Positions 1 to 64,000 of a stretch of DNA of 64,000 nt are shown piece by piece. The position numbers and the translations under genes are program-made. Source of the DNA: Alphaproteobacteria bacterium. Lineage in GTDB: Bacteria > Pseudomonadota > Alphaproteobacteria > UBA8366 > Aestuariispiraceae. The notes under the pieces are model-generated. The model searched no databases. It was given only the letters and a program-made list of their open reading frames with translations, and was not told where the DNA came from. Location of the stretch: the NCBI GenBank assembly GCA_030065235.1, contig JASJDC010000005.1:186001-250000 (forward strand), in the 5' to 3' direction. How positions within the stretch are numbered: position 1 is the stretch's first letter; each line of letters opens with the position of its first letter.

Positions 1-6
1 ATGCGC

Positions 7-1827
7 CTATCCCAACGTGCCTTTCCCTGATCCTGCCGCCGATTGCATCGTCTTGACCACCACAAAAGCGTCACGCAGGTGACTGCGCTCGAAATCAGAG
101 AGTTTCGAGGGATGGACGAAATTATCGGGCTTTTCGCCGGCGGCGATCTGCCCCGCCTGATGCTCGAGCCTTGTATCCGCGATCAGATCATAGGCGGCGA
201 TCAGGTCTGCGCCGCCTTCGCGCGACACTGCGCCGGCGGCGATCGCCGCCTCGAGCCGCGCCCGCGTGTTTACCGGCGCGAGCCGTCCTTGCAGCGTGTA
301 GATTCGACCCAGGTCGACGATGGGCACGACGCCGTTCAGCTTCAGGTCGACCCGGTTGCGATATTCGCCCGATCGCACCCGCGCCAAGCCGCCGAGCAGT
401 CCGAGCGGCGGTTGGTGCTTCAGCGAGTTCGAGATCATATGGGCGACGAAGATCGAGTTCCGCGACGCTTTTTCCAGCGTGTCCGATTGCAGATCCGAAA
501 AAAGGCTGACATCGCCGCCGATAGGGCGGAGGTCGAACATCACCGAGGCCAGCATCTGCGCCTCCGGGTTCGGTTGCGCGATCCAGCCCGCGAAATAGTC
601 GCGCCAGACCCGTAGCGGCTGACGCCAGCGCGGGTTGGTCGCCATCATGTCGCCGGGGCAGTAATAGTAGCCGCAGACATCCAGCCCGTCTGAAACAAAC
701 CGCGCCAATTCCTCGAAATAGGCGTCGTCGGCCTTTGTCGCGTCATCGGACAGGATCAGGCAATTGTCCTGGTCCGAAACGCCCGTCTGTTCCTGCCGGC
801 CCTGCGAGCCGCAGGCCAGCCAGAGATAGGGAACGGGGGGCGCGCCCAGCTTCTCTTCGGCGAGCGCGAGCAGCCGCCGCGTCGCGGTGTCGGCGATGTC
901 GGTGACCAGACGCGTGACGACGTCGTGCCGGTTCCCGGCGCCGACCAACTGCGCCAGCAGCCGCGGGATCTCGGCGGTGGTGCGCGCCATCTGCTCGGCG
1001 CTGTCGGCGCGGGACAGGCGGCGCACCAGATCGCCGGACGACATCGCCTGCGCGCGGGTAAGGTCGGTCTGGGTCACGATGCCCAGGAGCGCGCCGTCCT
1101 GGACGATGGGCACATGGCCTACACTGCGCTCCATCATCAGATGCAGAACGTCGGTGCCGAGCGCGTCCGGCCCCAGCGACAGCGGATCGCTTGTCATGAT
1201 GTCCGAGACCGGGGCCGAAGGGTCGCCACCCTGGGTCGCCACCCAACCGTTAATGTCCTGCACCGTGACGATGCCGCACAAGCCGGTCGCGTCGCTGATG
1301 CAGACCGATGAGATATCCGCGTCATACATCCGCCGCGCCGCCGCCTGGATCGACGTCTCGGGCGTGCAGGTGACCGGGTCCGGCGTCATGAGCTTGCCGA
1401 CGGGGAAGGTCGCCAGGTTCTTGCGATCTGTCGCGCCCTGCGCGCCGCGCTCGAAAAAGCGGGCGACGGCGGGGTGCTGTTCGATCAAGGCGAAGAGCGT
1501 TCGCCCGGGCAGCAGAATCAAACTGGACGGCGCCACGGCGAGGGCGGTGCGGCCCGCGACGCCGCTCGCCAATAGAGCGCGTTCGCCAAAGGAATTGCGG
1601 GGTCCGAGCAGCGAAATCTGATCCCCGCTCGGTTCGAGAATTTCGACCTCGCCGGACACCACGATATAAAGGTCGGTCAGCGGATCGCCGACTGAAAAAA
1701 TCGTCTCGCCCGCTTCGATATCTTTGGCTGTGCAGGTCTCGGACAGACGCGCCAAATCGCCCTCTTCCAGACTGTCATACGGGTGCAGTGAGGCGAGAAA
1801 CTGCGACAGCGGCGCCGGAAGGGTCAT
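7..1827 (-). CDS. cNMP-binding/CBS/DUF294 nucleotidyltransferase-like protein
   Basis: This 606-residue cytosolic protein is probably a signal-sensing regulator of the sodium symporter encoded just upstream. Domains in order are a cyclic-nucleotide-binding fold (about 15-130), a CBS pair (about 145-260), and a DUF294 nucleotidyltransferase core. The core carries GSQGRQEQ followed by DQDN (about 340-355), the GS...D-x-D pattern of the polymerase-beta superfamily, and a helical DUF294 C-terminal domain follows. The same architecture often accompanies acetate-type symporters with DUF4212 subunits. The gene lies 81 bp downstream of the symporter, behind a terminator hairpin, so it may be transcribed partly by readthrough. 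The enzymatic reaction, if any, is unknown. Confidence 0.9.
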   Translation of the reverse strand: MTLPAPLSQFLASLHPYDSLEEGDLARLSETCTAKDIEAGETIFSVGDPLTDLYIVVSGEVEILEPSGDQISLLGPRNSFGERALLASGVAGRTALAVAPSSLILLPGRTLFALIEQHPAVARFFERGAQGATDRKNLATFPVGKLMTPDPVTCTPETSIQAAARRMYDADISSVCISDATGLCGIVTVQDINGWVATQGGDPSAPVSDIMTSDPLSLGPDALGTDVLHLMMERSVGHVPIVQDGALLGIVTQTDLTRAQAMSSGDLVRRLSRADSAEQMARTTAEIPRLLAQLVGAGNRHDVVTRLVTDIADTATRRLLALAEEKLGAPPVPYLWLACGSQGRQEQTGVSDQDNCLILSDDATKADDAYFEELARFVSDGLDVCGYYYCPGDMMATNPRWRQPLRVWRDYFAGWIAQPNPEAQMLASVMFDLRPIGGDVSLFSDLQSDTLEKASRNSIFVAHMISNSLKHQPPLGLLGGLARVRSGEYRNRVDLKLNGVVPIVDLGRIYTLQGRLAPVNTRARLEAAIAAGAVSREGGADLIAAYDLIADTRLEHQAGQIAAGEKPDNFVHPSKLSDFERSHLRDAFVVVKTMQSAAGSGKGTLG

Positions 1828-1842
1828 GTGTGAAGCTCTCAG

Positions 1843-1880
1843 AAAAGGCGGTCCCGCCCGCGGCGACGCGGACGGGACCG
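1843..1880 (-). terminator. Intrinsic terminator after the symporter gene
   Basis: Two nested stems, CGGTCCCG/CGGGACCG (1849-1856 with 1873-1880) and CCGCG/CGCGG around a GCGA loop, are followed on the minus strand by TTTT (1843-1846). It lies between the symporter stop and the start of the DUF294 gene, so it probably attenuates rather than fully separates the two. Confidence 0.7.
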
Positions 1881-1908
1881 TTTCAGATACGCGCTACGCG
1901 CGCGGCGA

Positions 1909-3696
1909 TCAGTGACCGCTGACGGCCGCGCCGGCCCCTTTCGGGACGCGAACGCTGGCCACCAGGTCTTTGATCTCCTGTGGGGTCTCCTTGGTCATGC
2001 CGGCGACGATATACGCCACGGCGAAGTTGACCGCCGCGCCGACCGCGCCGAACGAGGTCGACTTGATCGGCCCGAGGAGCGGGTCCGCATCCGTGAACGT
2101 GTTCGTGTCCGGGATGAAGAACCAACCCTTATGCAGGAAGATGTAGAGCACGGTGACCAACAGGCCCGCCAGCATGCCGGCGACCGCGCCGGCGTCGTTG
2201 ATGCGGGTCGAGAAGATCCCCATCATCAGCGCCGGGAAGATCGAGGCCGCGGCGATCCCAAAGGCCAAGGCCACGGTTTGCGCCGCGAATCCTGGTGGAT
2301 TGAGCCCCAATATGACCGCGAGCACGATGGCGGCCGCCATCGATATTCGCGCCGCGAGAAGCTCCTGCTTCTCTGTCATGTTGGGTGTCAACTGCCCCTT
2401 CAAGAGATCGTGCGACACCGCTGACGAGATCGCCAGCAAGAGCCCCGCGGCTGTCGACAAGGCCGCCGCAAGACCGCCCGCCGCGACAAGGCCGATGACC
2501 CAGCCAGGCAGGCTCGCAATCTCCGGATTGGCCAGCACCAGAATGTCGCGGTTGAAGTTGGTCAGCTCGTTGCCTTGCCAACCGTTCGCTTCCGCACGCG
2601 CCTGCAAGTCGGCGTTCTTGTCGTTGTAGTACTGGATGCGGCCGTCGCCGTTCTTGTCTTCCCAATCGAGCAGGCCGGTCCGTTGCCACGTCGCCATCCA
2701 GGCGTATTCCGGGCTGGTCTCGATTTGCTCGACGCTCACCGCGGCCCCTTCCGTGCCGTTCGGCCACATCAGCTCGGAGATGTTCAGCCGCGCCATCGCG
2801 CCGACAGCCGGGGCCGTCAGATACAGAAGCGCGATGAAAACCAGGGTCCAGCCTGTCGACCAGCGCGCGTCCGACACTTTCGGAACCGTGAAGAAGCGCA
2901 TGATGACATGGGGCAGGCCCGCCGTGCCGATCATCAACGACAGCGTGAACAAGACCATATTCAGGGTCGAGCCGTGCGCCGCCGTGTATTCGGCGAAGCC
3001 GAGGTCGCGCACGATCTGATCGAGCTTGGCCAAGAGCGGCTCGCCCGAGGCCGTGTGCTCGCCGAACAGCCCCAGTCCGGGGATCGGCGTGCCGGTCAGC
3101 TGCAGCGAAATAAAGACCGCCGGAATGGTGTAAGCGGTGATCAACACGCAATATTGCGCCACCTGCGTGTAGGTGACGCCCTTCATGCCGCCGAAAACCG
3201 CATAGGCGAAGACGACGCAGGCCCCGATCAGCAGACCTGTGGTGGCGTCGATCTCGAGGAAGCGGCCGAAGGCGATGCCAACGCCCTGCATTTGCCCAAT
3301 CACGTAGGTGATCGAGGCGACCAAGAGGCAGATCACGGCGACGAGACGCGCGCTCTGGGAATAGAACCGGTCGCCGACGAATTCCGACACGGTGAATTTG
3401 CCGAATTTGCGCAGATAGGGCGCAAGCAGCAGGGCGAGCAGCACATAGCCGCCGGTCCATCCCATCAGAAAGGACGAGTTGTCATAGCCGGTGAAGGCGA
3501 TCAGACCCGCCATTGAGATGAAGGACGCCGCCGACATCCAGTCCGCCGCCGTCGCCATGCCGTTTGTAACCGGGTGCACGCCTCGGCTGGCGGCGTAGAA
3601 ATCGCTTGTCGACCCGGCGCGCGCCCAGATGGCGATGCCGATATAGAGCGCGAAGGACCCGCCGACGAAGATGAGATTGAGAGTAAACTGATCCAT
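1909..3696 (-). CDS. Sodium:solute symporter, VC_2705/ActP-like
   Basis: This 595-residue inner-membrane protein of the sodium:solute symporter family resembles the acetate/monocarboxylate group. About 13 hydrophobic segments are visible, and the early stretch ADWMSAASFISMAG is typical of the family. A hydrophilic insert at about 305-395 separates two membrane segments and contains DKNGDGRIQYYN (347-358), which fits the EF-hand calcium loop pattern. The gene starts 6 bp after the DUF4212 gene, so the two are co-transcribed and probably form one transporter. The substrate cannot be read from the sequence; a short-chain carboxylate is the family expectation. Confidence 0.92.
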   Translation of the reverse strand: MDQFTLNLIFVGGSFALYIGIAIWARAGSTSDFYAASRGVHPVTNGMATAADWMSAASFISMAGLIAFTGYDNSSFLMGWTGGYVLLALLLAPYLRKFGKFTVSEFVGDRFYSQSARLVAVICLLVASITYVIGQMQGVGIAFGRFLEIDATTGLLIGACVVFAYAVFGGMKGVTYTQVAQYCVLITAYTIPAVFISLQLTGTPIPGLGLFGEHTASGEPLLAKLDQIVRDLGFAEYTAAHGSTLNMVLFTLSLMIGTAGLPHVIMRFFTVPKVSDARWSTGWTLVFIALLYLTAPAVGAMARLNISELMWPNGTEGAAVSVEQIETSPEYAWMATWQRTGLLDWEDKNGDGRIQYYNDKNADLQARAEANGWQGNELTNFNRDILVLANPEIASLPGWVIGLVAAGGLAAALSTAAGLLLAISSAVSHDLLKGQLTPNMTEKQELLAARISMAAAIVLAVILGLNPPGFAAQTVALAFGIAAASIFPALMMGIFSTRINDAGAVAGMLAGLLVTVLYIFLHKGWFFIPDTNTFTDADPLLGPIKSTSFGAVGAAVNFAVAYIVAGMTKETPQEIKDLVASVRVPKGAGAAVSGH

Positions 3697-3702
3697 GACC
3701 GA

Positions 3703-3996
3703 TTACTCCTCTTCCACGCCGTATTCACGGTCGAGTTTATTCATCCGCCACGCATAGAAGAAGATCAGCGCCAGGAAGACGAGGATCGACCCCTGTTGAG
3801 CGAACCAGAAGCCGAGATCGGTCCCGCCGACCTCAATTCCCGCCAAAAGCGGCCTCAGAATGATCCCGAAGCCGAACGACACCAACGCCCAAATCACCAG
3901 ACAGCCGGCGATTATTCGGATGTTGGTGGCCCAATAGGCGCCCTGATCCTTTCCGCCCCCCCGTTTTGGGTCGGCGTTCGTATTTTGCTCATCCAT
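3703..3996 (-). CDS. DUF4212 small subunit of sodium symporter
   Basis: This 97-residue protein has a charged N-terminus and two membrane helices (about 24-48 and 64-84) with a short loop between them, ending in an acidic tail. It matches the DUF4212 family, whose members sit directly before VC_2705-type symporters and are thought to be accessory subunits. The gene is the first of the operon; its stop lies 6 bp before the symporter start. A GGAGGAG-type ribosome site lies just upstream of the ATG. Confidence 0.9.
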   Translation of the reverse strand: MDEQNTNADPKRGGGKDQGAYWATNIRIIAGCLVIWALVSFGFGIILRPLLAGIEVGGTDLGFWFAQQGSILVFLALIFFYAWRMNKLDREYGVEEE

Positions 3997-4712
3997 TGAC
4001 CATTCTCCTCCTGCACCTGGATTGCGCGCCCACCGTGCGATGGTGAGCGGTTCGGACTCTTCCCCTTGTCGCCTTGCCGGCGATCTTGTTGGCGCCCCGC
4101 CCCAAACGATCGATTGCGTGAGTGGCGCGCCGACCTTTTCAGACCGAGCGTCAGGATGACGCTATTTGTAACTTCTGTCACGGTTTGTGAATGAAGTCGA
4201 GGCGAGAGGGCGCGGGTTCGGGATCGCGCCGGAGCGCAGATTTCCGCGGTTCGCCGGCCCGTCGCCCACCTGCGCTATATCAATTCTTTACGGCGGCGTT
4301 CTGCGCTGAGGATCTGTGCGCAGCCGAAGTCACAGGGATCTCCGCACCGATTATTGCCCGCGGCGCGCTCTCGCCGCGGGCTGAGCTGGGTGGAGCGCCG
4401 CGGAATTGCTTGGGTTTCGTTGGCCCCCCGCCGCTGATTTTCCGTTTCGGCGGGGCCGGTCGTCACAGCTCGAGTGGGAAAATCTCTGAAGTCCCTCGTT
4501 TCGCTTGGTTTTCGATCTGGGTTTGGCGTCTTGCGGAGGGTTCGGACTTGTGTGTAGCGTATGAAAGATGTCAAACGCAGTGCGTCCATCCAACGCCTAT
4601 CCTGGCGCATTTGGGTGCGGTTTGGCGTTGTATCGAAGCTGCGCCCGCATGGCGGAGGGTTCTCCGCCGCGGGGACAAAAGTTGGCACAAACAATAATCC
4701 GGGAGGATTACT
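3997..4712. other. 716-bp divergent intergenic region
   Basis: No convincing gene was found here; the open frames present overlap flanking genes or have no family resemblance. The region separates the minus-strand symporter operon from the plus-strand ABC transporter and must hold both promoters. It contains a perfect palindrome at 4147-4163 and a GGCGGAG/CTCCGCC stem-loop at 4651-4668. A very good ribosome site, GGGAGGA (4701-4707), stands before the transporter gene. No clear -35/-10 pair could be chosen. Confidence 0.6.
4147..4163. promoter_or_regulatory. Candidate operator palindrome
   Basis: AGCGTCA-GGA-TGACGCT is a perfect 7-bp inverted repeat with a 3-bp spacer, about 150 bp upstream of the DUF4212/symporter operon. 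The size suits a dimeric regulator site. No matching regulator gene is adjacent, so the role is inferred from symmetry and position only. Confidence 0.35.
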
Positions 4713-6068
4713 ATGTCTGAAATTGGTAAGGCGGCGTCGCGCCGTTCGGTACTGAAAGGCTCGCTCGCCGCCGGTGCGGCGATCGCGATGCCGACGATTT
4801 TCACGTCGCAGGCGAAAGCGGCGTTCCTGAACGATCCTGGCGCCGCGTCCACGGTGACGTTGGGCTTCAACGTGCCGCAATCCGGTCCGTATGCGGATGA
4901 AGGCGCGGACGAATTGCGGGCCTATCTGCTGGCCGTCGAACACCTGAACGGTGAAGGCGACGGCGGGATGATGAACACCTTCTCGTCCAAGGCGCTTAAG
5001 GGCAACGGGATCCTCGGCAAGAAGGTCGAGTACGTCACTGGCGACACGCAAACCAAGTCGGACGCGGCGCGGGCCTCGGCAAAGTCGATGATCGAAAAAG
5101 ACGGCGCCATCATGATCACCGGCGGGTCGTCATCGGGCGTCGCGGTGGCGGTGCAGGCCCTGTGTCAGGAGGCGGGCGTGATCTTCATGGCCGGCCTGAC
5201 CCACTCCAACGACACGACCGGCAAAGATAAGAAAGCCAACGGTTTCCGGCATTTCTTCAACAGCTATATGTCCGGCGCGGCGCTGGCGCCGGTGTTGAAA
5301 AACGCCTATGGCACCGACCGGAAGGCCTATCACCTGACAGCCGACTACAACTGGGGCTACACGACCGAGGAAGCGGTCCGCACTTCAACCGAGTCGATGG
5401 GTTGGGAGACGGTCGAAGCGGTGAAGACGCCGCTGGCCCAGACCGATTTCTCCTCCTACATCACGCCGGTCTTGCAGTCCGACGCCGACGTGCTGGTGCT
5501 AAACCACTATGGCGGCAACATGGTCAATTCGCTGACCAATGCGGTGCAGTTCGGCCTGCGCGACCGTGTCGCCAACGGCAAGAACTTCGAGATCATCGTG
5601 CCGCTCTATTCGCGGTTGATGGCCAAGGGCGCCGGCGCCAACGTTAAAGGCATCTTCGGCTCAACCAACTGGCACTGGTCTTTGCAGGATGAAGCCTCCA
5701 AGGCCTTCGTACAGTCCTTCGGCACCAAATACGGCTTCCCACCCAGTCAGGCCGCGCATACCTGCTACGTGCAGGCGCTGCTCTACGCCGATGCGGTCGA
5801 GCGGGGCGGCAGCTTCAACCCGTGCTCGGTCGTCGAAGCCTTGGAAGGCTTCGAATTCGACGGCATGGGCAACGGCCCGACACTGTATCGCGCCGAAGAC
5901 CATCAGTGCTTCAAGGACGTCCTTGTCGTGAAAGGGAAAGAGAATCCGTCTTCGGAGTTCGACCTTCTCGAGATCGTCGAGGTCACGCCTGTTGCCCAGG
6001 TGACCTATGCGCCGGATCACCCGCAGTTCGCCGGCGGTCAGCTCGGAACCTGCAACCCGGGCGCATAA
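4713..6068 (+). CDS. ABC transporter substrate-binding protein (amino acid/amide type)
   Basis: This 451-residue periplasmic binding protein of the LivJ/UrtA/AmiC-like family feeds the permease cassette downstream. The N-terminus has a twin-arginine motif (R10-R11, SRRSVLKG), an Ala-rich hydrophobic stretch and a QAKA cleavage region near 35, so export is probably by Tat. The mature part reads as a type I periplasmic fold, with GFNVPQSGPYADEG at the start and ITGGSSSGVAVA in the middle. A strong GGGAGGA site fixes the ATG. A large hairpin separates it from livH, as expected for a binding protein made in excess. The ligand is not identifiable. Confidence 0.92.
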   Translation: MSEIGKAASRRSVLKGSLAAGAAIAMPTIFTSQAKAAFLNDPGAASTVTLGFNVPQSGPYADEGADELRAYLLAVEHLNGEGDGGMMNTFSSKALKGNGILGKKVEYVTGDTQTKSDAARASAKSMIEKDGAIMITGGSSSGVAVAVQALCQEAGVIFMAGLTHSNDTTGKDKKANGFRHFFNSYMSGAALAPVLKNAYGTDRKAYHLTADYNWGYTTEEAVRTSTESMGWETVEAVKTPLAQTDFSSYITPVLQSDADVLVLNHYGGNMVNSLTNAVQFGLRDRVANGKNFEIIVPLYSRLMAKGAGANVKGIFGSTNWHWSLQDEASKAFVQSFGTKYGFPPSQAAHTCYVQALLYADAVERGGSFNPCSVVEALEGFEFDGMGNGPTLYRAEDHQCFKDVLVVKGKENPSSEFDLLEIVEVTPVAQVTYAPDHPQFAGGQLGTCNPGA

Positions 6069-6090
6069 CCGGCTTTTTGCGGTGAGTGAA

Positions 6091-6122
6091 GGCCGACTGC
6101 GCGCCTGTTCGCGCAGTCGGCC
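6091..6122. repeat. 13-bp perfect stem-loop between binding protein and permease
   Basis: GGCCGACTGCGCG and its exact reverse complement are separated by 6 nt and lie 22 bp after the binding-protein stop. No T-run follows, so this is more likely an mRNA-stabilising or partial-termination element than a full terminator. Confidence 0.6.
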
Positions 6123-6207
6123 ATACCGCGCGTCGGGCGCGAACGCCGGCGGCTTCACGCCGTTCGGACGGCCGTAAGGGGACAGCGGTCGAGGGAGGTT
6201 TGGCGAG

Positions 6208-7239
6208 ATGGATGCAATCATTCTTCAGGTTCTGAACGGGCTGGACAAAGGCAGCGCGTACGCGTTGATCGCCCTGGGACTGACACTGATCTTCGGCACG
6301 CTGGGCGTGGTCAATTTCGCGCACGGCGCTTTGTTCATGTTAGGCGCGTTCTGCGCCGTGACGCTCAACGTCATCCTGAACACATCCTACGAGACCATCG
6401 ATCCGGACCGGACCGACTTCCTCGGCAACCCGCTGAAGGTCGAGACGCCTTACATCTTCGACTGGTTCGGTCCCGAGGTCGGCGGGGCCATGATCGAATG
6501 GTCCGTGCCGCTGGCCATCCTGTTCGCCATTCCCATTATGGTCGTGATCGGCCTCTCCATGGAGCGCGGGCTGATCAAGTATTTCTACCATCGTCCGCAT
6601 GCCGACCAGATTCTGGTGACCTTCGGACTGGCCATCGTGTTGCAGGAAATCGTCAAGTATTTCTATGGGGCCAATCCAATTCCGACGCCGGCGCCGGCGG
6701 GTTTGGTCGGTAGTTTCGATTTCGGCGTGCTGCTGGGCTTCGAGCCTGGATCGATCATCTATCCAAACTGGCGGCTGATTTATTTCGTCTTCGCGGCGGT
6801 GATTATCGGCGCGCTCTTCGCTTTCCTTCGGTTCACCACTTTTGGCATGGTGGTGCGGGCCGGGATGGCGGATCGCGAGACCGTCGGTCTGCTCGGGATC
6901 AATATCGACAAACGCTTCACCATTATGTTCGCGATCGCCGCCTGCGTGGCCGGCCTTGCGGGCGTGATGTACACCCCGATCAATTCGCCGAACTACCACA
7001 TGGGCATGGATTTTCTGGTCCTATCCTTCGTCGTGGTCGTCGTCGGCGGCATGGGGTCCCTGGCCGGGGCGGTCGCCGCCGGCTTCTTGCTCGGCGTCCT
7101 GGAATCCTTCGCGTCAATGGCGCAGGTCGTAGATCTGTTTCCGGGCATCAACCAGATCATCATCTATCTGGTCGCCATCATCATTTTGTTGACGCGTCCG
7201 CGCGGTCTGATGGGCCGCAAGGGCGTGATGGAGGATTGA
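6208..7239 (+). CDS. livH: Branched-chain amino acid-type ABC permease, LivH family
   Basis: This 343-residue inner-membrane permease forms the transport channel with the LivM-type protein next to it. The opening ILQVLNGLDKGSAYALIALGL, with GTLGVVNFAHGALFMLGAF soon after, is the standard LivH start. About eight membrane helices are visible, with a cytoplasmic loop (GMVVRAGMADRETVGLLGI) that matches the ATPase-coupling helix. A periplasmic insert at about 50-90 is longer than in E. coli LivH. GGGAGG lies 9 bp before the ATG, and the stop is 3 bp before livM. Confidence 0.93.
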   Translation: MDAIILQVLNGLDKGSAYALIALGLTLIFGTLGVVNFAHGALFMLGAFCAVTLNVILNTSYETIDPDRTDFLGNPLKVETPYIFDWFGPEVGGAMIEWSVPLAILFAIPIMVVIGLSMERGLIKYFYHRPHADQILVTFGLAIVLQEIVKYFYGANPIPTPAPAGLVGSFDFGVLLGFEPGSIIYPNWRLIYFVFAAVIIGALFAFLRFTTFGMVVRAGMADRETVGLLGINIDKRFTIMFAIAACVAGLAGVMYTPINSPNYHMGMDFLVLSFVVVVVGGMGSLAGAVAAGFLLGVLESFASMAQVVDLFPGINQIIIYLVAIIILLTRPRGLMGRKGVMED

Positions 7240-7242
7240 CCG

Positions 7243-8451
7243 ATGCTGGGACTGAACAGCAAGGATCAGAAACTATTCCTGGTCGTGATCGTGGTCACGC
7301 TGCTGGCGCCGTTCATATTGAACCCGTTTCCGGAGAACTCGGAGCTCGCGCAATTCAACGCCGGTTATCCTGATCTGATGCAGCGCTTTGCGATCTTCGG
7401 GATCTTCGCCATCGGCTTCAACATCCTGTTCGGCCTGACCGGTTATCTCAGCTTCGGTCACGCCGCTTTCCTGGGCGTCGGATCCTACGCCGGTGTTTGG
7501 ATGTTGAAGTTGCTTTCGATGAACGTCGTGCCCGCCATCATTATGTCGGTAATCTTCGCGGGTCTGTTCTCATTGCTCGTCGGCTTCGTTTCTCTCCGGC
7601 GGTCGGGCATTTATTTCTCGATCCTGACGCTGGCCTTCGCCCAGATGTCCTTCGCCTTGGCCTATTCGGTGCTGACGCCGATCACCAATGGCGAGACCGG
7701 ACTGCAGCTGGCGCTCGACGATCCGCGCATTCTCGGCGTCAGCCAGATCGACGGATCGATCCCGCCGACCAACTTTTTCGGATTGGAGATGCGGGACGGG
7801 TTCGAGCTTGCGCTTGGCCCTTGGGTGTTCACCTTGAATTTCGGCTATTATCTCTGCGCGGTTTTCGTCTTGGGCGCGTTCTACCTCTCAATGCGCATCT
7901 TCAACTCGCCATTCGGGATGATGCTGCGCGCGATCAAGACCAATCAGACCCGGTTGCCGTATACCGGCATGAACCCGAAGCCTTACACACTCGCCGCCTT
8001 TGTGATTTCCGGCATGTATGCCGGTTTGGCCGGCGGTCTGATGGTGGCGATGGACCCTCTGGCGGGCGCCGAGCGGATGCAATGGACCGCCAGCGGCGAG
8101 GTCGTCCTGATGACCATCCTCGGCGGCGCAGGTACGCTGCTCGGCCCGCTCTTGGGCGCCGGCGTGATCAAGTATTTCGAGAACATTTTCTCGAAAATCA
8201 ACGATACGATCCTCTATGAGTGGTTCTCCTTCATGCCGGACGGCTTGCAGGATGTCTTCGTCTTCCTGATCCATCCGTTCATCGGCAAGGGCTGGCATTT
8301 GACGCTCGGCATCATGTTCATGTTGGTCGTGATCTTCCTGCCGGGCGGCGTGGTCGAAGGCGGACAGCGCTTCATGCGTCTGTTCAAACGCGGGGACAAA
8401 GGCTCGAAATCCAGCGGCGACGCGGCGCGTTCTGCGTCGCCGGCCGAATAG
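7243..8451 (+). CDS. livM: Branched-chain amino acid-type ABC permease, LivM family
   Basis: This 402-residue inner-membrane permease is the partner of LivH. It contains the LivM hallmarks [18 protein letters not shown] (about 65-82) and the coupling region [20 protein letters not shown], then [18 protein letters not shown]. The C-terminal tail is short, charged and Ser/Ala-rich. It begins 3 bp after livH and ends 23 bp before livG, so it is clearly in the same operon. Confidence 0.93.
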
Positions 8452-8474
8452 GGCCTGAATAAGGGGATAGCGCG

Positions 8475-9233
8475 ATGGGCATTCTCGAGATCAGCGGCGT
8501 CAACAAGCGCTTCGGCGGCTTGAAGGCCTTGGACGACGTCAATTTGGACATCGCGGCCGGCACGGTGCACGCCATCATCGGGCCGAACGGGGCCGGCAAG
8601 TCCACTTTGCTGAACTGTCTGGTCGGGCGGTTGGAGCCGGATTCCGGGTCGGTCAGTTTCAACGGCCATTCGCTGCTGGGCGTAAAGGCGCACCAAATCA
8701 ACCAGTTCGGCGTGAGCCGCGTGTTTCAGACGCCGGAGATTTTCGGCGATCTGACGCTGCTTGAGAATGTGATGATTCCCGCCTTCACGAAGCGGGACGG
8801 GGCTTTCAAACTGAACGCATGGCCGAGTGTGGATGGCGAATCCGAGGTTCGCGACCAAGCGCTGTTCTATCTGGAAGAGGTCAATCTGGCGGGTAAGGCG
8901 CAGGTCAGGGCGGACGAAATGAGCCGCGGCGATAAACGCCGCTTGGAACTGGCCATGTGCCTGATCCAGGACCCGAAATTGCTGCTCCTGGACGAGCCGA
9001 CCGCCGGCATGTCGCGCGCCGACACCAATGACACGATCGATTTGCTGAAGAAGATCGGCGAGGAGTTCAACATCACCAAAGTCATCATCGAGCACGATAT
9101 GCATGTGGTGTTCTCACTGGCCAAGAAGGTCAGCGTGATGGCGCAGGGAACGGTGATCGTCGAGGGCGCGCCGAACGAGATCAAAGGCGATGAACGCGTG
9201 CAGGAAGCCTATCTGGGAGGGGCGCATCTATGA
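8475..9233 (+). CDS. livG: ABC transporter ATPase, LivG family
   Basis: This 252-residue ATPase energises the LivHM channel from the cytoplasmic face. Walker A is GPNGAGKST (about 36-44). The signature region reads MSRGDKRRLELA in place of canonical LSGGQ, the usual LivG variant. Walker B is LLLLDEPTAGMS, and the H-loop is IIEHDMHVVF. Its stop overlaps the start of livF by 4 bp (ATGA), so the two ATPases are translationally coupled. Confidence 0.94.
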   Translation: MGILEISGVNKRFGGLKALDDVNLDIAAGTVHAIIGPNGAGKSTLLNCLVGRLEPDSGSVSFNGHSLLGVKAHQINQFGVSRVFQTPEIFGDLTLLENVMIPAFTKRDGAFKLNAWPSVDGESEVRDQALFYLEEVNLAGKAQVRADEMSRGDKRRLELAMCLIQDPKLLLLDEPTAGMSRADTNDTIDLLKKIGEEFNITKVIIEHDMHVVFSLAKKVSVMAQGTVIVEGAPNEIKGDERVQEAYLGGAHL

Positions 9234-10036
9234 GCGAACAATCCGCGGATTCGGCTCGGCCGACCATCATCGACCTGCCGAAAGGCAAGCATGCGCCCGG
9301 CGTTGCGCCGGTTCGGGCGACGGGCACGGCGCCCGCGTTTCTCTCGGTCCATGACATCCACGCCTATTACGGCGAGAGCTATATCGTTCAAGGCGTGAGT
9401 TTCGACGTTCGCGAAGGGGAAATCGTCGCCCTTTTGGGGCGGAACGGGGCCGGCAAGACATCGACCCTGCGGACAATCGCCCGGCTCGCCGATCCCGCCA
9501 TGACGCATGGCGAAATCTGGCTCGATCATCATCCGTTGCACACGATGAAAGCGCATGAAGCGGCGCGCATGGGTGTCGCCTTGGTGCCCGAAGACCGCCG
9601 CATCATCCCGGGCCTGTCGGTCGAAGAGAATCTGAAACTCGCCCAGATCGCGCCGCCGCTCGGCTGGTCGCTGGAGCGCCTGTACGAGCTTTTCCCGCGC
9701 CTCGGCGAACGGCGGAAGCAGGAAGGGGTCACACTCTCCGGCGGCGAGCAACAAATGCTGGCGGTGGCCCGCGCCTTGAGCCGGGATGTGAACCTGCTGC
9801 TTCTCGATGAGCCCTATGAAGGCCTGGCGCCGGTGATCGTGCATGAGATTGAGCGGACCTTGGAAGAGATCAAGGCGCTCGGCATGACGACGATCATCGT
9901 TGAACAGAACGCCATCGCCGCGCTTCATCTCGCCGATCGCGCGATCATCCTCGACATGGGGCAGATCGTCTTCCAGGGCAGCGCCCAGGAAGTGCTCGAC
10001 AATGAAGAGTTGCGGAACGAGTATTTGGCGGTTTAG
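9230..10036 (+). CDS. livF: ABC transporter ATPase, LivF family
   Basis: This 268-residue second ATPase has Walker [10 protein letters not shown], a full LSGGEQQ signature, Walker [12 protein letters not shown] and an H-loop region [11 protein letters not shown]. About 35 extra residues precede the ABC domain, which normally starts near the first residue in LivF. An internal start was considered, but the ATGA overlap with livG supports this one. It completes a five-gene importer. Confidence 0.93.
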
Positions 10037-10131
10037 CGCTCACCTGGCTCGAGATCCAAACGGCGCCGACTGGACCGGACGGCCGTCTTGCACTAAGCGC
10101 AGTACAAAGCTGGGCGAAAGGAGCGACGCGG

Positions 10132-10833
10132 ATGGCCGATCCCGAAGATGCGGGTTTCGAAGAGATCGATTGGGACCTGTTGGGCGGTCCGGACGCCAAG
10201 GCGCGGCCGCCCCGAATCCTGCTTCTATACGGATCCTTGCGGGAGCGGTCCTTCAGCCGGCTGGTCACCGAGGAGGCGGCCCGGATCCTTACGCGGTTGG
10301 GGGCCGAGGCAAGAACCTTCAACCCGTCCGGCCTGCCCCTGCCCGATGACGCGGACGCAGACCATCCCAAAGTCCAGGAATTGCGCGCGGTCGTGACCTG
10401 GTCCGAAGGCATGATCTGGTGTTCGCCGGAACGACATGGCGCGATGACCGGCGTGATGAAAACCCAGATCGATTGGATACCGCTCTCGCTTGGCGGCGTG
10501 CGCCCGACCCAGGGCAAGACTTTGGCGGTGATGCAGGTCAGCGGCGGCTCGCAGAGCTTCAACGCCGTCAACCAGCTGCGCATCCTCGGCCGTTGGATGC
10601 GGCTGATCACGATCCCCAATCAATCCTCGGTGCCGAAGGCGTTTCTGGAATTTGACGATGACGGCCGGATGAAGCCGTCACCCTACTACAACCGCATCGT
10701 CGATGTGGTCGAAGAGTTGGTGAAATTCACCGTCCTGACCAGGGGCCGGTCCGACTATTTGACCGACCGCTATAGTGAACGCGTCGAATCCCGCGAGGCT
10801 TTGTCCAAGCGCGTGAACCAGAAATCGCTCTGA
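10132..10833 (+). CDS. arsH: ArsH-like NADPH-dependent FMN reductase
   Basis: This 233-residue flavodoxin-like flavoprotein is of the ArsH group, known to oxidise trivalent organoarsenicals and to reduce quinones or metals. The phosphate-binding loop GSLRERS (34-40) and the conserved run [21 protein letters not shown] identify it. The C-terminal tail with YLTDRYSER is also family-specific. No other arsenic gene (arsR, arsB, arsC) is near. It follows livF by 95 bp on the same strand with its own AAAGGAG site. A general quinone-reductase role is as likely as arsenic detoxification. Confidence 0.88.
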
Positions 10834-10848
10834 CACTGCGATCTGGCC

Positions 10849-10884
10849 AAAAAAAAGGCGCTCCCCCGGTGATGAGGGAGCGCC
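10849..10884 (-). terminator. Intrinsic terminator for phoX
   Basis: GGCGCTCCC/GGGAGCGCC (10857-10865 with 10876-10884) is a perfect 9-bp stem. Eight A residues on the plus strand (10849-10856) become a U-run on the minus-strand transcript. It lies 51 bp beyond the phoX stop and may also end arsH transcripts weakly. Confidence 0.85.
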
Positions 10885-10934
10885 GTCGCTGATCCGCCCG
10901 GCGTGGTCGGCCGGGCTAGTTTCGCATAGCGGAC

Positions 10935-12833
10935 TTAGCCGATCTTGGCGCCGTCATCCCGCTGGATGGCGACCACGGTCGAACGCGGCACGCTGTCGCC
11001 GCCGTCCGGGAAGTGGCTGTCGCCGCGCTCGCCCGGATGCTGAACGCCGACGAACATGGTGCGGCGATCGGCCGACCAGGCGAAGCCGGTGATCTCGCAC
11101 TCGTTCGGTCCGGTCAGGAAGCGCTTGATCTCTCCCGTCTCCGGATCGGCGGCCAGCATCATGTTGTTGCCCTGACCGGCGAAGTCGCCTTCGTTGCTGT
11201 AAGAGCCGTCGGTCTGGATCCACATGATCCCGGTCGAGTCGAACGCCAACCCGTCCGGCGAGTTGAACATGTTCTCCGGCGTGACATTCGCCGACCCGGC
11301 ATAGGCGTCCGAATGCACGGTCGGGTTGCCGGCCATCACGAACAGGTCCCAAGAGAACGTGTTTGCGCCGTGGTCGGCCCCGGTCGGAATCCAGCGCACG
11401 ATCTGACCGTAATTGTTCTTCTCACGCGGGTTCGGGCCGTTGACCGACGTGTCGTCGCCGCCGGCGTTCGGCTTGACGCCGCGATTCTTGTTGTTGGTCA
11501 GACAGCAATAGGCTTCGACCCGGCTCGGGTTCGACGAAATCCACTCCGGGCGGTCCATGGTGGTCGCGCCGACCGCCGAGGCGGCCTGACGGGTGTGGAT
11601 GCTGATCTCGGCCTGGCTGGCCATGCCGGTCGTCTCCGGCGTCAGGATCACCCATTCGCCCTGACCGTCGTCGCTGAATTTCGCGACATACAGGCTGCCG
11701 CTGTCCAGCAGGTCCGCATTGTCCCCGCCGGCGACATATTTGCCGTCGGAGACGAACTTGTAGAGGAACTCGCCGCGTTCATCATCGCCCATATAAACGA
11801 CCACGCGACCGTCGCCGGCCACCACCAGCTCCGCATTCTCATGCTTGAAACGGCCGAGCGCGGTGCGCTTCTTCGGCGTCGAGCTCGGGTCCAGCGGGTC
11901 GATTTCGACGACATAGCCGGCCCGGTTCGGCTCGTTCGGATGCTTCGAGATGTCGAAACGCTCGTCCGCCATCGCCCAGGCGTAGCCCCAATCATCATGG
12001 CCGATCCCATAGCGCGCAAGCTCGGCGGGAATGTCGAGCTCCTTGTCGGAGCTGGAGAAATAGCCGTTGAAGTTCTCTTCGCAGGCCAGATAGGTGCCCC
12101 AGGGGGTGCGCCCGTTGCCGCAATTGTTCCAGGTGCCTTTGGAGCTGCGGCCGGTCGCGTCGGCGGCCGTCTTCAACAGGTCGTGGCCGGCGGCCGGACC
12201 GGTGATCTCCATATCGGAATCGGCGGTGATGCGGCGGTTGTAGGGCGAGTTCTTCACAACAGCCCATTTGCCGTTGGTCTGCTTGATCTCGATGACCGAG
12301 ACGCCGTGGGCGGCCTTGCCCTTGTTCACGTCGTCCGCATTCTCCGGCAATTTCGTTTCGCGGTTGCCATAGATGATGCTGCGGTTGGTGTATTCGTTAT
12401 TCACCGCCAGGATGCTTTTGTCGCCATGGGCGAACAGCGCCATACCGTCATTGTTGTCGCCAAAGGCCAAGGCCTGGCTCGCTCCCGTGCCGCGCGTCAC
12501 CGGATCGAAATCGGGCGCGTCCGAGGTCAAGGGCTCGCCCCAACGCACGACATTGTGCCAGCTAAAGCCTTCGGGCACCGTGATCGTGTCCGCCGTCGAG
12601 GTCGGCACCGCTTTGAAGCCCAGCCGGCCGCCACCATGATGGCCCGCCTGCGCCGGCGTCATCGCGGTCGAGCCCAGGACGAAGGATGCAGCGCCAAACG
12701 CCATCAGGCCGCCGAGCATGCCGCGGCGGGAAATCCGGTCCACCATGCGGCTGAAATCGGTTTCCGCCGGCGGCGGGTTCCGCAATTCGTCGAATTCGTC
12801 GAAGGACAGTTCATCTTTTGTCGCGTGCGACAT
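10935..12833 (-). CDS. phoX: PhoX-family alkaline phosphatase (DUF839)
   Basis: This 632-residue exported phosphatase belongs to the PhoX family, whose members use iron and calcium to release phosphate from esters. A twin-arginine motif (R36-R37, SRRGMLGG) precedes a hydrophobic stretch and a QAG cleavage region near 64. The body contains family runs such as FSWHNVVRWGEPL, NNCGNGRTPWGTYLACEENFNG and PDGLAFDSTGIMWIQTDG, which carry metal ligands in known PhoX. An in-frame upstream ATG exists at 12914. The start at 12833 is preferred because GGGAGA precedes it and the protein then begins in the usual way. Phosphate starvation control is likely, but no clear Pho box is visible. Confidence 0.92.
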   Translation of the reverse strand: MSHATKDELSFDEFDELRNPPPAETDFSRMVDRISRRGMLGGLMAFGAASFVLGSTAMTPAQAGHHGGGRLGFKAVPTSTADTITVPEGFSWHNVVRWGEPLTSDAPDFDPVTRGTGASQALAFGDNNDGMALFAHGDKSILAVNNEYTNRSIIYGNRETKLPENADDVNKGKAAHGVSVIEIKQTNGKWAVVKNSPYNRRITADSDMEITGPAAGHDLLKTAADATGRSSKGTWNNCGNGRTPWGTYLACEENFNGYFSSSDKELDIPAELARYGIGHDDWGYAWAMADERFDISKHPNEPNRAGYVVEIDPLDPSSTPKKRTALGRFKHENAELVVAGDGRVVVYMGDDERGEFLYKFVSDGKYVAGGDNADLLDSGSLYVAKFSDDGQGEWVILTPETTGMASQAEISIHTRQAASAVGATTMDRPEWISSNPSRVEAYCCLTNNKNRGVKPNAGGDDTSVNGPNPREKNNYGQIVRWIPTGADHGANTFSWDLFVMAGNPTVHSDAYAGSANVTPENMFNSPDGLAFDSTGIMWIQTDGSYSNEGDFAGQGNNMMLAADPETGEIKRFLTGPNECEITGFAWSADRRTMFVGVQHPGERGDSHFPDGGDSVPRSTVVAIQRDDGAKIG

Positions 12834-12889
12834 GGAAAGTCTCCCTAGAGCAAAAAGGTCAAATAGTCGGTCGGAAATCGGGAACGCCC

Positions 12890-12915
12890 TTTGGTCCTCA
12901 GAAGGCGGGACCAAA
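12890..12915. repeat. Stem-loop in the phoX leader
   Basis: TTTGGTCC and GGACCAAA form a perfect 8-bp inverted repeat with a 10-nt loop, about 57-82 bp upstream of the phoX start. No T-run follows on either strand. It could be a leader hairpin or a protein site. Confidence 0.4.
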
Positions 12916-13122
12916 ATACATCAGAAAGCCCGGCGGCTCTTTCGAAGCGTCGCCAATCAGCAGTCTGATTTCCCGGTGGTGTCGGGTCGATCACCCTGTT
13001 CTCGTCACGACCCGCACCATCTTTAGGGAACGATTGTTACAGTTCGATTGCGCTTTGTCGAGAATTCCGAGAAATCGGGTCGGATATTGCGCTTCGGGCG
13101 GTGGCGCGTGGTCGCAGGGCGC

Positions 13123-13809
13123 TCACCGGAAGGCGCGAAACAGCCGAAAAAGGTTGAGCATCGAAACCAGGGCCCCGGCCAGATAGGTCACGGCCGCGGC
13201 TTTCAGGATCCGCCGGGCCGGCCCTTCGTCTTCCTCCGGCAGATATCCCGAACCCAGCAGCGGCAGCGCCCTGTTGAAGCTGGCGTCCAACTCGACCGGC
13301 AGCGTGATCAATGTCGCGACAACGCGAACCAGACCGGCCAGCACGATCAGCGCGCCGCCGATCAGCAGGAAGTGGGGCGAGACGGCGAGACCGCCGAAAA
13401 CGCTGAGCCCCAAGATCGCCAGGGATGACAGGCGGTCGGTCACCGCCGCCGCGCGAACAATCGATCCGCGCTGGCGCAAGGGTCGATACCCGTCTCGATC
13501 CTGCAGCGCGTGCCCGACCTCATGCGCCGCGACGACGACCGCGGTCAAGGAGCGGCCGTTCAGCTTATCCGGCGTCAATCGCACGGCCTTGGCGATCGGA
13601 TCGTAATGGTCGCCAATCTGACCGCCCCGCGCCTCCTCCACTGGTACGCCGCCAAGCCCCGCCTGATCGAGCAGATGGCGCGCAAACTCGCCGCCCGTCC
13701 CTGGATAGTCGGACCGCTCGCCCGAATAGCGCGCCAGCACCGACTTCACCCAAAGAGACGGCCCGAAAATCAGCGCCAAAAGCGCAACCCCGCCGAGGAT
13801 GTAGATCAT
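13123..13809 (-). CDS. Membrane zinc metallopeptidase, YugP family
   Basis: This protein of about 228 residues has an N-terminal membrane helix, the zinc motif HEVGH (H96-E97-x2-H100), and two or three C-terminal membrane helices. The active site lies inside the sequence between hydrophobic ends, as in the YugP/DUF2303-like zinc metallopeptidase group. The start MIYILGG (13809) fits the family; an upstream in-frame TTG at 13827 would add six residues. The substrate is unknown. The gene stands alone. Confidence 0.85.
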   Translation of the reverse strand: MIYILGGVALLALIFGPSLWVKSVLARYSGERSDYPGTGGEFARHLLDQAGLGGVPVEEARGGQIGDHYDPIAKAVRLTPDKLNGRSLTAVVVAAHEVGHALQDRDGYRPLRQRGSIVRAAAVTDRLSSLAILGLSVFGGLAVSPHFLLIGGALIVLAGLVRVVATLITLPVELDASFNRALPLLGSGYLPEEDEGPARRILKAAAVTYLAGALVSMLNLFRLFRAFR

Positions 13810-13894
13810 GGATCGAAGACTAGCCAAATGCGGCGCGGCGCGACAGGGCCTTTCCTGATGAGCGTGGTGGATCCATCTCAGGTTCTCGGCGCGG

Positions 13895-14284
13895 CTATAG
13901 GTCCAACACCTTCTTCACGGATCCTTCCGGCCCGAACGACCAATCGACCGACGCGTTCTCGATTAGGAACATAATCGAATTTCTCGGCTCGAACCCAATA
14001 TGATTGAGACGCTCTCGCACATCTTTGTAGAGCGCCTCCTTCCTCGTGTCGCTCCGCCCGCCAATCAAGGCGATCTCGATTATAATTGTCGCGTCCGGAT
14101 CGCGGGGGCCTAGGAAGGTCGGGTGAAGGATCATGTCGTCCGCGTCGTAACGGCAGATCAAACAGAAATAGTCGTCCGGGTTCACGCCGCACGTCTCCAC
14201 CAGACTGTCGTGAAGTTGATCGTTGATCGCCTTGCAGGTCTCCGCCGGCAAGGAACTCGGGACATGAATCTTGTTGAACGGCAT
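13895..14284 (-). CDS. Tautomerase-family protein
   Basis: This 129-residue protein begins Met-Pro, so processing leaves an N-terminal proline, the catalytic base of the 4-oxalocrotonate tautomerase superfamily. The length and the runs GVNPDDYFCLICRYDADDM and FGPEGSVKKVLDL fit the longer single-chain group (Tautomerase_2). The physiological substrate is not known. It is divergent from the acetyltransferase gene that starts 145 bp away. Confidence 0.82.
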   Translation of the reverse strand: MPFNKIHVPSSLPAETCKAINDQLHDSLVETCGVNPDDYFCLICRYDADDMILHPTFLGPRDPDATIIIEIALIGGRSDTRKEALYKDVRERLNHIGFEPRNSIMFLIENASVDWSFGPEGSVKKVLDL

Positions 14285-14429
14285 CGGTTATTCCTTTTCC
14301 ATAACGATTGGCTCTCGAGACGGGTCGAGATGATCTGTTCGGATTTCGGAGAGCGGTGAAGCGGCCTGAAGATGCTTCCGCGCCGCGCTCAGATGATGCG
14401 GTTCAATCGAAATATTGTCGAGGAAATCC

Positions 14430-14885
14430 ATGACCCAAATCGAGGTCCGACCGCTTGTGGCGGACGACGAGGACAAATGGCGGCGTCTTTGGCGCGGCTA
14501 TCTCGACTTCTATCTGACCTCGGTTCCCGACGCTGTCTATGACAGCAGCTTCCGGCGCGTGCTCTCAGGCAACGCCGGGGCGGCGGGGGAGTTTCGCGGG
14601 CTGGTCGCGACGGTCGACGGCGCGCCGGCGGGTCTGGCGCATTTTCTCTTTCACCGGCATGGCTGGTCGGTCGAGGATGTCTGCTATCTCCAGGACCTAT
14701 TCGTCGCCGAAGAGCATCGCGGGCTTGGGCTGGGGCGGAAGCTGATCGAGGCGGTCTATGCGGCGGCGGACGCGGCAGGCGCGGCGCAGGTCTATTGGCT
14801 GACCCAGGATTTCAACGAAACCGCCCGTCGTCTCTATGATCGGATCGGCGTCGTCACGCCTTTCATCAAATACAATCGCCGCTAG
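14430..14885 (+). CDS. GNAT-family N-acetyltransferase
   Basis: This 151-residue GNAT protein has the acetyl-CoA pyrophosphate loop EEHRGLGLGRKLIE (motif A) and the downstream NETARRLYDRIG (motif B). ATG 14430 is chosen because GAGGAA lies just before it; an in-frame TTG at 14415 is less likely. The small, stand-alone form resembles YhbS/RimI-like acetyltransferases of unknown substrate. Confidence 0.88.
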   Translation: MTQIEVRPLVADDEDKWRRLWRGYLDFYLTSVPDAVYDSSFRRVLSGNAGAAGEFRGLVATVDGAPAGLAHFLFHRHGWSVEDVCYLQDLFVAEEHRGLGLGRKLIEAVYAAADAAGAAQVYWLTQDFNETARRLYDRIGVVTPFIKYNRR

Positions 14886-15000
14886 CTTTGGCGCGTTATC
14901 CGCCTGCGGCGGCGCGCCGCTTGATTGGCGGCGGGCGGCGGGGTATGGCCCGTTTCGCCGCGGGCGGAACGCGGTCTGAAGGATTACGCGGGAACAGACG

Positions 15001-15420
15001 ATGACGATGACCGTCGACGAGCTGGTCGAGAATTTCGAATTCTTCGACGATTGGGAGGACCGCTACGCCTATGTCATCGATATGGGAAAGAAGCTGGCGC
15101 CGATGGACGCGGGCGACATGGTCGACGCGAACAAGGTGCGGGGCTGCATGTCGCAAGTCTGGCTGGTCAGCGCGCTGGACCAGGGCGCGTCGCCCCCGGT
15201 CCTGCGCTTCAAGGCGGATTCCGACGCTTTCATCGTCAAGGGTCTGATCGCCATTCTGATGGAACTCTATGACGGCCAGCCGCCCGCCTATATCCTCGAC
15301 ACTGACGCGCTGGAGGTGATGGGCCGTATCGGCCTGCAGCAGCATCTCAGCCCCAATCGTCGAAACGGATTGGTCAGCATGGTCGATAAAATCAAGACCA
15401 TCGCCGCCCAGGCCGCCTAG
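15001..15420 (+). CDS. sufE: SufE-family cysteine desulfuration protein
   Basis: This 139-residue SufE accepts sulfane sulfur from a cysteine desulfurase and passes it to Fe-S cluster assembly. The catalytic cysteine is C49 in the conserved context VRGCMSQVWL. The downstream FIVKGLIAILMELYDGQPP is also characteristic. Length is normal for SufE (about 140). It is not next to a suf operon; it stands between unrelated plus-strand genes. Confidence 0.93.
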   Translation: MTMTVDELVENFEFFDDWEDRYAYVIDMGKKLAPMDAGDMVDANKVRGCMSQVWLVSALDQGASPPVLRFKADSDAFIVKGLIAILMELYDGQPPAYILDTDALEVMGRIGLQQHLSPNRRNGLVSMVDKIKTIAAQAA

Positions 15421-15494
15421 ATCGGCGCGGGCTCGACCCGCGTGCGTGGACAGGCTAGTCTCCCGCATTGGGGCGCAACAGGCGGGAGACGACA

Positions 15495-16925
15495 ATGCCG
15501 GTGCATTCTGTGATTGACGGTCGAGGCTTGGACGAGGCGCCGGCCCCGCGCCGCGACCTTGAGCCGGCGATTGCGACCCTGAAACGGCTGTTCGGGGACC
15601 GGGCGTCGACCGCCGAGGCGGTGCGCGATCAGCACGGTCATGGCGAAGGCTGGTATCCAACGCAGCCGCCGGATTTGGTGATCTATCCGCACAGCAATGA
15701 AGAGGTCTCGGACGCGGTCAAGATCTGCGCCTTGCACGGCGTGCCGATCGTGGCTTTCGGAACCGGCACCTCTCTGGAAGGGCATGTCGCGGCGGTCGAG
15801 GGCGGCGTCTGTTTCGATCTCAGCCAGATGAACGCGGTGCTCGACGTCAATCAGGAAGACCTGGACTGCCGGGTTCAGGCCGGCGTCACCCGCAAACAGC
15901 TCAACGCCTATCTGCGCGATACCGGCCTGATGTTTCCGATCGATCCCGGCGCGGACGCTTCGATCGGCGGCATGACAGCGACCCGAGCCTCGGGCACCAA
16001 CGCCGTCCGCTACGGCACGATGCGCGAATGCGTGCTTGGCCTGACCGTGGTCACCGCCGACGGCCGGATCGTGAAGACCGGCGGCCGCGCGCGGAAATCG
16101 GCGGCGGGTTACGATCTGACCCGGCTGTTCGTCGGCTCCGAGGGGACCTTGGGGCTGATCACCGAGATCCAACTGCGGCTGTTCGGCATTCCCGAGGCGA
16201 TTACCAGCGCGGTCTGCCAATATCCCGACCTAGAATCGGCGGTGAACACGGTGATCATGACGATCCAGACCGGCGTTCCTGTCGCGCGGATCGAGATCCT
16301 CGACGAGGTCCAGATGGGCGCCGCGATCGCCTATTCCAAGCTGGACGGCTATGACGAGAAACCGACCCTGTTCTTCGAGTTTCACGGCACCCATGCCCAT
16401 GCGGCCGAGCAGGCGGAGACGGTCAAGGCGATCTCCGACGAGTTTGGCGGCAGCGCTTTCCATTGGGCGTCGAACCTGGAGGAACGCAACGCCCTTTGGC
16501 AGGCGCGGCACGATTCCTATTATGCGGCGAAAGCGTTGGCGCCGGGCAAAAAGGCGATCGCGACGGATGTCTGCGTGCCGATCTCGCGGCTCGCGGAGAG
16601 CATCCTCGAAACCAAGGCCGATATTCAAGAGAATGGCTTGCTCGCCCCGATCGTCGGTCATGTCGGCGACGGCAACTATCATCTCGTGCTGTTCTATGAC
16701 GAAGACAACGCTGATGAATTGGCCGCCTGCAAAGCGCTGGTCGATCGGATGAACAGTCGCGCGATCGCGATGGGCGGCACCTGCACGGGCGAGCATGGGA
16801 TCGGCCTTGGGAAAAAGCGCTTCCTTGAAGCCGAGCACGGCGAGGCGGTCGCCTATATGCGGATGGTCAAACGCGCCTTCGACCCGGACAATATCCTGAA
16901 TCCGGGGAAGATTTTCACGGACTAG
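15495..16925 (+). CDS. FAD-linked D-2-hydroxyacid (D-lactate) dehydrogenase
   Basis: This 476-residue oxidoreductase is of the GlcD/D-lactate dehydrogenase (cytochrome) type. The FAD-binding PCMH domain contains VAFGTGTSLEGHV and GGMTATRASGTNAVRYGTM. The C-terminal cap has VGHVGDGNYH and TGEHGIGLGKKRFL, conserved residues for substrate and FAD. The start is taken at 15495 (MPVHSV), preceded by GGGAGA; an upstream start at 15468 is poorer. D-lactate oxidation to pyruvate is the best guess. Its stop codon shares the bases CTAG with the opposing DUF4169 gene. Confidence 0.9.
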   Translation: MPVHSVIDGRGLDEAPAPRRDLEPAIATLKRLFGDRASTAEAVRDQHGHGEGWYPTQPPDLVIYPHSNEEVSDAVKICALHGVPIVAFGTGTSLEGHVAAVEGGVCFDLSQMNAVLDVNQEDLDCRVQAGVTRKQLNAYLRDTGLMFPIDPGADASIGGMTATRASGTNAVRYGTMRECVLGLTVVTADGRIVKTGGRARKSAAGYDLTRLFVGSEGTLGLITEIQLRLFGIPEAITSAVCQYPDLESAVNTVIMTIQTGVPVARIEILDEVQMGAAIAYSKLDGYDEKPTLFFEFHGTHAHAAEQAETVKAISDEFGGSAFHWASNLEERNALWQARHDSYYAAKALAPGKKAIATDVCVPISRLAESILETKADIQENGLLAPIVGHVGDGNYHLVLFYDEDNADELAACKALVDRMNSRAIAMGGTCTGEHGIGLGKKRFLEAEHGEAVAYMRMVKRAFDPDNILNPGKIFTD

Positions 16926-17125
16926 GGTTCACGCTCAGTCCCGCCGTCTCGATCTTCGATGAGCTGGCCGTCCAGGCCGCGTTTCTCTGCCTCGCGCCGC
17001 GCGGCCTCCGCCGCCTTTTCCGCCTTGGAAAGCCCAAACCGGACCCGATTCTCGGCTGCGCGGTTCTGCTTGGCGTCGCGCGCCTTTCGTTTGCGCGCTT
17101 TGTTCAGATTGACGATTTCAGCCAT
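16922..17125 (-). CDS. DUF4169 family protein
   Basis: This 67-residue, highly charged protein begins MAEIVNLNKARKRKARD, the alphaproteobacterial DUF4169 signature, and is Lys/Arg/Glu-rich throughout, so it is probably mostly helical or disordered. Function is unknown. Its TAG stop overlaps the TAG stop of the convergent dehydrogenase gene in the palindrome CTAG. In related genomes such genes tend to sit with fumarase, RHH and sspB genes, which are also in this window. Confidence 0.85.
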   Translation of the reverse strand: MAEIVNLNKARKRKARDAKQNRAAENRVRFGLSKAEKAAEAARREAEKRGLDGQLIEDRDGGTEREP

Positions 17126-17280
17126 CTCGGCCTTTCTCTTCCGTGGCGGCGCGCTCGGTCCCTACGCCCGCCGCTTGCGTGTCGGCGCAACCTCCCGTCA
17201 CTATAGCTGCCCGGCGGCCGCCTGGGCAAAGTGTGCGGCGGCGCGTTGGGATATGGTCAATTTGGGGATGGAGCAGGCGG

Positions 17281-20244
17281 ATGCGATGGGCCTTGGGCCT
17301 GATCGGCGCGGTGGCGGCCTTGGCGGTCGCGGCGTTGTTCGTCGCGCCCGCCGTGATCGACTGGGACGATCAGAAAGAACGCCTCACCGCGGTCTTTGAG
17401 GATGCGACAGGGCTGACCCTAGAGATAGACGGCGGCCTCGATGTCGATCTGTTCCCGCGCCCGCGTCTGACCATGTCGCGCCTGACGGTTCAGGCGTCGC
17501 CGCGGGATGTCGGGCCGGCGACGAACACGGGCGGGCTCTTCGGCCTCGAGTCGGCGACGATTCGATGGGCGCGCGTGGTCTTTACCCTGTCGGACCTGAT
17601 GCGCGGCGATTTGAATGTCACGCGGATCGAATTGGTAGAACCCGCTTTTGCGTTTCGCAGTCTGTCGGTTGAACCCACGCCAAGCCCGGCGCGGAGTGAG
17701 GCGGCGTCCAACGCAGAGCCGCCGGACGGCGCGATTGGAGAAAGGCCGGGCTGGCTGGATCCGGCGGTGATCCTGTCGATCCAAGACGGCGCGCTCATTC
17801 ATCGCCCAGATGATCAGGCGGAAGGCGCGATTCTCGCGGCCGCGATGTCCGGAACCGTTGCCGCGCCCGGCGTCGGTCGTCGCTACAGCGTCGATCTGCA
17901 AGCGATCGTCGATGGCGCGCCGCTGGCGCTTGAACTGCGCGTCGCGCCGCCCTCCGCGTCGCGATCCGAGGCGGGCGCCGCCCTGGCTGCAACGCTGACC
18001 GCGGCGGATACGGGCGCGGTGGCCAGTGCGACGGGCCTTTGGCGGCCCGTCGACGGCGGTCATTTGGCTTTTGACGGTCGCGTCACGGCCGACGCGCCAC
18101 GCCTCGCGCCGCTATTGGCGCGGCACGCTGCTGAGATCGATCGGTTTGCGCCTTTTGACGGCGGCGTCAGGGTGGAGGGCGCGCTACAGTTCGATAGCTT
18201 GCGCCGTCTGGCCTCGGCGCCGGAATTTCGGATCGACGGCAACGGACTATCGGCCGTCATGTCCCTGGAGATGGATTGGCGGTCGCGGCCCAAACTGGAC
18301 CTGAAAGGAAGGATATCGCGCCTCGATCTGGATGCGTTGGCCCGTGACGAAGACCCCGTGAGAACCGACTTGGATCAGGGCGTTCTGGAGGCAGCGCGCC
18401 AAGCAAGCGGCGCGTCTTCCGATGGCCCTGTCCAGGATAATGTGGCGCGCCGATTGGAGTCCTTACAGGGCGGCGACAGCCTGTTGGCGTTGTTGGGCCG
18501 CAGCGGTTTCGACGCCTCGATTGATATCGTCGCAGCGGGCGCCCGTTTTCGCGATACGCTGCTGCGGCGTCTCGCTCTGCGCGCCACCCTGGAATCCGGC
18601 GCCCTGACCGTCGAGGAGTTGAGCGCGTCGTTGCCGGGCGGCGCCGATATCGCCCTGGCGGGATTCGGCGACCTGACCGGCGATGCGAAACTGCTCGAAG
18701 GGAACGCCAGCCTGCGGGCCGATGACCTCACCCGCCTGTTGGCCTGGCTCGGCGCGCCGCCCCTGCCGGTCGCGGCCGATCGTCTGAGGCGGCTTTCCCT
18801 GGTCAGCGGCGTCACCTTACGACCCGGTCGCTTCGACATCCGCGACGCGGCGATCGAGATTGACGATGTGACGGCGCGGGCGTCGGCGGCGTTGGCTTTC
18901 GCTGGCCGGTTGGGTCTTAGCGTCCGAGCGCGGATGGATCGCCTGAACCTGGACGCCTATCGGCCCGCCCCTGGCGGCGGGGTCTTCACGACTGGGAATA
19001 ACGCAGCGCCTAGGACCGGAACGTCGTCCACGGATAGCTCTCGATCAGGGTCTGAGGCGCAGGGCGCTGGTCTTTGGCGGGATGTCGACGGCTATTTGGA
19101 CCTGGGGGTCGATCAACTGACCATTTTCGGCGCCTCGGCCGCCGGGGTTCAGGCGGTGGTGCGGTTTCAATCGGGTCTCGGGACGCTTGAGTCGCTGGAG
19201 ATCGCCGACCTGGCGGGCGGCGCCTATCGCGCCACAGGGCAATGGCCGCTGGCGTCAGGAGCGCAAGGCGGCCGAGCCCCGCCGGACGGCGTCTTTAATC
19301 TGTCCGGCGCGGCGTCCAGCTATGGCAGGCTGGCGGCCACGCTGGGCGCGCCTGATTTCCTGTCGCGGCAATTGCGGTTGATGGGACCCGGAACGGTCGC
19401 CGGGGAGTGGCGGCTTTCGCGCCGTGGCGAGGATCGGCTCACTCTTCAGTTGGAGGCGGAACGGGGCGCTGTGGGCGCGACATTGACCAGCATGCCGGAC
19501 CGGGCGGGTGCGCTCCTCTTAGAAGCAGCAGCCTTCGAGACCGAGGAAATCGCGTTAAGCGATGGATCGGCGACAGTTGTGGCCGACCTGACTGGAGGGC
19601 TCGTTATCGAAGACGCCCGGGCGGCTTTGAATGGCGGGGTGTTGGCGCTGGACGGCGCGCTGCGCAGGAATGATGGGTTCTACCGCGCCGAGGCGTCCTT
19701 CGACCTCAAAGGCTTGTCGCTCGAGCGAACGGCGGGCGACCTGAATGGCGCGCTGGGCGTCGCTGGGTCTTTGGACGCCAAGGGCGCCCTTACGGCGCGC
19801 GCGGCTGATGTTCGCGGCCTGGCCTCTTCGTTGGAGGGCCGTGTCGCGCTGACCGGAACCGCACGCGCGGTTCTGGGCCCGCCGGCCTCGACCATTGTCC
19901 GCGTGCGATCCGTCGAAGCGGTGCGGGCCGCGCTGAGCGCCGGTTTCGCTGACCCAGGAGCGTCCTATGGCGGCTCGATGACCCTGACGCCCGGCGCTGT
20001 CGAGATCGGTCCGATCACGGCGACCGGAACGGACGGCGCCACCCTTGTGGTTGCGGGCGCGTGGCGACCCGCTTCAAGCGAAATTCAAGCCGAGGTTCGA
20101 TATGCCGGCGCGCCGGACGCGCCTGCATCGGGTGCGGCGTCGTCCGACAGGCTGGCGTCGGCGCTGTTACGCCTATCCGGCCCTTCGAATCGGCCGAGCC
20201 TTAGTCTGGTCAGCGTACGCTATGCGTCGGATGCGCGGGAATAG
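17281..20244 (+). CDS. AsmA-family protein, large
   Basis: This 987-residue protein has one N-terminal membrane anchor (about 4-24) followed by an AsmA N-terminal domain; the motif TGLTLEIDGGLDVDLFPRPRLT is typical. The long beta-rich middle has many short strands, and an AsmA_2-like C-terminal region ends it. Such proteins are bridge-like factors in the envelope linked to phospholipid transport and outer-membrane assembly. The start at 17281 is preferred over 17143 because GGAG lies 7 bp before it and the membrane anchor then comes first. A low-complexity stretch at about residues 585-605 may be a linker. Confidence 0.88.
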   Translation: MRWALGLIGAVAALAVAALFVAPAVIDWDDQKERLTAVFEDATGLTLEIDGGLDVDLFPRPRLTMSRLTVQASPRDVGPATNTGGLFGLESATIRWARVVFTLSDLMRGDLNVTRIELVEPAFAFRSLSVEPTPSPARSEAASNAEPPDGAIGERPGWLDPAVILSIQDGALIHRPDDQAEGAILAAAMSGTVAAPGVGRRYSVDLQAIVDGAPLALELRVAPPSASRSEAGAALAATLTAADTGAVASATGLWRPVDGGHLAFDGRVTADAPRLAPLLARHAAEIDRFAPFDGGVRVEGALQFDSLRRLASAPEFRIDGNGLSAVMSLEMDWRSRPKLDLKGRISRLDLDALARDEDPVRTDLDQGVLEAARQASGASSDGPVQDNVARRLESLQGGDSLLALLGRSGFDASIDIVAAGARFRDTLLRRLALRATLESGALTVEELSASLPGGADIALAGFGDLTGDAKLLEGNASLRADDLTRLLAWLGAPPLPVAADRLRRLSLVSGVTLRPGRFDIRDAAIEIDDVTARASAALAFAGRLGLSVRARMDRLNLDAYRPAPGGGVFTTGNNAAPRTGTSSTDSSRSGSEAQGAGLWRDVDGYLDLGVDQLTIFGASAAGVQAVVRFQSGLGTLESLEIADLAGGAYRATGQWPLASGAQGGRAPPDGVFNLSGAASSYGRLAATLGAPDFLSRQLRLMGPGTVAGEWRLSRRGEDRLTLQLEAERGAVGATLTSMPDRAGALLLEAAAFETEEIALSDGSATVVADLTGGLVIEDARAALNGGVLALDGALRRNDGFYRAEASFDLKGLSLERTAGDLNGALGVAGSLDAKGALTARAADVRGLASSLEGRVALTGTARAVLGPPASTIVRVRSVEAVRAALSAGFADPGASYGGSMTLTPGAVEIGPITATGTDGATLVVAGAWRPASSEIQAEVRYAGAPDAPASGAASSDRLASALLRLSGPSNRPSLSLVSVRYASDARE

Positions 20245-20255
20245 ATTGGCGGAGC

Positions 20256-20531
20256 CTATTGGGCGAGATTGGACTGCAAAACGAACGTGCGTATGGCGCT
20301 CGATAGATTGCCGGAGCGTCTCGTATCGATTTCCGTGACCAGATGGTTCACCGAAACGCCACGCGCTATCGCGGCGAGGCGCAGCTGCTCCCAGAATATG
20401 TTCTCGAGGCTGACGCTGGTGCGGTGGCCAGCGATGACGACAGACCGTTTGCGGATCCGGCTTTGATCGCCCAAAGCTTGGGTCGACAAGTTTGGCCCCA
20501 AGCCGGGAAGCTCTTTCGCGATTCTATGCAC
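20256..20531 (-). CDS. Ribbon-helix-helix domain protein
   Basis: This protein of up to 91 residues contains RKRSVVIAGHRTSVSLENIFWEQL, matching the RHH_4 family (arylsulfate sulfotransferase-like RHH proteins of alphaproteobacteria). The likely DNA-binding strand is RSVVIAGHRTSVSL and two helices follow. The annotated GTG start gives about 29 extra N-terminal residues without family resemblance. A TTG nearer the domain is an alternative start. The role is unknown, presumably transcriptional control. Confidence 0.75.
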   Translation of the reverse strand: MHRIAKELPGLGPNLSTQALGDQSRIRKRSVVIAGHRTSVSLENIFWEQLRLAAIARGVSVNHLVTEIDTRRSGNLSSAIRTFVLQSNLAQ

Positions 20532-20708
20532 AGGTTCCGTCCTTCGAGTGATGCGACCGCGCGGCGCGGCCTTCGATTGGGACAGGCGTATAATCGCCGC
20601 CAGTTAATAATTAGTGACCAGTCGGCGATTTGTGATTCTTCTTCGCGACTCGCGGTTTCGATGATCGGACCGGGCCAATGCGTTCATCGCGCCCAATGCG
20701 AACGGCCT

Positions 20709-21440
20709 TCAATCCGGGGCCGCGCTGACAAAAAACCGCGTCGCGGCGGACGCCGCTTCCGACAAGGCCTGATCCTCGGTCCGGCCCGACTTCTTGCGCG
20801 GCTTCAAGTCATGATCGCCGTCTTCGACCCAATACAGCGTCACGGTTTCCGGCAACCGATAGGCGGCCGTCTCCTCCCGCGCGCCGAATCGGTCGCGGGT
20901 TCCCTGGCAGATCAGCGCCGGCCGTTTCAGCGCCGGCAAGTGATCGATCCGAAGCGAGGCCGGTTTTCCAGGCGGATGAAACGGGTAGCCCAGACACAGG
21001 ACGCCTGCCAATTTCTGTTGTGAGACCCCGAGCAGAGTCGCAAAAGGGCTCAGCTCGTCAGGTTTGTCGGCCGCCAACAAGGTCGCCATGCGCCCGCCCA
21101 TTGATTTGCCGCCGATGAACAACCGGTCGGCCCCCGGAAACTTGTCCGTGGCGACCATGTTCACGATGTCGGCGAACCGCTGTAGCAGCTTAGGGGCTCG
21201 GTCAGGCGGTCGGCGAACGCCGTCGAACCGGCGCCGGGTCATATAGCTGAATTCGAACCGAACGACGGCCAGGGACAGGCTGGCGGCGTGCGCCGCGGCG
21301 ATCAGTTTTTCGCTCATACTGTCCATGAACGGGGTTTCCATACCAGCGCCGGCGCCATGGGCGAAGACAAAGACGGCCTGCGGACTGTCCGCGCCGTCTA
21401 TTCTCAGGGCCGAATCGGCGATCGGATCGTCCATGCTCAT
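20709..21440 (-). CDS. Alpha/beta hydrolase (KANL3/Tex30-like)
   Basis: This 243-residue alpha/beta hydrolase has the oxyanion-region motif FAHGAGAGMETPFM, the nucleophile elbow GGKSMGGRMA, and DGDHDLKPRKKSG carrying the catalytic His and nearby Asp. This combination marks the KANL3/Tex30-like family, whose substrates are unknown. Two adjacent methionines (21440 and 21434) are possible starts. The gene stands alone. Confidence 0.85.
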   Translation of the reverse strand: MSMDDPIADSALRIDGADSPQAVFVFAHGAGAGMETPFMDSMSEKLIAAAHAASLSLAVVRFEFSYMTRRRFDGVRRPPDRAPKLLQRFADIVNMVATDKFPGADRLFIGGKSMGGRMATLLAADKPDELSPFATLLGVSQQKLAGVLCLGYPFHPPGKPASLRIDHLPALKRPALICQGTRDRFGAREETAAYRLPETVTLYWVEDGDHDLKPRKKSGRTEDQALSEAASAATRFFVSAAPD

Positions 21441-21623
21441 ATCGACCGAGTTCTAGGAGGTCTGTCCCGTAGCGCCGCCGCTCAGACCGCCAGGTGAGAC
21501 TAGCCGCCTGCGATTGGTCCGAAAAGCCGGACAGATAGTAAGGCCCTGTTAACAAATTGCGGGGATACTGCGTTTACTGTATTACCTTCTGGTCATGTGC
21601 CGCGCGCCGACTGGGCCGAACAA

Positions 21624-21651
21624 TTGAACGCCGGGCGATTGGCGCTAGATA
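21624..21651 (+). promoter_or_regulatory. Possible promoter of the CheW-fusion gene
   Basis: TTGAAC (21624-21629) and TAGATA (21646-21651) are separated by 16 bp and lie about 75 bp upstream of the ATG at 21725. The match to a housekeeping promoter is fair, not strong. Confidence 0.35.
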
Positions 21652-21724
21652 CAGGCTTGTTGAAAAATGCGGCGCCGCTCGCCCAGGGGCCGACGCCGGA
21701 AACGGTCAGAATAAGGGGTAGGCG

Positions 21725-22828
21725 ATGTCGAGCTTAGTCGTGGCGGACAGCACGGAACTGTCGACGACCGATGAAGAACAACTGGTCACCATGATGGTGG
21801 ACGGGCAGTTGTTCGGCATCCCGATCCTGAAGGTTCAGGATATCGTCGAGCCGGACCAGATCACCCCGGTGCCTTTGGCGCCCGCCGCGATCGCCGGCGT
21901 TTTGAATTTGCGCGGCCGGATCGTCACTGTGATCGATCTACGCGAGTTGCTGGGCGCGCGGGTGTCCGACGACGAAAAACAGATGAGCGTCACGGTCGAG
22001 CATAAGGGCGATCTCTATACGCTTCTGGTCGATTCAATCGGCGATGTGCGGTCGCTGCGCAAACGCGATTTTGATAAGCCGCCAGCGACCCTGGAAGAGA
22101 ATATGCGCCGTTTATCCTCTGGCATCTTCGGCTTGGAAGACACGCTGCTGGTGGTTTTGGACGTCGATCGCATCCTCGATGAAGAAACCATCATGAAGAG
22201 CCCGCGCCGGACCCGGCGCCGGCGGGTGAAGAAAGCGACAGCGCTGGACATGGGGACGGGGACTGCGACGAAACCGGCGAACGACGAACCGTCACAGGAC
22301 GCGCCGAAACTCGAAGCTGACAATTCAAAAACCCCGGCCGCATCGCGTGATGCGGCGCTGAGCCTGGATGAGGCGCCGGCAAATGACATCGCGGCGAAAC
22401 CGGAAACGCGTCCTGTTGAAGAAACGCCCGTGTCATCCGCCCCCGCCAGCGCGTCCGCCGGCGGCGGTCTGACTGACCTGCTGGGCGGTGCGGCGAAAGC
22501 GAGCGGCCTGATCGACAGCGTATACGACCTGTCCATGGCCGACGCGACGCTGAACCATTTCGCCGAAGGTGAAGACCTCCACGCCGTGAAGGAAGGTTTC
22601 CGCGCCTATTCCCTGGCGGCTTTGGGCGCGTCCGCTGCCGCCAGCGTCGACGATCTGAAAGTAATCCTGGATCTGTTGGTCCGTGAGCAGGGGCTGGACG
22701 ACGATCACTTCATCGCGCTGGCCAAACACGCCAATGAGGTGATGTCAAAAGCGCGCGTCGACGCCGCCGCCTGCCACGCCGTCCTGGAGATCATCGACGC
22801 CCTGCGCAACGCGGTGGTCAAGCATTAG
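21725..22828 (+). CDS. CheW domain fused to a truncated-globin-like domain
   Basis: This 367-residue protein starts with a CheW coupling domain (about 15-155), including FGIPILKVQDIVEPDQITPVP and GVLNLRGRIVTVIDLRELLG, the segments that contact receptors and CheA. A basic patch RRTRRRRVKK (161-170) and an Ala/Pro/Glu-rich linker follow. The C-terminal part (about 247-365) lines up with group I truncated haemoglobins: LGG, then DSVY, then DATLNHFAEGEDL, YSLAALG, GLDDDHF, and a final helix ending LRNAVV. The position where the proximal histidine should be appears to be V319, so haem binding is doubtful. No other chemotaxis gene is nearby. The CheW call is firm; the globin call is pattern recognition. 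Confidence 0.85.
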   Translation: MSSLVVADSTELSTTDEEQLVTMMVDGQLFGIPILKVQDIVEPDQITPVPLAPAAIAGVLNLRGRIVTVIDLRELLGARVSDDEKQMSVTVEHKGDLYTLLVDSIGDVRSLRKRDFDKPPATLEENMRRLSSGIFGLEDTLLVVLDVDRILDEETIMKSPRRTRRRRVKKATALDMGTGTATKPANDEPSQDAPKLEADNSKTPAASRDAALSLDEAPANDIAAKPETRPVEETPVSSAPASASAGGGLTDLLGGAAKASGLIDSVYDLSMADATLNHFAEGEDLHAVKEGFRAYSLAALGASAAASVDDLKVILDLLVREQGLDDDHFIALAKHANEVMSKARVDAAACHAVLEIIDALRNAVVKH

Positions 22829-22880
22829 GGCGCGTAGCCGCGTCGTAGGTACGCCAATCACGTTGAGGTTTTCGGGCTTT

Positions 22881-22904
22881 CGATGCGCAAGCGAATGCGC
22901 ATCG
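22881..22904. repeat. 8-bp stem-loop between convergent genes
   Basis: CGATGCGC and GCGCATCG form a perfect inverted repeat with an 8-nt loop, between the CheW-fusion gene and the convergent tfoX-like gene. There is no adjoining T-run, so a terminator role is uncertain. Confidence 0.35.
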
Positions 22905-22926
22905 CAAACCATGCGTCTCCGTCGAT

Positions 22927-23298
22927 TTAAGCCCTCCCGCTAGAGCGCGGCCGTTTCGGCTTTTTCTTGGCGGCGGCGCGCAGGGCCGCCTCGAAGGCGC
23001 GGGCGCGCCAAGTCTCCAGTTCGTCCGGGTCTTCCAGTGCGTCGGGCGGGCACCGCCAATAGGACAGCGCGACCGGTTTCCCGCCTTTCTCATAAAGGAA
23101 GGGCGTCATGCCCACGGCCTCGAAATCGGATTGGGAGACAGCGTCGGCTTTCCAATAGAGCGTGTCGTCAGCGATCAGCCCGATCATGATCCCCTCCTGG
23201 AACAGGCCGGCGCCGCCGAACATGCGCTTGAAACTCACTGGCGCGCGCAATTGATCCCGCAGGAAGGATTCGAATTCAGACTCGGTCGGCTTTGGCAT
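22927..23298 (-). CDS. TfoX/Sxy N-terminal domain protein
   Basis: This 123-residue protein contains the TfoX N-terminal domain: SFKRMFGGAGLFQEGIMIGLIADDTLYWKAD. Full-length TfoX/Sxy activates competence genes in gammaproteobacteria, but this protein lacks the C-terminal TfoX domain. It ends in a basic tail (KKKPKRPRSSGRA). Single-domain versions are common in alphaproteobacteria and have no assigned role. It is 15 bp downstream of the phosphatidyltransferase gene and probably co-transcribed. Confidence 0.85.
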   Translation of the reverse strand: MPKPTESEFESFLRDQLRAPVSFKRMFGGAGLFQEGIMIGLIADDTLYWKADAVSQSDFEAVGMTPFLYEKGGKPVALSYWRCPPDALEDPDELETWRARAFEAALRAAAKKKPKRPRSSGRA

Positions 23299-23313
23299 TT
23301 CAGAGGTTCCGCC

Positions 23314-23922
23314 TCAATCCCGGAAGGTCGTGATGGCGGCGGCGATGCGGGTTCCCGTGGTGATCCAGCAGAGCCCGCCAAATATCCAGGCTAGGATCGG
23401 GAAATGCTGGGGCAGTAGGCAACAGAGCAGGAAAAAGACGATGGTCTCGGTCCCCTCGGTCAGCCCGCCGAGATAGTAGAAGCTCTTCTTGCCGCGGATA
23501 TCGGTCGTGATCCGACGCTTCTCCGCGACGATGGCGTAGGCGAGGAAACTCGACCCGGTGCCGATGAAGCTGAGCAGCAGGAACGCGGCCGGCAGTGCGT
23601 AAAGCTCGGGCGCGTAGACCGCGAAGCCGAACGGGATCGCGCCGTAGAAGATGAAGTCGCCCACAATGTCGAGATAACCGCCGAGATCGCTGGTCGTTGT
23701 CCGGCGGGCGACCGCGCCGTCCAACCCGTCGAAAATCCGGTTGATCGCGATCAGAATCAAGGCCGGCCAGAAGGCGCCGACGGCGATACAGGCCGCCGCG
23801 GCGATTCCGGGTAAGAAACCGATCATCGTGACCGCGTTGGCCGACAGGCCGACCGCGACCGCCCAGCGCGCCGCCGCCATCAGCGGCGGGTCGATGACTC
23901 TGCGGAGGGCGGCGTCAAACAC
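23314..23922 (-). CDS. CDP-alcohol phosphatidyltransferase family protein
   Basis: This integral-membrane enzyme of about 202 residues transfers a phosphatidyl group from a CDP-alcohol to an acceptor alcohol. The catalytic motif reads FDGLDGAVARRTTTSDLGG, then YLDIVGD, retaining all four aspartates, with one residue fewer than usual in the variable spacer. Five to six membrane helices are visible. The start is set at the GTG at 23922, 17 bp after the stop of the upstream membrane protein; a longer frame would overlap that gene. The acceptor is not identifiable. Confidence 0.85.
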   Translation of the reverse strand: MFDAALRRVIDPPLMAAARWAVAVGLSANAVTMIGFLPGIAAAACIAVGAFWPALILIAINRIFDGLDGAVARRTTTSDLGGYLDIVGDFIFYGAIPFGFAVYAPELYALPAAFLLLSFIGTGSSFLAYAIVAEKRRITTDIRGKKSFYYLGGLTEGTETIVFFLLCCLLPQHFPILAWIFGGLCWITTGTRIAAAITTFRD

Positions 23923-23939
23923 GGTTCTCGAGCGCGCGC

Positions 23940-24389
23940 CTACCGGCGTCGTTTCAGGACAGCGTCCAGAGACCAATGATCGCGATGGCGCAACAGCCAG
24001 AGTGCGAGCATGGCGCATAGCGCGCAGAGCGACACGGTGACATTGCGGTTGACCGGAAAGCCCTTGTCGTTGATCTCGAACGGGTCGAGATATTTAGGCA
24101 ACTGTCGATACACGCTAAAGGCGTGGATAGCCGCCAGGAAGGCGTAGCTGTAAAGGCGCGCAAAACCGATGAACACGCAGAGGCAGATGACCACCTGCAG
24201 ACCCGCAACGATCATGACGGTGGTCAGGTCGATTTCGATCTTGTCGATCCATTTGACCAGGCTCTGATACTGCTCCGGCGCGAGCAGCTTGTTCACCGCC
24301 CAGACGAAGATGAACCAGGCGCAGCCGAAGCGCAGGATCAATAGCGCCAGCGCTTCGGTCGTGTGGGGCGAAAGTGGCGATCGCATCAT
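23940..24389 (-). CDS. DoxX-like integral membrane protein
   Basis: This 149-residue protein has four predicted membrane helices (about 12-35, 57-75, 78-95 and 117-135) and a basic C-terminus. The opening ALLILRFGCAWFIFVWAVNKLLAPEQY is reminiscent of DoxX/MauE-type proteins, but the resemblance is weak. It lies 22 bp downstream of the fumarase gene and just before the phosphatidyltransferase gene, so the four minus-strand genes may form an operon. Function is not known. Confidence 0.65.
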   Translation of the reverse strand: MMRSPLSPHTTEALALLILRFGCAWFIFVWAVNKLLAPEQYQSLVKWIDKIEIDLTTVMIVAGLQVVICLCVFIGFARLYSYAFLAAIHAFSVYRQLPKYLDPFEINDKGFPVNRNVTVSLCALCAMLALWLLRHRDHWSLDAVLKRRR

Positions 24390-24411
24390 CAGTGCTCCGA
24401 ACGGCGGCGGG

Positions 24412-26028
<1,617 letters not shown>

Positions 26029-26202
26029 GAAGTTTCTCCTCGAACCGGGCTGTCTGCGCCGCTCGGAGAGCCGCGCTGCGCCCGGAAGTCATTCAGCCAG
26101 AATCGCGGGAAGGCGAAATAGGGGCGGTTACAGCGACCACGAAACCGCGGGCGATCCGGGACGTCTGTCATGATCGCGCCAGGGGCGGATCGATAGCAAC
26201 AC

Positions 26203-26754
26203 TTACTTCTTCCGAAACGCGTCCAGCGTGACGACGTTGTCCTGCGCTTCTGCTGCGGCGTCCTCGTTTTGCCCGCTCTCCGCACCGTCGGACGGCGCGC
26301 GGTCGCCGAAGTCAGCCGCTTCAACTTGCCCGGTCTTGGGATCTCCCGCGTCGGTCTCGTCTTCTGCGGACCCGTCTTCTGAACCGTCCTCACGCAGATT
26401 GGCCGCGCTGAACTGAACCGCGAAATTGACCGAGGGATCGGCGAAGGTGATCAACGCCTCCATCGGGATGCGCAGGCGCTCGCGCTTTTGATTGAAGCTC
26501 AGATCGACCTCAATCGCATCCTCGGTCACTTCGAGGTTCCAGAATTGGTGCTGAAGGACGATGGTCATTTCGCGCGGGTAACGCGCATGCAGATGGTCCG
26601 GCAGGATCACGCCGTCCATATCTGTCCGGAAGGTGACGTAGAAATGGTGGTCGCCAGGCAGCGGCTCCTGAACGGCGAGACCAAGCGCTTGCCGGACAAC
26701 GCCCCGCATCGCTTCCTCCACCATGACATTATAGCCCATTAGGTCTTCGGCCAT
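26203..26754 (-). CDS. sspB: SspB, ClpXP adaptor (alpha-type)
   Basis: This 183-residue adaptor tethers ssrA-tagged proteins to ClpXP. The N-terminal domain runs YNVMVEEAMRGVVRQALG, then FYVTFRTDMDGVILPDHLHARYP and MTIVLQHQFWNLEV, matching the alpha-type SspB substrate-binding fold. It is followed by an acidic, disordered linker rich in Asp/Glu/Gly/Ser. A short C-terminal ClpX-binding peptide ends VVTLDAFRKK. The start at 26754 (MAEDLMGYN) matches family usage. Its substrate tag is encoded by the tmRNA gene about 2 kb away. Confidence 0.92.
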   Translation of the reverse strand: MAEDLMGYNVMVEEAMRGVVRQALGLAVQEPLPGDHHFYVTFRTDMDGVILPDHLHARYPREMTIVLQHQFWNLEVTEDAIEVDLSFNQKRERLRIPMEALITFADPSVNFAVQFSAANLREDGSEDGSAEDETDAGDPKTGQVEAADFGDRAPSDGAESGQNEDAAAEAQDNVVTLDAFRKK

Positions 26755-27036
26755 GACCGAACGTCGCCTCTCCACCGCTTTGGAACACTGTCGCTACCCC
26801 GGCCCCCCGCGCGACGCGTAGACTATATCGCCTCCTTGTCGGCGGAGTCGAGGTCCAGAGCCTAAAAGGCGTGGCATGGCGCGGCGCCGGCGGACGCGAC
26901 CCCTCGGCGCGGTCGTCGGTACACTGTGTTTACCTTCTCTTAAGCTTTCGTGAATATACTTGTGGCAGGTTGACGGAGTCTGGGTCGTTCTTCGGGACAG
27001 GCCGGGCTGATTGCACAGGCGCGCGGAGCACAGTTT

Positions 27037-28221
27037 TTGACGGAAACGCCTCTCTCTTCCGATTTCGCCCTCAGCGTCCTGGACTCAATTCAGGACACAG
27101 CGGTCGTGATTGATCGGGAAGGGGTCATCGTGTTGGCGAACGAGCCCTGGCGCGCTTTCGCAGAGTCTAACAGCGACGCCGATTGCCAAGTTCAGGTGGG
27201 TGCAACGACCGGTGTAGGATCGTCCTATTTCCGAGAAATGCGTCCCGAAGCAGGCGACCTGACCGGCGCGGGCGACGCGTTCGCCGGCGTCCGACAAGTG
27301 TTGGCGGGCGCGACGGAGCGGTTCGAGTTGGAATATCCGTGCCACGGGCCAACCGAGCGCCGGTGGTTTCGCATGTCGGCCGTCCCGGTCGCCGGAGAGC
27401 CCGGCTATGTGCTGATCCGTCATACCAATGTTTCGACCTTGCGCTACGCCAAGGAGGAACTGGTTCGGGCTAAGGAAGCGGCGGAGCGCGGCAATCTGGT
27501 GAAGAGCCGTTTTCTGGCCGCCATGAGTCATGAGCTCCGCACGCCGCTCAACGCCATTCTTGGGTTTTCCGAGACGATGATGTTGGGCGCGTTCGGCCCG
27601 ATCGGCGATCCGCGTTATGTAGATCATGCGCGGATCATTCACGATAGCGGCCAACATCTTCTGGCGGTTCTGAACGATGTTCTGGACATGGCGAAAATCG
27701 AAGCTGGGAAGATCGACGTTCATAAGGCCGAGCTGCGGCTGGCCCCGTTGCTCAAGACCTGCGTCGATTCGATGCGCTGCGACGCTGAGGCGCGCGGCCT
27801 GTCTTTCACCATCGACGCCGATCCCGCGCTCACATGTCATGCGGACGCGCGTTTGTTCAAACAGGTCGCGCTCAATCTGATCTCGAATGCTATTAAATTC
27901 AGCCCCAAAGGCGGGACGATCACGGTTGAAGGACGCGCGGCCGAAGACGGATCGGTGTCGGCTTCGTTCTGCGATCAGGGGCCGGGCATCCATCCAGACC
28001 AGATCGATACGGTCTTTCGCGAGTTTGAACAGACCGATCTGGGTCGCGAGGCTGGCGGGGCCGGCTTGGGACTGCCGATATCCGCCAATATCGCGCGCCT
28101 GCATGGCGGCGCCTTGACCGTCCAGAACCGCGTCTCGGGCGGGTTGCGGGCGACCATCACCCTGCCGCCGGCGCAAGACGCAAAGAGCCGCGCCAATAGT
28201 CGGACTGCGTCAGCTCGGTGA
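27037..28221 (+). CDS. Soluble PAS histidine kinase
   Basis: This 394-residue sensor kinase has no membrane segments. A PAS domain (about 12-130) is followed by HisKA with the phospho-acceptor H165 in MSHELRTPLN, then HATPase_c. The HATPase part shows the N box (NLISNAIKFSPKGG), DQGPGIHPDQ and GAGLGLPISANIARLHGG. Translation appears to start at TTG 27037, with a GGAG-like site upstream. No response regulator gene is adjacent, so this is an orphan kinase. It resembles the PleC/DivJ-like HisKA group common in alphaproteobacteria, but the pathway cannot be assigned. Confidence 0.9.
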   Translation: MTETPLSSDFALSVLDSIQDTAVVIDREGVIVLANEPWRAFAESNSDADCQVQVGATTGVGSSYFREMRPEAGDLTGAGDAFAGVRQVLAGATERFELEYPCHGPTERRWFRMSAVPVAGEPGYVLIRHTNVSTLRYAKEELVRAKEAAERGNLVKSRFLAAMSHELRTPLNAILGFSETMMLGAFGPIGDPRYVDHARIIHDSGQHLLAVLNDVLDMAKIEAGKIDVHKAELRLAPLLKTCVDSMRCDAEARGLSFTIDADPALTCHADARLFKQVALNLISNAIKFSPKGGTITVEGRAAEDGSVSASFCDQGPGIHPDQIDTVFREFEQTDLGREAGGAGLGLPISANIARLHGGALTVQNRVSGGLRATITLPPAQDAKSRANSRTASAR

Positions 28222-28228
28222 AGGAAAG

Positions 28229-28571
28229 CGGGGGGTTCTGTTGCTAGGTCCCCCAAGCCCCACCTAAGCGGAGATGATCTGCTTAGGAATTCCGAAGCAT
28301 CGCTTTGACTGCCTTACGCAGCGACGGCGACCATCTCTTCGTTATCATTGGCAAGTATTGCCGTTGGCCCGATAACGGTGGTGCCATGCCGAGCACAGAA
28401 AAAGCCTTTACTACGCGCGTCGATCCTATTTCGCCCCCATCACAACCGCCCTGAACCGTTCCAGCCGAACGGCGCAAGGCGCTTATGGTGGAGGCGCCGG
28501 GTACCGCCCCCGGGTCCGCAGCGCTTATTCCACAATTCCCTTTAGCGCCATAACCGGTCGAAACCGGTGAC
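28229..28571 (-). ncRNA. ssrA: tmRNA, circularly permuted two-piece alpha type
   Basis: The gene reads right to left. The acceptor piece (about 28571 to 28486) begins with an ACCGGT-UUCG-ACCGGT hairpin and ends in CGCCTCC-A-CCA (3' end at 28486). A 47-nt intervening segment follows (28485-28439). The coding piece starts at 28438 with GGGGGCGAAATAGGATCGAC; its GGGGGCG pairs with CGCCTCC to rebuild the acceptor stem. The tag frame is 28352-28314, reading ANDNEEMVAVAA then TAA. A CCTAAGC/GCTTAGG hairpin (28265-28286 region) and a GGGGG/CCCCC hairpin (28231-28254) close the coding piece. This permuted order is the alphaproteobacterial arrangement. The exact processed ends are estimates. Confidence 0.93.
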
Positions 28572-28574
28572 CCT

Positions 28575-28580
28575 TATATA
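28575..28580 (-). promoter_or_regulatory. Possible -10 element of ssrA
   Basis: TATATA on the minus strand lies just upstream of the acceptor piece. The position expected for the -35 box falls inside the terminator of the upstream gene and matches poorly, so only the -10 is suggested. Confidence 0.35.
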
Positions 28581-28590
28581 GGCAAGACGG

Positions 28591-28620
28591 AAGAAAAGCG
28601 GAACCCCCTATCGGTTCCGC
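28591..28620 (-). terminator. Intrinsic terminator of the flavin oxidoreductase gene
   Basis: GCGGAACC/GGTTCCGC (28598-28605 with 28613-28620) forms a perfect 8-bp stem with a 7-nt loop. TTTTCTT follows on the minus strand. It lies 10 bp after the oxidoreductase stop and directly before ssrA. Confidence 0.75.
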
Positions 28621-28629
28621 GCGGCCTTT

Positions 28630-29730
28630 CTAGGCTTGCTGCGTGTCGGGAGCGAGATATTGCGGCGCATTCGCCAGTATCTCTTGGCACTCCGCCGCAA
28701 GGTCCGCGATCAATTCGGCGGCCGGCGCAGAGCGGGTGAGCGGGGCAGCCTGACCGCCAAAGAAAGTCTCATAGTCGGGCGCGCCGGTTGGGCGGGCGGC
28801 GGCGGCCAGGGCCTTCGCCGCGGCATAGGGCAAAGGATACTCGGGCGCCGCGGTTTGCCGCTCTCGCAGATCGGCCATCAACCTATTAACGACGCCGCGC
28901 GCCGGGCGGCCTGAGACGGCGCGCGTCACCTCGGTCGCGGCGCCGAGCGGGCCTTTCAGCGTCCGCCAGTGCAGATCGGGCGCGGCGGATTCGGGGCATC
29001 CGACAAAGACGGTGCCCATTTGCGCCCCATCCGCGCCCAGAGTCAGTGCGGCGGCGATCCCGGCGCCGTTGGCGATGCCGCCCGCCGCGACGACAGGAAG
29101 CGACACCGCTGTATTGATGAGTGGAATCAGAGCGAACAGGCCGATCTGAGCGTCGCCCGCATCAGGATCGAAAACGCCGCGATGACCGCCCGCCTCATAG
29201 CCCTGCGCGACAATGACATCCATGCCGGCTTTTTCGGCCGCGACGGCTTCCGCTGGCGTTGTCGCGGTGCAGAACAACAGACAGCCGGCCTGTTTCAGAG
29301 CCGCCGCCGCGCCGGGCTCGGGTAGGCCGAAATGAAAGCTGACAACGGCGGGCCGCGCTTCGATCAGCAGGCGCTGCATCTCTGGGTCGTCGTTGAAAGA
29401 GGTGTAGATCTCAGGCAGATCGGCCGGCGTCTCCATCCCCAACGCCGCGAAATGCGGCTCCAGCGCCTTCAGCCACGCCGACTCGCGATCCTCTTCCCGC
29501 TTCGGCTTTCGATGCGTGAAGACATTCACATTCACCGGTCGGTTGGTGGCCGATTTGAGCGCCGCAATTGCCTCGCCGGCCGCGGCTGCATTCATGGCGC
29601 CGACGGAGATCGAGCCCAACGCGCCAGCATTCGACGCCGCCGCCGCCATAGCAGGGGTCGAGACGCCGGCCATCGGCGCCTGCACGATAGGCAGGTCAAT
29701 GCCCAGCAGTTCGGTGAGCGCCGTGCGCAT
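28630..29730 (-). CDS. Nitronate monooxygenase-like FMN oxidoreductase
   Basis: This 366-residue TIM-barrel flavoprotein is of the 2-nitropropane dioxygenase/nitronate monooxygenase family. The opening LPIVQAPMAGVSTPAMAAAASNAG and the FMN-phosphate region VVAAGGIANGAGIAAALTLGADGAQMGT are diagnostic. The segment VIVAQGYEAGGH carries the conserved glycines and histidine of the family. The real substrate may be a nitronate, a quinone or an enoyl compound. It follows the Rieske gene by 28 bp and is probably co-transcribed with it, suggesting a shared oxidative pathway. Confidence 0.9.
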   Translation of the reverse strand: MRTALTELLGIDLPIVQAPMAGVSTPAMAAAASNAGALGSISVGAMNAAAAGEAIAALKSATNRPVNVNVFTHRKPKREEDRESAWLKALEPHFAALGMETPADLPEIYTSFNDDPEMQRLLIEARPAVVSFHFGLPEPGAAAALKQAGCLLFCTATTPAEAVAAEKAGMDVIVAQGYEAGGHRGVFDPDAGDAQIGLFALIPLINTAVSLPVVAAGGIANGAGIAAALTLGADGAQMGTVFVGCPESAAPDLHWRTLKGPLGAATEVTRAVSGRPARGVVNRLMADLRERQTAAPEYPLPYAAAKALAAAARPTGAPDYETFFGGQAAPLTRSAPAAELIADLAAECQEILANAPQYLAPDTQQA

Positions 29731-29758
29731 TCGCGGATCCTTCCCCTACGGTGCGGCG

Positions 29759-31396
29759 TCAGCCTTCGCGCGCCACGAACTCCATGGATTGCCGCGCCGT
29801 ACGCAACAGGTGTTTGCGTTTCGGCGGATGCGTCGCCATGCGATTCAACGCCGCCGCCAGAATCGGGCCGAAGGCCGCATCGGGCGCGAGCGCGGTCTCC
29901 ACTTGGATCGCCGCCGACAATTTCACGTAGTGGCAGGAAATAATATATTCCGGGAACTGATGGTCCAAGAGAGAGCGTTGCAGTTTGTTCAGCCATGCCT
30001 CTGGTTTTTCGACCCGCCAGTCTTCCAGCGCGACGGTCTCGTCGAGGAAGCGGGCGTTCCGGCCAAGAAAGCATCCGATCTGCAGCAGAGCCTGCGGCCA
30101 GAGGCGCGGTTCTCGCCGCGCCGCCCAACGCGCGGCGTTGGCGAAGGTGATCGCGTGGGTGAAATCAAGCCAGGTGACATTTCCGGCCACACTGTTGTCT
30201 GTGCGCTGATCCATCGAAAGGTCATAGCGCAAAAACTGCAGAGCGGCGGCGGTGAGCAGCGCTTCATACAACGCCTCGGGATGGGCTGCGCTCTCCAGAA
30301 TCGCCGCCATCACTTTCGCCATCGGCAGGGATGCATAGGTTTCCGGCTCGGCGACCGGCGCTTCGCCGAGCGGCGCGCCCTCTGCGAGCGCCGCGGTCCA
30401 AGCGTCGAGCGTCGGACGGTAGGCGCGAAACTCTGGGATCAGATCCTCGCGTCGCGCGTTCAAGAAGTGACGCAACAGGCTGAGCAGGAGCGGCGCTTCC
30501 GATCCCGGCCCCAACCGCTGCGCCAGCCGCCAATATTGGTAGGTATAGATCACCGAATGCCCGAACGCCTGATAATGGGCGAAGGCCGCGTCATGCAGGA
30601 CGGGCAGAAGTCGCTCGTAATCTATGCCGGACGACAGAGCGCCGCGCAGCAGCGCCGCCGCCGCTTTCTCGTCCTGCCGTTCGACAGCGTCGAGAAAAGC
30701 GATACGGTCGAAGGGCCGCTCTTCCGAGGCGAACGGGAACGGATCCTCCCGCATGCTGTCCCAGGACATATGGCCGATGACTTCTAAATAGGCGGCTAGT
30801 CGTTCGGCCTCGTCCTCGGCCAGCCGATCCGCCAAGTCCAGCCAGTCAATGGCGGCGCCGAACGCGTGGCCGCCGCCATACTCAAACCGGTCATGGCTGA
30901 AGGCGAGCGCGCGCCGCACCGCGTCGTCCAGAGCGCCGCCCGCTTTGACCAGACGGGACATCTCGCGGCCGAGCCGGTCATATTCGTGGCGCGGCATCGC
31001 CTCGACCAGATTATCGAGTGCGGCGTCGATCCGTTCCTCCGGCGGCGGATCGGCGACATCGACCAGCACATCGTCTCCATCGCGCCGGGTCGGATAGAGC
31101 CGCAGCGCGTCTCCTTCAGACGAATCGCCGCCATCCAGATCGAACCGCCAATTATGCCAGTTGCAGGTCAGCAGGCACGCTTTCGGACGGTCTTCCCGCC
31201 CGGTCGCCGCTTCGGGATCCAGGCTGCCTTCCACCAGCGGATAGCCCTCATGCGGGCAACGATTGTTGCAGGCCTTGACGCTCTCGCCGACGGCGAAAAG
31301 CGCGATCTGTTTCGGCCCCAGCTTCACCACCGCCCGGCCCTTTTCCTTGAGGTCCGACCAGGCGATCGCGCGTTTCCACTCCGGTTCGCTGTGCAT
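29759..31396 (-). CDS. Rieske 2Fe-2S domain fused to a large helical domain
   Basis: This 545-residue cytosolic protein starts with a Rieske domain (about 5-95). The cluster ligands are C47-P-H49 and C78-x2-H81, with spacing typical of Rieske proteins. The remaining 450 residues are helical and include HDAAFAHYQAFGHSVIYTY and WLDFTHAITFANAARW. These His-rich segments are vaguely like questin oxidase (DUF4243) proteins. It is not a standard ring-hydroxylating oxygenase; the mononuclear-iron facial triad was not recognised. It is divergent from an Fe-S-type regulator and upstream of a flavin oxidoreductase. A redox or oxygenase role is inferred. Confidence 0.82.
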   Translation of the reverse strand: MHSEPEWKRAIAWSDLKEKGRAVVKLGPKQIALFAVGESVKACNNRCPHEGYPLVEGSLDPEAATGREDRPKACLLTCNWHNWRFDLDGGDSSEGDALRLYPTRRDGDDVLVDVADPPPEERIDAALDNLVEAMPRHEYDRLGREMSRLVKAGGALDDAVRRALAFSHDRFEYGGGHAFGAAIDWLDLADRLAEDEAERLAAYLEVIGHMSWDSMREDPFPFASEERPFDRIAFLDAVERQDEKAAAALLRGALSSGIDYERLLPVLHDAAFAHYQAFGHSVIYTYQYWRLAQRLGPGSEAPLLLSLLRHFLNARREDLIPEFRAYRPTLDAWTAALAEGAPLGEAPVAEPETYASLPMAKVMAAILESAAHPEALYEALLTAAALQFLRYDLSMDQRTDNSVAGNVTWLDFTHAITFANAARWAARREPRLWPQALLQIGCFLGRNARFLDETVALEDWRVEKPEAWLNKLQRSLLDHQFPEYIISCHYVKLSAAIQVETALAPDAAFGPILAAALNRMATHPPKRKHLLRTARQSMEFVAREG

Positions 31397-31511
31397 GCGT
31401 CCTTCCCTCCGTCAATTTATAAAGGGATTGTTTTAGAAATCGACTTGTTTGTAAAGGAAAATCTGTAGTAATTTGGTTTCGCTGTTGCTGAAGATCGCCG
31501 AGAAAGCCCGC
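31397..31511. promoter_or_regulatory. AT-rich divergent promoter region
   Basis: This 115-bp gap between the Rieske gene and the regulator gene is much richer in A and T than its flanks. TTGTTT occurs twice, 17 bp apart (31428-31433 and 31445-31450), and TAAAGG occurs twice about 32 bp apart. TATAAA on the minus strand (31416-31421) could be the -10 of the Rieske gene. The repeats are candidates for the regulator's binding site. Confidence 0.45.
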
Positions 31512-32186
31512 ATGAGCCAGAAGTCAAGAACCGAAACCGCACAGAGTTCAGCCGCGCCGAAGACTCGGCGGGCGATCCTCGATCTGTTGAAGCTTGAGGG
31601 GCCGCAGGAGGCGGCGGTCTTGGCGGCGCGGCTGTCCCTGTCGGCGATGGGGGTGCGGCAACATCTCTATGCGCTCGCGGAGGAAGGGTTCGTCGATACG
31701 CGCGCGGCGCCGCGCCCGGTCGGGCGGCCAGCGAAACTCTGGTCCCTGACCGAATCGGCGGACCGTTTCTTCCCAGACGCCCATGCCGATCTGACGGCGG
31801 ACCTACTGCGGACGATGCGGGCGGCCTTTGGCGAGGACGGGGTCGAGACCCTGATCCGGACACGCGGTCAGGAACAGACCCGCGCTTACACCGCCGAAAT
31901 GGCCGAGGACGCGACGCTGCCCGCGCGGCTCGACCGATTGGCCGAAATCCGCAGCCGCGAAGGCTATATGGCCGAGGTCCGACGGGAGGAAGACGGCGCA
32001 TGGATGCTGATCGAGAATCATTGCCCGATCTGTGTTGCGGCGGCGGCCTGTTCGGGGATCTGCGCCGGCGAACTGCTGGTCTTCAAGGCCGTGCTGGGAC
32101 CGGACGTGCAGGTCGAGCGCACCGATCATATTCTCGCCGGCGCCCGGCGCTGCGCTTATCGGATCTCTCAAACCTCGGCGGCCTAG
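31512..32186 (+). CDS. SufR/COG2345-like HTH regulator with cysteine cluster
   Basis: This 224-residue transcription regulator has an N-terminal winged helix (about 17-80; TRRAILDLLKLEGPQEAAVLAARLSLS). Its C-terminal part contains cysteines C171, C174, C180, C184 and C214 in the context NHCPIC...C...C..EL and RRCAYRI. That layout fits the SufR/COG2345 group, in which cysteines hold an Fe-S cluster that tunes DNA binding. ATG 31512 is preferred to an upstream TTG. Being divergent from the Rieske gene, it probably controls it and itself. Confidence 0.82.
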   Translation: MSQKSRTETAQSSAAPKTRRAILDLLKLEGPQEAAVLAARLSLSAMGVRQHLYALAEEGFVDTRAAPRPVGRPAKLWSLTESADRFFPDAHADLTADLLRTMRAAFGEDGVETLIRTRGQEQTRAYTAEMAEDATLPARLDRLAEIRSREGYMAEVRREEDGAWMLIENHCPICVAAAACSGICAGELLVFKAVLGPDVQVERTDHILAGARRCAYRISQTSAA

Positions 32187-32306
32187 TCGACCCGACGCCG
32201 ACTGGCGAATCGCGATAGGCAACGCTATGACAAGGGCGCGCCTGCGCACCGGCCCACAAGCCCGGCCGCACAGCGCCCTTCGCCACCTCATCTACCGAGA
32301 CCAAGT

Positions 32307-33101
32307 GTGCAGCAATATCTCGAACTCTTGGACCGCGTCCGACGCACCGGAGCGCGGAAGGAAGACCGCACCGGCACTGGCACGCTGAGCATCTTCGGCC
32401 ATCAGATGCGGTTCGATCTGTCGAAGGGTTTTCCGGTCACCACCACCAAGAAACTGCACCTGCGCTCGATCATTTACGAGCTGCTCTGGTTCCTCAAGGG
32501 CGACACCAACATCGCCTATCTCAAGGAAAACGGCGTCTCGATTTGGGATGAATGGGCCGACGAGACGGGCGAGCTGGGGCCGGTCTATGGCAAGCAATGG
32601 CGCTCCTGGCCCGACCCGAAAGGCGGTGCGGTCGATCAGATCGAAACGCTCTTGCGGCAGATCCGCGGCAATCCCGACTCTCGGCGGCTGATCGTTAGCG
32701 CTTGGAACCCGGCGGATGTCGACGCCATGGCCCTGCCGCCCTGCCATTGCCTGTTTCAGTTCTATGTCGCCGACGGCCGCCTCTCCTGCCAACTGTATCA
32801 GCGCAGCGCCGACGTTTTCCTCGGCGTGCCCTTTAACATCGCTTCCTACGCCCTGCTGACGCTGATGGTCGCGCAGGTGACCGGCCTGGAGCCGGGGGAA
32901 TTCGTGCACAGTTTCGGAGACGCTCATCTCTATCTGAACCATCTCGATCAAGCGGATGAGCAACTCTCCCGCACCCCGGGCGTTTTGCCGGTGATGCAGA
33001 TCGACCCATCGGTGACGGACCTGTTCGCCTTCGATTACGAGCATTTCGACCTGCAAGGCTATGACCCGGCGCCGCATATTCGCGCGCCAGTGGCGGTCTA
33101 G
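32307..33101 (+). CDS. thyA: Thymidylate synthase
   Basis: This 264-residue ThyA methylates dUMP with methylene-tetrahydrofolate, giving dTMP and dihydrofolate. The catalytic cysteine is C146 in [12 protein letters not shown], the same number as in E. coli, and the length is the same too. Other anchors are [35 protein letters not shown]-like [18 protein letters not shown], and [11 protein letters not shown]. Translation starts at GTG 32307. folA follows 3 bp later; it regenerates the dihydrofolate made here. Confidence 0.97.
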
Positions 33102-33104
33102 AAT

Positions 33105-33644
33105 ATGGGCGGGGGGGCTGCGGAAGGCGCGCCCGAGATCGTCCTGGTCCTGGCGCGCGCCCGAAACGGCGTGATTGGCGTCAAGGGCGACTTGCCTTGG
33201 CGCCTGCCGGAGGATCTGAAGCGTTTCAAGGCGCTGACCCTTGGCCGGCCGATCGTGATGGGGCGGAAGACCTGGGACAGCCTGCCGCGCAAGCCTTTGC
33301 CCGGACGGCCCAATATCGTGATCACGCGCCGGGCGCGTTTCTCCGCGCCGGGCGCGACGGTTCATACCGATCTCGAGACCGGGCTGGCGGCGGCGGCGGC
33401 GACGCCGGAAGCACGCGAGACCGGGGAGGTCTGTGTGATCGGCGGGGCCACGCTGTATGAACAGACATTGCCGATGGCCACGCGTATCGAATTGACGGAA
33501 GTGGATCTGGCGCCCGATGGGGACGCCTTTTGCCCGCCGATTGAGATGGCGGATTGGACGGTCGTCGGGACCAGTTCCGGGATATCGGAAACCGGCCTGG
33601 CTTACGACTATGTGACCCTGAAACGCCATGAAGCCGGCTTGTAA
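33105..33644 (+). CDS. folA: Dihydrofolate reductase
   Basis: This 179-residue DHFR reduces dihydrofolate with NADPH. Conserved parts are [30 protein letters not shown] (substrate site and Met20-like loop), [20 protein letters not shown], and [24 protein letters not shown]. It begins 3 bp after thyA, the classic coupled pair. The N-terminus has a short Gly-rich lead ([11 protein letters not shown]) not usual in the family, so the true start could be slightly different. Confidence 0.96.
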
Positions 33645-33730
33645 CGGTTCGGCGGCGCGTATCTAATTGCGGGAGCCAGACGGGCGCCAACGCCGCGAGA
33701 CGGCGGCGCAGAGAACGAGGAATTGAGGAT

Positions 33731-34693
33731 ATGGCGACAGAACATTCCAAGGTCTTGATCATCGGCTCAGGCCCGGCCGGCTATACGGCGGCGATTTATG
33801 TGGCGCGCGCCAATCTGGCCCCGACCATTGTCGCGGGGCTGCAGCCGGGCGGCCAGCTGACCATCACCACCGATGTCGAGAATTACCCCGGCTACGCCGA
33901 CGTCATCCAGGGCCCCTGGCTGATGGAGCAAATGCGCGAACAGGCGGAGAATGTCGGCGCCAAGATCGTCTATGATATTATCACCGACGTCGACTTCACC
34001 CAGCGGCCGCTTCGCGCAACCGCTGATAGCGGCGCGGTCTTCACCGCCGATGCGGTAATCATCACCACAGGGGCCCAGGCGCGCTGGCTCGGCCTGCCGT
34101 CAGAGCAGACTTTCCAGGGTTTCGGCGTGTCGGCCTGCGCGACCTGCGACGGGTTCTTCTATCGCGGCAAGGAGGTCGCGGTGATCGGCGGCGGCAACAC
34201 CGCCGTCGAGGAAGCCTTGTACCTCACCAACCACGCCACCAAGGTGACTCTGATTCATCGCCGCGACAGTCTGCGGGCCGAGAAGATCTTGCAGGACCGC
34301 CTGCTCTCTCATGACAAGATCGATGTAATCTGGGACAGCACGCTGGAAGAGATCGTCGGCGATCAGGACCCGCTCGGCGTTACCGGGCTCCGCTTGAAAA
34401 ATGTGAAGACCGGCGCCGAGCGCCTGCTTCCCGTCCATGGCGTCTTCGTCGCCATCGGCCACGACCCTGCAACCGCCGTTTTCAAAGGCGCGGTCGAGAT
34501 GGATGAGGAAGGCTATATCCTAACCGTCCCCGGCGGCGTCACGACCAATATTCCCGGCGTCTTCGCCGCGGGCGACGTCGTCGACAAAATCTATCGCCAG
34601 GCGGTGACCGCCGCCGGAATGGGCTGTATGGCGGCGCTTGATGCGGAGAAATATCTCGCGGGGCTCGAAAGCGCGCTTCAGGCGGCTGAATGA
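33731..34693 (+). CDS. trxB: Thioredoxin-disulfide reductase
   Basis: This 320-residue flavoprotein reduces thioredoxin with NADPH. The FAD motif is [12 protein letters not shown] (12-23), the redox-active pair is C136-A-T-C139, and the NADPH fold starts at [11 protein letters not shown]. The end motif [27 protein letters not shown] is fully conserved. GAGGA precedes the ATG. It stands 86 bp after folA and may have its own promoter. Confidence 0.97.
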
Positions 34694-34802
34694 TCCTTGG
34701 ATTGGCGGCGATGTTTTTCCGCTTTCAGAGGCGGCGTTGTTTCTTCTCTTGCAACGAATATTATAGAAACCGCGAGTAAGCGCGGTCGCCACTATTTGGT
34801 AT

Positions 34803-34811
34803 TGATATAAT
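34803..34811 (+). promoter_or_regulatory. Extended -10 promoter of the bactofilin gene
   Basis: TGATATAAT is a perfect extended -10 (TGn plus TATAAT) about 60 bp upstream of the bactofilin ATG. No good -35 stands 17 bp before it, as is usual for extended -10 promoters. A second weaker candidate (TTGTTT...ATTATA) lies some 35 bp further upstream. Confidence 0.5.
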
Positions 34812-34870
34812 TAGGAGTCGCTTCCCCGGAGCCGTTCCGCTACTGTCCGCGCTTCGAGAGGGAGCGGTCC

Positions 34871-35428
34871 ATGAGTCTTTTCACCAAGAAATCGGCGGAG
34901 CCGAAGCCGAACCAACCCGCGCGCGCCACCTATATCGCGGCCGGGTCGATCATCACCGGCGACTTGGCGTCGGATGGCGAATTGCAGATGGATGGGGTTC
35001 TGCGCGGCAATGTTTCCTGCCGACGTCTTGTGGTCGGTCAGAACGGCGAGCTTCATGGTGAGGTTACCGCCGACACGCTGATCGTGGACGGCGCCATCTT
35101 TGGCGCTGTGAAGGCGAAGACGGTTTTGCTCGGCGCCTCAGCGCGGATGATTGGCGACGTCGATCACGAAGTGCTTGAAGTGCGTCCCGGCGCGGAGATC
35201 GAAGGGCGCTACAGTCAGTCGAGTTTCGCCGGGCGCAAGGATATGCGCGGCAAATCGAAACCGGGCCTGAAATTCAGCGCGATGCAGAAGCAAGCGCCGC
35301 CGTCGGCGCCGGGCAAGCCGCCCGCCAAGACGCCGCTGCCGGGACAGAACGGCGCGGATGCGGACTCCGATGCTGCAACGACACAGATCGAAGCATCCAG
35401 CGCGCCGGATCGTCCCTCGACCCATTGA
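34871..35428 (+). CDS. Bactofilin (polymer-forming cytoskeletal protein)
   Basis: This 185-residue bactofilin polymerises into filaments that scaffold cell-wall or stalk machinery in alphaproteobacteria. The DUF583 beta-helix core covers about residues 18-115, with repeating short strands (ITGDLASDGELQMDGVLRGNVSC, GELHGEVTADTLIVDGAIFGAVKAKTV). The C-terminal 70 residues are Pro/Ala/Lys-rich and disordered. A GGGAG site precedes the ATG. No peptidoglycan gene is adjacent. Confidence 0.93.
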   Translation: MSLFTKKSAEPKPNQPARATYIAAGSIITGDLASDGELQMDGVLRGNVSCRRLVVGQNGELHGEVTADTLIVDGAIFGAVKAKTVLLGASARMIGDVDHEVLEVRPGAEIEGRYSQSSFAGRKDMRGKSKPGLKFSAMQKQAPPSAPGKPPAKTPLPGQNGADADSDAATTQIEASSAPDRPSTH

Positions 35429-35470
35429 TATGCTTGGGCGCCGGCGCACTCCCCGCTGCGCGCCTAAATC

Positions 35471-37072
35471 CTAGATCTGAGCGAAACCAATCGTGCGCGC
35501 GCCTTTGACGGGCCGCGCGGCGGGCGGGCCGACCATACGCTGTTTGACCGGCGGGTGCAGGATTTGCGGCCCCGTTATGTCGACGACGCCTTCGCGCCGC
35601 CTGTACTCAAGCGCCAACGTCACCGGTTGGGTCGGCGCGTCGAACCGGATCGTAACCGGGCCTGCGCCGGAAAGGCCGTCACATTCGGCGATCACCGCGC
35701 CTGTCGCCCGGTTCACGACCGCGATCGGCGGCGTTTGCGCGGCTTGCGAAGGCGTAATCACAAGAATCACGCGCCTCAGCGGCTCCCGGAATGCGTCCGC
35801 CAGCGCGCGCTCTCGGATCCGCGTCCAATCACCTTCCGCCGGCATGGGCGCCGCCGTCTCTTCGGTCTCGACGGATAGGCTGTAGGTGAGATGCGGCGCG
35901 TTCTCGCCCTCTGAGCCCGTAAATGGGCCACCGTCAGACGCCGCCGATAAGTGAGTCGGTTTGATGAATCTCACAGGCGCCGGCGCCGCCAGAAGCGGGC
36001 CGACAGGGCGGCGCTCGACGCGTGGAACCGGCGTAGATCGCGCCGATGGGGTTGCAATGCGGCGGCGCCCGCCCTGTCCGATGACATGCGCTTCCTGCAA
36101 GGGCGCGCTTTCTCGACGGGCGTGCGCCAAAGCCGCGCTCAACTGGCGGGCCGCGTGCTGGCGCGCTGGGTCCTGGGGCGGTTCATCCGACAGCAGCCTC
36201 AGGATGGGGTGATCGTAGAACAGTCCGCGCCAAAGCGCCGCCAAATCGGCCGGCTGAAGGCGCTCTGTCAGCCGAAGCGGCGTCGCGTCCAAAAGCGCAT
36301 CGATCGTATCAATCGCGGCCCCGAGTTCACGCATGCGAACCACATGATCGGGCGCGTCCTCATGCCGGCGCAAGTCCGGGTCGGCGCGCCATAGCGCCAG
36401 CGCAAGGCGGGCGTCGCCGCGCGCCAGCGCAAGTTCGAAACGAAGCGCCGCGTTCAACGATGGTTCAGGCGACGCCGCCGCACCTGGAATCCCGGTCGGC
36501 GCCGACGCCAATAAAGCGGACAGGCAAGGCCTCAGCAATCGGCGCCTCTTTGTGACCGCGCCCTTTGGGTCCCACCACCGATCGCAGCCGGTCAGTGTGA
36601 CCAAACCGCGCCTGTCTACCGCCACATCCCTGGCGGTCACACCGTCCAGCGCCTCGCCAAACCGATGCAGATGCGTCATCAGGAAATTCAGGTGATCGGC
36701 GGCGGCGCAACGCGCCGCCACTTGGACCGCTTCGACGGCGCGAGCTTCCGCGAGCGGCATTATGAAGCCGACAAACTGGTCCGATCCGTCGACCAAGATC
36801 GCGCTCGGCCAGGCGAAGGATACATGACAGGGACGCAATGACGGGTCCGGCGGGCGCGACCGCATCATCGCCTCCAGCTTCAAGCGCTGGTTCGGGGCGG
36901 GCCGATGATAGATCTTGGCGGCGACGCCGACGCGGTCGGTGCTGTAAATACTCGCCGCTGGCGAGCGAGCCAGCCGGCGCTCCAAGCAAATCAGGGCGCC
37001 CGTGCCGGTTTCGCCGACAAGCCTGAGGATCTGGCCGAAACGGTCGCGGCCACCGCCTGATCGATGCGCCAT
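35471..37072 (-). CDS. Degenerate YegI-like kinase fold protein
   Basis: This 533-residue protein has an N-terminal part that tracks the YegI/TerY-type kinase family. It shows a Gly-rich loop remnant GETGTGA (20-26), the lysine motif AAKIYH (K53), WPSAILVDG and GFIMPL (102-107). The catalytic region reads DGVTARDVAVDRRGLVTLTGCDRWW. Compared with the family pattern GDvN..NvlV...LIDcDSF, the catalytic Asp, the Asn residues and the first metal Asp are all changed. It is therefore probably a pseudokinase. Residues 200-300 are helical, 320-420 Pro/Ala-rich, and a beta-rich tail follows. The gene is convergent with bactofilin. Function is unknown. Confidence 0.7.
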   Translation of the reverse strand: MAHRSGGGRDRFGQILRLVGETGTGALICLERRLARSPAASIYSTDRVGVAAKIYHRPAPNQRLKLEAMMRSRPPDPSLRPCHVSFAWPSAILVDGSDQFVGFIMPLAEARAVEAVQVAARCAAADHLNFLMTHLHRFGEALDGVTARDVAVDRRGLVTLTGCDRWWDPKGAVTKRRRLLRPCLSALLASAPTGIPGAAASPEPSLNAALRFELALARGDARLALALWRADPDLRRHEDAPDHVVRMRELGAAIDTIDALLDATPLRLTERLQPADLAALWRGLFYDHPILRLLSDEPPQDPARQHAARQLSAALAHARRESAPLQEAHVIGQGGRRRIATPSARSTPVPRVERRPVGPLLAAPAPVRFIKPTHLSAASDGGPFTGSEGENAPHLTYSLSVETEETAAPMPAEGDWTRIRERALADAFREPLRRVILVITPSQAAQTPPIAVVNRATGAVIAECDGLSGAGPVTIRFDAPTQPVTLALEYRRREGVVDITGPQILHPPVKQRMVGPPAARPVKGARTIGFAQI

Positions 37073-37435
37073 GACGTCAACGCCTCGCGTGCGGCGACGC
37101 GGTGCGCTCCGTCCGGCGGCCCGCAGCGGCTTTAGGCCCGTGACGATACGCCTTCGGCTGTCGAATAGAGGTGGAGTTCAATAATTACTTCCTAATTTAT
37201 TTAGAAATCTGAACTTTTACTGAGCAAACATTTTGGATAGCACTATTCATGCCAATTTTATTCAGCGCTAGGATGTTCGAATACTTCAAGCTCGGTCGCC
37301 GTTTCTCGGAATTCCCTTGTGCCGGCCGCCGGCCCGTAAGCCGATCTAACCGAGCGGTGAAGAAAAAGCGTGCCGTCGCTTCGTGCGAATGGCGCCACTC
37401 TTTGACCGCTCTATTGGATTGGGGAAGGACCGGCT
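37073..37435. other. 363-bp divergent intergenic region, AT-rich in part
   Basis: No gene was found. The stretch 37170-37265 is strikingly AT-rich for this genome and probably holds promoter elements for the butyrobetaine hydroxylase gene; TTGGAT (37233-37238) and TTTTAT (37256-37261), 17 bp apart, are a weak candidate pair. The final part carries a good GGGGAAGGA ribosome site. Confidence 0.5.
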
Positions 37436-38686
37436 ATGACCGCCGATTTATCCGCTGTCACCACCTTGGCGACCTCCACTGCGGAGGATGATCGACCGCG
37501 CATCGGCGCCGACCCTGACATGTTTTGCCGCCCCGGCGACCCGACGCTCTCTTCTGTGCGCGCAGACGGCGATGCGGCGCTGGTGACATGGTCGGACGGT
37601 CGAACCGGTCGGTTTCATTGGGTTTGGTTGCGCGACAATTGCCTTTGTTCTGAGTGTTGTCATCCCGCCGCCTGGGAGAAGATGCATGATATCACCGCGC
37701 TCGACCTGGATGTTCGGCCGGCGGCGTTTACTCTGACCGAAGATGGCGCGCTGCGGATCGTCTGGCCGGGGCTGAATCAGGCGGGCAGGGCCCATAAGAC
37801 CCGGTTTCCCGCCGCGTGGCTGCGCCGTTTCTGCTACGACGATTGGGCTGAGGAAGAGCGGGCGGAGACGATCGAGCCCTGGACCGCCGCGATCGGCAAC
37901 CGGCGTCCCGAGATCAAGCATCAGGCCGTGATGGAGAGCGATGACGGGCTACGGACCTGGCTCCGCCATCTACGCCGGTATGGCTTTTGTATCGTCAAGG
38001 GCGCGCCGCGCCGGCCTGACACCGTGACACAGACCGCAAGACGGATCGGCTTCCTGCGCCAGACCCATTTCGGCGTCGATTATACGGTGATCTCCAAACC
38101 CAATCCGGAGAACGTGGCCTATACGCCGATCTATGTCGCGCCGCATACGGATCTCAGCTACACGCAGACGCCGCCCGGGCTGCAGTTCCTGCATTGCATT
38201 GATTTTGAGGCGACTGGCGGGGAGTCGATACTGGTCGACGGGTTCGCCGTCGCCGAGCGCCTGCGCCGGGAGGACCCGGAAAGCTTCGATCTTCTCGCCC
38301 GCATTCCCGCCGACAATCGGTTCCATGATCATGACTACGATATGCGATGCCGAAAGCCGGTCATCGAATTGGACGAGGCGGGACGCGTCGCCGCGATCCG
38401 CACCAATCGGCAAGGCGAGGGGCCGCTGGGCCTCCGACCAGATTTGGTGCGCCCCTATTACAAAGCGAAACAGGCCTTCGCGCTTCTGACCCGCGACCGG
38501 TCGATGACCCTGCGGTTCCGGTTGGAGCCCGGCGATATCATGAGCTTTCACAACCACCGAGTTCTGCATGGGCGCGAGCCCTATGACCCCGGCTCTGGCA
38601 AACGACGCCTTCAAGGCTGCTATGTTGATTGCGATCAAGCCTGGTCGCGGCTACGGGTCCTGGAGGCCGCCGCGAAAGCCCATTAG
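37436..38686 (+). CDS. Gamma-butyrobetaine dioxygenase
   Basis: This 416-residue 2-oxoglutarate/Fe(II) oxygenase hydroxylates gamma-butyrobetaine to L-carnitine. The N-terminal DUF971-like zinc domain has C69, C71, C74 and H76 in DNCLCSECCH. The TauD/BBOX1 domain supplies the iron ligands H237-x-D239 (APHTDLSY) and H378 (NHRVLHGREPY), and a downstream arginine is available for 2-oxoglutarate. Both domains and the length match BBOX1-type enzymes. Trimethyllysine dioxygenase is the nearest alternative but is less common in bacteria. betBA, also for quaternary amines, lies 2 kb downstream on the other strand. Confidence 0.88.
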   Translation: MTADLSAVTTLATSTAEDDRPRIGADPDMFCRPGDPTLSSVRADGDAALVTWSDGRTGRFHWVWLRDNCLCSECCHPAAWEKMHDITALDLDVRPAAFTLTEDGALRIVWPGLNQAGRAHKTRFPAAWLRRFCYDDWAEEERAETIEPWTAAIGNRRPEIKHQAVMESDDGLRTWLRHLRRYGFCIVKGAPRRPDTVTQTARRIGFLRQTHFGVDYTVISKPNPENVAYTPIYVAPHTDLSYTQTPPGLQFLHCIDFEATGGESILVDGFAVAERLRREDPESFDLLARIPADNRFHDHDYDMRCRKPVIELDEAGRVAAIRTNRQGEGPLGLRPDLVRPYYKAKQAFALLTRDRSMTLRFRLEPGDIMSFHNHRVLHGREPYDPGSGKRRLQGCYVDCDQAWSRLRVLEAAAKAH

Positions 38687-38791
38687 CCGGTCGCCGTGTC
38701 TATTGAACTCGACCTTCAAGGCGCAATATCTCTTAGATAGCGGCAATCGTCGCGCGTTTCTGTCGTCCGGTAGCGGAAGAGATCTTTCGGC

Positions 38792-39262
38792 ATGTCAGCA
38801 TTCGGCGGCGCCGGGCCGGCGCCCGGGTTCCAACAACGCCCCGACCACGAGGTCTCGATCGACCATTTGGGGGCGCATGTGACGTTGGCGGCGGATGGCG
38901 TGACCGTCGCCTCCAGCGCCGGCGCTTTGGTGGTTCAGGAAACCGGCCACGCACCCGTTCTCTACATTCCGAAGGCCGATTTCAGAAGCCGGTTTCTGGC
39001 CCCGGCCGACCGGCGCACCTATTGTCCGTTCAAGGGAGAGGCTTCTTACTACTCTCTAACGATGCGCAACCTGACGATCGATTACGCTTTCTGGGTCTAT
39101 GAAACGCCTTATGACGAAGCAGCGGAGATCGCGGGCTATTTGGGCGTCTACGCCAATCTGCTGGAGGTCACGATCAACGGACAGGCCGTGGATTTGACCG
39201 CGCCGTCGTGGCTCGTAGATCTCGAAAACGGCGATTTCGATGGGGATTCGGCCATGCAATGA
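38792..39262 (+). CDS. DUF427 domain protein
   Basis: This 156-residue protein is dominated by a DUF427 domain (about 30-140), with the family motifs VVQETGHAPVLYIPKADF, CPFKGEASYYSL and AFWVYETPYDEAAEIAGYLGVY. The family has a small beta-barrel fold and no established activity. It is on the same strand as the dioxygenase gene, 105 bp downstream. The N-terminal 25 residues (Gly/Pro-rich) are probably disordered. Confidence 0.88.
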   Translation: MSAFGGAGPAPGFQQRPDHEVSIDHLGAHVTLAADGVTVASSAGALVVQETGHAPVLYIPKADFRSRFLAPADRRTYCPFKGEASYYSLTMRNLTIDYAFWVYETPYDEAAEIAGYLGVYANLLEVTINGQAVDLTAPSWLVDLENGDFDGDSAMQ

Positions 39263-39295
39263 CAGGCGCGCGCCAGCGGGCGGGAGCGGGCGGGG

Positions 39296-39958
39296 TTACA
39301 GATGCTCGCCCAGAAAGCTGAGCGCGCGATCCCAGGCGAGTTCCGCCGCTTCCGCGTCATAGACATCGGCGCGCGCCTCGTTCATGAAGCCATGCTGAGA
39401 CCTGTCATAGCGATAGATCTGAACCGGCGTCGCCACGGCCGACAGATCCGCGTCCAGACCGTTGACGGCGTCGGGCGTGCACCAATCGTCAACGCCGGCG
39501 AAATGGCCCTGAAATGGAACCTGCATTTCGACCGGGTCGGCGGCCGCCTTGTCGGGAATGCCATAGAAACAGACCGCAGCGTCGGTTTCGGGAACTTTCA
39601 CACCGGCGACCACGGTCAATGCGCCGCCCATGCAAAAGCCCATCACGCCAACCTTGCCGGTCACCCGTTTCAGATACTGAACAGCGCCGCGGATATCCTT
39701 GTAGGCGCCGTCCCAATCCATCCCGGTCATCATATGGTTGGCTTCATCCGGGTCCTGAGTGACGCGGCCCTCATACAGATCCGGCGCCAACGCCGTGTAG
39801 CGCGCGGCCGCCAAACGGTCGGCCATGCCTTTGATCTGATCGTTTAGGCCCCACCATTCCTGGATCACGACCACCGCGCCCAGCGGATTCTCGGCATTCG
39901 CCAGATAACCCTGCGCCATCCCGCCATCGAACTTGTTAAAGCTGATCATCTCGCCCAT
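39296..39958 (-). CDS. Dienelactone hydrolase family protein
   Basis: This 220-residue alpha/beta hydrolase has the cysteine-type triad of dienelactone hydrolases: C109 in MGFCMGG, D157 or D158 in GVDDWC, and H189 in SQHGFMNE. The opening VVVIQEWWGLNDQIKGMADRLA, with the early Glu, is also diagnostic. No aromatic-degradation genes are nearby, so the natural ester or lactone substrate is unclear. It lies 73 bp downstream of the phosphatase gene on the same strand. Confidence 0.93.
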   Translation of the reverse strand: MGEMISFNKFDGGMAQGYLANAENPLGAVVVIQEWWGLNDQIKGMADRLAAARYTALAPDLYEGRVTQDPDEANHMMTGMDWDGAYKDIRGAVQYLKRVTGKVGVMGFCMGGALTVVAGVKVPETDAAVCFYGIPDKAAADPVEMQVPFQGHFAGVDDWCTPDAVNGLDADLSAVATPVQIYRYDRSQHGFMNEARADVYDAEAAELAWDRALSFLGEHL

Positions 39959-40031
39959 CGGACCGTCTCCCTGTGTGTCTCTTTGGGACTAGAATACCGC
40001 GTCGGTCGAGGAAGGGAAGGGCGAGCGTGCT

Positions 40032-40634
40032 TCAGATGACCGTGATCCGCCAGCCGGTTTCCTGACTGTCATCGGGTGTGTGGCGGATGAATTCGGCGTT
40101 GGGGATGTCGGTGCGATCGAGGCGTAAGGCGCGTTCAACGGCCCGATACACGAATCCATGGGCGACGATCAGGACCGGCGCGGGATGGCCGTGCAGCGCC
40201 TGGCTTACAGCCCGGCCGGCGCGTTCCAGGAAGCTGTCTACGGATTCGCCGTTCGGGACGGCCAAGCGTCCGCTTAGCCAGTCCGCATACCAGTCGCCTG
40301 GCGTTGCGCCCTCATAATCGCCAAAACTCGCTTCTCGCAGCGAGTCCTGCATGATTGGCCTCATGCCCTTCGCCTCGCCGACGATCCGAGCGGTCTCGAA
40401 GGCGCGGAGCAGCGGGCTGGTCACGATCGCGGCGAAATCGAGCGCCACGGCCTGGTGCGCCGCTTCGTGCGCCTGACGCCGGCCGAGCGCGTTTAATGGG
40501 ATGTTCGTCCTGCCTTGGATCAGCCCGCGCGCGTTCCAATCGGTCTGGCCGTGGCGCAGATAGTAGAAGGGTGTTCTGGGGAAGGTCTCGATCCACTCTG
40601 CGTGCCGATCGTGGCGAGCCGCGCTGTCGCTCAT
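40032..40634 (-). CDS. Histidine phosphatase family protein
   Basis: This 200-residue phosphoglycerate-mutase-like phosphatase has the RHG motif [21 protein letters not shown] near the N-terminus and a second catalytic His in [18 protein letters not shown] in [10 protein letters not shown] is the likely proton donor. The ATG overlaps the betA stop by 4 bp (ATGA), so it is translationally coupled to choline oxidation genes, an uncommon partner. The substrate is unknown. Confidence 0.9.
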
Positions 40635-42355
40635 CGGTCCGCGGTCGCGGCGGCGACCGTGCGTTCAGGCGTATTCGGGCGTTGGCGGGATTTCCACTCA
40701 GGGTCAATCCAAACAGGGGCGTTCGAGGCGGGCGGGGGATCGTGGCCGAGGACGCTGTCAGCCGCCTTCTCGGCGACCATGATGGTCGGGCCGTTTAGAT
40801 TGCCGTTCGGGATGGTCGGGAAAATCGAACTGTCGATGACGCGCAGCCCCTCGGTCCCGATGACTCGGCAGTCGGCGTCGAGCACCGCCATCGGATCGTC
40901 CTTGGCGCCCATTTTGACGGTGCAGGAGGGGTGATAGGCGCTTTCGGCGTTCCGCCGGATCCAGGCGTCAATGGCGTCGTCGCTCTCGATCGCCGCGCCG
41001 GGCTGGATTTCATCGCCCCGAAACGGGTCCATCGCCGGCTGATGGATGATCTCGCGTGTTAGGCGGACACAGCGCCGGAAGGCGGCCCGGTCTTCTTCGG
41101 TTGCGTTGTAGTTGAACAATATCGACGGCTTGGCGGCGGGGTCGGCCGAGGTCAGCAGCACGCGGCCGCGACTGGTCGGTTTGTTGGGCCCGACATGGAC
41201 TTGGAACCCATGGCCGTCGAACGAGGCGTTTCCGTCATAGCGCATCGCCGCCGGCAGAAAGTGATACTGGATATCCGGCCATTCGATCCCGGCCTTCGAT
41301 CGGATGAAGGCGCAGCTTTCGAAATGGTTGGTCGCGCCCAGCCCTTTCTTGAAGAGCAGCCATTGCGCCCCGATCAGCCCTTTGCGGAACCAGCTCAAAT
41401 GCCCGTTCAGCGTGATCGGTTGTTTGCTGCGGAACTGGAAATAGACCTCGAGATGATCCTGCAGATTGGCGCCGACGCCGGGCCGATCCAGCAGCGGCGC
41501 AACCCCGGCTTGAGCCAGATTGTCCGCCGGGCCGATCCCGGAGAGCTGCAGCAGATGCGGCGAGCCGATGGACCCGGCGCTGAGAATGACCTCGCGCGCG
41601 GCTTTGGCGGTCTGGACCCGGCCGTCTCTCTCGAACTCGACGCCCGTCGCGCGTAGGCCGTCGAATAAGATGCGGCGGGCCAGAACATGCGTCTTCACCC
41701 GCAAGCCGGATCGTTTCTTGGCGGGTTTCAGATAGGCGTTCGCCGTCGACCAGCGCACGCCGTCCTTCACCGTCATATGCATCGGGCCGAAGCCCTCTTG
41801 CTGAAACCCGTTATAGTCTTCGGTCGCCGGATAGCCCGCCTGAACACCCGCCTGCACGAAGGCGTCATAGAGCGGGTTTTGGCGTCGGTTGCCGTTGCTG
41901 ACCGACAGCGGCCCCTCATCGCCTCTATAGACGCCGTGATCGTCGGCCAAGGGGTCGCGCCAACGCTCCGCGCGTTTGAAATAGGGCAGGCAGTGGCGAT
42001 AGCCCCAGCCCTCGGCCCCCGCCGCCTCCCACTCATCGAAATCGCGGGCGTGGCCCCGGACATAGACCATGCCGTTGATCGAAGACGATCCGCCAAGGAC
42101 TTTGCCGCGCGGGCAGTGCATCCGGCGGTTGTCCATATAGGGCTCGGGACCGGATTCGAAGAACCAGTTGTAGCGCGGTTTGTTCATCGGGATCGACAGC
42201 GCGCTGGGCATCTGGATGAAGAGCGACCTGTCCGACCCGCCCGCTTCGAGCAACAGAACCCGGTGCTTGCCGTCCTCGGTCAGCCGGTTCGCCAGCACGC
42301 AGCCCGCCGACCCGGCCCCGACAATGATATAGTCGTAGCTTTCCGCCTCAGTCAT
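40631..42355 (-). CDS. betA: Choline dehydrogenase
   Basis: This 574-residue GMC-family flavoprotein oxidises choline to betaine aldehyde at the membrane. It has the FAD fingerprint [19 protein letters not shown] signature 1 ([18 protein letters not shown]), signature 2 ([18 protein letters not shown]), and the active-site His in [14 protein letters not shown]. The C-terminus is slightly longer than usual. It starts 20 bp after betB in an operon; no betI or choline transporter is adjacent. Confidence 0.93.
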
Positions 42356-42375
42356 CGGATCGGACGCCTCGAGCG

Positions 42376-43860
42376 CTACAGCGTGCTCTCGACATCGCCA
42401 AGCTCGACATAGACGGACTTGAGTTGCGTGTAGTGTTCGATCGCGGCCAGCGAGTTCTCGCGGCCGAGGCCCGATTGCTTATAGCCGCCAAAGGGCATCT
42501 CGACCGGCGTCAGATTGTAGTTGTTGATCCAGATCGTGCCGGCCTGCAACTGCGCGACCACACGATGCCCGCGCGCGAGATTGTTTGTGAAGACGCCGGC
42601 GGAGAGGCCATATTCCGTCGCATTGGCGCGCTCGATGACCTCGCTCTCGGATTTGAAGGCCAACACGGTCATGACCGGGCCGAAAATCTCGTCGGTGACG
42701 ATCGTCATATCGTCCGAGCATTGGGCGAAGATCGTCGGTTCGACAAAGCAGCCCTGGCTGAGATCGGTTCCGTCATGGCCCCCGCCATCAGCCCGGGTTC
42801 CGCCGCAGACAAGCTCGGCGCCGGACCGGCGGCCCTGTTCGATATAGGAGAGCACCTTCTCCAGATGTTCCGGGCTGATCAGCGCGCCCATATCAGTTTC
42901 GGGATGCATCGGCGATCCGATGCGCAGGCGAGAGACCCGCGCCTTCATCTTCTCGAGGAAGGCGGGCAGGATCGCTTCTTGCACGAAAACCCGCGTGCCG
43001 TTCGAGCAGACCTCGCCTTGCGTGTAAAAGTTCGCCATCATCGCCCCGGCGACGGCGTTCTCCAGATCGGCGTCGTCGAAGATGATCAGGGGCGACTTGC
43101 CGCCCAGTTCCAGCGTGACATGTTTCAGCGTCGCCGCCGCCGCGCTCATCACCTTCCTACCGGTGCCGACCTCCCCGGTCAGCGAGACCTTGGCGATGCC
43201 TGGATGCGCGGTCAGCATTTGGCCGACACGGCCGTCGCCCTGCACGACCTGAAAGACGCCGTCCGGGAGCCCGGCCTCGGTGTAGATTTTCGCCAACTCC
43301 ATCGCCGTGATCGGCGTCAGTTCCGCGGGCTTGAAGATCATGGCGTTGCCGCAAGCCAGGGCCGGCGCCGACTTCCAGCAGGCGATCTGGATCGGATAGT
43401 TCCAGGCGCCAATGCCGGCGCAAACGCCCAAGGGCTCGCGCCGTGTATAGCCGAAGGCCCCGGGGCCGAGATCATAGTGATCGCCGGTCAGCGTCGCCGC
43501 AGCGCCGGCGAAGAATTCGATCGCGTCGGCGCCCGAGGCGACATCGACCGAAACCGCCTCCGCCCAAGGCTTGCCATTGTCCAGCACTTCCCATCTGGCG
43601 AGGTCGTCGTTCCGTTCCCGCAGCAGGGCGACCGCGCGATTGAGGACGCGGCCGCGTTCGGCGCCGGTCATCGCCGCCCAGATTTTTTGGCCCGCCCGCG
43701 CGCCTTCGACCGCTTTAGCGATGTCGCTCTCGACCGCTTGATGCACCGTCGCCAGCGTTTCGCCGGTCGCGGGGTTGCGTGTGGGGAACCGTTCAGCGCC
43801 GTTGCTCGCGACGGGTCCGCCGTTCAAATAAAGGGGGATCTCGGAGAGAGTTTGGCTCAT
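42376..43860 (-). CDS. betB: Betaine-aldehyde dehydrogenase
   Basis: This 494-residue NAD(P)-dependent dehydrogenase converts betaine aldehyde to glycine betaine, an osmolyte and methyl donor. Catalytic Glu lies in [16 protein letters not shown] and catalytic Cys in [15 protein letters not shown]. The NAD site region contains [23 protein letters not shown], a BetB hallmark. It is the first gene of the betB-betA-phosphatase operon. The opposite strand is open over its whole length, a GC-bias artefact. Confidence 0.95.
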
Positions 43861-43947
43861 GACTGTCGCCCCTTGCCGTTACCGGCCGTGCAATCCGACC
43901 GCCAATCGGCTGTAGCGCGCCGCGAGAACTTGATCAATGCGTCCCGG

Positions 43948-44622
43948 TCAGTGGGCTTGACGGGGCGGTCCATGCAAGACCGGAAACGGCGCCCAGCGCG
44001 GCGCCGTCTCGGAGTAACGGCGATAGGCCTCGCCATGCATTTTGGCGAGATAGCGTTCTTCCTTGCGCACCCGAGCCGAGATCGCCAGGACGCCGACGAT
44101 CAGACAGCCCAGGCTGAAGGCCGACGGCAGGGCCAGGAAAAAGCCGACCTGTCCGGCGATCACGCCCAGATAGGTTGGATTCCGCGACCAGCGATACAGG
44201 CCATGGGTCACCAGCGGCGGCGCGGCGCCGGCCGTGATGCCGGACCGCCAACTCTCGCCCAGACTCATATGCGCGGCGCAGACCCAGGCGAAGGCCGCGA
44301 ACAGCAGGATGTCGCCGGTAATCATGACCGGGGCTATGAACATGAAGTCGAACCGGCCAAACAGGATGGCGGACGGCGGATAGAGCGCAAAGGCGATGCT
44401 GGCGGCCAAGACCAGGACCCGCAGAACCCGAAAGGCCACATGGGCGGCGCAGACCCCTTCCTTCGGATCGCGCATGCTGGTCCGCGCCTGACCGTCCCGT
44501 TGCAGCAGAAGAATTCGGATCGTGTAAAAACAGGCGACAAAAGTGAAGAAGGCGGCCGGCGCCCAGCGCGTGATCGTCTCAATCACCGCTCCCGCCTGAA
44601 ATCCAAGACCTGGATCAGCCAT
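43948..44622 (-). CDS. Isoprenylcysteine methyltransferase-like membrane protein
   Basis: This 224-residue integral-membrane protein has four or five helices and ends with the ICMT/PEMT signature: HGLYRWSRNPTYLGVI, then KEERYLAKMHGEAYRRYSETAPRW. Bacterial members methylate unknown small or lipid substrates with SAM. The start at 44622 is supported by GGAAGG just upstream; an in-frame upstream extension would overlap the opposing decarboxylase gene. The two genes are divergent over a 147-bp gap. Confidence 0.85.
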   Translation of the reverse strand: MADPGLGFQAGAVIETITRWAPAAFFTFVACFYTIRILLLQRDGQARTSMRDPKEGVCAAHVAFRVLRVLVLAASIAFALYPPSAILFGRFDFMFIAPVMITGDILLFAAFAWVCAAHMSLGESWRSGITAGAAPPLVTHGLYRWSRNPTYLGVIAGQVGFFLALPSAFSLGCLIVGVLAISARVRKEERYLAKMHGEAYRRYSETAPRWAPFPVLHGPPRQAH

Positions 44623-44769
44623 TATCCTTCCCCATCCTCTCCGAACCGGCGCGCCGCCCTTGACGGGTTGAATGCGGCCTACGAAGACTGGTGTTCTCGC
44701 AGAAGAGCGGCAATTTCGCAATTTAATTATGGTTTCTCGCAGTGTCTTGAGAGAAAAGGCGGCCTCGTC

Positions 44770-46203
44770 ATGACTCCGGAGGAATTCAGAACCCACGCCC
44801 ACAAGATGGTCGATTGGGTGGCGGACTACATGACCGGGGTCGAGAGCTATCCGGTTCGCTCGCGCGCGCGCCCAGGCGAGAGCGCCGCCAAGCTGCCGGC
44901 CGCGCCGCCGATCGACGGCGAGCCGATGGCGGCGATCTTCGATGATTTCAAGCGCGATGTCCTACCGGGCATGACCCATTGGCAGCATCCCAGTTTCTTC
45001 GCCTATTTCACGGCGAATTCCAGTCCGCCCTCTGTCCTGGCGGAGATGCTGACCGCGACCTTGGGCGCGCAATGCATGCTGTGGCAAACCTCGCCGATGG
45101 CGACCGAGATGGAGACCGTGGTCCTCGATTGGCTGCGCCAGATGACCGGCTTGCCAGACGGCCTGCATGGGGTGATCCAGGACTCGGCCTCCAGCGCCAT
45201 TCTCTGCGCTATCCTGACGGCGCGCGAACGCGCGACCGGCTGGCGCGGCAATGAAGCCGGGCTGCGCGGACTTGAAAAGCTGACCGCCTATACGTCGGGC
45301 GAGACACATACCTCAACCGAGAAAGGGATCAAGATCGCGGGGCTCGGTGTGGAGAACCTGCGCAAACTGCCGGTCGACTCGCATTTCGCGGTCATGCCGG
45401 ACGCGTTGGAGCGGATGATCGTCGCCGACATTCAGGCGGGATTTCGACCGACGATCGTCGTCGCCTCCTTGGGCGCGACCGGCGTCGGCGCGGTCGATCC
45501 ATTGCGCGCGATCGGCGAGATCTGCCAGCGACACGGCGTCTTCCTGCATGTCGATGCGGCCTGGGCCGGCAGCGCCTGGATTCTGCCTGAGACGCGCTGG
45601 ATGCTGGAGGGAATCGAGTTCGCGGACAGTCTGGTCTTCAACCCGCATAAATGGCTGTTCACGAATTTCGACTGTGCGGCGCATTACGTGAAGGACCCGG
45701 AGGACCTGATCCGGACCCTCACGATCCTGCCGGAATATCTGAAATCGCCGGAGCAAGGCCAGGTCATCGACTATCGCGACTGGAGCGTGCCGTTGGGCCG
45801 CCGGTTCCGGGCGCTGAAACTGTGGTTCGTGATCCGCTCCTACGGCGTGTCAGGGCTGCAGGAGATGGTCCGGCGCCACATCGCTTGGGCGGCGGACCTG
45901 GAATCCTGGATCGCGGCGGATGCGGAATTCGAGCTGGTTGCGCCGCGTTCCCTGGCGCTGGTGACGTTCCGATACCGACCGGCCGGCGCCGTCGGGGAAG
46001 ACGCGCTCAACCGGCTGAATGCAGCGCTCGTCGCCCGGATCAACGACGATGGCCGGATCTATCTGACCCAGACCCTGGTCGGCGAGACATACGCCATCCG
46101 CTTCAATATCGGCCAGACCTGGACCGAGCGCCGCCATGTCGAGGCGGGCTGGGCCGTGGTCAAAGACCTCGCCGGTCGCATTTCGGACCAGGAAACGGTC
46201 TAA
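44770..46203 (+). CDS. PLP-dependent aromatic amino acid decarboxylase
   Basis: This 477-residue group II decarboxylase belongs to the aromatic-L-amino-acid decarboxylase family. The opening MTPEEFRTHAHKMVDWVADYM, the segment HWQHPSFFAYFTANSSPPSVLAEML, and the PLP lysine in NPHKWLFTNFDC identify it. Length agrees with DOPA/tryptophan decarboxylases. The substrate is probably tryptophan, tyrosine or phenylalanine. The open frame extends far upstream over betB, but coding similarity begins at 44770. Confidence 0.93.
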   Translation: MTPEEFRTHAHKMVDWVADYMTGVESYPVRSRARPGESAAKLPAAPPIDGEPMAAIFDDFKRDVLPGMTHWQHPSFFAYFTANSSPPSVLAEMLTATLGAQCMLWQTSPMATEMETVVLDWLRQMTGLPDGLHGVIQDSASSAILCAILTARERATGWRGNEAGLRGLEKLTAYTSGETHTSTEKGIKIAGLGVENLRKLPVDSHFAVMPDALERMIVADIQAGFRPTIVVASLGATGVGAVDPLRAIGEICQRHGVFLHVDAAWAGSAWILPETRWMLEGIEFADSLVFNPHKWLFTNFDCAAHYVKDPEDLIRTLTILPEYLKSPEQGQVIDYRDWSVPLGRRFRALKLWFVIRSYGVSGLQEMVRRHIAWAADLESWIAADAEFELVAPRSLALVTFRYRPAGAVGEDALNRLNAALVARINDDGRIYLTQTLVGETYAIRFNIGQTWTERRHVEAGWAVVKDLAGRISDQETV

Positions 46204-46230
46204 TTCCCGCGGCTTGGTTCAGCTTGTTCA

Positions 46231-46665
46231 CTATTCGCCGCGTTCTTGCATCTCGCGGCGGCGCATCGGCATGGCGTCGATCAGCGGATACAGCGTGGCG
46301 TCCAGCACGACCGGCGCGTTCTGTCGCAGTTTCACGCCGCCATCCTTGCCGATCAGAAGCGCTGCGAATCCGGTTGCCTTCACGCCCAACGCATCACGCA
46401 GCGTCTGCGGGGCGACAGGGCCGCCGGGCAACGCGACCGGCGCATTGCCGACCCCTTCCAACACGATCAGGTCGCGCTCCTGCAAGCCGTTGGGATCGTC
46501 CGCCAGGATCGCGCGCTGTTCGATCAGTTTGGGATCGGATGGCCCGTCCGCCAGCACCACCAGCAGCCGGTTCTCCCAACGATAGGCCGCCAGCAGATCC
46601 GCCGAGGCCGCGCCGGGCGCGAGCGCGGCGCCGATCAACGCAAGACCGGCGAGGGTGCGGCGCAT
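46231..46665 (-). CDS. DUF4174 exported protein
   Basis: This 144-residue protein has a signal peptide (about 1-22, ending ASA) and a DUF4174 domain, seen in YRWENRLLVVLADG and LLIGKDGGVKLR. The domain is thioredoxin-like without a CxxC pair. Function is unknown; location is periplasmic. It starts 3 bp after the hydroxyacid dehydrogenase stop and is convergent with the decarboxylase gene. Confidence 0.85.
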   Translation of the reverse strand: MRRTLAGLALIGAALAPGAASADLLAAYRWENRLLVVLADGPSDPKLIEQRAILADDPNGLQERDLIVLEGVGNAPVALPGGPVAPQTLRDALGVKATGFAALLIGKDGGVKLRQNAPVVLDATLYPLIDAMPMRRREMQERGE

Positions 46666-46668
46666 CGT

Positions 46669-47619
46669 TCAGATGACCGAACTGACGGGCGGGTGGCCGT
46701 TCAGGATGTCGATGACATGCTGGACCACCGTGTCACCGCTGCGCCGTCCGGAATCCGCCGTCGCCGCGCCGATATGCGGTGTCGACAGAAAATTCGGCAG
46801 GCTGAACAGCGGGTGATCGACCGGCGGCGGCTCTTGAACGAAAACGTCGGACCCGGCGGCGGCGATGCGGCTCGCAGACAGCGCCTCATAAAGCGCCGCC
46901 TCATCGACTACGCCGCCGCGGGCGCAATTCACAATCAAGGCGCCCATGGGCAGCAGATCGATCTCAGCCGCGCCGATCATGCCGCGCGTCTCGTCGGTCA
47001 GCGGGACATGCATGCACAGGATGTCGGTCGCGCGCAGCAAGGCCTCCAGGCTGGTCATGCGATGCACGCCCAACGCTTCGAACGGGCTGTCGCCGATATA
47101 GGGGTCATAGGCCGAGACATGGCAGTTGAAGCCGAGCCGGAAGATCGGCGCCGTCTTGCGCCCGACATTGCCCAGCCCGACGATCCCAACACGCCGGCCG
47201 GCGATCTCGAAGCCCTTCCAATTCAGCGTGTCGCCGGCGGCGCCTTGGCGCATCGCCGTTTCCGCGGGTCGCGTGTTGCGGGCGGCGGCGATGGCGAACA
47301 TCACCGCTAGCTCGGCGACGGATTGGGCGTTGGTGCCCGGCGTGTTGATCACCGCGACGCCCTTCGCCTTCGCGGCCTTCAGGTCGATATGGTCGACGCC
47401 GATGCCGTGTTTCGCGATCAGCTTGATATGTTTGGCCGCGGCGATCGCTTCGCCGGTGATCGGAGTCGTGCGGGTGATGATCGCGTGCGCGTGCTCGGTC
47501 CAGTCCGCGGCCGCCGGATCATCGTGCCGGGTCACCAGACACTGGGCCTCCAGCGCTTCCAACGCATGCGGCGCGATCGAATCGATCACGGTAACTCGCC
47601 ATTTTGTCTGATCCGCCAT
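46669..47619 (-). CDS. D-2-hydroxyacid dehydrogenase (SerA-like)
   Basis: This 316-residue NAD-dependent dehydrogenase has the Rossmann motif VGIVGLGNVGRKTAPI, the substrate-site segment KHGIGVDHIDLKAAKAKGVAVINTPGTNAQSVAELA, and the catalytic His in TPHIGAATADS. It lacks the ACT regulatory domain of classical SerA, so it may use another 2-hydroxyacid rather than 3-phosphoglycerate. It lies in a minus-strand series with purine salvage and dehalogenase-like genes. Confidence 0.9.
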   Translation of the reverse strand: MADQTKWRVTVIDSIAPHALEALEAQCLVTRHDDPAAADWTEHAHAIITRTTPITGEAIAAAKHIKLIAKHGIGVDHIDLKAAKAKGVAVINTPGTNAQSVAELAVMFAIAAARNTRPAETAMRQGAAGDTLNWKGFEIAGRRVGIVGLGNVGRKTAPIFRLGFNCHVSAYDPYIGDSPFEALGVHRMTSLEALLRATDILCMHVPLTDETRGMIGAAEIDLLPMGALIVNCARGGVVDEAALYEALSASRIAAAGSDVFVQEPPPVDHPLFSLPNFLSTPHIGAATADSGRRSGDTVVQHVIDILNGHPPVSSVI

Positions 47620-47676
47620 CGCTTTCGCGCTCCCCGGCCGCCTCGGGTGAGGTTATCGGGGAAGCCGTGTGAGAAC

Positions 47677-48708
47677 TCAATACGATCGCGCCGCCTCTTC
47701 GACCGCGGCGATATGGCGCTGCTTTTCCGCGTTGGACAGGAAGGAGGCTGCGAATGAGTTTTTGGCCAGTGTGACCAGGTCTTCGGCTTCCAGCTTAAGA
47801 GGGCCGGCGATCGCTTTGTAGTTGTCCCCGACATAGCCGCCGAAATAGGACGGATCGTCCGAATTCACCGTGACGAGAATGCCGGCGTCGAGCGCGCGTT
47901 TGACCGGACTGTCCGCAAGGCTGGGAATGCCCTTCAGCCGCAGGTTGGAGAGCGGGCACATGGTCAGCGGCGTTTGCTGTTTCGCCAGTCGCGCGGTCAG
48001 CGCCGGGTCGTCTAATGCGCTGACGCCATGATCGACCCGCTGGACTTGAAGGTCGTCCAGCGCGCCGGCCACATAAGCGGCGGGCCCTTCCTCGCCCGCA
48101 TGCGCCACCGGGATGAAGCCTTCCTGGCGCGCTTCGGCGAAGACGCGGGAGAAGAGCGCGGGCGGCAAGCCTTTCTCCGACGAATCCAGGCCGACGCCGG
48201 CGATCCTGTCCTTGTGCTTGCAGGCGCAGGCCAGGGCTTCGAAAGCGCTCTCTTCGGGCAGGTGGCGCAGGAAACACATAATCAGCTTAGAGGTGATCCC
48301 TAACGACGTGCGTCCATGCTCCAGCCCAGCGGAAATCCCGTCCAAGACGGTCTCGAAGGCGACGCCGCGTTCCGTATGGGCTTGCGGGTCGAAGAATATC
48401 TCGGCATGGCGCACGCCCTGGTCGGCGGCCTTCTCCAGATAGGCGACGGTCAGGTCTCGGAAATCCTGTTCATTGATCAACACCGACATGCCGAGATAGT
48501 AGATATCGAGAAAGTCCTGCAGCGAGTCGAACTGATAGGCGCGCCGGACATCCTCGACGGTCTCGTAGGGGAGGCTCACGCCGTTCCGTTCAGCCAGCGC
48601 CAGCATCATCTCCGGCTCCAGCGTGCCTTCGATATGCAGGTGCAACTCAGCTTTGGGCAGCGCGTCGATTAACTGGTTCAAGGCCGGGGCGCGATCCGTC
48701 TCATTCAT
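47677..48708 (-). CDS. Adenine deaminase (adenosine deaminase superfamily)
   Basis: This 343-residue zinc hydrolase has H23-x-H25 in ELHLHIEGTLEP, HAGEEGP, VDHGVSALDD and VNSDDPSYFGGYVG, which together supply the metal and catalytic residues. The motifs GVGLDSSEKGLPP and MCFLRHLPEE, and the length, fit the adenine deaminase subgroup (yeast AAH1-like) better than true adenosine deaminase. It would convert adenine to hypoxanthine for salvage. Adenosine activity cannot be excluded. Confidence 0.88.
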   Translation of the reverse strand: MNETDRAPALNQLIDALPKAELHLHIEGTLEPEMMLALAERNGVSLPYETVEDVRRAYQFDSLQDFLDIYYLGMSVLINEQDFRDLTVAYLEKAADQGVRHAEIFFDPQAHTERGVAFETVLDGISAGLEHGRTSLGITSKLIMCFLRHLPEESAFEALACACKHKDRIAGVGLDSSEKGLPPALFSRVFAEARQEGFIPVAHAGEEGPAAYVAGALDDLQVQRVDHGVSALDDPALTARLAKQQTPLTMCPLSNLRLKGIPSLADSPVKRALDAGILVTVNSDDPSYFGGYVGDNYKAIAGPLKLEAEDLVTLAKNSFAASFLSNAEKQRHIAAVEEAARSY

Positions 48709-48755
48709 ATGCTTCTACCTCTTTTATTTGCTTTTGCTCACCTGCCCCGGCTGTC

Positions 48756-49454
48756 TCAGCAGCCGAGCTTGTCAGCCGCGTCGTTCAGGTCTTCGACAAC
48801 GAGGTCCCAATCCTCCGCCGGTTCCAGATCGATCGTCTGGCCGGGGCCGTGTTCGGTTGGGCGTGGGACAAAGATCGTCTTATAGCCGACCGTGCGCGCC
48901 GCCTGCAGGTCGTTGTTGTGGGCCGCGACAAGGGCGACTTCTTCGGGCGGCAGGTCTAGCGCGGCGGCGGACCGCAAATAGGATTCCGGCGTCGGCTTAT
49001 AGGCCTGCGCGACCTCGGCCCCAAGGATGACGTCCCAGGGCAGGCCGCCATACTTCGCCAGGTTCACCATCAGCGAGATATTGCCGTTCGACAGCGTCCC
49101 GAGGATGTATCGCGTCTTCAGCCGTGTCAGGCCTGAGACGCTGTCCGGCCAAGGCGGCAGCCGGCGCCAGGCGAAATTCAGGTCCGCAAGCGCTGGTTCG
49201 GGGATCCCCGTGACGCCATGCCGGGCGAGCACCGTATCCAGATTTTCGCGATGCAGCGTATCCAGTTTGACGAAGGCGCGGCCGCCGCTGCGCACGCGCT
49301 CCATGGCCGGCTGATAGAGCGCCCGCCAATCGTCGGCGAATTGCGGCCAGTCGAGGGATACGCCGTGCGCTGCGCCGAAGGCCTCGCCCGCGCGGATGAT
49401 CCCGGTGCGCCAATCGACCACAGTGCCGAAGATGTCGAACAACAGTGCTTTCAT
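48756..49454 (-). CDS. Type II haloacid dehalogenase-like HAD hydrolase
   Basis: This 232-residue HAD protein has the nucleophile Asp in LLFDIFGTVVDW, motif II in LGTLSNGNISL, the Lys in AQAYKPTPESYL, and motif III in VALVAAHNNDL. These fit L-2-haloacid dehalogenases (type II), which hydrolyse 2-haloalkanoates. The start at 49454 (MKALLFD) has AAGGGG upstream; the in-frame extension to 49589 has no family match. Activity on haloacids is inferred from family only. Confidence 0.88.
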   Translation of the reverse strand: MKALLFDIFGTVVDWRTGIIRAGEAFGAAHGVSLDWPQFADDWRALYQPAMERVRSGGRAFVKLDTLHRENLDTVLARHGVTGIPEPALADLNFAWRRLPPWPDSVSGLTRLKTRYILGTLSNGNISLMVNLAKYGGLPWDVILGAEVAQAYKPTPESYLRSAAALDLPPEEVALVAAHNNDLQAARTVGYKTIFVPRPTEHGPGQTIDLEPAEDWDLVVEDLNDAADKLGC

Positions 49455-49500
49455 GCGGCCCCTTTCGCGAACCCTGCACGCTGAGGCCAATCCAGCGGCT

Positions 49501-50301
49501 TCATACTCCGAGATGGTCGCGAAGATGCTGAAGCAACGCGGTCGGCTCAAGGTCGGGCAGCGATTCATAGTCAATCCGCCGGCCGACATCGACGCGCACC
49601 GGCTTGTCCAACTTGTTGCGCACCTCGTTCAGCAAAAGGCCGATCCGCAAGACTTCCGCGTGCCGGGCGGCCATCTGGTAAGGCCAGGAATTCTTGCCGT
49701 GGAACCGCACCGGCAGAACGTCGCATTTTGACGCTTGGATCAGCTTTCCGGTCATCGGTTTCCAGTCATGGTCGCGCACCGGCTCGTTTCGTCTTTGCGA
49801 CCAAGCGACGGCGCCGGCGGGAAAGATGCCGACCACGCCGCCCTTCTTCAGGATGTCGGCCGCCTGCCGCCGTGTCTCGACATTGCGGCGTGCGGCGCCT
49901 GGCGTCTCGGAGAAGTCGATCGCCAGCAGGTTCGGCGTCAGGGTCGGCTCCTGCAGCAGGAGACCATGGGCGATGACCCGGAAGGCGGGATCGATGCGCG
50001 AGGCGATCCAGGATAGAACGATCCCGTCCACCACGCCGAACGGATGGTTCGCGATAATCAAGAGACCCTTGCCGTCGCGTTTTGTCTCGGGCGAGACCCG
50101 CGCCTGAAAGGTGACGCCGAGATATTGAACCGCCCGGTCCCAGGCCCGCGGGCCTGTCACCCTATCGCCGGTGCGCAGATATCGCCGATAGCGGCGCCGC
50201 AAGGCGGCGCGACCGGTCACCCCTTCGACGGCTTTGATCACGATCCGCTGCATCGCTGGCATGTGCGGGTCGGCATAGGTGATTTCGACCGGTTCTCGCA
50301 T
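49501..50301 (-). CDS. Lysophospholipid acyltransferase-like protein
   Basis: This protein of about 266 residues carries the acyltransferase motif IIANHPFGVVDG, a His followed by Asp as in the PlsC/hemolysin-type family, and GIFPAGAVAW as the second block. It probably transfers acyl chains to lysophospholipids or ornithine lipids at the inner membrane. The start is uncertain: ATG 50301 gives MREPVEITY, while a longer frame begins at a TTG (50376). Confidence 0.85.
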   Translation of the reverse strand: MREPVEITYADPHMPAMQRIVIKAVEGVTGRAALRRRYRRYLRTGDRVTGPRAWDRAVQYLGVTFQARVSPETKRDGKGLLIIANHPFGVVDGIVLSWIASRIDPAFRVIAHGLLLQEPTLTPNLLAIDFSETPGAARRNVETRRQAADILKKGGVVGIFPAGAVAWSQRRNEPVRDHDWKPMTGKLIQASKCDVLPVRFHGKNSWPYQMAARHAEVLRIGLLLNEVRNKLDKPVRVDVGRRIDYESLPDLEPTALLQHLRDHLGV

Positions 50302-50450
50302 CGGGTCTGTCAACGGCTCTGGGTCGTTTATGGCGTTTGCCGGGCTAGGGATGGCGAAAATCCCGCTCCGCCGCAAGCAAAAGCGACCGCTACGCCGATT
50401 CGCGCGGGTCCGTCAGGCCTCGCGGCGCGACCACCGCTCTTGGCCTGCCG

Positions 50451-50515
50451 GTTCGGGCCAGTGGTTCGGGCCAGTGGTTCGGGCCAGTGGTTCGGGCTAG
50501 TGGTTCGGGTTACTG
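50451..50515. repeat. Five tandem copies of a 13-bp unit
   Basis: The unit GTTCGGGCCAGTG occurs three times exactly (50451-50489), then as GTTCGGGCTAGTG (50490-50502) and GTTCGGGTTACTG (50503-50515). The last copy contains the stop codon of the minus-strand carboxypeptidase gene (TAA at 50510-50512). The repeat lies in the gap before the acyltransferase gene. It looks like local slippage duplication. Confidence 0.9.
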
Positions 50516-51991
50516 GCGCTCGGCAAGTTGCGCGTTACGCGCCGGCGCGAAGGGAACGCAATCGATCCGCGCCGTCTTGAGAATCTTACAAGCGGATTGA
50601 GCGTCGGTCTTGGTCAGGCCCGAGAGGCGCGACCGATATAGTTTCCGACTGGTGTTTCGGGTCGGCGCCAGGACGACCTCCGTATGGGTCCAAAGCGGCC
50701 CCAGGGCGTCACGCGCGCTCTCGGCTGCGCGGCGGGCGCGGGTCACCGACCGGAAAGCGCCGACCTGCACAAGCCAAGCGCCCTGTTCGACGCGCTTCGG
50801 CGCCGGGGCCGCAGGCAAGGGCGCGCGGATCGCCGTGGCCCCTTGTTCCGCCGCGAGCGCCGCGACCAGCGTTTCCGAAGTGGTGGACAACCGCCGCCCC
50901 AGCGCGACGCGCTGACTGGGGGCGCCGCCTTGCCGTTCGACCGACGCGAGGGCTTCGGCGATCCGTGTCGTGAAAGGCGCAGGCGGGGCCGCCGCCCGAT
51001 CGCTTTCAAGCAGATCGAAGGGATTGGCGACTTCCGGCGCAACCGCGGTGCTCGGCGCGCGCGGCGCTGTCGGCGCGGCCGTCGCAACCGTGGCCAGACG
51101 TGTGCGCTCTTCCGCCGCGGCGAGGGCGAGCCGGGTCTTGCTCGAGATCGGGGCCCGTATAGCGACGGCGCCGCTGCGACGATAGGCGTCATCCAGCAGC
51201 TTGATCATGTGCCGGTCGCGGCTTTTAGCCGAGCGCCCGCCGAAGACGACGCCGATCATCCGGCGCCCGTTGCGCTCGACCGACGCGACCAGATTGAACC
51301 CGGCCGCCCCGATATAGCCCGTTTTGATACCGTCGGAGCCCTTATACTGAGCCAACAGATTATTGTGATTCTTATAGGTCTTGCCGCGATAGGTGAATTT
51401 CTGACGCGAGAACAGGTTGTAGTAGCCTGGGAAGTCAGCGCGGATGCGCAACGCCAGGGTCGCCATGTCGCGGGCGGTGGATTTCTGACGGCGATTATAG
51501 AGGCCCGAAGCGTTGCGGAATGTAGTGTTCTTCATGCCGATTGCGCGCGCCCGTTGCGTCATGTCCCTTGCAAAATCGATCTCGGTCCCGCCCAAGGCCT
51601 CGGCCACCACGACAGCCGCGTCGTTGGCTGATTTCGTAACCAGGGCCAGAATTGCGTCGCGCACCGTGATTGTCTGGCCACGCTTCAGGCCCAGCTTGCT
51701 CGCTGGCATGCCGGCGGCGCGACGCGACACAGGCAAGCGTTGATCCAGCGTCAGCGCGCCCCGCTCAACCGCGTCGAACACCATGTAGAGCGTCATGATC
51801 TTTGTCAGCGACGCAGGATGGCGTTTGGACGATGCGTGCCGCGCGTGCATAACCGCGCCGGTGTCGGCGTCCATGATCAGGGAGGCGTATTTGTTCGCCA
51901 AGCCGGGCGCTGTCGAGGTCATCAGTACCGCGACGCTAAACGCCAGTATTGTCAGGCTTCGAGTTAAATATCCGATAAGCGAAGACGCCAT
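50510..51991 (-). CDS. D-alanyl-D-alanine carboxypeptidase with SPOR domain
   Basis: This 493-residue exported penicillin-binding protein trims peptidoglycan stem peptides. The signal or anchor segment lies at about 10-32. Active-site motifs are SLTK (S61-K64), SANDA (SxN), and KTGYIGAAG (KTG). An Ala/Pro-rich linker leads to a C-terminal SPOR domain (AWLVQVGAFRSVTRARRAAE), which binds denuded glycan at the septum. The combination suggests a division-site carboxypeptidase. The start 51991 has GGGAAAG upstream. Its stop codon lies within the tandem repeat. Confidence 0.93.
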   Translation of the reverse strand: MASSLIGYLTRSLTILAFSVAVLMTSTAPGLANKYASLIMDADTGAVMHARHASSKRHPASLTKIMTLYMVFDAVERGALTLDQRLPVSRRAAGMPASKLGLKRGQTITVRDAILALVTKSANDAAVVVAEALGGTEIDFARDMTQRARAIGMKNTTFRNASGLYNRRQKSTARDMATLALRIRADFPGYYNLFSRQKFTYRGKTYKNHNNLLAQYKGSDGIKTGYIGAAGFNLVASVERNGRRMIGVVFGGRSAKSRDRHMIKLLDDAYRRSGAVAIRAPISSKTRLALAAAEERTRLATVATAAPTAPRAPSTAVAPEVANPFDLLESDRAAAPPAPFTTRIAEALASVERQGGAPSQRVALGRRLSTTSETLVAALAAEQGATAIRAPLPAAPAPKRVEQGAWLVQVGAFRSVTRARRAAESARDALGPLWTHTEVVLAPTRNTSRKLYRSRLSGLTKTDAQSACKILKTARIDCVPFAPARNAQLAERQ

Positions 51992-52023
51992 AATTACTTT
52001 CCCGTTATTACAACGCGTCCCGC

Positions 52024-52072
52024 CACTATTGAACTCATACCTCTCGGACACGGATATAGACGATCAATAGTG
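52024..52072. promoter_or_regulatory. Spaced 9-bp inverted repeat in divergent promoter region
   Basis: CACTATTGA (52024-52032) and TCAATAGTG (52064-52072) are exact reverse complements separated by 31 bp, between the carboxypeptidase and lipoprotein genes. TTGAAC (52029-52034) with GATATA about 18 bp further could be a plus-strand promoter inside it. The half-sites may bind a regulator or form a long-loop hairpin. Confidence 0.45.
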
Positions 52073-52131
52073 AAAAGTCTATGAAAACAGAGAAATATCT
52101 TGGTCAGGCTCGATCCGACAGGCGGGGACGC

Positions 52132-52863
52132 ATGCATAGAACCATGACGGTGAAACTGGTCGCTCTGGCCGCGGCCTTGATTGTATCGCTGGCGGGCTGT
52201 GGCGTGACCCGCAGCACCGGCGAAATCGACTCGCCGATTCAACGGAAGCTCACCTGGGCGGATTTCATGAGCGGCGGCGACCTGCGGCGCTCTTGCGCGT
52301 TGAGCGGGGGCGATCGGTACCGCCTTGTATTCAATGCGAACCGCGCGAGACAGGTGCGGATCTATGATGTCGATTTCACTCGCGACAGTCTGCGCATCCG
52401 CATACTTCAGCCGAATGTGATCGCCGATATCCAACTCACGCTCGCCGGTGTGAAAGCCTTGACGGCGCCGGAGCAAGCGCGGGCCGTGCTGACGCCCGAG
52501 CAAGCCGCCCGGCTGCAGGAAGCGGTGCGGTTTGACACCGACTACACGCCGCAAACGGCCGAGACCCGTCTTTTGTCTGAAGAGTGGTTCTGGGCTCTCT
52601 CCGGCTGCCGCGACGGGCAGTTCGTCTTCCGCGTTTGGCTCAACCCGGAACCCAGCTTTCGCGCTTTGACCTTTCCGAATATGCTGTTCGCCGCGGACCA
52701 GACACGGGTTGCGGTGCGCGCCCCGCCGCCGGACGGTCCGCGGCCGATTAAATCCGGTTTTACACCGGAACGCGCCGCAAGCCGGAAATACTATGAGCTC
52801 TTCATCCAAGATCAGGCGCTCGTCATCGGTCAAGGATACGGGCGAACCGGCAATAACAGATAG
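52132..52863 (+). CDS. Putative lipoprotein, unrecognised family
   Basis: This protein of about 243 residues has a hydrophobic signal ending in the lipobox LAGC (C23 from the ATG at 52132), so it is probably lipid-anchored. The remainder is mixed alpha/beta with two further cysteines and no motif I recognise; SGGDLRRSCALSGGDRYRLVFNA and LSEEWFWALSGCRDGQFVFRVWLNPEP are distinctive. Starts at 52081 and 52144 are also possible. It is divergent from the carboxypeptidase gene, so envelope work is plausible. Confidence 0.72.
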   Translation: MHRTMTVKLVALAAALIVSLAGCGVTRSTGEIDSPIQRKLTWADFMSGGDLRRSCALSGGDRYRLVFNANRARQVRIYDVDFTRDSLRIRILQPNVIADIQLTLAGVKALTAPEQARAVLTPEQAARLQEAVRFDTDYTPQTAETRLLSEEWFWALSGCRDGQFVFRVWLNPEPSFRALTFPNMLFAADQTRVAVRAPPPDGPRPIKSGFTPERAASRKYYELFIQDQALVIGQGYGRTGNNR

Positions 52864-52911
52864 GCGTCGCGCCCGGCGTTCCGGCTCTTTGGTGCGGCGC
52901 AGCAGCCACAT

Positions 52912-52928
52912 ATTGTGCGCTGCACAAT
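52912..52928. promoter_or_regulatory. TGC-rich palindrome upstream of phasin promoter
   Basis: ATTGTGC-GCT-GCACAAT is a perfect 7-bp inverted repeat, ending 6 bp before the -35 box of the phasin gene. Its TGC/GCA symmetry resembles sites bound by PhaR, the polyhydroxyalkanoate-responsive repressor of phasin genes. Confidence 0.55.
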
Positions 52929-52934
52929 TTTCGC

Positions 52935-52965
52935 TTGACGGCGCGACTGAACAAGCTCATATACT
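52935..52965 (+). promoter_or_regulatory. Candidate phasin promoter
   Basis: TTGACG (52935-52940) and TATACT (52960-52965) are separated by 19 bp; an overlapping -10 two bases earlier gives 17 bp. It is the best promoter-like pair in the 282-bp gap before the phasin gene. Confidence 0.45.
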
Positions 52966-52978
52966 GCCACATCGACAT

Positions 52979-52993
52979 ATTGCGCTGCAGCAT
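52979..52993. promoter_or_regulatory. Second TGC-rich palindrome at the phasin transcription start
   Basis: ATTGCGCTGCAGCAT shares the core TGCGCTGCA with the upstream palindrome and lies where transcription would begin. A repressor bound here would block RNA polymerase. Confidence 0.45.
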
Positions 52994-53145
52994 CACAGTG
53001 ATGTCGCGTGCCGCAGCGATGCGCGTCGATTGGGGGTCACATGGCATTCGTTTCGAACGCGCAAAAGTGAAGGACGGCGCTGAATCCGCCGCCCGGTTTG
53101 GAGAAGCGTCCGCGCGTCGCGGACCCAGCAATGGAGAAAGATCCG

Positions 53146-53670
53146 ATGTCCACCTCGAAAAAAGCGTCGGCCGCGAAAGTCGACACCAAGCAAATCGAAG
53201 AAGCCGTCGCCGTCGGCAAGGAGACCGTTGAGAAAGCGGTCGCCGCCACCAAGGAGAAGGTCGAACAGGCCGTCGCTGTGACCAAAGAGCAGGTCGAAAA
53301 AGCGTCGGACGCCGCGATCAAAGGCTATGACGAAGTCGCCGCCTACAATCAGAAGAGCTTTGAGGTCTTCACCAAGTTCAGCGAAAGCTATGCGAAAGGC
53401 GCTGAAGAGTTCGGCAAAGCCTACTACGCGTTCGTCAAATCGACCGCTGACGCCAACGCCGAAGTCGCGAAATCCCTGATGTCGGCCAAGACCATCAACG
53501 AAGTCGTCGAAATTCAGTCTGACTTCGCCCGGTCGCAATTCGATGTCATGGTCGCCGAAAGCGGCAAGCTGAACGAGTTGGGCGTTAAAGTCGCCACCGA
53601 CGCGTTCGAGCCGGTCCAGGCGCACCTTAACGACACGGTTGAGCGTTTCGCAAAGCCGTTGGCCGCTTAA
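53146..53670 (+). CDS. Phasin family protein
   Basis: This 174-residue phasin coats polyhydroxyalkanoate granules. It has a Lys/Ala/Glu-rich coiled N-terminal region of near-repeats (EEAVAVGKETVEKAVAATKE and so on) and a Phasin_2 core: YDEVAAYNQKSFEVFTKFSES, then NEVVEIQSDFARSQFDVMVAES. ATG 53146 is chosen because GGAGAAAG lies 5 bp before it. Two palindromes at the promoter suggest control by a PhaR-type repressor. Strong terminators follow. Confidence 0.9.
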   Translation: MSTSKKASAAKVDTKQIEEAVAVGKETVEKAVAATKEKVEQAVAVTKEQVEKASDAAIKGYDEVAAYNQKSFEVFTKFSESYAKGAEEFGKAYYAFVKSTADANAEVAKSLMSAKTINEVVEIQSDFARSQFDVMVAESGKLNELGVKVATDAFEPVQAHLNDTVERFAKPLAA

Positions 53671-53685
53671 GCCAAGCGCGACAAA

Positions 53686-53712
53686 CCCGGCTCTGCGCAG
53701 CGCAGAGCCGGG
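53686..53712. repeat. 12-bp perfect stem-loop after phasin gene
   Basis: CCCGGCTCTGCG-CAG-CGCAGAGCCGGG is a perfect inverted repeat with a 3-nt loop, 16 bp after the phasin stop. It has no T-run of its own and probably protects the transcript 3' end upstream of the next terminator. Confidence 0.7.
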
Positions 53713-53720
53713 ATTTGAGG

Positions 53721-53747
53721 AAGGCCCGGTCCATGCCGGGCCTTTTT
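53721..53747 (+). terminator. Intrinsic terminator of the phasin gene
   Basis: AAGGCCCGG and CCGGGCCTT form a 9-bp stem with a 6-nt loop, followed by TTTTT (53743-53747). Confidence 0.9.
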
Positions 53748-53977
53748 CTATGCTTTGGCCGTCCCAGCCGCGGCGCGGCCGGTAGTGGGTTTCCAGTCAA
53801 TGGCGGGGATGATATACGCCCCCAAAATCCCCGACACACAGCATGGGCGCGCTCAACGAGCCGCTGCGTCCGAGGGGTCGGCGGTTCGGTGAGTCTCGCT
53901 TGGAGACGCCGGGCCGGCGGCTGGCGACGCCGTTGCGGCGCGCACCCTGATCGCCCCATGCGCGAAGGAGACCGATC

Positions 53978-54580
53978 ATGGCGAAACTACTGATGCCGAA
54001 AGCGACCGCCGTCTGGCTGATCGACAACACGACCCTGTCTTTCGAGCAAATCTCAGCCTTCACAGACCTGCACAGTCTCGAGGTTCAGGCGATCGCTGAC
54101 GGCGAGGTCGCCGGCGGCATGCACGGCATGGACCCGGTGGCGAACGGTCAACTCAGCGCCGACGAGATCCAGCGTTGCGAGGCGGACCCGACCGCGCGGC
54201 TTCAGCTTCAGGAATCCGACCTGCCCGAACCGGTGGTCCGCCAGAAAGGGCCGCGCTATACGCCGGTCTCCAAGCGCGCTGACAAGCCGGACGCCATCGC
54301 CTGGTTGGCGCGTCATCATCCGGAGCTCAACGACGCGCAGATTGGGCGGCTGATCGGCACCACCAAGCCGACAATCGCGGCGGTCAAGGACCGATCGCAC
54401 TGGAATTCCTCCAATCTGCGTCCGCGCTCGCCGGTCGAACTCGGCCTGTGCCGTCAGGAAGAACTGTCGATCGAGATTCAGAAAGCGATCAAGGCGGGCC
54501 GGAAGCCGCTGGAAACGCCGATCCAGGAAGTGTTTGAGGAAGAACCGGATACGCGGCCCGGCTGGCAGGGGCTGGAATAG
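53978..54580 (+). CDS. trcR: Cell-cycle transcriptional regulator TrcR (DUF1013)
   Basis: This 200-residue protein is a full match to the alphaproteobacterial DUF1013 family: the opening MAKLLMPKATAVWLIDNTTLSFEQIS, then LNDAQIGRLIGTTKPTIAAVKDRSHWNS (a helix-turn-helix-like segment), and the tail RPGWQGLE. In Caulobacter the family member was named for binding cell-cycle gene promoters. It is highly conserved and is usually a single-gene unit, as here. Confidence 0.93.
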   Translation: MAKLLMPKATAVWLIDNTTLSFEQISAFTDLHSLEVQAIADGEVAGGMHGMDPVANGQLSADEIQRCEADPTARLQLQESDLPEPVVRQKGPRYTPVSKRADKPDAIAWLARHHPELNDAQIGRLIGTTKPTIAAVKDRSHWNSSNLRPRSPVELGLCRQEELSIEIQKAIKAGRKPLETPIQEVFEEEPDTRPGWQGLE

Positions 54581-54721
54581 GAAGCGGCGGGCCGGAAACG
54601 GTTGGCTTCGGTGCGCGGTTCGGCAGCTTGACGGGGCTTCAATTCGAATGCTCCGGCCCAATATCCAATGATGCCGGCGCACCGGCGCTGATCCATCGTC
54701 TGAGCCAGGCGTAGGAGGAGA

Positions 54722-55192
54722 GTGTCCTTGTCATTGCCTGAGAGAGAGATGTTTTCACGGTTTCGATTCGAGGGCCGGTCCGGTGCCGGCGGCGCCGCCG
54801 GCCGGTTTGTCGCGCCGGTCCGGCGGATAACGGCGCGACCCGTTGTCGCGGCCGAGGATGATGGACCTGGCGATGATGACAGGGGCGGCGGCGGCGACGG
54901 CCAGACCGGCCTTCTGACCAAGACCAAACCCAAGACCAAAAAACCCAATATGTACAAGGTCTTGATGCTGAATGACGACTACACGCCGATGGAGTTCGTC
55001 GTTTATGTCTTGGAAAAATTCTTCCAAAAAAACCGCGAAGAAGCGACGGCGATCATGCTGCATGTCCATCGCCGCGGCGTCGGCGTCTGCGGCGTGTTTC
55101 CGTACGATGTCGCGGAAACAAAGGTGAACCAGGTCATGGACGCCGCCCGCAAAGAGCAGCATCCGCTTCAATGCACGCTTGAAAAAGAGTAG
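54722..55192 (+). CDS. clpS: ClpS, ClpA adaptor
   Basis: This 156-residue ClpS delivers N-degron substrates to ClpAP. The core reads [25 protein letters not shown], then [29 protein letters not shown]; the N-degron pocket residues (NDD...TPMEFV) and the ClpA-contact His are kept. About 75 N-terminal residues, Arg/Gly/Asp-rich, exceed the usual short tail. The start is uncertain: GTG 54722 lies 3 bp after AGGAGG, and TTG 54728 has better spacing. clpA follows on the same strand. Confidence 0.94.
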
Positions 55193-55414
55193 CCCCGCCC
55201 GGGTTCAGCGTCTCAGAAAGGCGACTAGGTCCGAAAATCATCGCGGTCAAGTCTGGCGCCTCGAGAAAATCATCTCCAAACTACAATTAGCTCTTAAGGG
55301 GCGCCGTCTTTGCGCTGCGCGCCGACCGGGCGGGCCGGCATGTTGGTCCGGCGACGCATCCGTCGCCGTATCTCCTGTAAGGGCATGGCAGACTGATAGA
55401 GGAACGCGGGTCGT

Positions 55415-57748
55415 ATGTTGTCGAAGAACCTGGAAGAAACGCTTCACCGCGCTTTGGCGCACGCCCGGACGCGGCGTCACGAATATGCGACGTTGGAGCA
55501 TCTGCTGCTTTCTTTGACTGAGGACCAGGACGCGATTGCCGTGTTGCGGGCCTGTGGAGTGGAGATCGAGAAGCTACGGGGCGATGTCGTCGACTATCTC
55601 GACAATGATCTGTCGTCGCTGATCGCCGCCTCCGATGACGATCCGAAACCGACCGCCGGTTTTCAGCGGGTTTTGCAGCGCGCCGCCATTCATGTTCAAT
55701 CGTCGGGCCGCGAAGAGGTCACCGGGGCTAATGTCCTGGTGGCGATTTTCTCAGAACGCGAGAGCCACGCGGTCTATTTCCTGCAGCTGCAGGATATGAC
55801 GCGCTTCGACGCGGTGAATTATATCAGCCACGGCATCGCCAAAGTGCCCGGGCAATCTGAGCCCGACTCGGCTAAGGTCAGCGGCGCTGACGAGGACGCT
55901 CAGGCCGAGGCGGTGAACAAGGACGGGTCGGAGGCGCTCGACGCCTACTGCGTCGATCTGAACGCGAAAGCTGGCGAGGGCAAGATCGATCCCTTGATCG
56001 GCCGGGTCGCCGAGGTAGAACGCACCATCCAAATCCTCTGCCGCCGAACCAAGAATAACCCGCTCTTGGTCGGCGATCCCGGCGTCGGCAAGACCGCCAT
56101 CGCCGAGGGCCTCGCCAAACGTATCGTCGAGGGCGACGTGCCCGCCGTCTTGGCTGACTGCACCATCTTCCAGCTCGATATGGGAACCCTTCTGGCGGGC
56201 ACCCGCTATCGCGGCGATTTCGAGGAACGCCTGAAGGCGGTGATGAAGGAGCTGGAGGAAACCGAGGGCGCCATTCTGTTCATCGACGAGATCCATACGG
56301 TGATCGGCGCCGGGGCGACGACAGGCGGCGCGATGGATGCGTCCAACCTGTTGAAGCCGGCCTTGGCGAACGGTTCGCTGCGCTGCATCGGCTCCACGAC
56401 CTACAAAGAATTCCGCGGCTATTTCGAGAAAGACCGTGCGCTCGCAAGGCGGTTCCAGAAGATCGATGTCAATGAGCCGTCGATCCCCGACACGGTGAAG
56501 ATCCTCAAGGGCCTGAAACCCTATTATGAAGAGCATCACCGGGTGCGCTATACCGCCGACGCGCTGAAGACCGCCGTCGATCTCTCGGCGCGTTACATCA
56601 ACGACCGGAAGCTTCCGGACAAGGCGATCGATGTGATCGACGAGGTCGGGGCCGCACAGATGCTGCTGCCGGAATCGAAACGTAAGAAGACGATTTCTGT
56701 GAAAGACGTCGAAGCGGTCGTCGCCAAGATCGCCCGCATCCCGCCGAAACAAGTGTCGCGCGACGATCGTGAGAACTTGCGCAATCTGGAGGCTGATCTG
56801 CGCATGGTCGTTTACGGTCAGGACAAGGCGATCACCGCCTTGTCCTCGGCGATAAAGCTGAGCCGCGCCGGGCTGCGGGAGGTGGAGAAGCCGATCGGTT
56901 CTTACCTGTTCTCCGGCCCCACCGGCGTCGGCAAGACCGAGGTGGCGCGGCAGCTCGCGAAGACGCTGGGCGTTGAGCTCAAGCGTTTCGATATGTCTGA
57001 ATATATGGAGCGGCATACGGTCTCGCGTCTGATCGGCGCGCCGCCCGGCTATGTCGGTTTCGATCAGGGCGGTCTGCTGACCGACGCGATCGATCAGAAC
57101 CCGCATTGCGTCGTGCTGCTGGACGAGATCGAGAAAGCGCATCCGGACCTGTTCAACATTCTGCTGCAGGTCATGGATTACGGGAAGCTGACCGACAATA
57201 ACGGCAAGAGCGTCGATTTCCGCAACGTCGTGCTGATCATGACCACCAACGCGGGCGCGTCCGACATGGCGAAACCGGCCATCGGCTTCAACCGCGAGGG
57301 CCGGGAAGGCGAGGATCAGGAAGCCATCGAGAAGATGTTCACCCCTGAATTCCGAAACCGGCTCGATGCGGTGATCCCATTCGACTATCTGTCGGAAGAC
57401 GTGATCGACAAGGTCGTCGACAAGTTCGTCATCGAGCTCGAGGCGCAACTGGCCGACCGGCGCGTCGCCATCGAACTCACCGATGCGGCCCGGCGTTGGC
57501 TCGGCAAAAAAGGCTATGACAAGCTGTTCGGCGCGCGGCCTTTGGCGCGCGTCATCCAGGAGAATATCAAACAGCCGCTTGCCGAGGAAATGCTGTTCGG
57601 GGCCTTGAAGGATGGCGGTCTGGCGATCGTCGACAAGGATCTGGACGCCGACAAACTGGCGCTCCGCTATGAGGATGAGAAAAGCGCCAAGCGCCCCAAG
57701 CCCGGTTCCGATAAGGACGCGGCGAAGGACCCCGAATTCGTCAAATAA
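55415..57748 (+). CDS. clpA: ClpA, ATPase subunit of ClpAP
   Basis: This 777-residue AAA+ unfoldase has a Clp N domain (about 1-145), an AAA module with Walker [14 protein letters not shown], and a second module with [13 protein letters not shown]. The spacer is short, with no ClpB-like coiled coil. A ClpP-contact loop of the IGL/IGF type is present (IGFNREG region). The C-terminal tail is charged and rich in Lys/Asp. The 222-bp gap after clpS contains a GGCGACG-CATC-CGTCGCC hairpin (55350-55367), so clpA may have its own promoter. Confidence 0.96.
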
Positions 57749-57872
57749 CCCGCCGGCGGCGCTGGGCGTGTGGGGGCGGCCTATAGCCCTGCTGCGCCAT
57801 CCGATTCGACATTGCCGTCCCCTGCGTTAAAGTAGCGATTCATTTGGTTTTGCTGCGGGAGGATATGTCGAC

Positions 57873-58919
57873 ATGGGGGTGTCGTTTAACCGGGTATCGT
57901 TGCGCGCGTTGGTTATCGCGCTGTGCATGGCGGCTTTGGCCGCGTGCGTCACGATCAATGAGAATCTGGACGCCGGAAAACTCAGGGTCCAGGCCGGTCA
58001 GACAACCGACCAGGTGATCGCGCTGCTCGGCCAGCCGCCGCAGCGGAAAGTGCGCGGCTCCTCCGAAGCGTGGCAATATTGCACCACAAAAGCATTCACC
58101 GACGATTATCTGGCGGTGTTCTTTATCGATGGGCGGGTTGTCGCTACCGAAAACTACACGCACTCGCAACAAGGCGACTGCACGGAGTTCTTCCGAGAGG
58201 TGGTTTGGGATTTTAAGTCCTTGCCGGCAGCGGCCAGAGAGGCGCCGCCGACGCCGCAACCCGAGGAAGAGCGCGGTGGATTATCGACCGGAACCGGTTT
58301 CTTCATAACCGCCGATGGCGATTTCGTAACAAACCAACATGTGGTCGATGGGTGTAACGCGGTCTATGTCGATGGCGCGCGATCGGCGCGCCTTGTCGCG
58401 GCCGATCCTGTCAACGACTTGGCGCTGCTGCGGGTGGACGCCGATTATGACGATCACGCGCGGATTCGACCCGGCGGGCGCGCGAAACTGGGCGAGGAGG
58501 TCTTCACCTTCGGCTATCCCTATACCGGCGTGCTGTCCAGTTCAGGCAGCTTCACCCGCGGTCATGTTTCGTCACTGGCCGGTGTGGCGAGCGATACCGG
58601 GAAATTGCAGATAACAACGCCGATTCAGCCGGGAAACAGCGGCGGCGCCTTGGTCGACACGGAAGGCGAAGTCGTCGGCGTCGTGGTGGCGAAACTGGAC
58701 GCACTCAGGTTCGCCGTGGAGATGGGCGACATTCCGCAGAATGTTAATTTCGCAATCAACGCCAACGCCCTGTCCTCGTTCTTGATCACGCATGGTGTGG
58801 AATTGCCGAGCGGGTCGGCTGTCGAGGGCGCGCGGTCGGCGGATGGCGACGCCGATGCGGTCGATAGGGTTGTGAAGAAGGTAAGGGGCTTCACACGGCT
58901 GGTTGTCTGCGAGTCCTGA
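57873..58919 (+). CDS. Lipoprotein trypsin-like protease with BamE-like N-domain
   Basis: This 348-residue protein starts with a signal peptide and lipobox LAAC (C25). Residues 30-95 (LRVQAGQTTDQVIALLGQPP, then WQYC...VFFIDGRVV) resemble the SmpA/OmlA/BamE fold. A trypsin-like domain follows with catalytic H156 (TNQHVVDG), D182 (VNDLALL) and S256 (QPGNSGGAL), as in DegP-type S1C proteases. No PDZ domain is seen. It is probably an outer-membrane-anchored protease or quality-control factor. The domain combination is unusual. Confidence 0.85.
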   Translation: MGVSFNRVSLRALVIALCMAALAACVTINENLDAGKLRVQAGQTTDQVIALLGQPPQRKVRGSSEAWQYCTTKAFTDDYLAVFFIDGRVVATENYTHSQQGDCTEFFREVVWDFKSLPAAAREAPPTPQPEEERGGLSTGTGFFITADGDFVTNQHVVDGCNAVYVDGARSARLVAADPVNDLALLRVDADYDDHARIRPGGRAKLGEEVFTFGYPYTGVLSSSGSFTRGHVSSLAGVASDTGKLQITTPIQPGNSGGALVDTEGEVVGVVVAKLDALRFAVEMGDIPQNVNFAINANALSSFLITHGVELPSGSAVEGARSADGDADAVDRVVKKVRGFTRLVVCES

Positions 58920-58960
58920 CTGAAGGCTGAAGGAACGGGCCACAGGCCAGGTCGGCCCGC

Positions 58961-59944
58961 TCACGGGATCAGCACGGCGGCGCCGTTGAAGCGTCCCGTC
59001 CGCAGATCGTTGAGGGCTCGGTTTGCTTCGGCCAACGGATAGCGCTTCACCGTGTTCTTGACCCCCGCCCTGGCGGCGAGGGCGAGAAAATCCACGCCGT
59101 CCTGGCGCGTCAGATTGGCGACGGACTGGATCGCGCGTTCCTGCCAAAGATCGCGATACGGGAAGCTCGGAATATCGCTCATATGGATGCCGGCGCAGAT
59201 CACACGCCCGCCTTTTCGCACTGATTTCAAGGCGATCGGAACCAGCGCGCCCACCGGCGCGAAGAGGATGGCGGCGTCGAGCGGTTCCGGCGGGGTCTGG
59301 TCCGAGCCCCCGGCCCAGGTACAGCCCAACTGCCGCGCGAAACCCTGTCCCGACTCGTCGCCTGGCTTGGTGAAGGCGTAGACGGATCGGCCTTCGAAAC
59401 GCGCGGTCTGCGCCAGGATATGCGCCGCCGCCCCGAATCCGTAAAGGCCGAGGCGCGGGGCGTCGCCCGCCATGCGATAGGCGCGGTGGCCGATCAGACC
59501 CGCGCACATGAACGGCGCCGCCTCGACGGGGTCCAGACTTTCCGGCACGGGGAAACAATAGGCCGTGTCGGCGACCGCGTATTCGGCGTAGCCGCCATCT
59601 CGCGTGTACCCAGTGAATTCCGGACGGTCGCAGAGATTCTCGCGATCCGCCGCACAATAGGCGCAGGCGCCGCATGTATGGCCGAGCCACGGCACGCCGA
59701 CCCGATCGCCAAGCTGAAACTGTTTTGCGCCGGACCCAACCTCGACAACCGTGCCGACAATTTCGTGGCCGGGGATCAGCGGCCGCTTGGGATCCGGCAA
59801 CTCGCCATCCAGAATATGCAGATCGGTGCGGCAGACCCCGCAGGCCGCCACCTTCAGCAAGACCTGATCGGGGCCTGGGACGGGCCTGGCCACCCGCTTC
59901 AGGACGAGCGGCGCGCCCGCCGTTTCCAGAACCATTGCTTTCAT
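58961..59944 (-). CDS. Zinc-dependent alcohol dehydrogenase
   Basis: This protein of about 327 residues is a medium-chain dehydrogenase. The catalytic-zinc region is CGVCRTDLHILDGELP with GHEIVGTV; the structural zinc site is CGACAYCAADRENLC. The NAD(P) fold shows LGLYGFGAAAHILAQ. This resembles the AdhP/AdhA type acting on primary alcohols. ATG 59944 (MKAMVLE) is taken as start; a GTG at 59959 is possible. No partner aldehyde dehydrogenase is adjacent. Confidence 0.92.
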   Translation of the reverse strand: MKAMVLETAGAPLVLKRVARPVPGPDQVLLKVAACGVCRTDLHILDGELPDPKRPLIPGHEIVGTVVEVGSGAKQFQLGDRVGVPWLGHTCGACAYCAADRENLCDRPEFTGYTRDGGYAEYAVADTAYCFPVPESLDPVEAAPFMCAGLIGHRAYRMAGDAPRLGLYGFGAAAHILAQTARFEGRSVYAFTKPGDESGQGFARQLGCTWAGGSDQTPPEPLDAAILFAPVGALVPIALKSVRKGGRVICAGIHMSDIPSFPYRDLWQERAIQSVANLTRQDGVDFLALAARAGVKNTVKRYPLAEANRALNDLRTGRFNGAAVLIP

Positions 59945-60189
59945 CGCAGGCGCTCGCACCGGAACGTCAGAAGCGACCAGTCTATGGCTTGCAGGACAGG
60001 ACCGACTTGACCCGGGTCAAACGATAGGCCGGCCATCGCACGAGGCCATCCTTTGGTCTAGCGCCGCGATACTGGTCCAATTAACCATATTAGATTTACC
60101 TTTTTTAAAGATTCATCGGGCATTTTTAGGTCTTTGTTCGGGCGCGTTCATTCAGCTTGGTCAGGCCGCGCCTTTTGGAGTTTACACTC

Positions 60190-61224
60190 ATGTTCGCGAC
60201 CGCCGCCCAACCAAACGAGACAGACTACGATGACGGCTACATCCCGCTTAAAATTCGGTTCGCCGCGTGGTGGGAAGGCGTCGAACCGCGCACCTTAGTC
60301 CGAAAAAATTTGGCGTCTCCGTCGATCGCGTCCCCCGCCCAGGCCTCCGAATTCGACCGGGCGCCGGACGAGCCGCCGGACCCGGACTGGGTCGCCGAAC
60401 ATGGTCGGGAGATCGATGTCGACCTGCCGACTGAAGCCCCGGCCCTGATCTGGCCCAAGACCCGGCTCGACCTTGCATCCGTATTGTGGGGCCTCGATGA
60501 TGAGGTCGTGAGTCCGGGCGGCGTCGCGTATAGCCAACGCCTGGTTGAGCCGATGGCGCTCTGTAAGGGACGGCGGTTTCTTGACCTATCCGCCGGTCTT
60601 GGCGGCGGCGCGCGAGCGATCTGCATGGCGAGCGACGCGGATGTTGACGGAGTCGATCTGGATCCGGAACTGGCGGCGCATGCGATGGTCCTATCGATCC
60701 AGCGCGGCTTGAACGAGCGGGTTCCGATCAAACATCTGAACCCGGACAGGGCGGACCTAGGTTCAGCCAAATATGACGGGGTCCTGGCGCGGGAAATGAT
60801 GTTCCAGCTCGCCGATCGGGACGGTCTTCTGAAATCCGTGCACACCGCTCTCAAACCGCACGGGCATTTCGTCTTCACTGACTTCGTACTGGCCGAAGGC
60901 GTGAGCCGGGACGATCCCGATGTGTGGGACTGGCTGGACAGTGAACGCGATGGCGTAGCCCCCGCGCCGATCGACTATTACCGGAATAGAATAGAGCTTT
61001 TGGGCTTTGATCTGCAGGAGGAAACTTTCGAATGCGAGACCTATTGCAGCTTCATACAGCGCGCTTGGGCGCAGTTCATGGCCAACCTCGCCAAGGACAC
61101 CCTCACGCGTGAGTACGTGTCCGCCATGATCCTCGAGGCGGAATTCTGGATGAAGCGGGTGAAGGTCTTAAACAGCGGCAAGGTCCGTCTGCTCCGCTGC
61201 CACGCGACCAAGGGAACACTGTAG
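60190..61224 (+). CDS. SAM-dependent class I methyltransferase, unknown substrate
   Basis: This 344-residue protein has a class I methyltransferase core: [18 protein letters not shown] (motif I), [14 protein letters not shown], and [14 protein letters not shown]. About 120 extra residues precede the core, including acidic DEPPDPDW, and the C-terminus is helical. It is preceded by an AT-rich 200-bp gap. The general look is of a ubiquinone/sterol-type or small-molecule methyltransferase, but no subfamily was recognised. A GGAG site lies before ATG 60190. Confidence 0.8.
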
Positions 61225-61256
61225 CGCCCAGGCGTCGAGCCGACCCTCGAGGCCGC

Positions 61257-61285
61257 TTGACACCCTGCGCGCCGGTCCCTATGTT
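61257..61285 (+). promoter_or_regulatory. Housekeeping promoter upstream of rpmJ
   Basis: TTGACA (61257-61262), a 17-bp spacer and TATGTT (61280-61285) make the best sigma-70-type promoter in the window. Transcription would start near 61292, about 115 bp upstream of the rpmJ ATG. Confidence 0.7.
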
Positions 61286-61362
61286 CCGCGCGCTTTCGAC
61301 AGAAAGACTGGATTTCAGCCCCGAATGTCGGGGTGCGGCGCGCTCGGCGCGCTTCTTTTTTT
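61286..61362 (+). ncRNA. Candidate small RNA or rpmJ leader with terminator
   Basis: Three hairpins follow the promoter in order: CTTTC/GAAAG around GACA (61293-61306), CCCCGA/TCGGGG around ATG (61319-61333), and GCGCGC/GCGCGC around TCG (61338-61352). The last is followed by TTCTTTTTTT (61353-61362). A 70-nt structured transcript would end here, 44 bp before the rpmJ start. It could be a free small RNA, a transcription attenuator of rpmJ, or a terminator of the methyltransferase gene. Confidence 0.5.
61338..61362 (+). terminator. Intrinsic terminator before rpmJ
   Basis: GCGCGC-TCG-GCGCGC with TTCTTTTTTT immediately after. It lies downstream of the rpmJ-proximal promoter, an odd position unless it regulates or defines a small RNA. 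Confidence 0.75.
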
Positions 61363-61405
61363 GCCCGTCCCGGCATGGCCGACGGGGACCGAGTGGAGAA
61401 GATCG

Positions 61406-61531
61406 ATGCGTGTAGCCAGCTCGCTGAAGACGTTGAAAAAGCGCCATAAGGATTGCCGAGTGATCCGCCGGAAGGGCCGGGTCTATGTGATCAACAAGAC
61501 CAACCCGCGCTTCAAGGCCCGCCAGGGCTAG
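61406..61531 (+). CDS. rpmJ: Ribosomal protein L36 (bL36)
   Basis: This 41-residue ribosomal protein reads [20 protein letters not shown] and then [21 protein letters not shown]. Only one Cys (C17) remains; the zinc-ribbon form with CxxC..C..H is absent, so this is the zinc-free (C-minus) type common in proteobacteria. GGAG lies upstream of the ATG. It is a single-gene unit with its own promoter and terminator. Confidence 0.97.
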
Positions 61532-61595
61532 GATACGCGCCGCACCCGCACGTCCTGCCATCGGCGCCGCGCGCGGGCCGAGTGGTCAAAAAAGG

Positions 61596-61625
61596 AAAGC
61601 CGTCCGAAACTCGGGCGGCTTTTTG
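61596..61625 (+). terminator. Intrinsic terminator of rpmJ
   Basis: AAAGCCGTCCGA and TCGGGCGGCTTT pair over 12 positions (one G-U pair) around a 3-nt loop, ending in a TTTTT run. Confidence 0.88.
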
Positions 61626-61680
61626 CGTTTCCGCCGTCAGGTCGCCGGCTTGGGCTTGCCAATCGGGGCGCCGGTGAGGC

Positions 61681-61699
61681 AAATTGGTAATACCAATTT
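61681..61699. promoter_or_regulatory. GntR/FCD-type operator before glcD
   Basis: AAATTGGTAATACCAATTT is a perfect 8-bp inverted repeat with a 3-bp centre. The core TGGT-n3-ACCA is the pattern bound by FadR/PdhR/GlcC/LldR-type regulators. It ends 12 bp before the glcD ATG and abuts the ribosome site GGGAG (61700-61704). Confidence 0.65.
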
Positions 61700-61711
61700 G
61701 GGAGTCACCCG

Positions 61712-63199
61712 ATGCAGATGCCGGAACCCGATCGCGGCGCGATCGCCAGACGTGAGGAGATCGCCGCCGCCCTACGCGCCATCGTGCCGGGCGAAGGGGT
61801 GATCGTCGATGAGGACGAGCGCCGGCCCTATGAGAGCGATGGCCTCTCCGCCTATCAGACACTGCCGCTGTTGGTGGTCCTGCCGGAGACAGTAGAACAG
61901 GTCTCGCAGGTCCTGCGCTATTGCTTCGAGAATGGGATCAAGGTCGTTCCACGCGGGGCCGGCACGTCGCTATCCGGCGGCGCCTTGCCGCTGGAGGACG
62001 GCGTGCTGTTGGGCCTCGGCAAGTTCAATAGGATCCTCGAGGTCGATTACGACAACCGCTGCGCCCGGGTTCAGCCCGGCGTCACCAATCTGGCGATCAC
62101 CAAGGCGGTCGAGGCGGACGGCTTCTATTATGCGCCCGACCCGTCCAGCCAGATCGCCTGCTCGATCGGCGGCAATGTGGCGGAGAATTCCGGCGGCGTG
62201 CATTGCCTGAAATACGGGCTGACAACCAACAACCTGCTCGGCGTGCAGATCGTCACTATCGACGGTGAGGTGATCGAGATCGGCGGCAAGCATCTCGACT
62301 CGGAGGCCTATGACCTGCTCGGCGTCATGACCGGGTCGGAGGGCTTGTTGGGCGTGGTGACCGAGGTCACCGTGCGCCTGCTGCGGACGCCGGAAACCGC
62401 GCGCGCCGTGCTGCTCGGCTTTGAGACCAGCGAGGCGGCCGGCGATTGCGTCGCCAAGATCATCGGCGCTGGGATCATCCCCGGCGGCATGGAGATGATG
62501 GACAAGCCGGCGATCCACGCCGCCGAGGATTTCGTGCGGGCGGGCTATCCGCTTGATGTCGAAGCCTTGCTGATCGTCGAACTGGACGGGCCGACGCAAG
62601 AGGTCGATTATCTGATTGACCGGGTGCGCGAGATCGCCGATGGCTGCGGCGCGGTCAGCCAGCGGGTCTCCGAGTCCGAGGAAGAGCGGCTGACTTTTTG
62701 GGCCGGGCGCAAGGCGGCTTTTCCCGCCGTCGGCCGAATCTCGCCGGACTATTACTGCATGGACGGCACGATCCCGCGCCACCAATTGCCCAAGGTCCTG
62801 ACTCGGATGAACGAACTATCCAGCCAGTACGGCTTGCGGGTCGCCAATGTCTTCCATGCCGGTGACGGCAACCTGCACCCGCTGATCCTTTATGACGCCA
62901 ACAATCCCGGCGAGTTGGAAAAGGCGGAGGATTTCGGTTCTGATATTTTGAAGTTGTGCGTTGAGGTCGGCGGCGTGCTGACCGGCGAACATGGTGTGGG
63001 CGTTGAGAAACGCGATCTAATGGGGACGATGTTCAGCGAGGCCGACCTGCAGCAGCAGCAGCGCCTGAAATGCGCTTTCGACCCGGGCGGGTTGCTTAAT
63101 CCCGGCAAGGTGTTTCCGACCCTGCATCGCTGCGCCGAACTGGGGCGGATGCATATCCACAAGGGCCAGATGCCCTTCCCCGATATTCCCCGGTTCTAG
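61712..63199 (+). CDS. glcD: Glycolate oxidase subunit GlcD
   Basis: This 495-residue FAD-binding subunit of glycolate oxidase converts glycolate to glyoxylate. The PCMH-type FAD domain contains VPRGAGTSLSGGALP and SIGGNVAENSGGVHCLKYG; the cap domain has FHAGDGNLHPLILYD and LTGEHGVGVEKRDLM. The length and all motifs match GlcD. Two ATGs (61712, 61718) are possible starts. It is distinct from the D-lactate-type enzyme at 15.5 kb. glcE follows 13 bp later and glcF is expected beyond the window. Confidence 0.95.
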   Translation: MQMPEPDRGAIARREEIAAALRAIVPGEGVIVDEDERRPYESDGLSAYQTLPLLVVLPETVEQVSQVLRYCFENGIKVVPRGAGTSLSGGALPLEDGVLLGLGKFNRILEVDYDNRCARVQPGVTNLAITKAVEADGFYYAPDPSSQIACSIGGNVAENSGGVHCLKYGLTTNNLLGVQIVTIDGEVIEIGGKHLDSEAYDLLGVMTGSEGLLGVVTEVTVRLLRTPETARAVLLGFETSEAAGDCVAKIIGAGIIPGGMEMMDKPAIHAAEDFVRAGYPLDVEALLIVELDGPTQEVDYLIDRVREIADGCGAVSQRVSESEEERLTFWAGRKAAFPAVGRISPDYYCMDGTIPRHQLPKVLTRMNELSSQYGLRVANVFHAGDGNLHPLILYDANNPGELEKAEDFGSDILKLCVEVGGVLTGEHGVGVEKRDLMGTMFSEADLQQQQRLKCAFDPGGLLNPGKVFPTLHRCAELGRMHIHKGQMPFPDIPRF

Positions 63200-63212
63200 G
63201 GACGCGGCCGCG

Positions 63213-64000
63213 ATGACGCATTTCACCCCGGAAACGCCGGATCAGGTCCGCGAGGCGGTGGCTTGGGCGGTCTCCGAAGGCGCGCCGCTTTCGGTGCGCG
63301 GGGCGGGGACCAAGGCGTCGGTCGGTCGGCCCATCAATACAAGCCATGAGTTGGATCTGTCGCGCCTGACCGGGATCACGCTGTATGAGGCGGAGGAACT
63401 GATCCTGCAGGCCTGGGCCGGGACGCCGATGTCGGAGATCGAAGCGGCGCTTAGCGCGCGCAACCAGCGCCTGGAATTCGAGCCGCCGAACTATGCGGCT
63501 CTTTTGAAGTCGGACAAAGGCGCCGGGACGCTGGGCGGCGCGGTCGCCGCCAATCTGGCGGGGCCGCGGCGGATCAAGTCGGGCGCCGCGCGCGACCATT
63601 TCCTCGGTTTCGAGGCGGTGTCGGGCCGGGGGGAGGATTTCAAGTCCGGCGGTCGGGTGGTCAAGAACGTCACCGGCTACGACCTTTGTAAACTGATGGC
63701 GGGCTCCTGGGGCACGCTTGGGGTGATGACCCGGATCACAGTGAAGGTCATGCCGGTGGCGGAGAAACAGCGCACAGTGCTGCTCGCGACGGACGACCCG
63801 GAGACGGCGGTTCGGGCGCTGACCGAGGGGCTGAATTCGCCCTATGATCTCTCCGGCGCCGCCTGGGTCCCGACCGCCATCGCGGCGCGGTCGGGTCTGT
63901 CGCTGATATCGGGGCAAGGGTCGGGCGTCGCTGCGCTACGCCTGGACGGGCCGGGACCCTCGGTTGAATATCGCTGCGAGAAACTGCGTCAGATGCTGGG
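63213..64000 (+). CDS. glcE: Glycolate oxidase subunit GlcE (partial, runs off the end)
   Basis: An open frame of at least 262 codons begins MTHFTPETPDQVREAVAWAV and continues to the window edge without a stop. It shows the smaller PCMH FAD domain of GlcE: PLSVRGAGTKASVGRP, then GAGTLGGAVAANLAGPRRIKSGAARDHFLG and RVVKNVTGYDLCKLMAGSWGTLGVMT. GlcE is the accessory FAD subunit of glycolate oxidase. The C-terminal part is beyond the sequence. Confidence 0.93.
   Translation, partial: MTHFTPETPDQVREAVAWAVSEGAPLSVRGAGTKASVGRPINTSHELDLSRLTGITLYEAEELILQAWAGTPMSEIEAALSARNQRLEFEPPNYAALLKSDKGAGTLGGAVAANLAGPRRIKSGAARDHFLGFEAVSGRGEDFKSGGRVVKNVTGYDLCKLMAGSWGTLGVMTRITVKVMPVAEKQRTVLLATDDPETAVRALTEGLNSPYDLSGAAWVPTAIAARSGLSLISGQGSGVAALRLDGPGPSVEYRCEKLRQML

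Follow-up and report, generated by a model that had tools for sequence, protein, structure and literature searches.

A CheW coupling protein joined to a group I truncated-globin domain without the proximal haem histidine in the Aestuariispiraceae

The fusion gene and its surroundings

The window (the whole stretch of 64,000 nucleotides analysed here) lies within a contig (C18) of an alphaproteobacterial genome of 4.18 Mb. Two Aestuariispiraceae of the Rhodospirillales, Hwanghaeella grinnelliae and Aestuariispira insulae, are its closest named relatives. On the forward strand, an open reading frame starting with ATG at positions 21725-22828 encodes a protein of 367 amino acids; limits, length and start codon have all been verified. 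The gene is apparently monocistronic. Both flanking genes, an alpha/beta hydrolase gene upstream and a TfoX-like gene downstream, are on the opposite strand, and a sigma-70 promoter scan gave no match. The same single-frame fusion recurs in independent genomes, including those of H. grinnelliae and A. insulae, and is therefore no assembly error. Positions 27037-28221 of the window encode a PAS-HisKA-HATPase sensor histidine kinase, for which no connection to the fusion was seen.

The N-terminal part of the protein is a CheW domain (residues 19-153, positions 21779-22183, forward strand), full-length in that it covers positions 1-136 of the 138 in the PF01584 profile (E=2.1e-32). It is followed by a linker of about 90 residues (157-246, positions 22193-22462), rich in alanine, proline and serine and opened by the basic stretch RRTRRRR, which composition, low identity to Hwanghaeella and an AlphaFold pLDDT below 50 up to residue 247 of the full-length model mark as disordered. 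The remainder (residues 247-367, positions 22463-22825) is the domain of interest here. No Response_reg domain was matched by Pfam in the protein.

The C-terminal domain as a truncated globin

The original prediction, made by reading the sequence, held that CheW is joined here to a fold of the group I truncated haemoglobins (trHb1). The motifs on which it relied are all found in the expected order (LGG at residue 253, DSVY at 264, DATLNHFAEGEDL at 273, YSLAALG at 295, GLDDDHF at 323 and LRNAVV at 360), and sequence profiles, relatives and predicted structure now back the fusion. Pfam gave a Bac_globin match over residues 251-364, but a weak one (E=0.18 with the full protein as query, 0.0099 with just the domain), and the 16.5 bits of the domain, below the curated cut-off of 21 bits, are sub-threshold for a single sequence. 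A phmmer search of PDB sequences with the same single sequence retrieved Chlamydomonas THB1 (3.8e-5), and the following eight matches were all truncated haemoglobins. A profile built from the window domain and those of four relatives raised THB1 (4xdi) to 5.7e-21 and cyanobacterial GlbN to 8.8e-19. TAL-effector chains topped this profile search; they are an artefact of many tiny repeats summed together, no single stretch of which passes. Profile-profile comparison (hhalign) with nine stand-alone alphaproteobacterial trHb1 gave a probability of 99.6% and E=8.5e-24 over 118 columns. Scored with a profile of alphaproteobacterial trHb1 that stand alone, the unshuffled domain reached 48.6 bits and the best of 2000 shuffled versions 9.5; shuffles and profile comparison together rule out chance similarity.

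The structure predicted by AlphaFold2 for the domain from five sequences (pLDDT 92.3, pTM 0.85) points the same way. The best 33 Foldseek matches of the model in the PDB are all truncated globins, mostly of group I, and include 1dlw (TM 0.78/0.81), 4xdi (0.81/0.78), 6cii, 6bme, 1dly and HbN; other globins rank lower. In the full-length model the globin is confident, the linker disordered and the CheW part low, the latter because the alignment is shallow (five sequences only), so that the model supports no inter-domain conclusion. Together these data support the assignment of residues 247-367, some 120 residues with the group I motif order, to the 2-over-2 fold of group I truncated globins. A non-globin helical domain with chance or composition-driven likeness would fit the sub-threshold Pfam score, but is hardly credible against phmmer, profile, profile-profile, shuffle, AlphaFold and Foldseek results and an end-to-end alignment with fusions bearing unmistakable Bac_globin matches (L012 and L019).

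Haem-ligand positions

The residue taking the place of the proximal haem histidine (F8) had been read as Val319. This was off by four: in the domain alignment with reference truncated haemoglobins the F8 column is Leu315 (positions 22667-22669), and Val319, one helical turn later, aligns with a conserved valine of trHb1. Neither residue is histidine, so the absence of the proximal histidine holds. The histidines of the domain are found at residues 278, 286, 328, 335, 351 and 367, none of them near F8. The B10 tyrosine is kept as Tyr267, within the DSVY motif (residues 264-267, positions 22514-22525), and is phenylalanine in both Hwanghaeella proteins. In these as in the window protein the E10 column is Gly/Ala, and F8 is leucine.

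Leucine is unable to ligate iron. The loss of haem ligation, also part of the original prediction, thus has the support of the alignment, and because F8 is Leu315 and no histidine lies near it, the domain is predicted to be free of haem. In principle, a different residue such as His278 or His286 might hold haem, or haem might be bound weakly.

Distribution of the fusion

A match to the fusion is present in 34 of 44 genomes examined in the order, and the fusion is found in most chemotactic members. The translated loci comprise 22 distinct CheW-globin proteins and eight proteins lacking the globin, one of which (L028) is ended by the contig edge. The other seven (L026, L027, L029-L031, L033, L034) are CheW orthologues from the family f3, in which a long, acidic and apparently unstructured tail replaces the globin; the tails hold conserved LMTDLNAYES and RRPVSERWQEVLEEKAR-like motifs. 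As such a tail stands in its place, the globin is dispensable in f3. The H. grinnelliae fusion is 63% identical to the window protein over residues 1-367. Full-length CheW-globin proteins gave no match outside the order in samples of 385 genomes of the class and 399 of the phylum, and no plasmid match covered most of the query.

The F8 residue varies widely among the 22 fused proteins, being histidine in 11, tyrosine in five, leucine in three, and valine, serine or a gap in the remainder. Histidine is found in all eight f2 proteins (among them L032, which lacks the N-terminus) and, within f4, in L012 and L036. Family f1, to which the window belongs, has histidine in one protein (L019), tyrosine in five, leucine in three (the window protein and both from Hwanghaeella), valine in one and serine in one. 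The protein L035 has a gap at F8. Three members of a single genus, g7, carry histidine, serine and tyrosine, respectively. Fusions with F8 histidine can be called outright by Pfam Bac_globin (L012, 3.5e-18; L015, 1.4e-17; L019, 5.8e-12), and so can L025 (3.4e-12), which has tyrosine at F8.

In a tree of CheW domains, all the fusions and the f3 proteins fall in one supported branch (100/99), with plain CheWs outside, and the F8 state changes at least three times. The simplest reading is a single fusion event involving a globin of the haem type, after which the ligand was lost repeatedly and the domain was replaced once; the polarity of these changes is an inference. The coexistence of His-bearing and His-lacking relatives, even within genus g7, offers a ready comparison for the passage from a haem sensor to a haem-less regulatory domain.

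Constraint on the domain

The globin of the window protein aligns to that of H. grinnelliae over 121 columns with no gap, and to that of the second Hwanghaeella with one gap column, at 58-60% identity. The linker reaches 40-45% identity and its alignment has many gaps, and the CheW part is 85-86% identical over residues 1-156; linker and globin thus evolve faster than the CheW part. The pN/pS ratio of the globin is about 0.4, a rough estimate that shows constraint and not its strength, because synonymous sites are near saturation. The stretch best conserved between window and Hwanghaeella, GLDDDHFIALAKHANEVMS (residues 323-341, positions 22691-22747), corresponds to the predicted helix G region.

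Chemotaxis genes of the host

CheW-domain matches in the genome are three, one in the fusion and two within a single CheA. The latter (987 aa, Hpt-H-kinase_dim-HATPase-CheW-CheW-REC) is encoded about 150 kb from the fusion gene. Receptors are represented by 15 PF00015 matches in 14 genes. Apart from the fusion, the genome thus has no stand-alone CheW for its one CheA and its 14 receptors. The picture is similar in about a dozen related genomes, where the single stand-alone CheW is the fusion or its f3 form, accompanied by one such CheA. Additional CheWs are found in the relatives G001, G003, G004 and G006, and CheW is absent altogether from genomes such as G008, G009, G024, G034 and G042. A triple-CheW coupler, with three CheW domains in one open frame of 527 aa adjoining CheA, was observed in another genome (L105, G033:C52).

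Truncated globins within CheA

A profile of the fused globins was used to search 385 alphaproteobacterial genomes, and the matches in long frames turned out to be CheAs. In about nineteen CheAs from some ten families a trHb1 lies between the Hpt and the dimerisation domain, at the position of P2; the loci (L071-L088) come from alphaproteobacterial families other than that of the window. Two of them, L085 (4353-7952) and L071 (2-2620), carry one more globin, which interrupts their first CheW-like domain. On plasmids the CheA globin had as sole match a group 1 truncated haemoglobin of Methylocystis.

The cheW genes adjoining globin-bearing cheA genes are plain (15 tested), and a globin is absent from all 18 CheAs examined in the window's order; in the genomes examined the globin is therefore found on CheW or on CheA, never on both. 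The F8 column of 21 CheA globin domains holds histidine in 11, phenylalanine in five, leucine in one and a gap in four, so that F8 histidine is missing in about half of the copies. All 21 stand-alone trHb1 have F8 histidine, a biased control because these loci are the best matches to a His-rich profile. The globin tree, based on 121 columns, is weakly resolved and is compatible with one origin or with separate origins of the CheW and CheA versions.

CheAs from the same order as the window have a P1-P3 linker of low complexity, wherever both its ends could be located. A short, conserved motif fitting approximately (E/D)LQAAFDNAVYKGPGDP was noticed in this linker in the CheA of the host genome (L040). 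Similar motifs occur in L090-L095, L099, L101-L104, L106 and L107, duplicated in L103 and L104, and are missing from the f2 CheAs L096-L098. They are possibly peptides binding CheY or another partner in place of P2.

Possible role of the globin

CheW lies between receptors and CheA throughout the chemotaxis array. Being the one stand-alone CheW available to a single CheA and 14 receptors, the fusion presumably binds receptors and the P5 domain of CheA in the array; it is homology to CheW that suggests this placement, and any effect on CheA. A globin carried by CheW on about 90 flexible residues would occur at every coupling site. The ancestral fusion may have been a haem-based O2/NO sensor within the CheA-CheW baseplate, where the binding of gas could bias the kinase coupling of all receptors simultaneously; in His-bearing relatives it could do so still, by changing the packing of CheW or CheA. 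In the window's lineage haem binding of the F8 type would have been lost, and the folded domain retained as a haem-independent module of the array. Its partner may be CheA, CheY or some other protein of the array, or else a small molecule lodged in the emptied pocket.

On sequence comparison and modelling we lean, by a little, to this reading, by which the only stand-alone CheW of a single-CheA system has a tail descended from trHb1, ancestrally a haem sensor of O2/NO in the baseplate and retained here for haem-independent regulation or interaction. The original prediction had suggested that the domain was turned into a module for protein interaction or for another ligand. This is plausible, and is strengthened by the repeated loss of F8 histidine while the fold stays, in both CheW and CheA contexts.

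According to the main rival, the haem-less globin is a passive relic that, as a mere folded mass at the end of a flexible tail, would tune array packing or protein stability and sense nothing. The globin-less acidic tails of the f3 relatives, the faster evolution of linker and globin relative to the CheW part and the erratic F8 residue inside genus g7 would all agree with a mere tether. Such a role seems nonetheless unlikely for a domain that aligns to Hwanghaeella over 121 gapless columns at about 60% identity, under constraint far above that on the linker, that gives an intact AlphaFold model and conserves the GLDDDHFIA-AKHANE surface; moreover, the CheA globins show the same pattern of F8 loss with retention of the domain. 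Leucine at F8 in the window and both Hwanghaeella proteins, Gly/Ala at E10 and the lack of histidines near F8 make it improbable that haem is still bound by an unusual ligand, in a sensor of O2, NO or redox state (aerotaxis) like the F8-His relatives. This would be favoured by the retention of Tyr267 at B10, by the presence at F8 of tyrosine, a possible ligand, in several relatives, by the resemblance of relatives with F8 histidine and B10 tyrosine to ordinary haem-binding trHb1, and by the finding that no other Bac_globin or Protoglobin (PF11563) was matched in the host genome.

The data can also be seen in a wider frame. Truncated globins may be a recurrent sensory or regulatory domain of the alphaproteobacterial CheA/CheW core, on CheW in one order and in CheA in about ten other families, serving as haem gas sensors in some lineages and having repeatedly turned into haem-independent regulators in others; this is put forward tentatively, with a chance of being right that falls somewhat short of even. 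In the textbook view, sensing in chemotaxis belongs to the receptors. A recurrent globin in the core, if real, would contradict the view of an array core devoid of a sensor domain of its own, and part of sensing may occur inside the signalling hub, besides the receptors. Placed on the sole stand-alone CheW or in CheA, the globin would let oxygen, NO or another signal act on the output of every receptor.

Comparison with known systems

The N-terminal domain of RsbR, a non-haem globin fold, is an input module of the Bacillus stressosome. The window protein may similarly retain a haem-free globin fold at the input of a large signalling assembly, although the RsbR domain is neither a truncated globin nor part of a chemotaxis array. 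Group I truncated haemoglobins (GlbN, THB1, HbN) share with the fused domain fold, length, motif order and B10 tyrosine, and differ from it in having histidine rather than leucine at F8 and in not being joined to CheW.

CheV is made of a CheW domain and a receiver, and its extra C-terminal domain can tune the coupling of receptors and kinase (PMC12691637). The fusion is likewise a coupling protein with an additional C-terminal domain, and its logic would be comparable to that of the CheV receiver; it differs in bearing a truncated globin where CheV has a phosphorylatable receiver, and in being the sole stand-alone CheW where CheV is an additional coupler. CheAs of the F5 class, known in Rhodospirillum centenum, Azospirillum and Caulobacter, have two CheW domains and a receiver (PMC10782961), a domain order shared by the host CheA and by the globin-bearing CheAs of other families. 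The same 2023 survey of CheA architectures describes CheA as lacking a sensor domain, and its main text contains neither globin nor haem (PMC10782961); the CheAs of other families described above differ in their globin domain.

HemAT, a globin receptor, senses ethanol through its helices and not through its haem (PMC7542364), which sets a precedent for a globin that detects a ligand independently of haem. A Bac_globin-PAS-MCP receptor has been described in Corallococcus coralloides (PMC6194562). As in these globin-coupled sensors, in the fusion a globin domain would feed the chemotaxis pathway; unlike them, the globin is borne by the coupler (in other families by the kinase), is a truncated one of group I, and has lost F8 histidine. 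Sensors of the HemAT type, aerotaxis receptors among them, have an N-terminal Protoglobin with an MCP, cyclase or kinase as output, unlike the C-terminal globin of Bac_globin type found on CheW. A 2026 aerotaxis review, in part of its text, places globins in receptors (PMC13401364), and searches of open papers yielded no account of CheW or CheA bearing a globin. Globin-coupled chemotaxis is therefore known, and its shift from the receptor to the core of the array, here without the haem histidine, is judged new.

Truncated globins were also met in other arrangements. Repeated PAS-like domains come after a trHb1 at L089 (2965-5829), where an MCP signalling region completes what reads as a trHb1-PAS receptor, and after a truncated globin at L045. 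Closely spaced matches to truncated globins, often as pairs or triplets, occur outside the class, as in G557:C219, G507:C14, G616:C275 and many f191 genomes.

Follow-up and report, generated by a model that had tools for sequence, protein, structure and literature searches.

A probably inactive descendant of a YegI-like triad kinase without its C-lobe in the family Aestuariispiraceae

The window, i.e., the whole stretch of 64,000 nucleotides analyzed here, carries on its reverse strand an open reading frame of 533 codons. A bactofilin gene lies convergent to it on one side, and a gene resembling gamma-butyrobetaine dioxygenase lies divergent from it on the other. When compared with Pfam and NCBIfam, the product of the reading frame gave no family match up to an E-value of 1. 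The neighboring genes and the parts of the protein referred to below, with the evidence for each, are as follows.

33731..34693 (+): trxB (thioredoxin reductase), named by eye; synteny anchor found in 14/14 genomes of the family
34871..35428 (+): bactofilin gene (PF04519), the convergent neighbor; by synteny, it marks the slot shared with genus g4
35471..37072 (-): putative pseudokinase ORF, YegI-like, 533 amino acids; read from ATG, homology to eight kinases of the family
36737..37030 (-): kinase N-lobe, residues about 15-112; alignment A1, strand and helix order of the model, VIA-align
36572..36736 (-): what is left of alphaE, of the catalytic loop (reading DGVTARDVAVD) and of the DFG-type motif (reading TGCDRW), residues about 113-167; invariant columns
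36461..36571 (-): junction where the C-lobe and the CPWC motif are missing, residues about 168-204; spacing versus relatives
36287..36460 (-): middle segment of helices, which contains ALARGDARLALALW, residues about 205-262; invariant columns
35903..36286 (-): linker, residues about 263-390; invariant columns, local alignment with a gene at locus L084
35474..35902 (-): C-terminal beta domain, residues about 391-533; model, and profile A4 (E 5.4e-34, a self-including match, since the profile contains the window row itself)

Matches to the window protein were found in 9/79 genomes searched, its own and eight others, all belonging to its own family (NCBI family Aestuariispiraceae) and to genera g3 and g6; a search of the 14 family genomes returned the same nine. 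The eight relatives are kinases of 604-681 amino acids (lengths that depend on the chosen start codons), including those of the named organisms Marivibrio halodurans (L027) and Pacificispira spongiicola (L028). In Pfam, both relatives scanned (L027 and L028) match Pkinase; the two genes that precede the L028 kinase match VWA and PP2C_2. A complete VWA-PP2C-kinase operon, with the three genes side by side by coordinates, is present in 8/14 family genomes, the VWA gene of the module being found in eight and the PP2C gene in ten. A profile of the eight kinases built without the window row (A3) matched the window protein with an E-value of 8e-25 over 437 columns, and this homology extends across the C-lobe gap. 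Judged by these sequence comparisons, the window gene is a descendant of the kinase of a VWA-PP2C-kinase module of the YegI/TerY type ("TerY-type" being a name given to such triads). Where the initial annotation had spoken of an unknown system, the parent is this triad, which has the same kinds of genes as E. coli yegL-pphC-yegI.

In the window genome, neither VWA nor PP2C of the module was detected at an E-value of 0.001 with queries that match 8 and 10 of the 14 family genomes, respectively. When the region at 34-40 kb was searched for remnants with the relatives' PP2C and VWA proteins, VWA remained unmatched; a PP2C-like stretch of 34 residues at about 35374-35475 (+), with an E-value of 0.04, was at chance level. 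A single-sequence scan of genome contigs with the window protein retrieved 18 pattern stretches and no relative. The catalogue of named genomes yielded matches to the alignment query only, namely 112 pattern stretches and eight loci, seven with kinases of the family and one (L034) with a distant actinobacterial kinase. No second genome with the architecture of the window gene was found among the genomes searched. Two of the catalogue records call for a comment of their own. CP051228.1 (L030), titled "MAG: Mesoflavibacter sp.", a Bacteroidota name, carries this alphaproteobacterial kinase; genome G011, the likely counterpart of L030, is placed in the window's family, so the title looks wrong. 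The distant kinase, from Paractinoplanes tereljensis (L034:6064-7824), is YegI-like, with GD, DCDS and CPWC motifs, and also matches the class IV lanthionine synthetase model, far below the cut-off.

Kinase and PP2C motifs are given here the catalytic roles usually assigned to them. Columns invariant in the eight relatives were counted in a nine-row alignment with the window protein, with region borders set after the alignment had been viewed; the window protein keeps 19/23 of them in residues 1-112 (N-lobe), 10/54 from alphaE to the DFG-type motif (30 deleted, 14 substituted), 7/44 in the C-lobe slot (27 deleted, 10 substituted), 14/21 in the middle helices, 7/9 in the linker and 11/19 in the C-terminal domain. 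The N-lobe count differs from that of the aligned catalytic-region columns (10/24) with a Fisher p of 0.006. As can be seen from the same alignment, the beta3 lysine (Lys53) is kept and the glycine loop is lost, the SGEA of most relatives reading SPAA here (G to P at 38, E to A at 39). In the catalytic GDxxPxN motif, the HRD-type Asp is replaced by Gly at 144 and Asn by Asp at 149, and the DFG-type Asp of DCDS is replaced by Gly at 162. The initial annotation, which had the catalytic Asp and Asn residues replaced, is borne out at all three positions. The motifs that it quoted as following the order of the YegI/TerY-linked family are all present in that order, although the alignment puts one of them, GETGTGA, before the true glycine loop and not in it.

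The loss is larger than the initial annotation had noticed, and its main part, the C-lobe, had escaped notice. The distance from DCDS to ALARGD is 190-193 residues in 8/8 relatives, while that from GCDR to ALARGD in the window protein is 49; the distance from AWP to the GD position is 67 residues in the relatives and 53 in the window protein. Compared with all eight relatives, the net loss amounts to about 141 + 14 residues in two stretches. The C-lobe together with the CPWC motif (about 140 residues) is missing; what is retained is the N-lobe, the helices of the middle segment and the C-terminal beta domain. Since the C-lobe is missing, the window protein is almost surely catalytically dead, and we regard its identity as a C-lobe-less descendant of a YegI-like triad kinase as highly probable. 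We infer that it is unable to phosphorylate.

One could argue that the protein is instead an active, if unusual, kinase with displaced catalytic residues, e.g., D143, the residue immediately preceding the HRD position. The D143-G144 pair does resemble a swapped GD, Lys53 is in place, and E. coli YegI is itself called lacking in conserved motifs in the title of a paper in the reference list of PMC13232886. However, the DFG-type Asp and the glycine loop are lost, the activation segment and the C-lobe are absent, and E. coli YegI itself retains GD, LIDSDS and a C-lobe through CPWC, which makes such activity highly improbable. Since the architecture rests on a single genome, an error of assembly or sequencing that took out the C-lobe in frame should also be considered. 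This, too, strikes us as very unlikely: the deletion does not cover the catalytic substitutions, which would need a cause of their own, the gene sits within a contig of 364,506 bases, and the kinase part is missing from the same slot in genus g4. Orthologues with intact catalytic residues, to which the initial annotation had looked for a refutation, do exist in the eight relatives, but their alignment with the window protein keeps the same register. For this reason, we read the loss of the kinase as derived and not as a misreading; by this alignment, it belongs to the window lineage.

The structure model of the window protein has low overall confidence (pLDDT 54.6). Its residues at about 15-106 form strands and helices in the same order as in a kinase N-lobe. 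Foldseek with this model returned nothing at an E-value of 0.001 or better, the best match (0.03) being to an entry containing a pseudokinase. In a VIA-align comparison with the PDB, the 50 matches listed are all kinases or pseudokinases by title; the best Z among the matches listed, to PknA over residues 9-112, is 8.2, a value near the range that VIA-align calls common and obtained with a model built on an alignment with kinases. These matches back the N-lobe assignment of the model by way of support rather than proof, and since Foldseek gave no match at 0.001, the assignment rests on the alignment, the model topology and VIA-align. Thus, the initial description of the protein as YegI-like with its catalytic residues lost stands, and the kinase fold that went with it is recovered for the N-lobe (model residues about 13-117) but not for a C-lobe. 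The model of an intact relative, L028, has a pLDDT of 80.9, and the 50 matches listed for it are all kinases.

The C-terminal 330 residues had been described as having no recognizable domain, and indeed no curated family matches them. By alignment and profile, however, they are the family's own tail: the middle helices and the C-terminal beta domain match the relatives' tail in profile A3, made without the window row, and since both segments are kept, the unrecognized stretch is the normal tail of the family. In residues 431-510 of the C-terminal beta domain, most blocks of ten residues are modeled with a pLDDT of 78-85. The tail profile A4 had no match up to an E-value of 1 among solved structures. 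It matches 11/43 genomes of the order, all within the window's family; in a draw of 385 genomes from the larger set for the class, with no more than 11 candidates scored per genome among the matches listed, it matched five, three of them family members including the window's own. The other two (E 1e-4 and 5e-4) are weak, contain internal stops and were not counted as relatives.

DNA beside trxB was taken in 13 other family genomes for comparison of the slot. In 2/2 g4 genomes, the slot beside trxB-bactofilin contains a PP2C gene followed by a short gene that matches the window tail alone; no VWA or kinase match was found in the slot of either genome. The contig of G006 ends beside trxB and does not cover the slot, and the stretches taken beside trxB in the other 10 family genomes contained no match to the window protein. 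In local alignment, window residues 315-515 match the short gene at L084 with 54 identities in 158 aligned positions, the second half of the linker aligning with the start of that gene, and residues 448-521 align with the short gene at L081. In both g4 genomes, the frames are open and the start of the short gene overlaps the PP2C stop (ATGA); the kinase start overlaps the PP2C stop in the same way in four of five intact modules examined (L028, L029, L032 and L033, not L027). Like the window gene, the g4 pair occupies a slot convergent with bactofilin and has a homologous tail; unlike it, the pair has no kinase part but still includes a PP2C gene, whose metal-site motifs are altered.

Pfam assigns PP2C_2 to both g4 PP2C proteins and no family to the short genes next to them. 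ADG, GDG and TDG are kept in all six intact PP2C rows aligned (of eight); TDG reads TEG in G008 and TNG in G003, and the G003 protein carries further changes of ADG to AEG and of GDG to GEG. The PP2C genes at L081:2634-3386 and L084:4746-5504, each overlapping a gene for the C-terminal domain only, are candidate pseudophosphatases. Between the bactofilin gene and the remnant in G003 lies a gene (L084:3458-4111) that reads by eye like a ribosome-hibernation/cold-shock fusion. A three-protein tree, unrooted (no outgroup) and with bactofilin missing for G006, splits the window genome and g4 from the other 11 genomes with 100% ultrafast bootstrap.

By the NG86 method, which is rough here since dS is often above 1, the g4 pair gives a dN of 0.38 and a dS of 1.64 for PP2C (ratio about 0.23), 0.77 and 1.50 for the tail (ratio about 0.5) and 0.11 and 1.04 for trxB, while in five intact pairs, which share genomes, dN/dS is 0.05-0.39 for the kinase part, 0.09-0.55 for the C-terminal domain and 0.04-0.42 for PP2C. 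Compared with the intact pairs, the ratio of about 0.23 indicates that the g4 PP2C is still constrained; the g4 tail, with a ratio of about 0.5 close to the highest values of the intact pairs, is constrained only weakly.

The window gene may be retained or it may be decaying. In the main rival to retention, the VWA and PP2C genes disappeared, then the active site and the C-lobe, and the remaining frame drifts with an idle product, the decay being young or slow. We consider that this account has a sizeable chance of being correct, although short of an even one. The real frame of the whole ORF has the best codon score of the six; at 0.159 bits per codon, it is the weakest of 14 genes scored, the 13 neighboring genes, scored on their own training set, having 0.27-0.54. 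The score is negative in two of eight segments (residues 135-201, at the C-lobe junction, and 336-402), and an antisense frame outscores the real one in two of eight. The partners of the module were not found in the window genome, the architecture was not found in any other genome searched, and the g4 remnants are shorter still and fast evolving. Both the weak codon signal and the lack of partners favor decay.

Against decay stand 533 codons that are free of stops despite heavy divergence. In a neutral-drift simulation that started from the present ORF, contained no indels and assumed 62% GC, 0.6% of 1000 sequences were stop-free at 0.2 substitutions per site, and 0/1000 were at each of 0.3, 0.5 and 1.0. 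Conservation is also uneven. Of the N-lobe columns invariant in six g6 kinases, the window protein keeps 24/41, nearly as many as each intact g3 kinase (27/41). In the catalytic part, where 45 of 76 columns are deleted, it keeps 12 of the 31 that remain aligned, versus 58/76 in each g3 kinase. The other two parts tell against retention, the corresponding values being 15/27 versus 22/27 for the middle segment (p 0.08) and 12/24 versus 20/24 for the C-terminal domain (p 0.03). Lastly, the ATGA overlap and the open frames persist in both g4 genomes. Both the open frame and the well-kept N-lobe of the window gene favor retention, as do the top score of the real frame among the six and the low dN relative to dS of the g4 PP2C pair in spite of its changed metal-site motifs.

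We prefer, with a probability of roughly 0.57 for the explanation as a whole, to regard the window gene as the dead descendant of a triad kinase that is retained as a non-catalytic binding protein. In this account, the module would have stood beside trxB-bactofilin in the ancestor shared by the window genus and g4. The enzymes of the module would have died stepwise, with catalysis abandoned at this slot, and the remaining non-catalytic protein would have been kept and would still be under some selection. The N-lobe, the helical segment and the C-terminal beta domain would probably still bind the former recruits or signals of the kinase, as an adaptor or sensor. The scaffold role that the initial annotation had proposed is likewise putative.

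The Aestuariispiraceae triad kinases (e.g., L027 and L028) share the N-lobe, middle helices, linker and C-terminal beta domain with the window protein and differ from it in that their GD..N and DCDS motifs are intact, they possess a C-lobe with CPWC, and VWA and PP2C genes adjoin them. The corresponding region of E. coli K-12 carries yegL, pphC, yegJ and yegI. The kinase part of E. coli YegI is related to the profile of the eight kinases (E 5e-38, 321 columns), and since this match ends just after CPWC, the family tail lies outside it. YegL and PphC are the same kinds of partners (VWA and PP2C_2) as in the Aestuariispiraceae triad, and PphC retains the ADG, GDG, TDG and DD motifs. Unlike the window protein, YegI keeps the C-lobe and CPWC. 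Pfam finds no helix-hairpin-helix in the window protein and a weak match to one (HHH_5), below the cut-off, in the YegI tail. PMC13232886 (2026) states that earlier studies had been unable to establish a condition under which yegI and pphC expression is promoted; further YegI/PphC papers (PMC7658054 and PMC6112009) are cited via that article. Among the papers listed by a full-text literature search, judged by titles and the starts of abstracts, no title concerned a truncated YegI-like pseudokinase.

Both E. coli and these alphaproteobacteria have the VWA-PP2C-kinase triad, which is poorly understood. A wider and rather doubtful proposal is that in the clade that unites the window genus with g4, a full kinase/phosphatase switch may have turned into a catalysis-free system, the activities of kinase and PP2C both being lost, in an order that differs between genera, and portions of the two proteins still being selected as binding modules. 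If true, a YegI/PphC-type module would have given rise here to a bacterial pseudokinase/pseudophosphatase derivative. The genomes provide a natural series, from the intact triad through an altered PP2C with a tail to a kinase remnant with a tail, and this series points to the C-terminal domain and the N-lobe as parts that may act apart from phosphotransfer.
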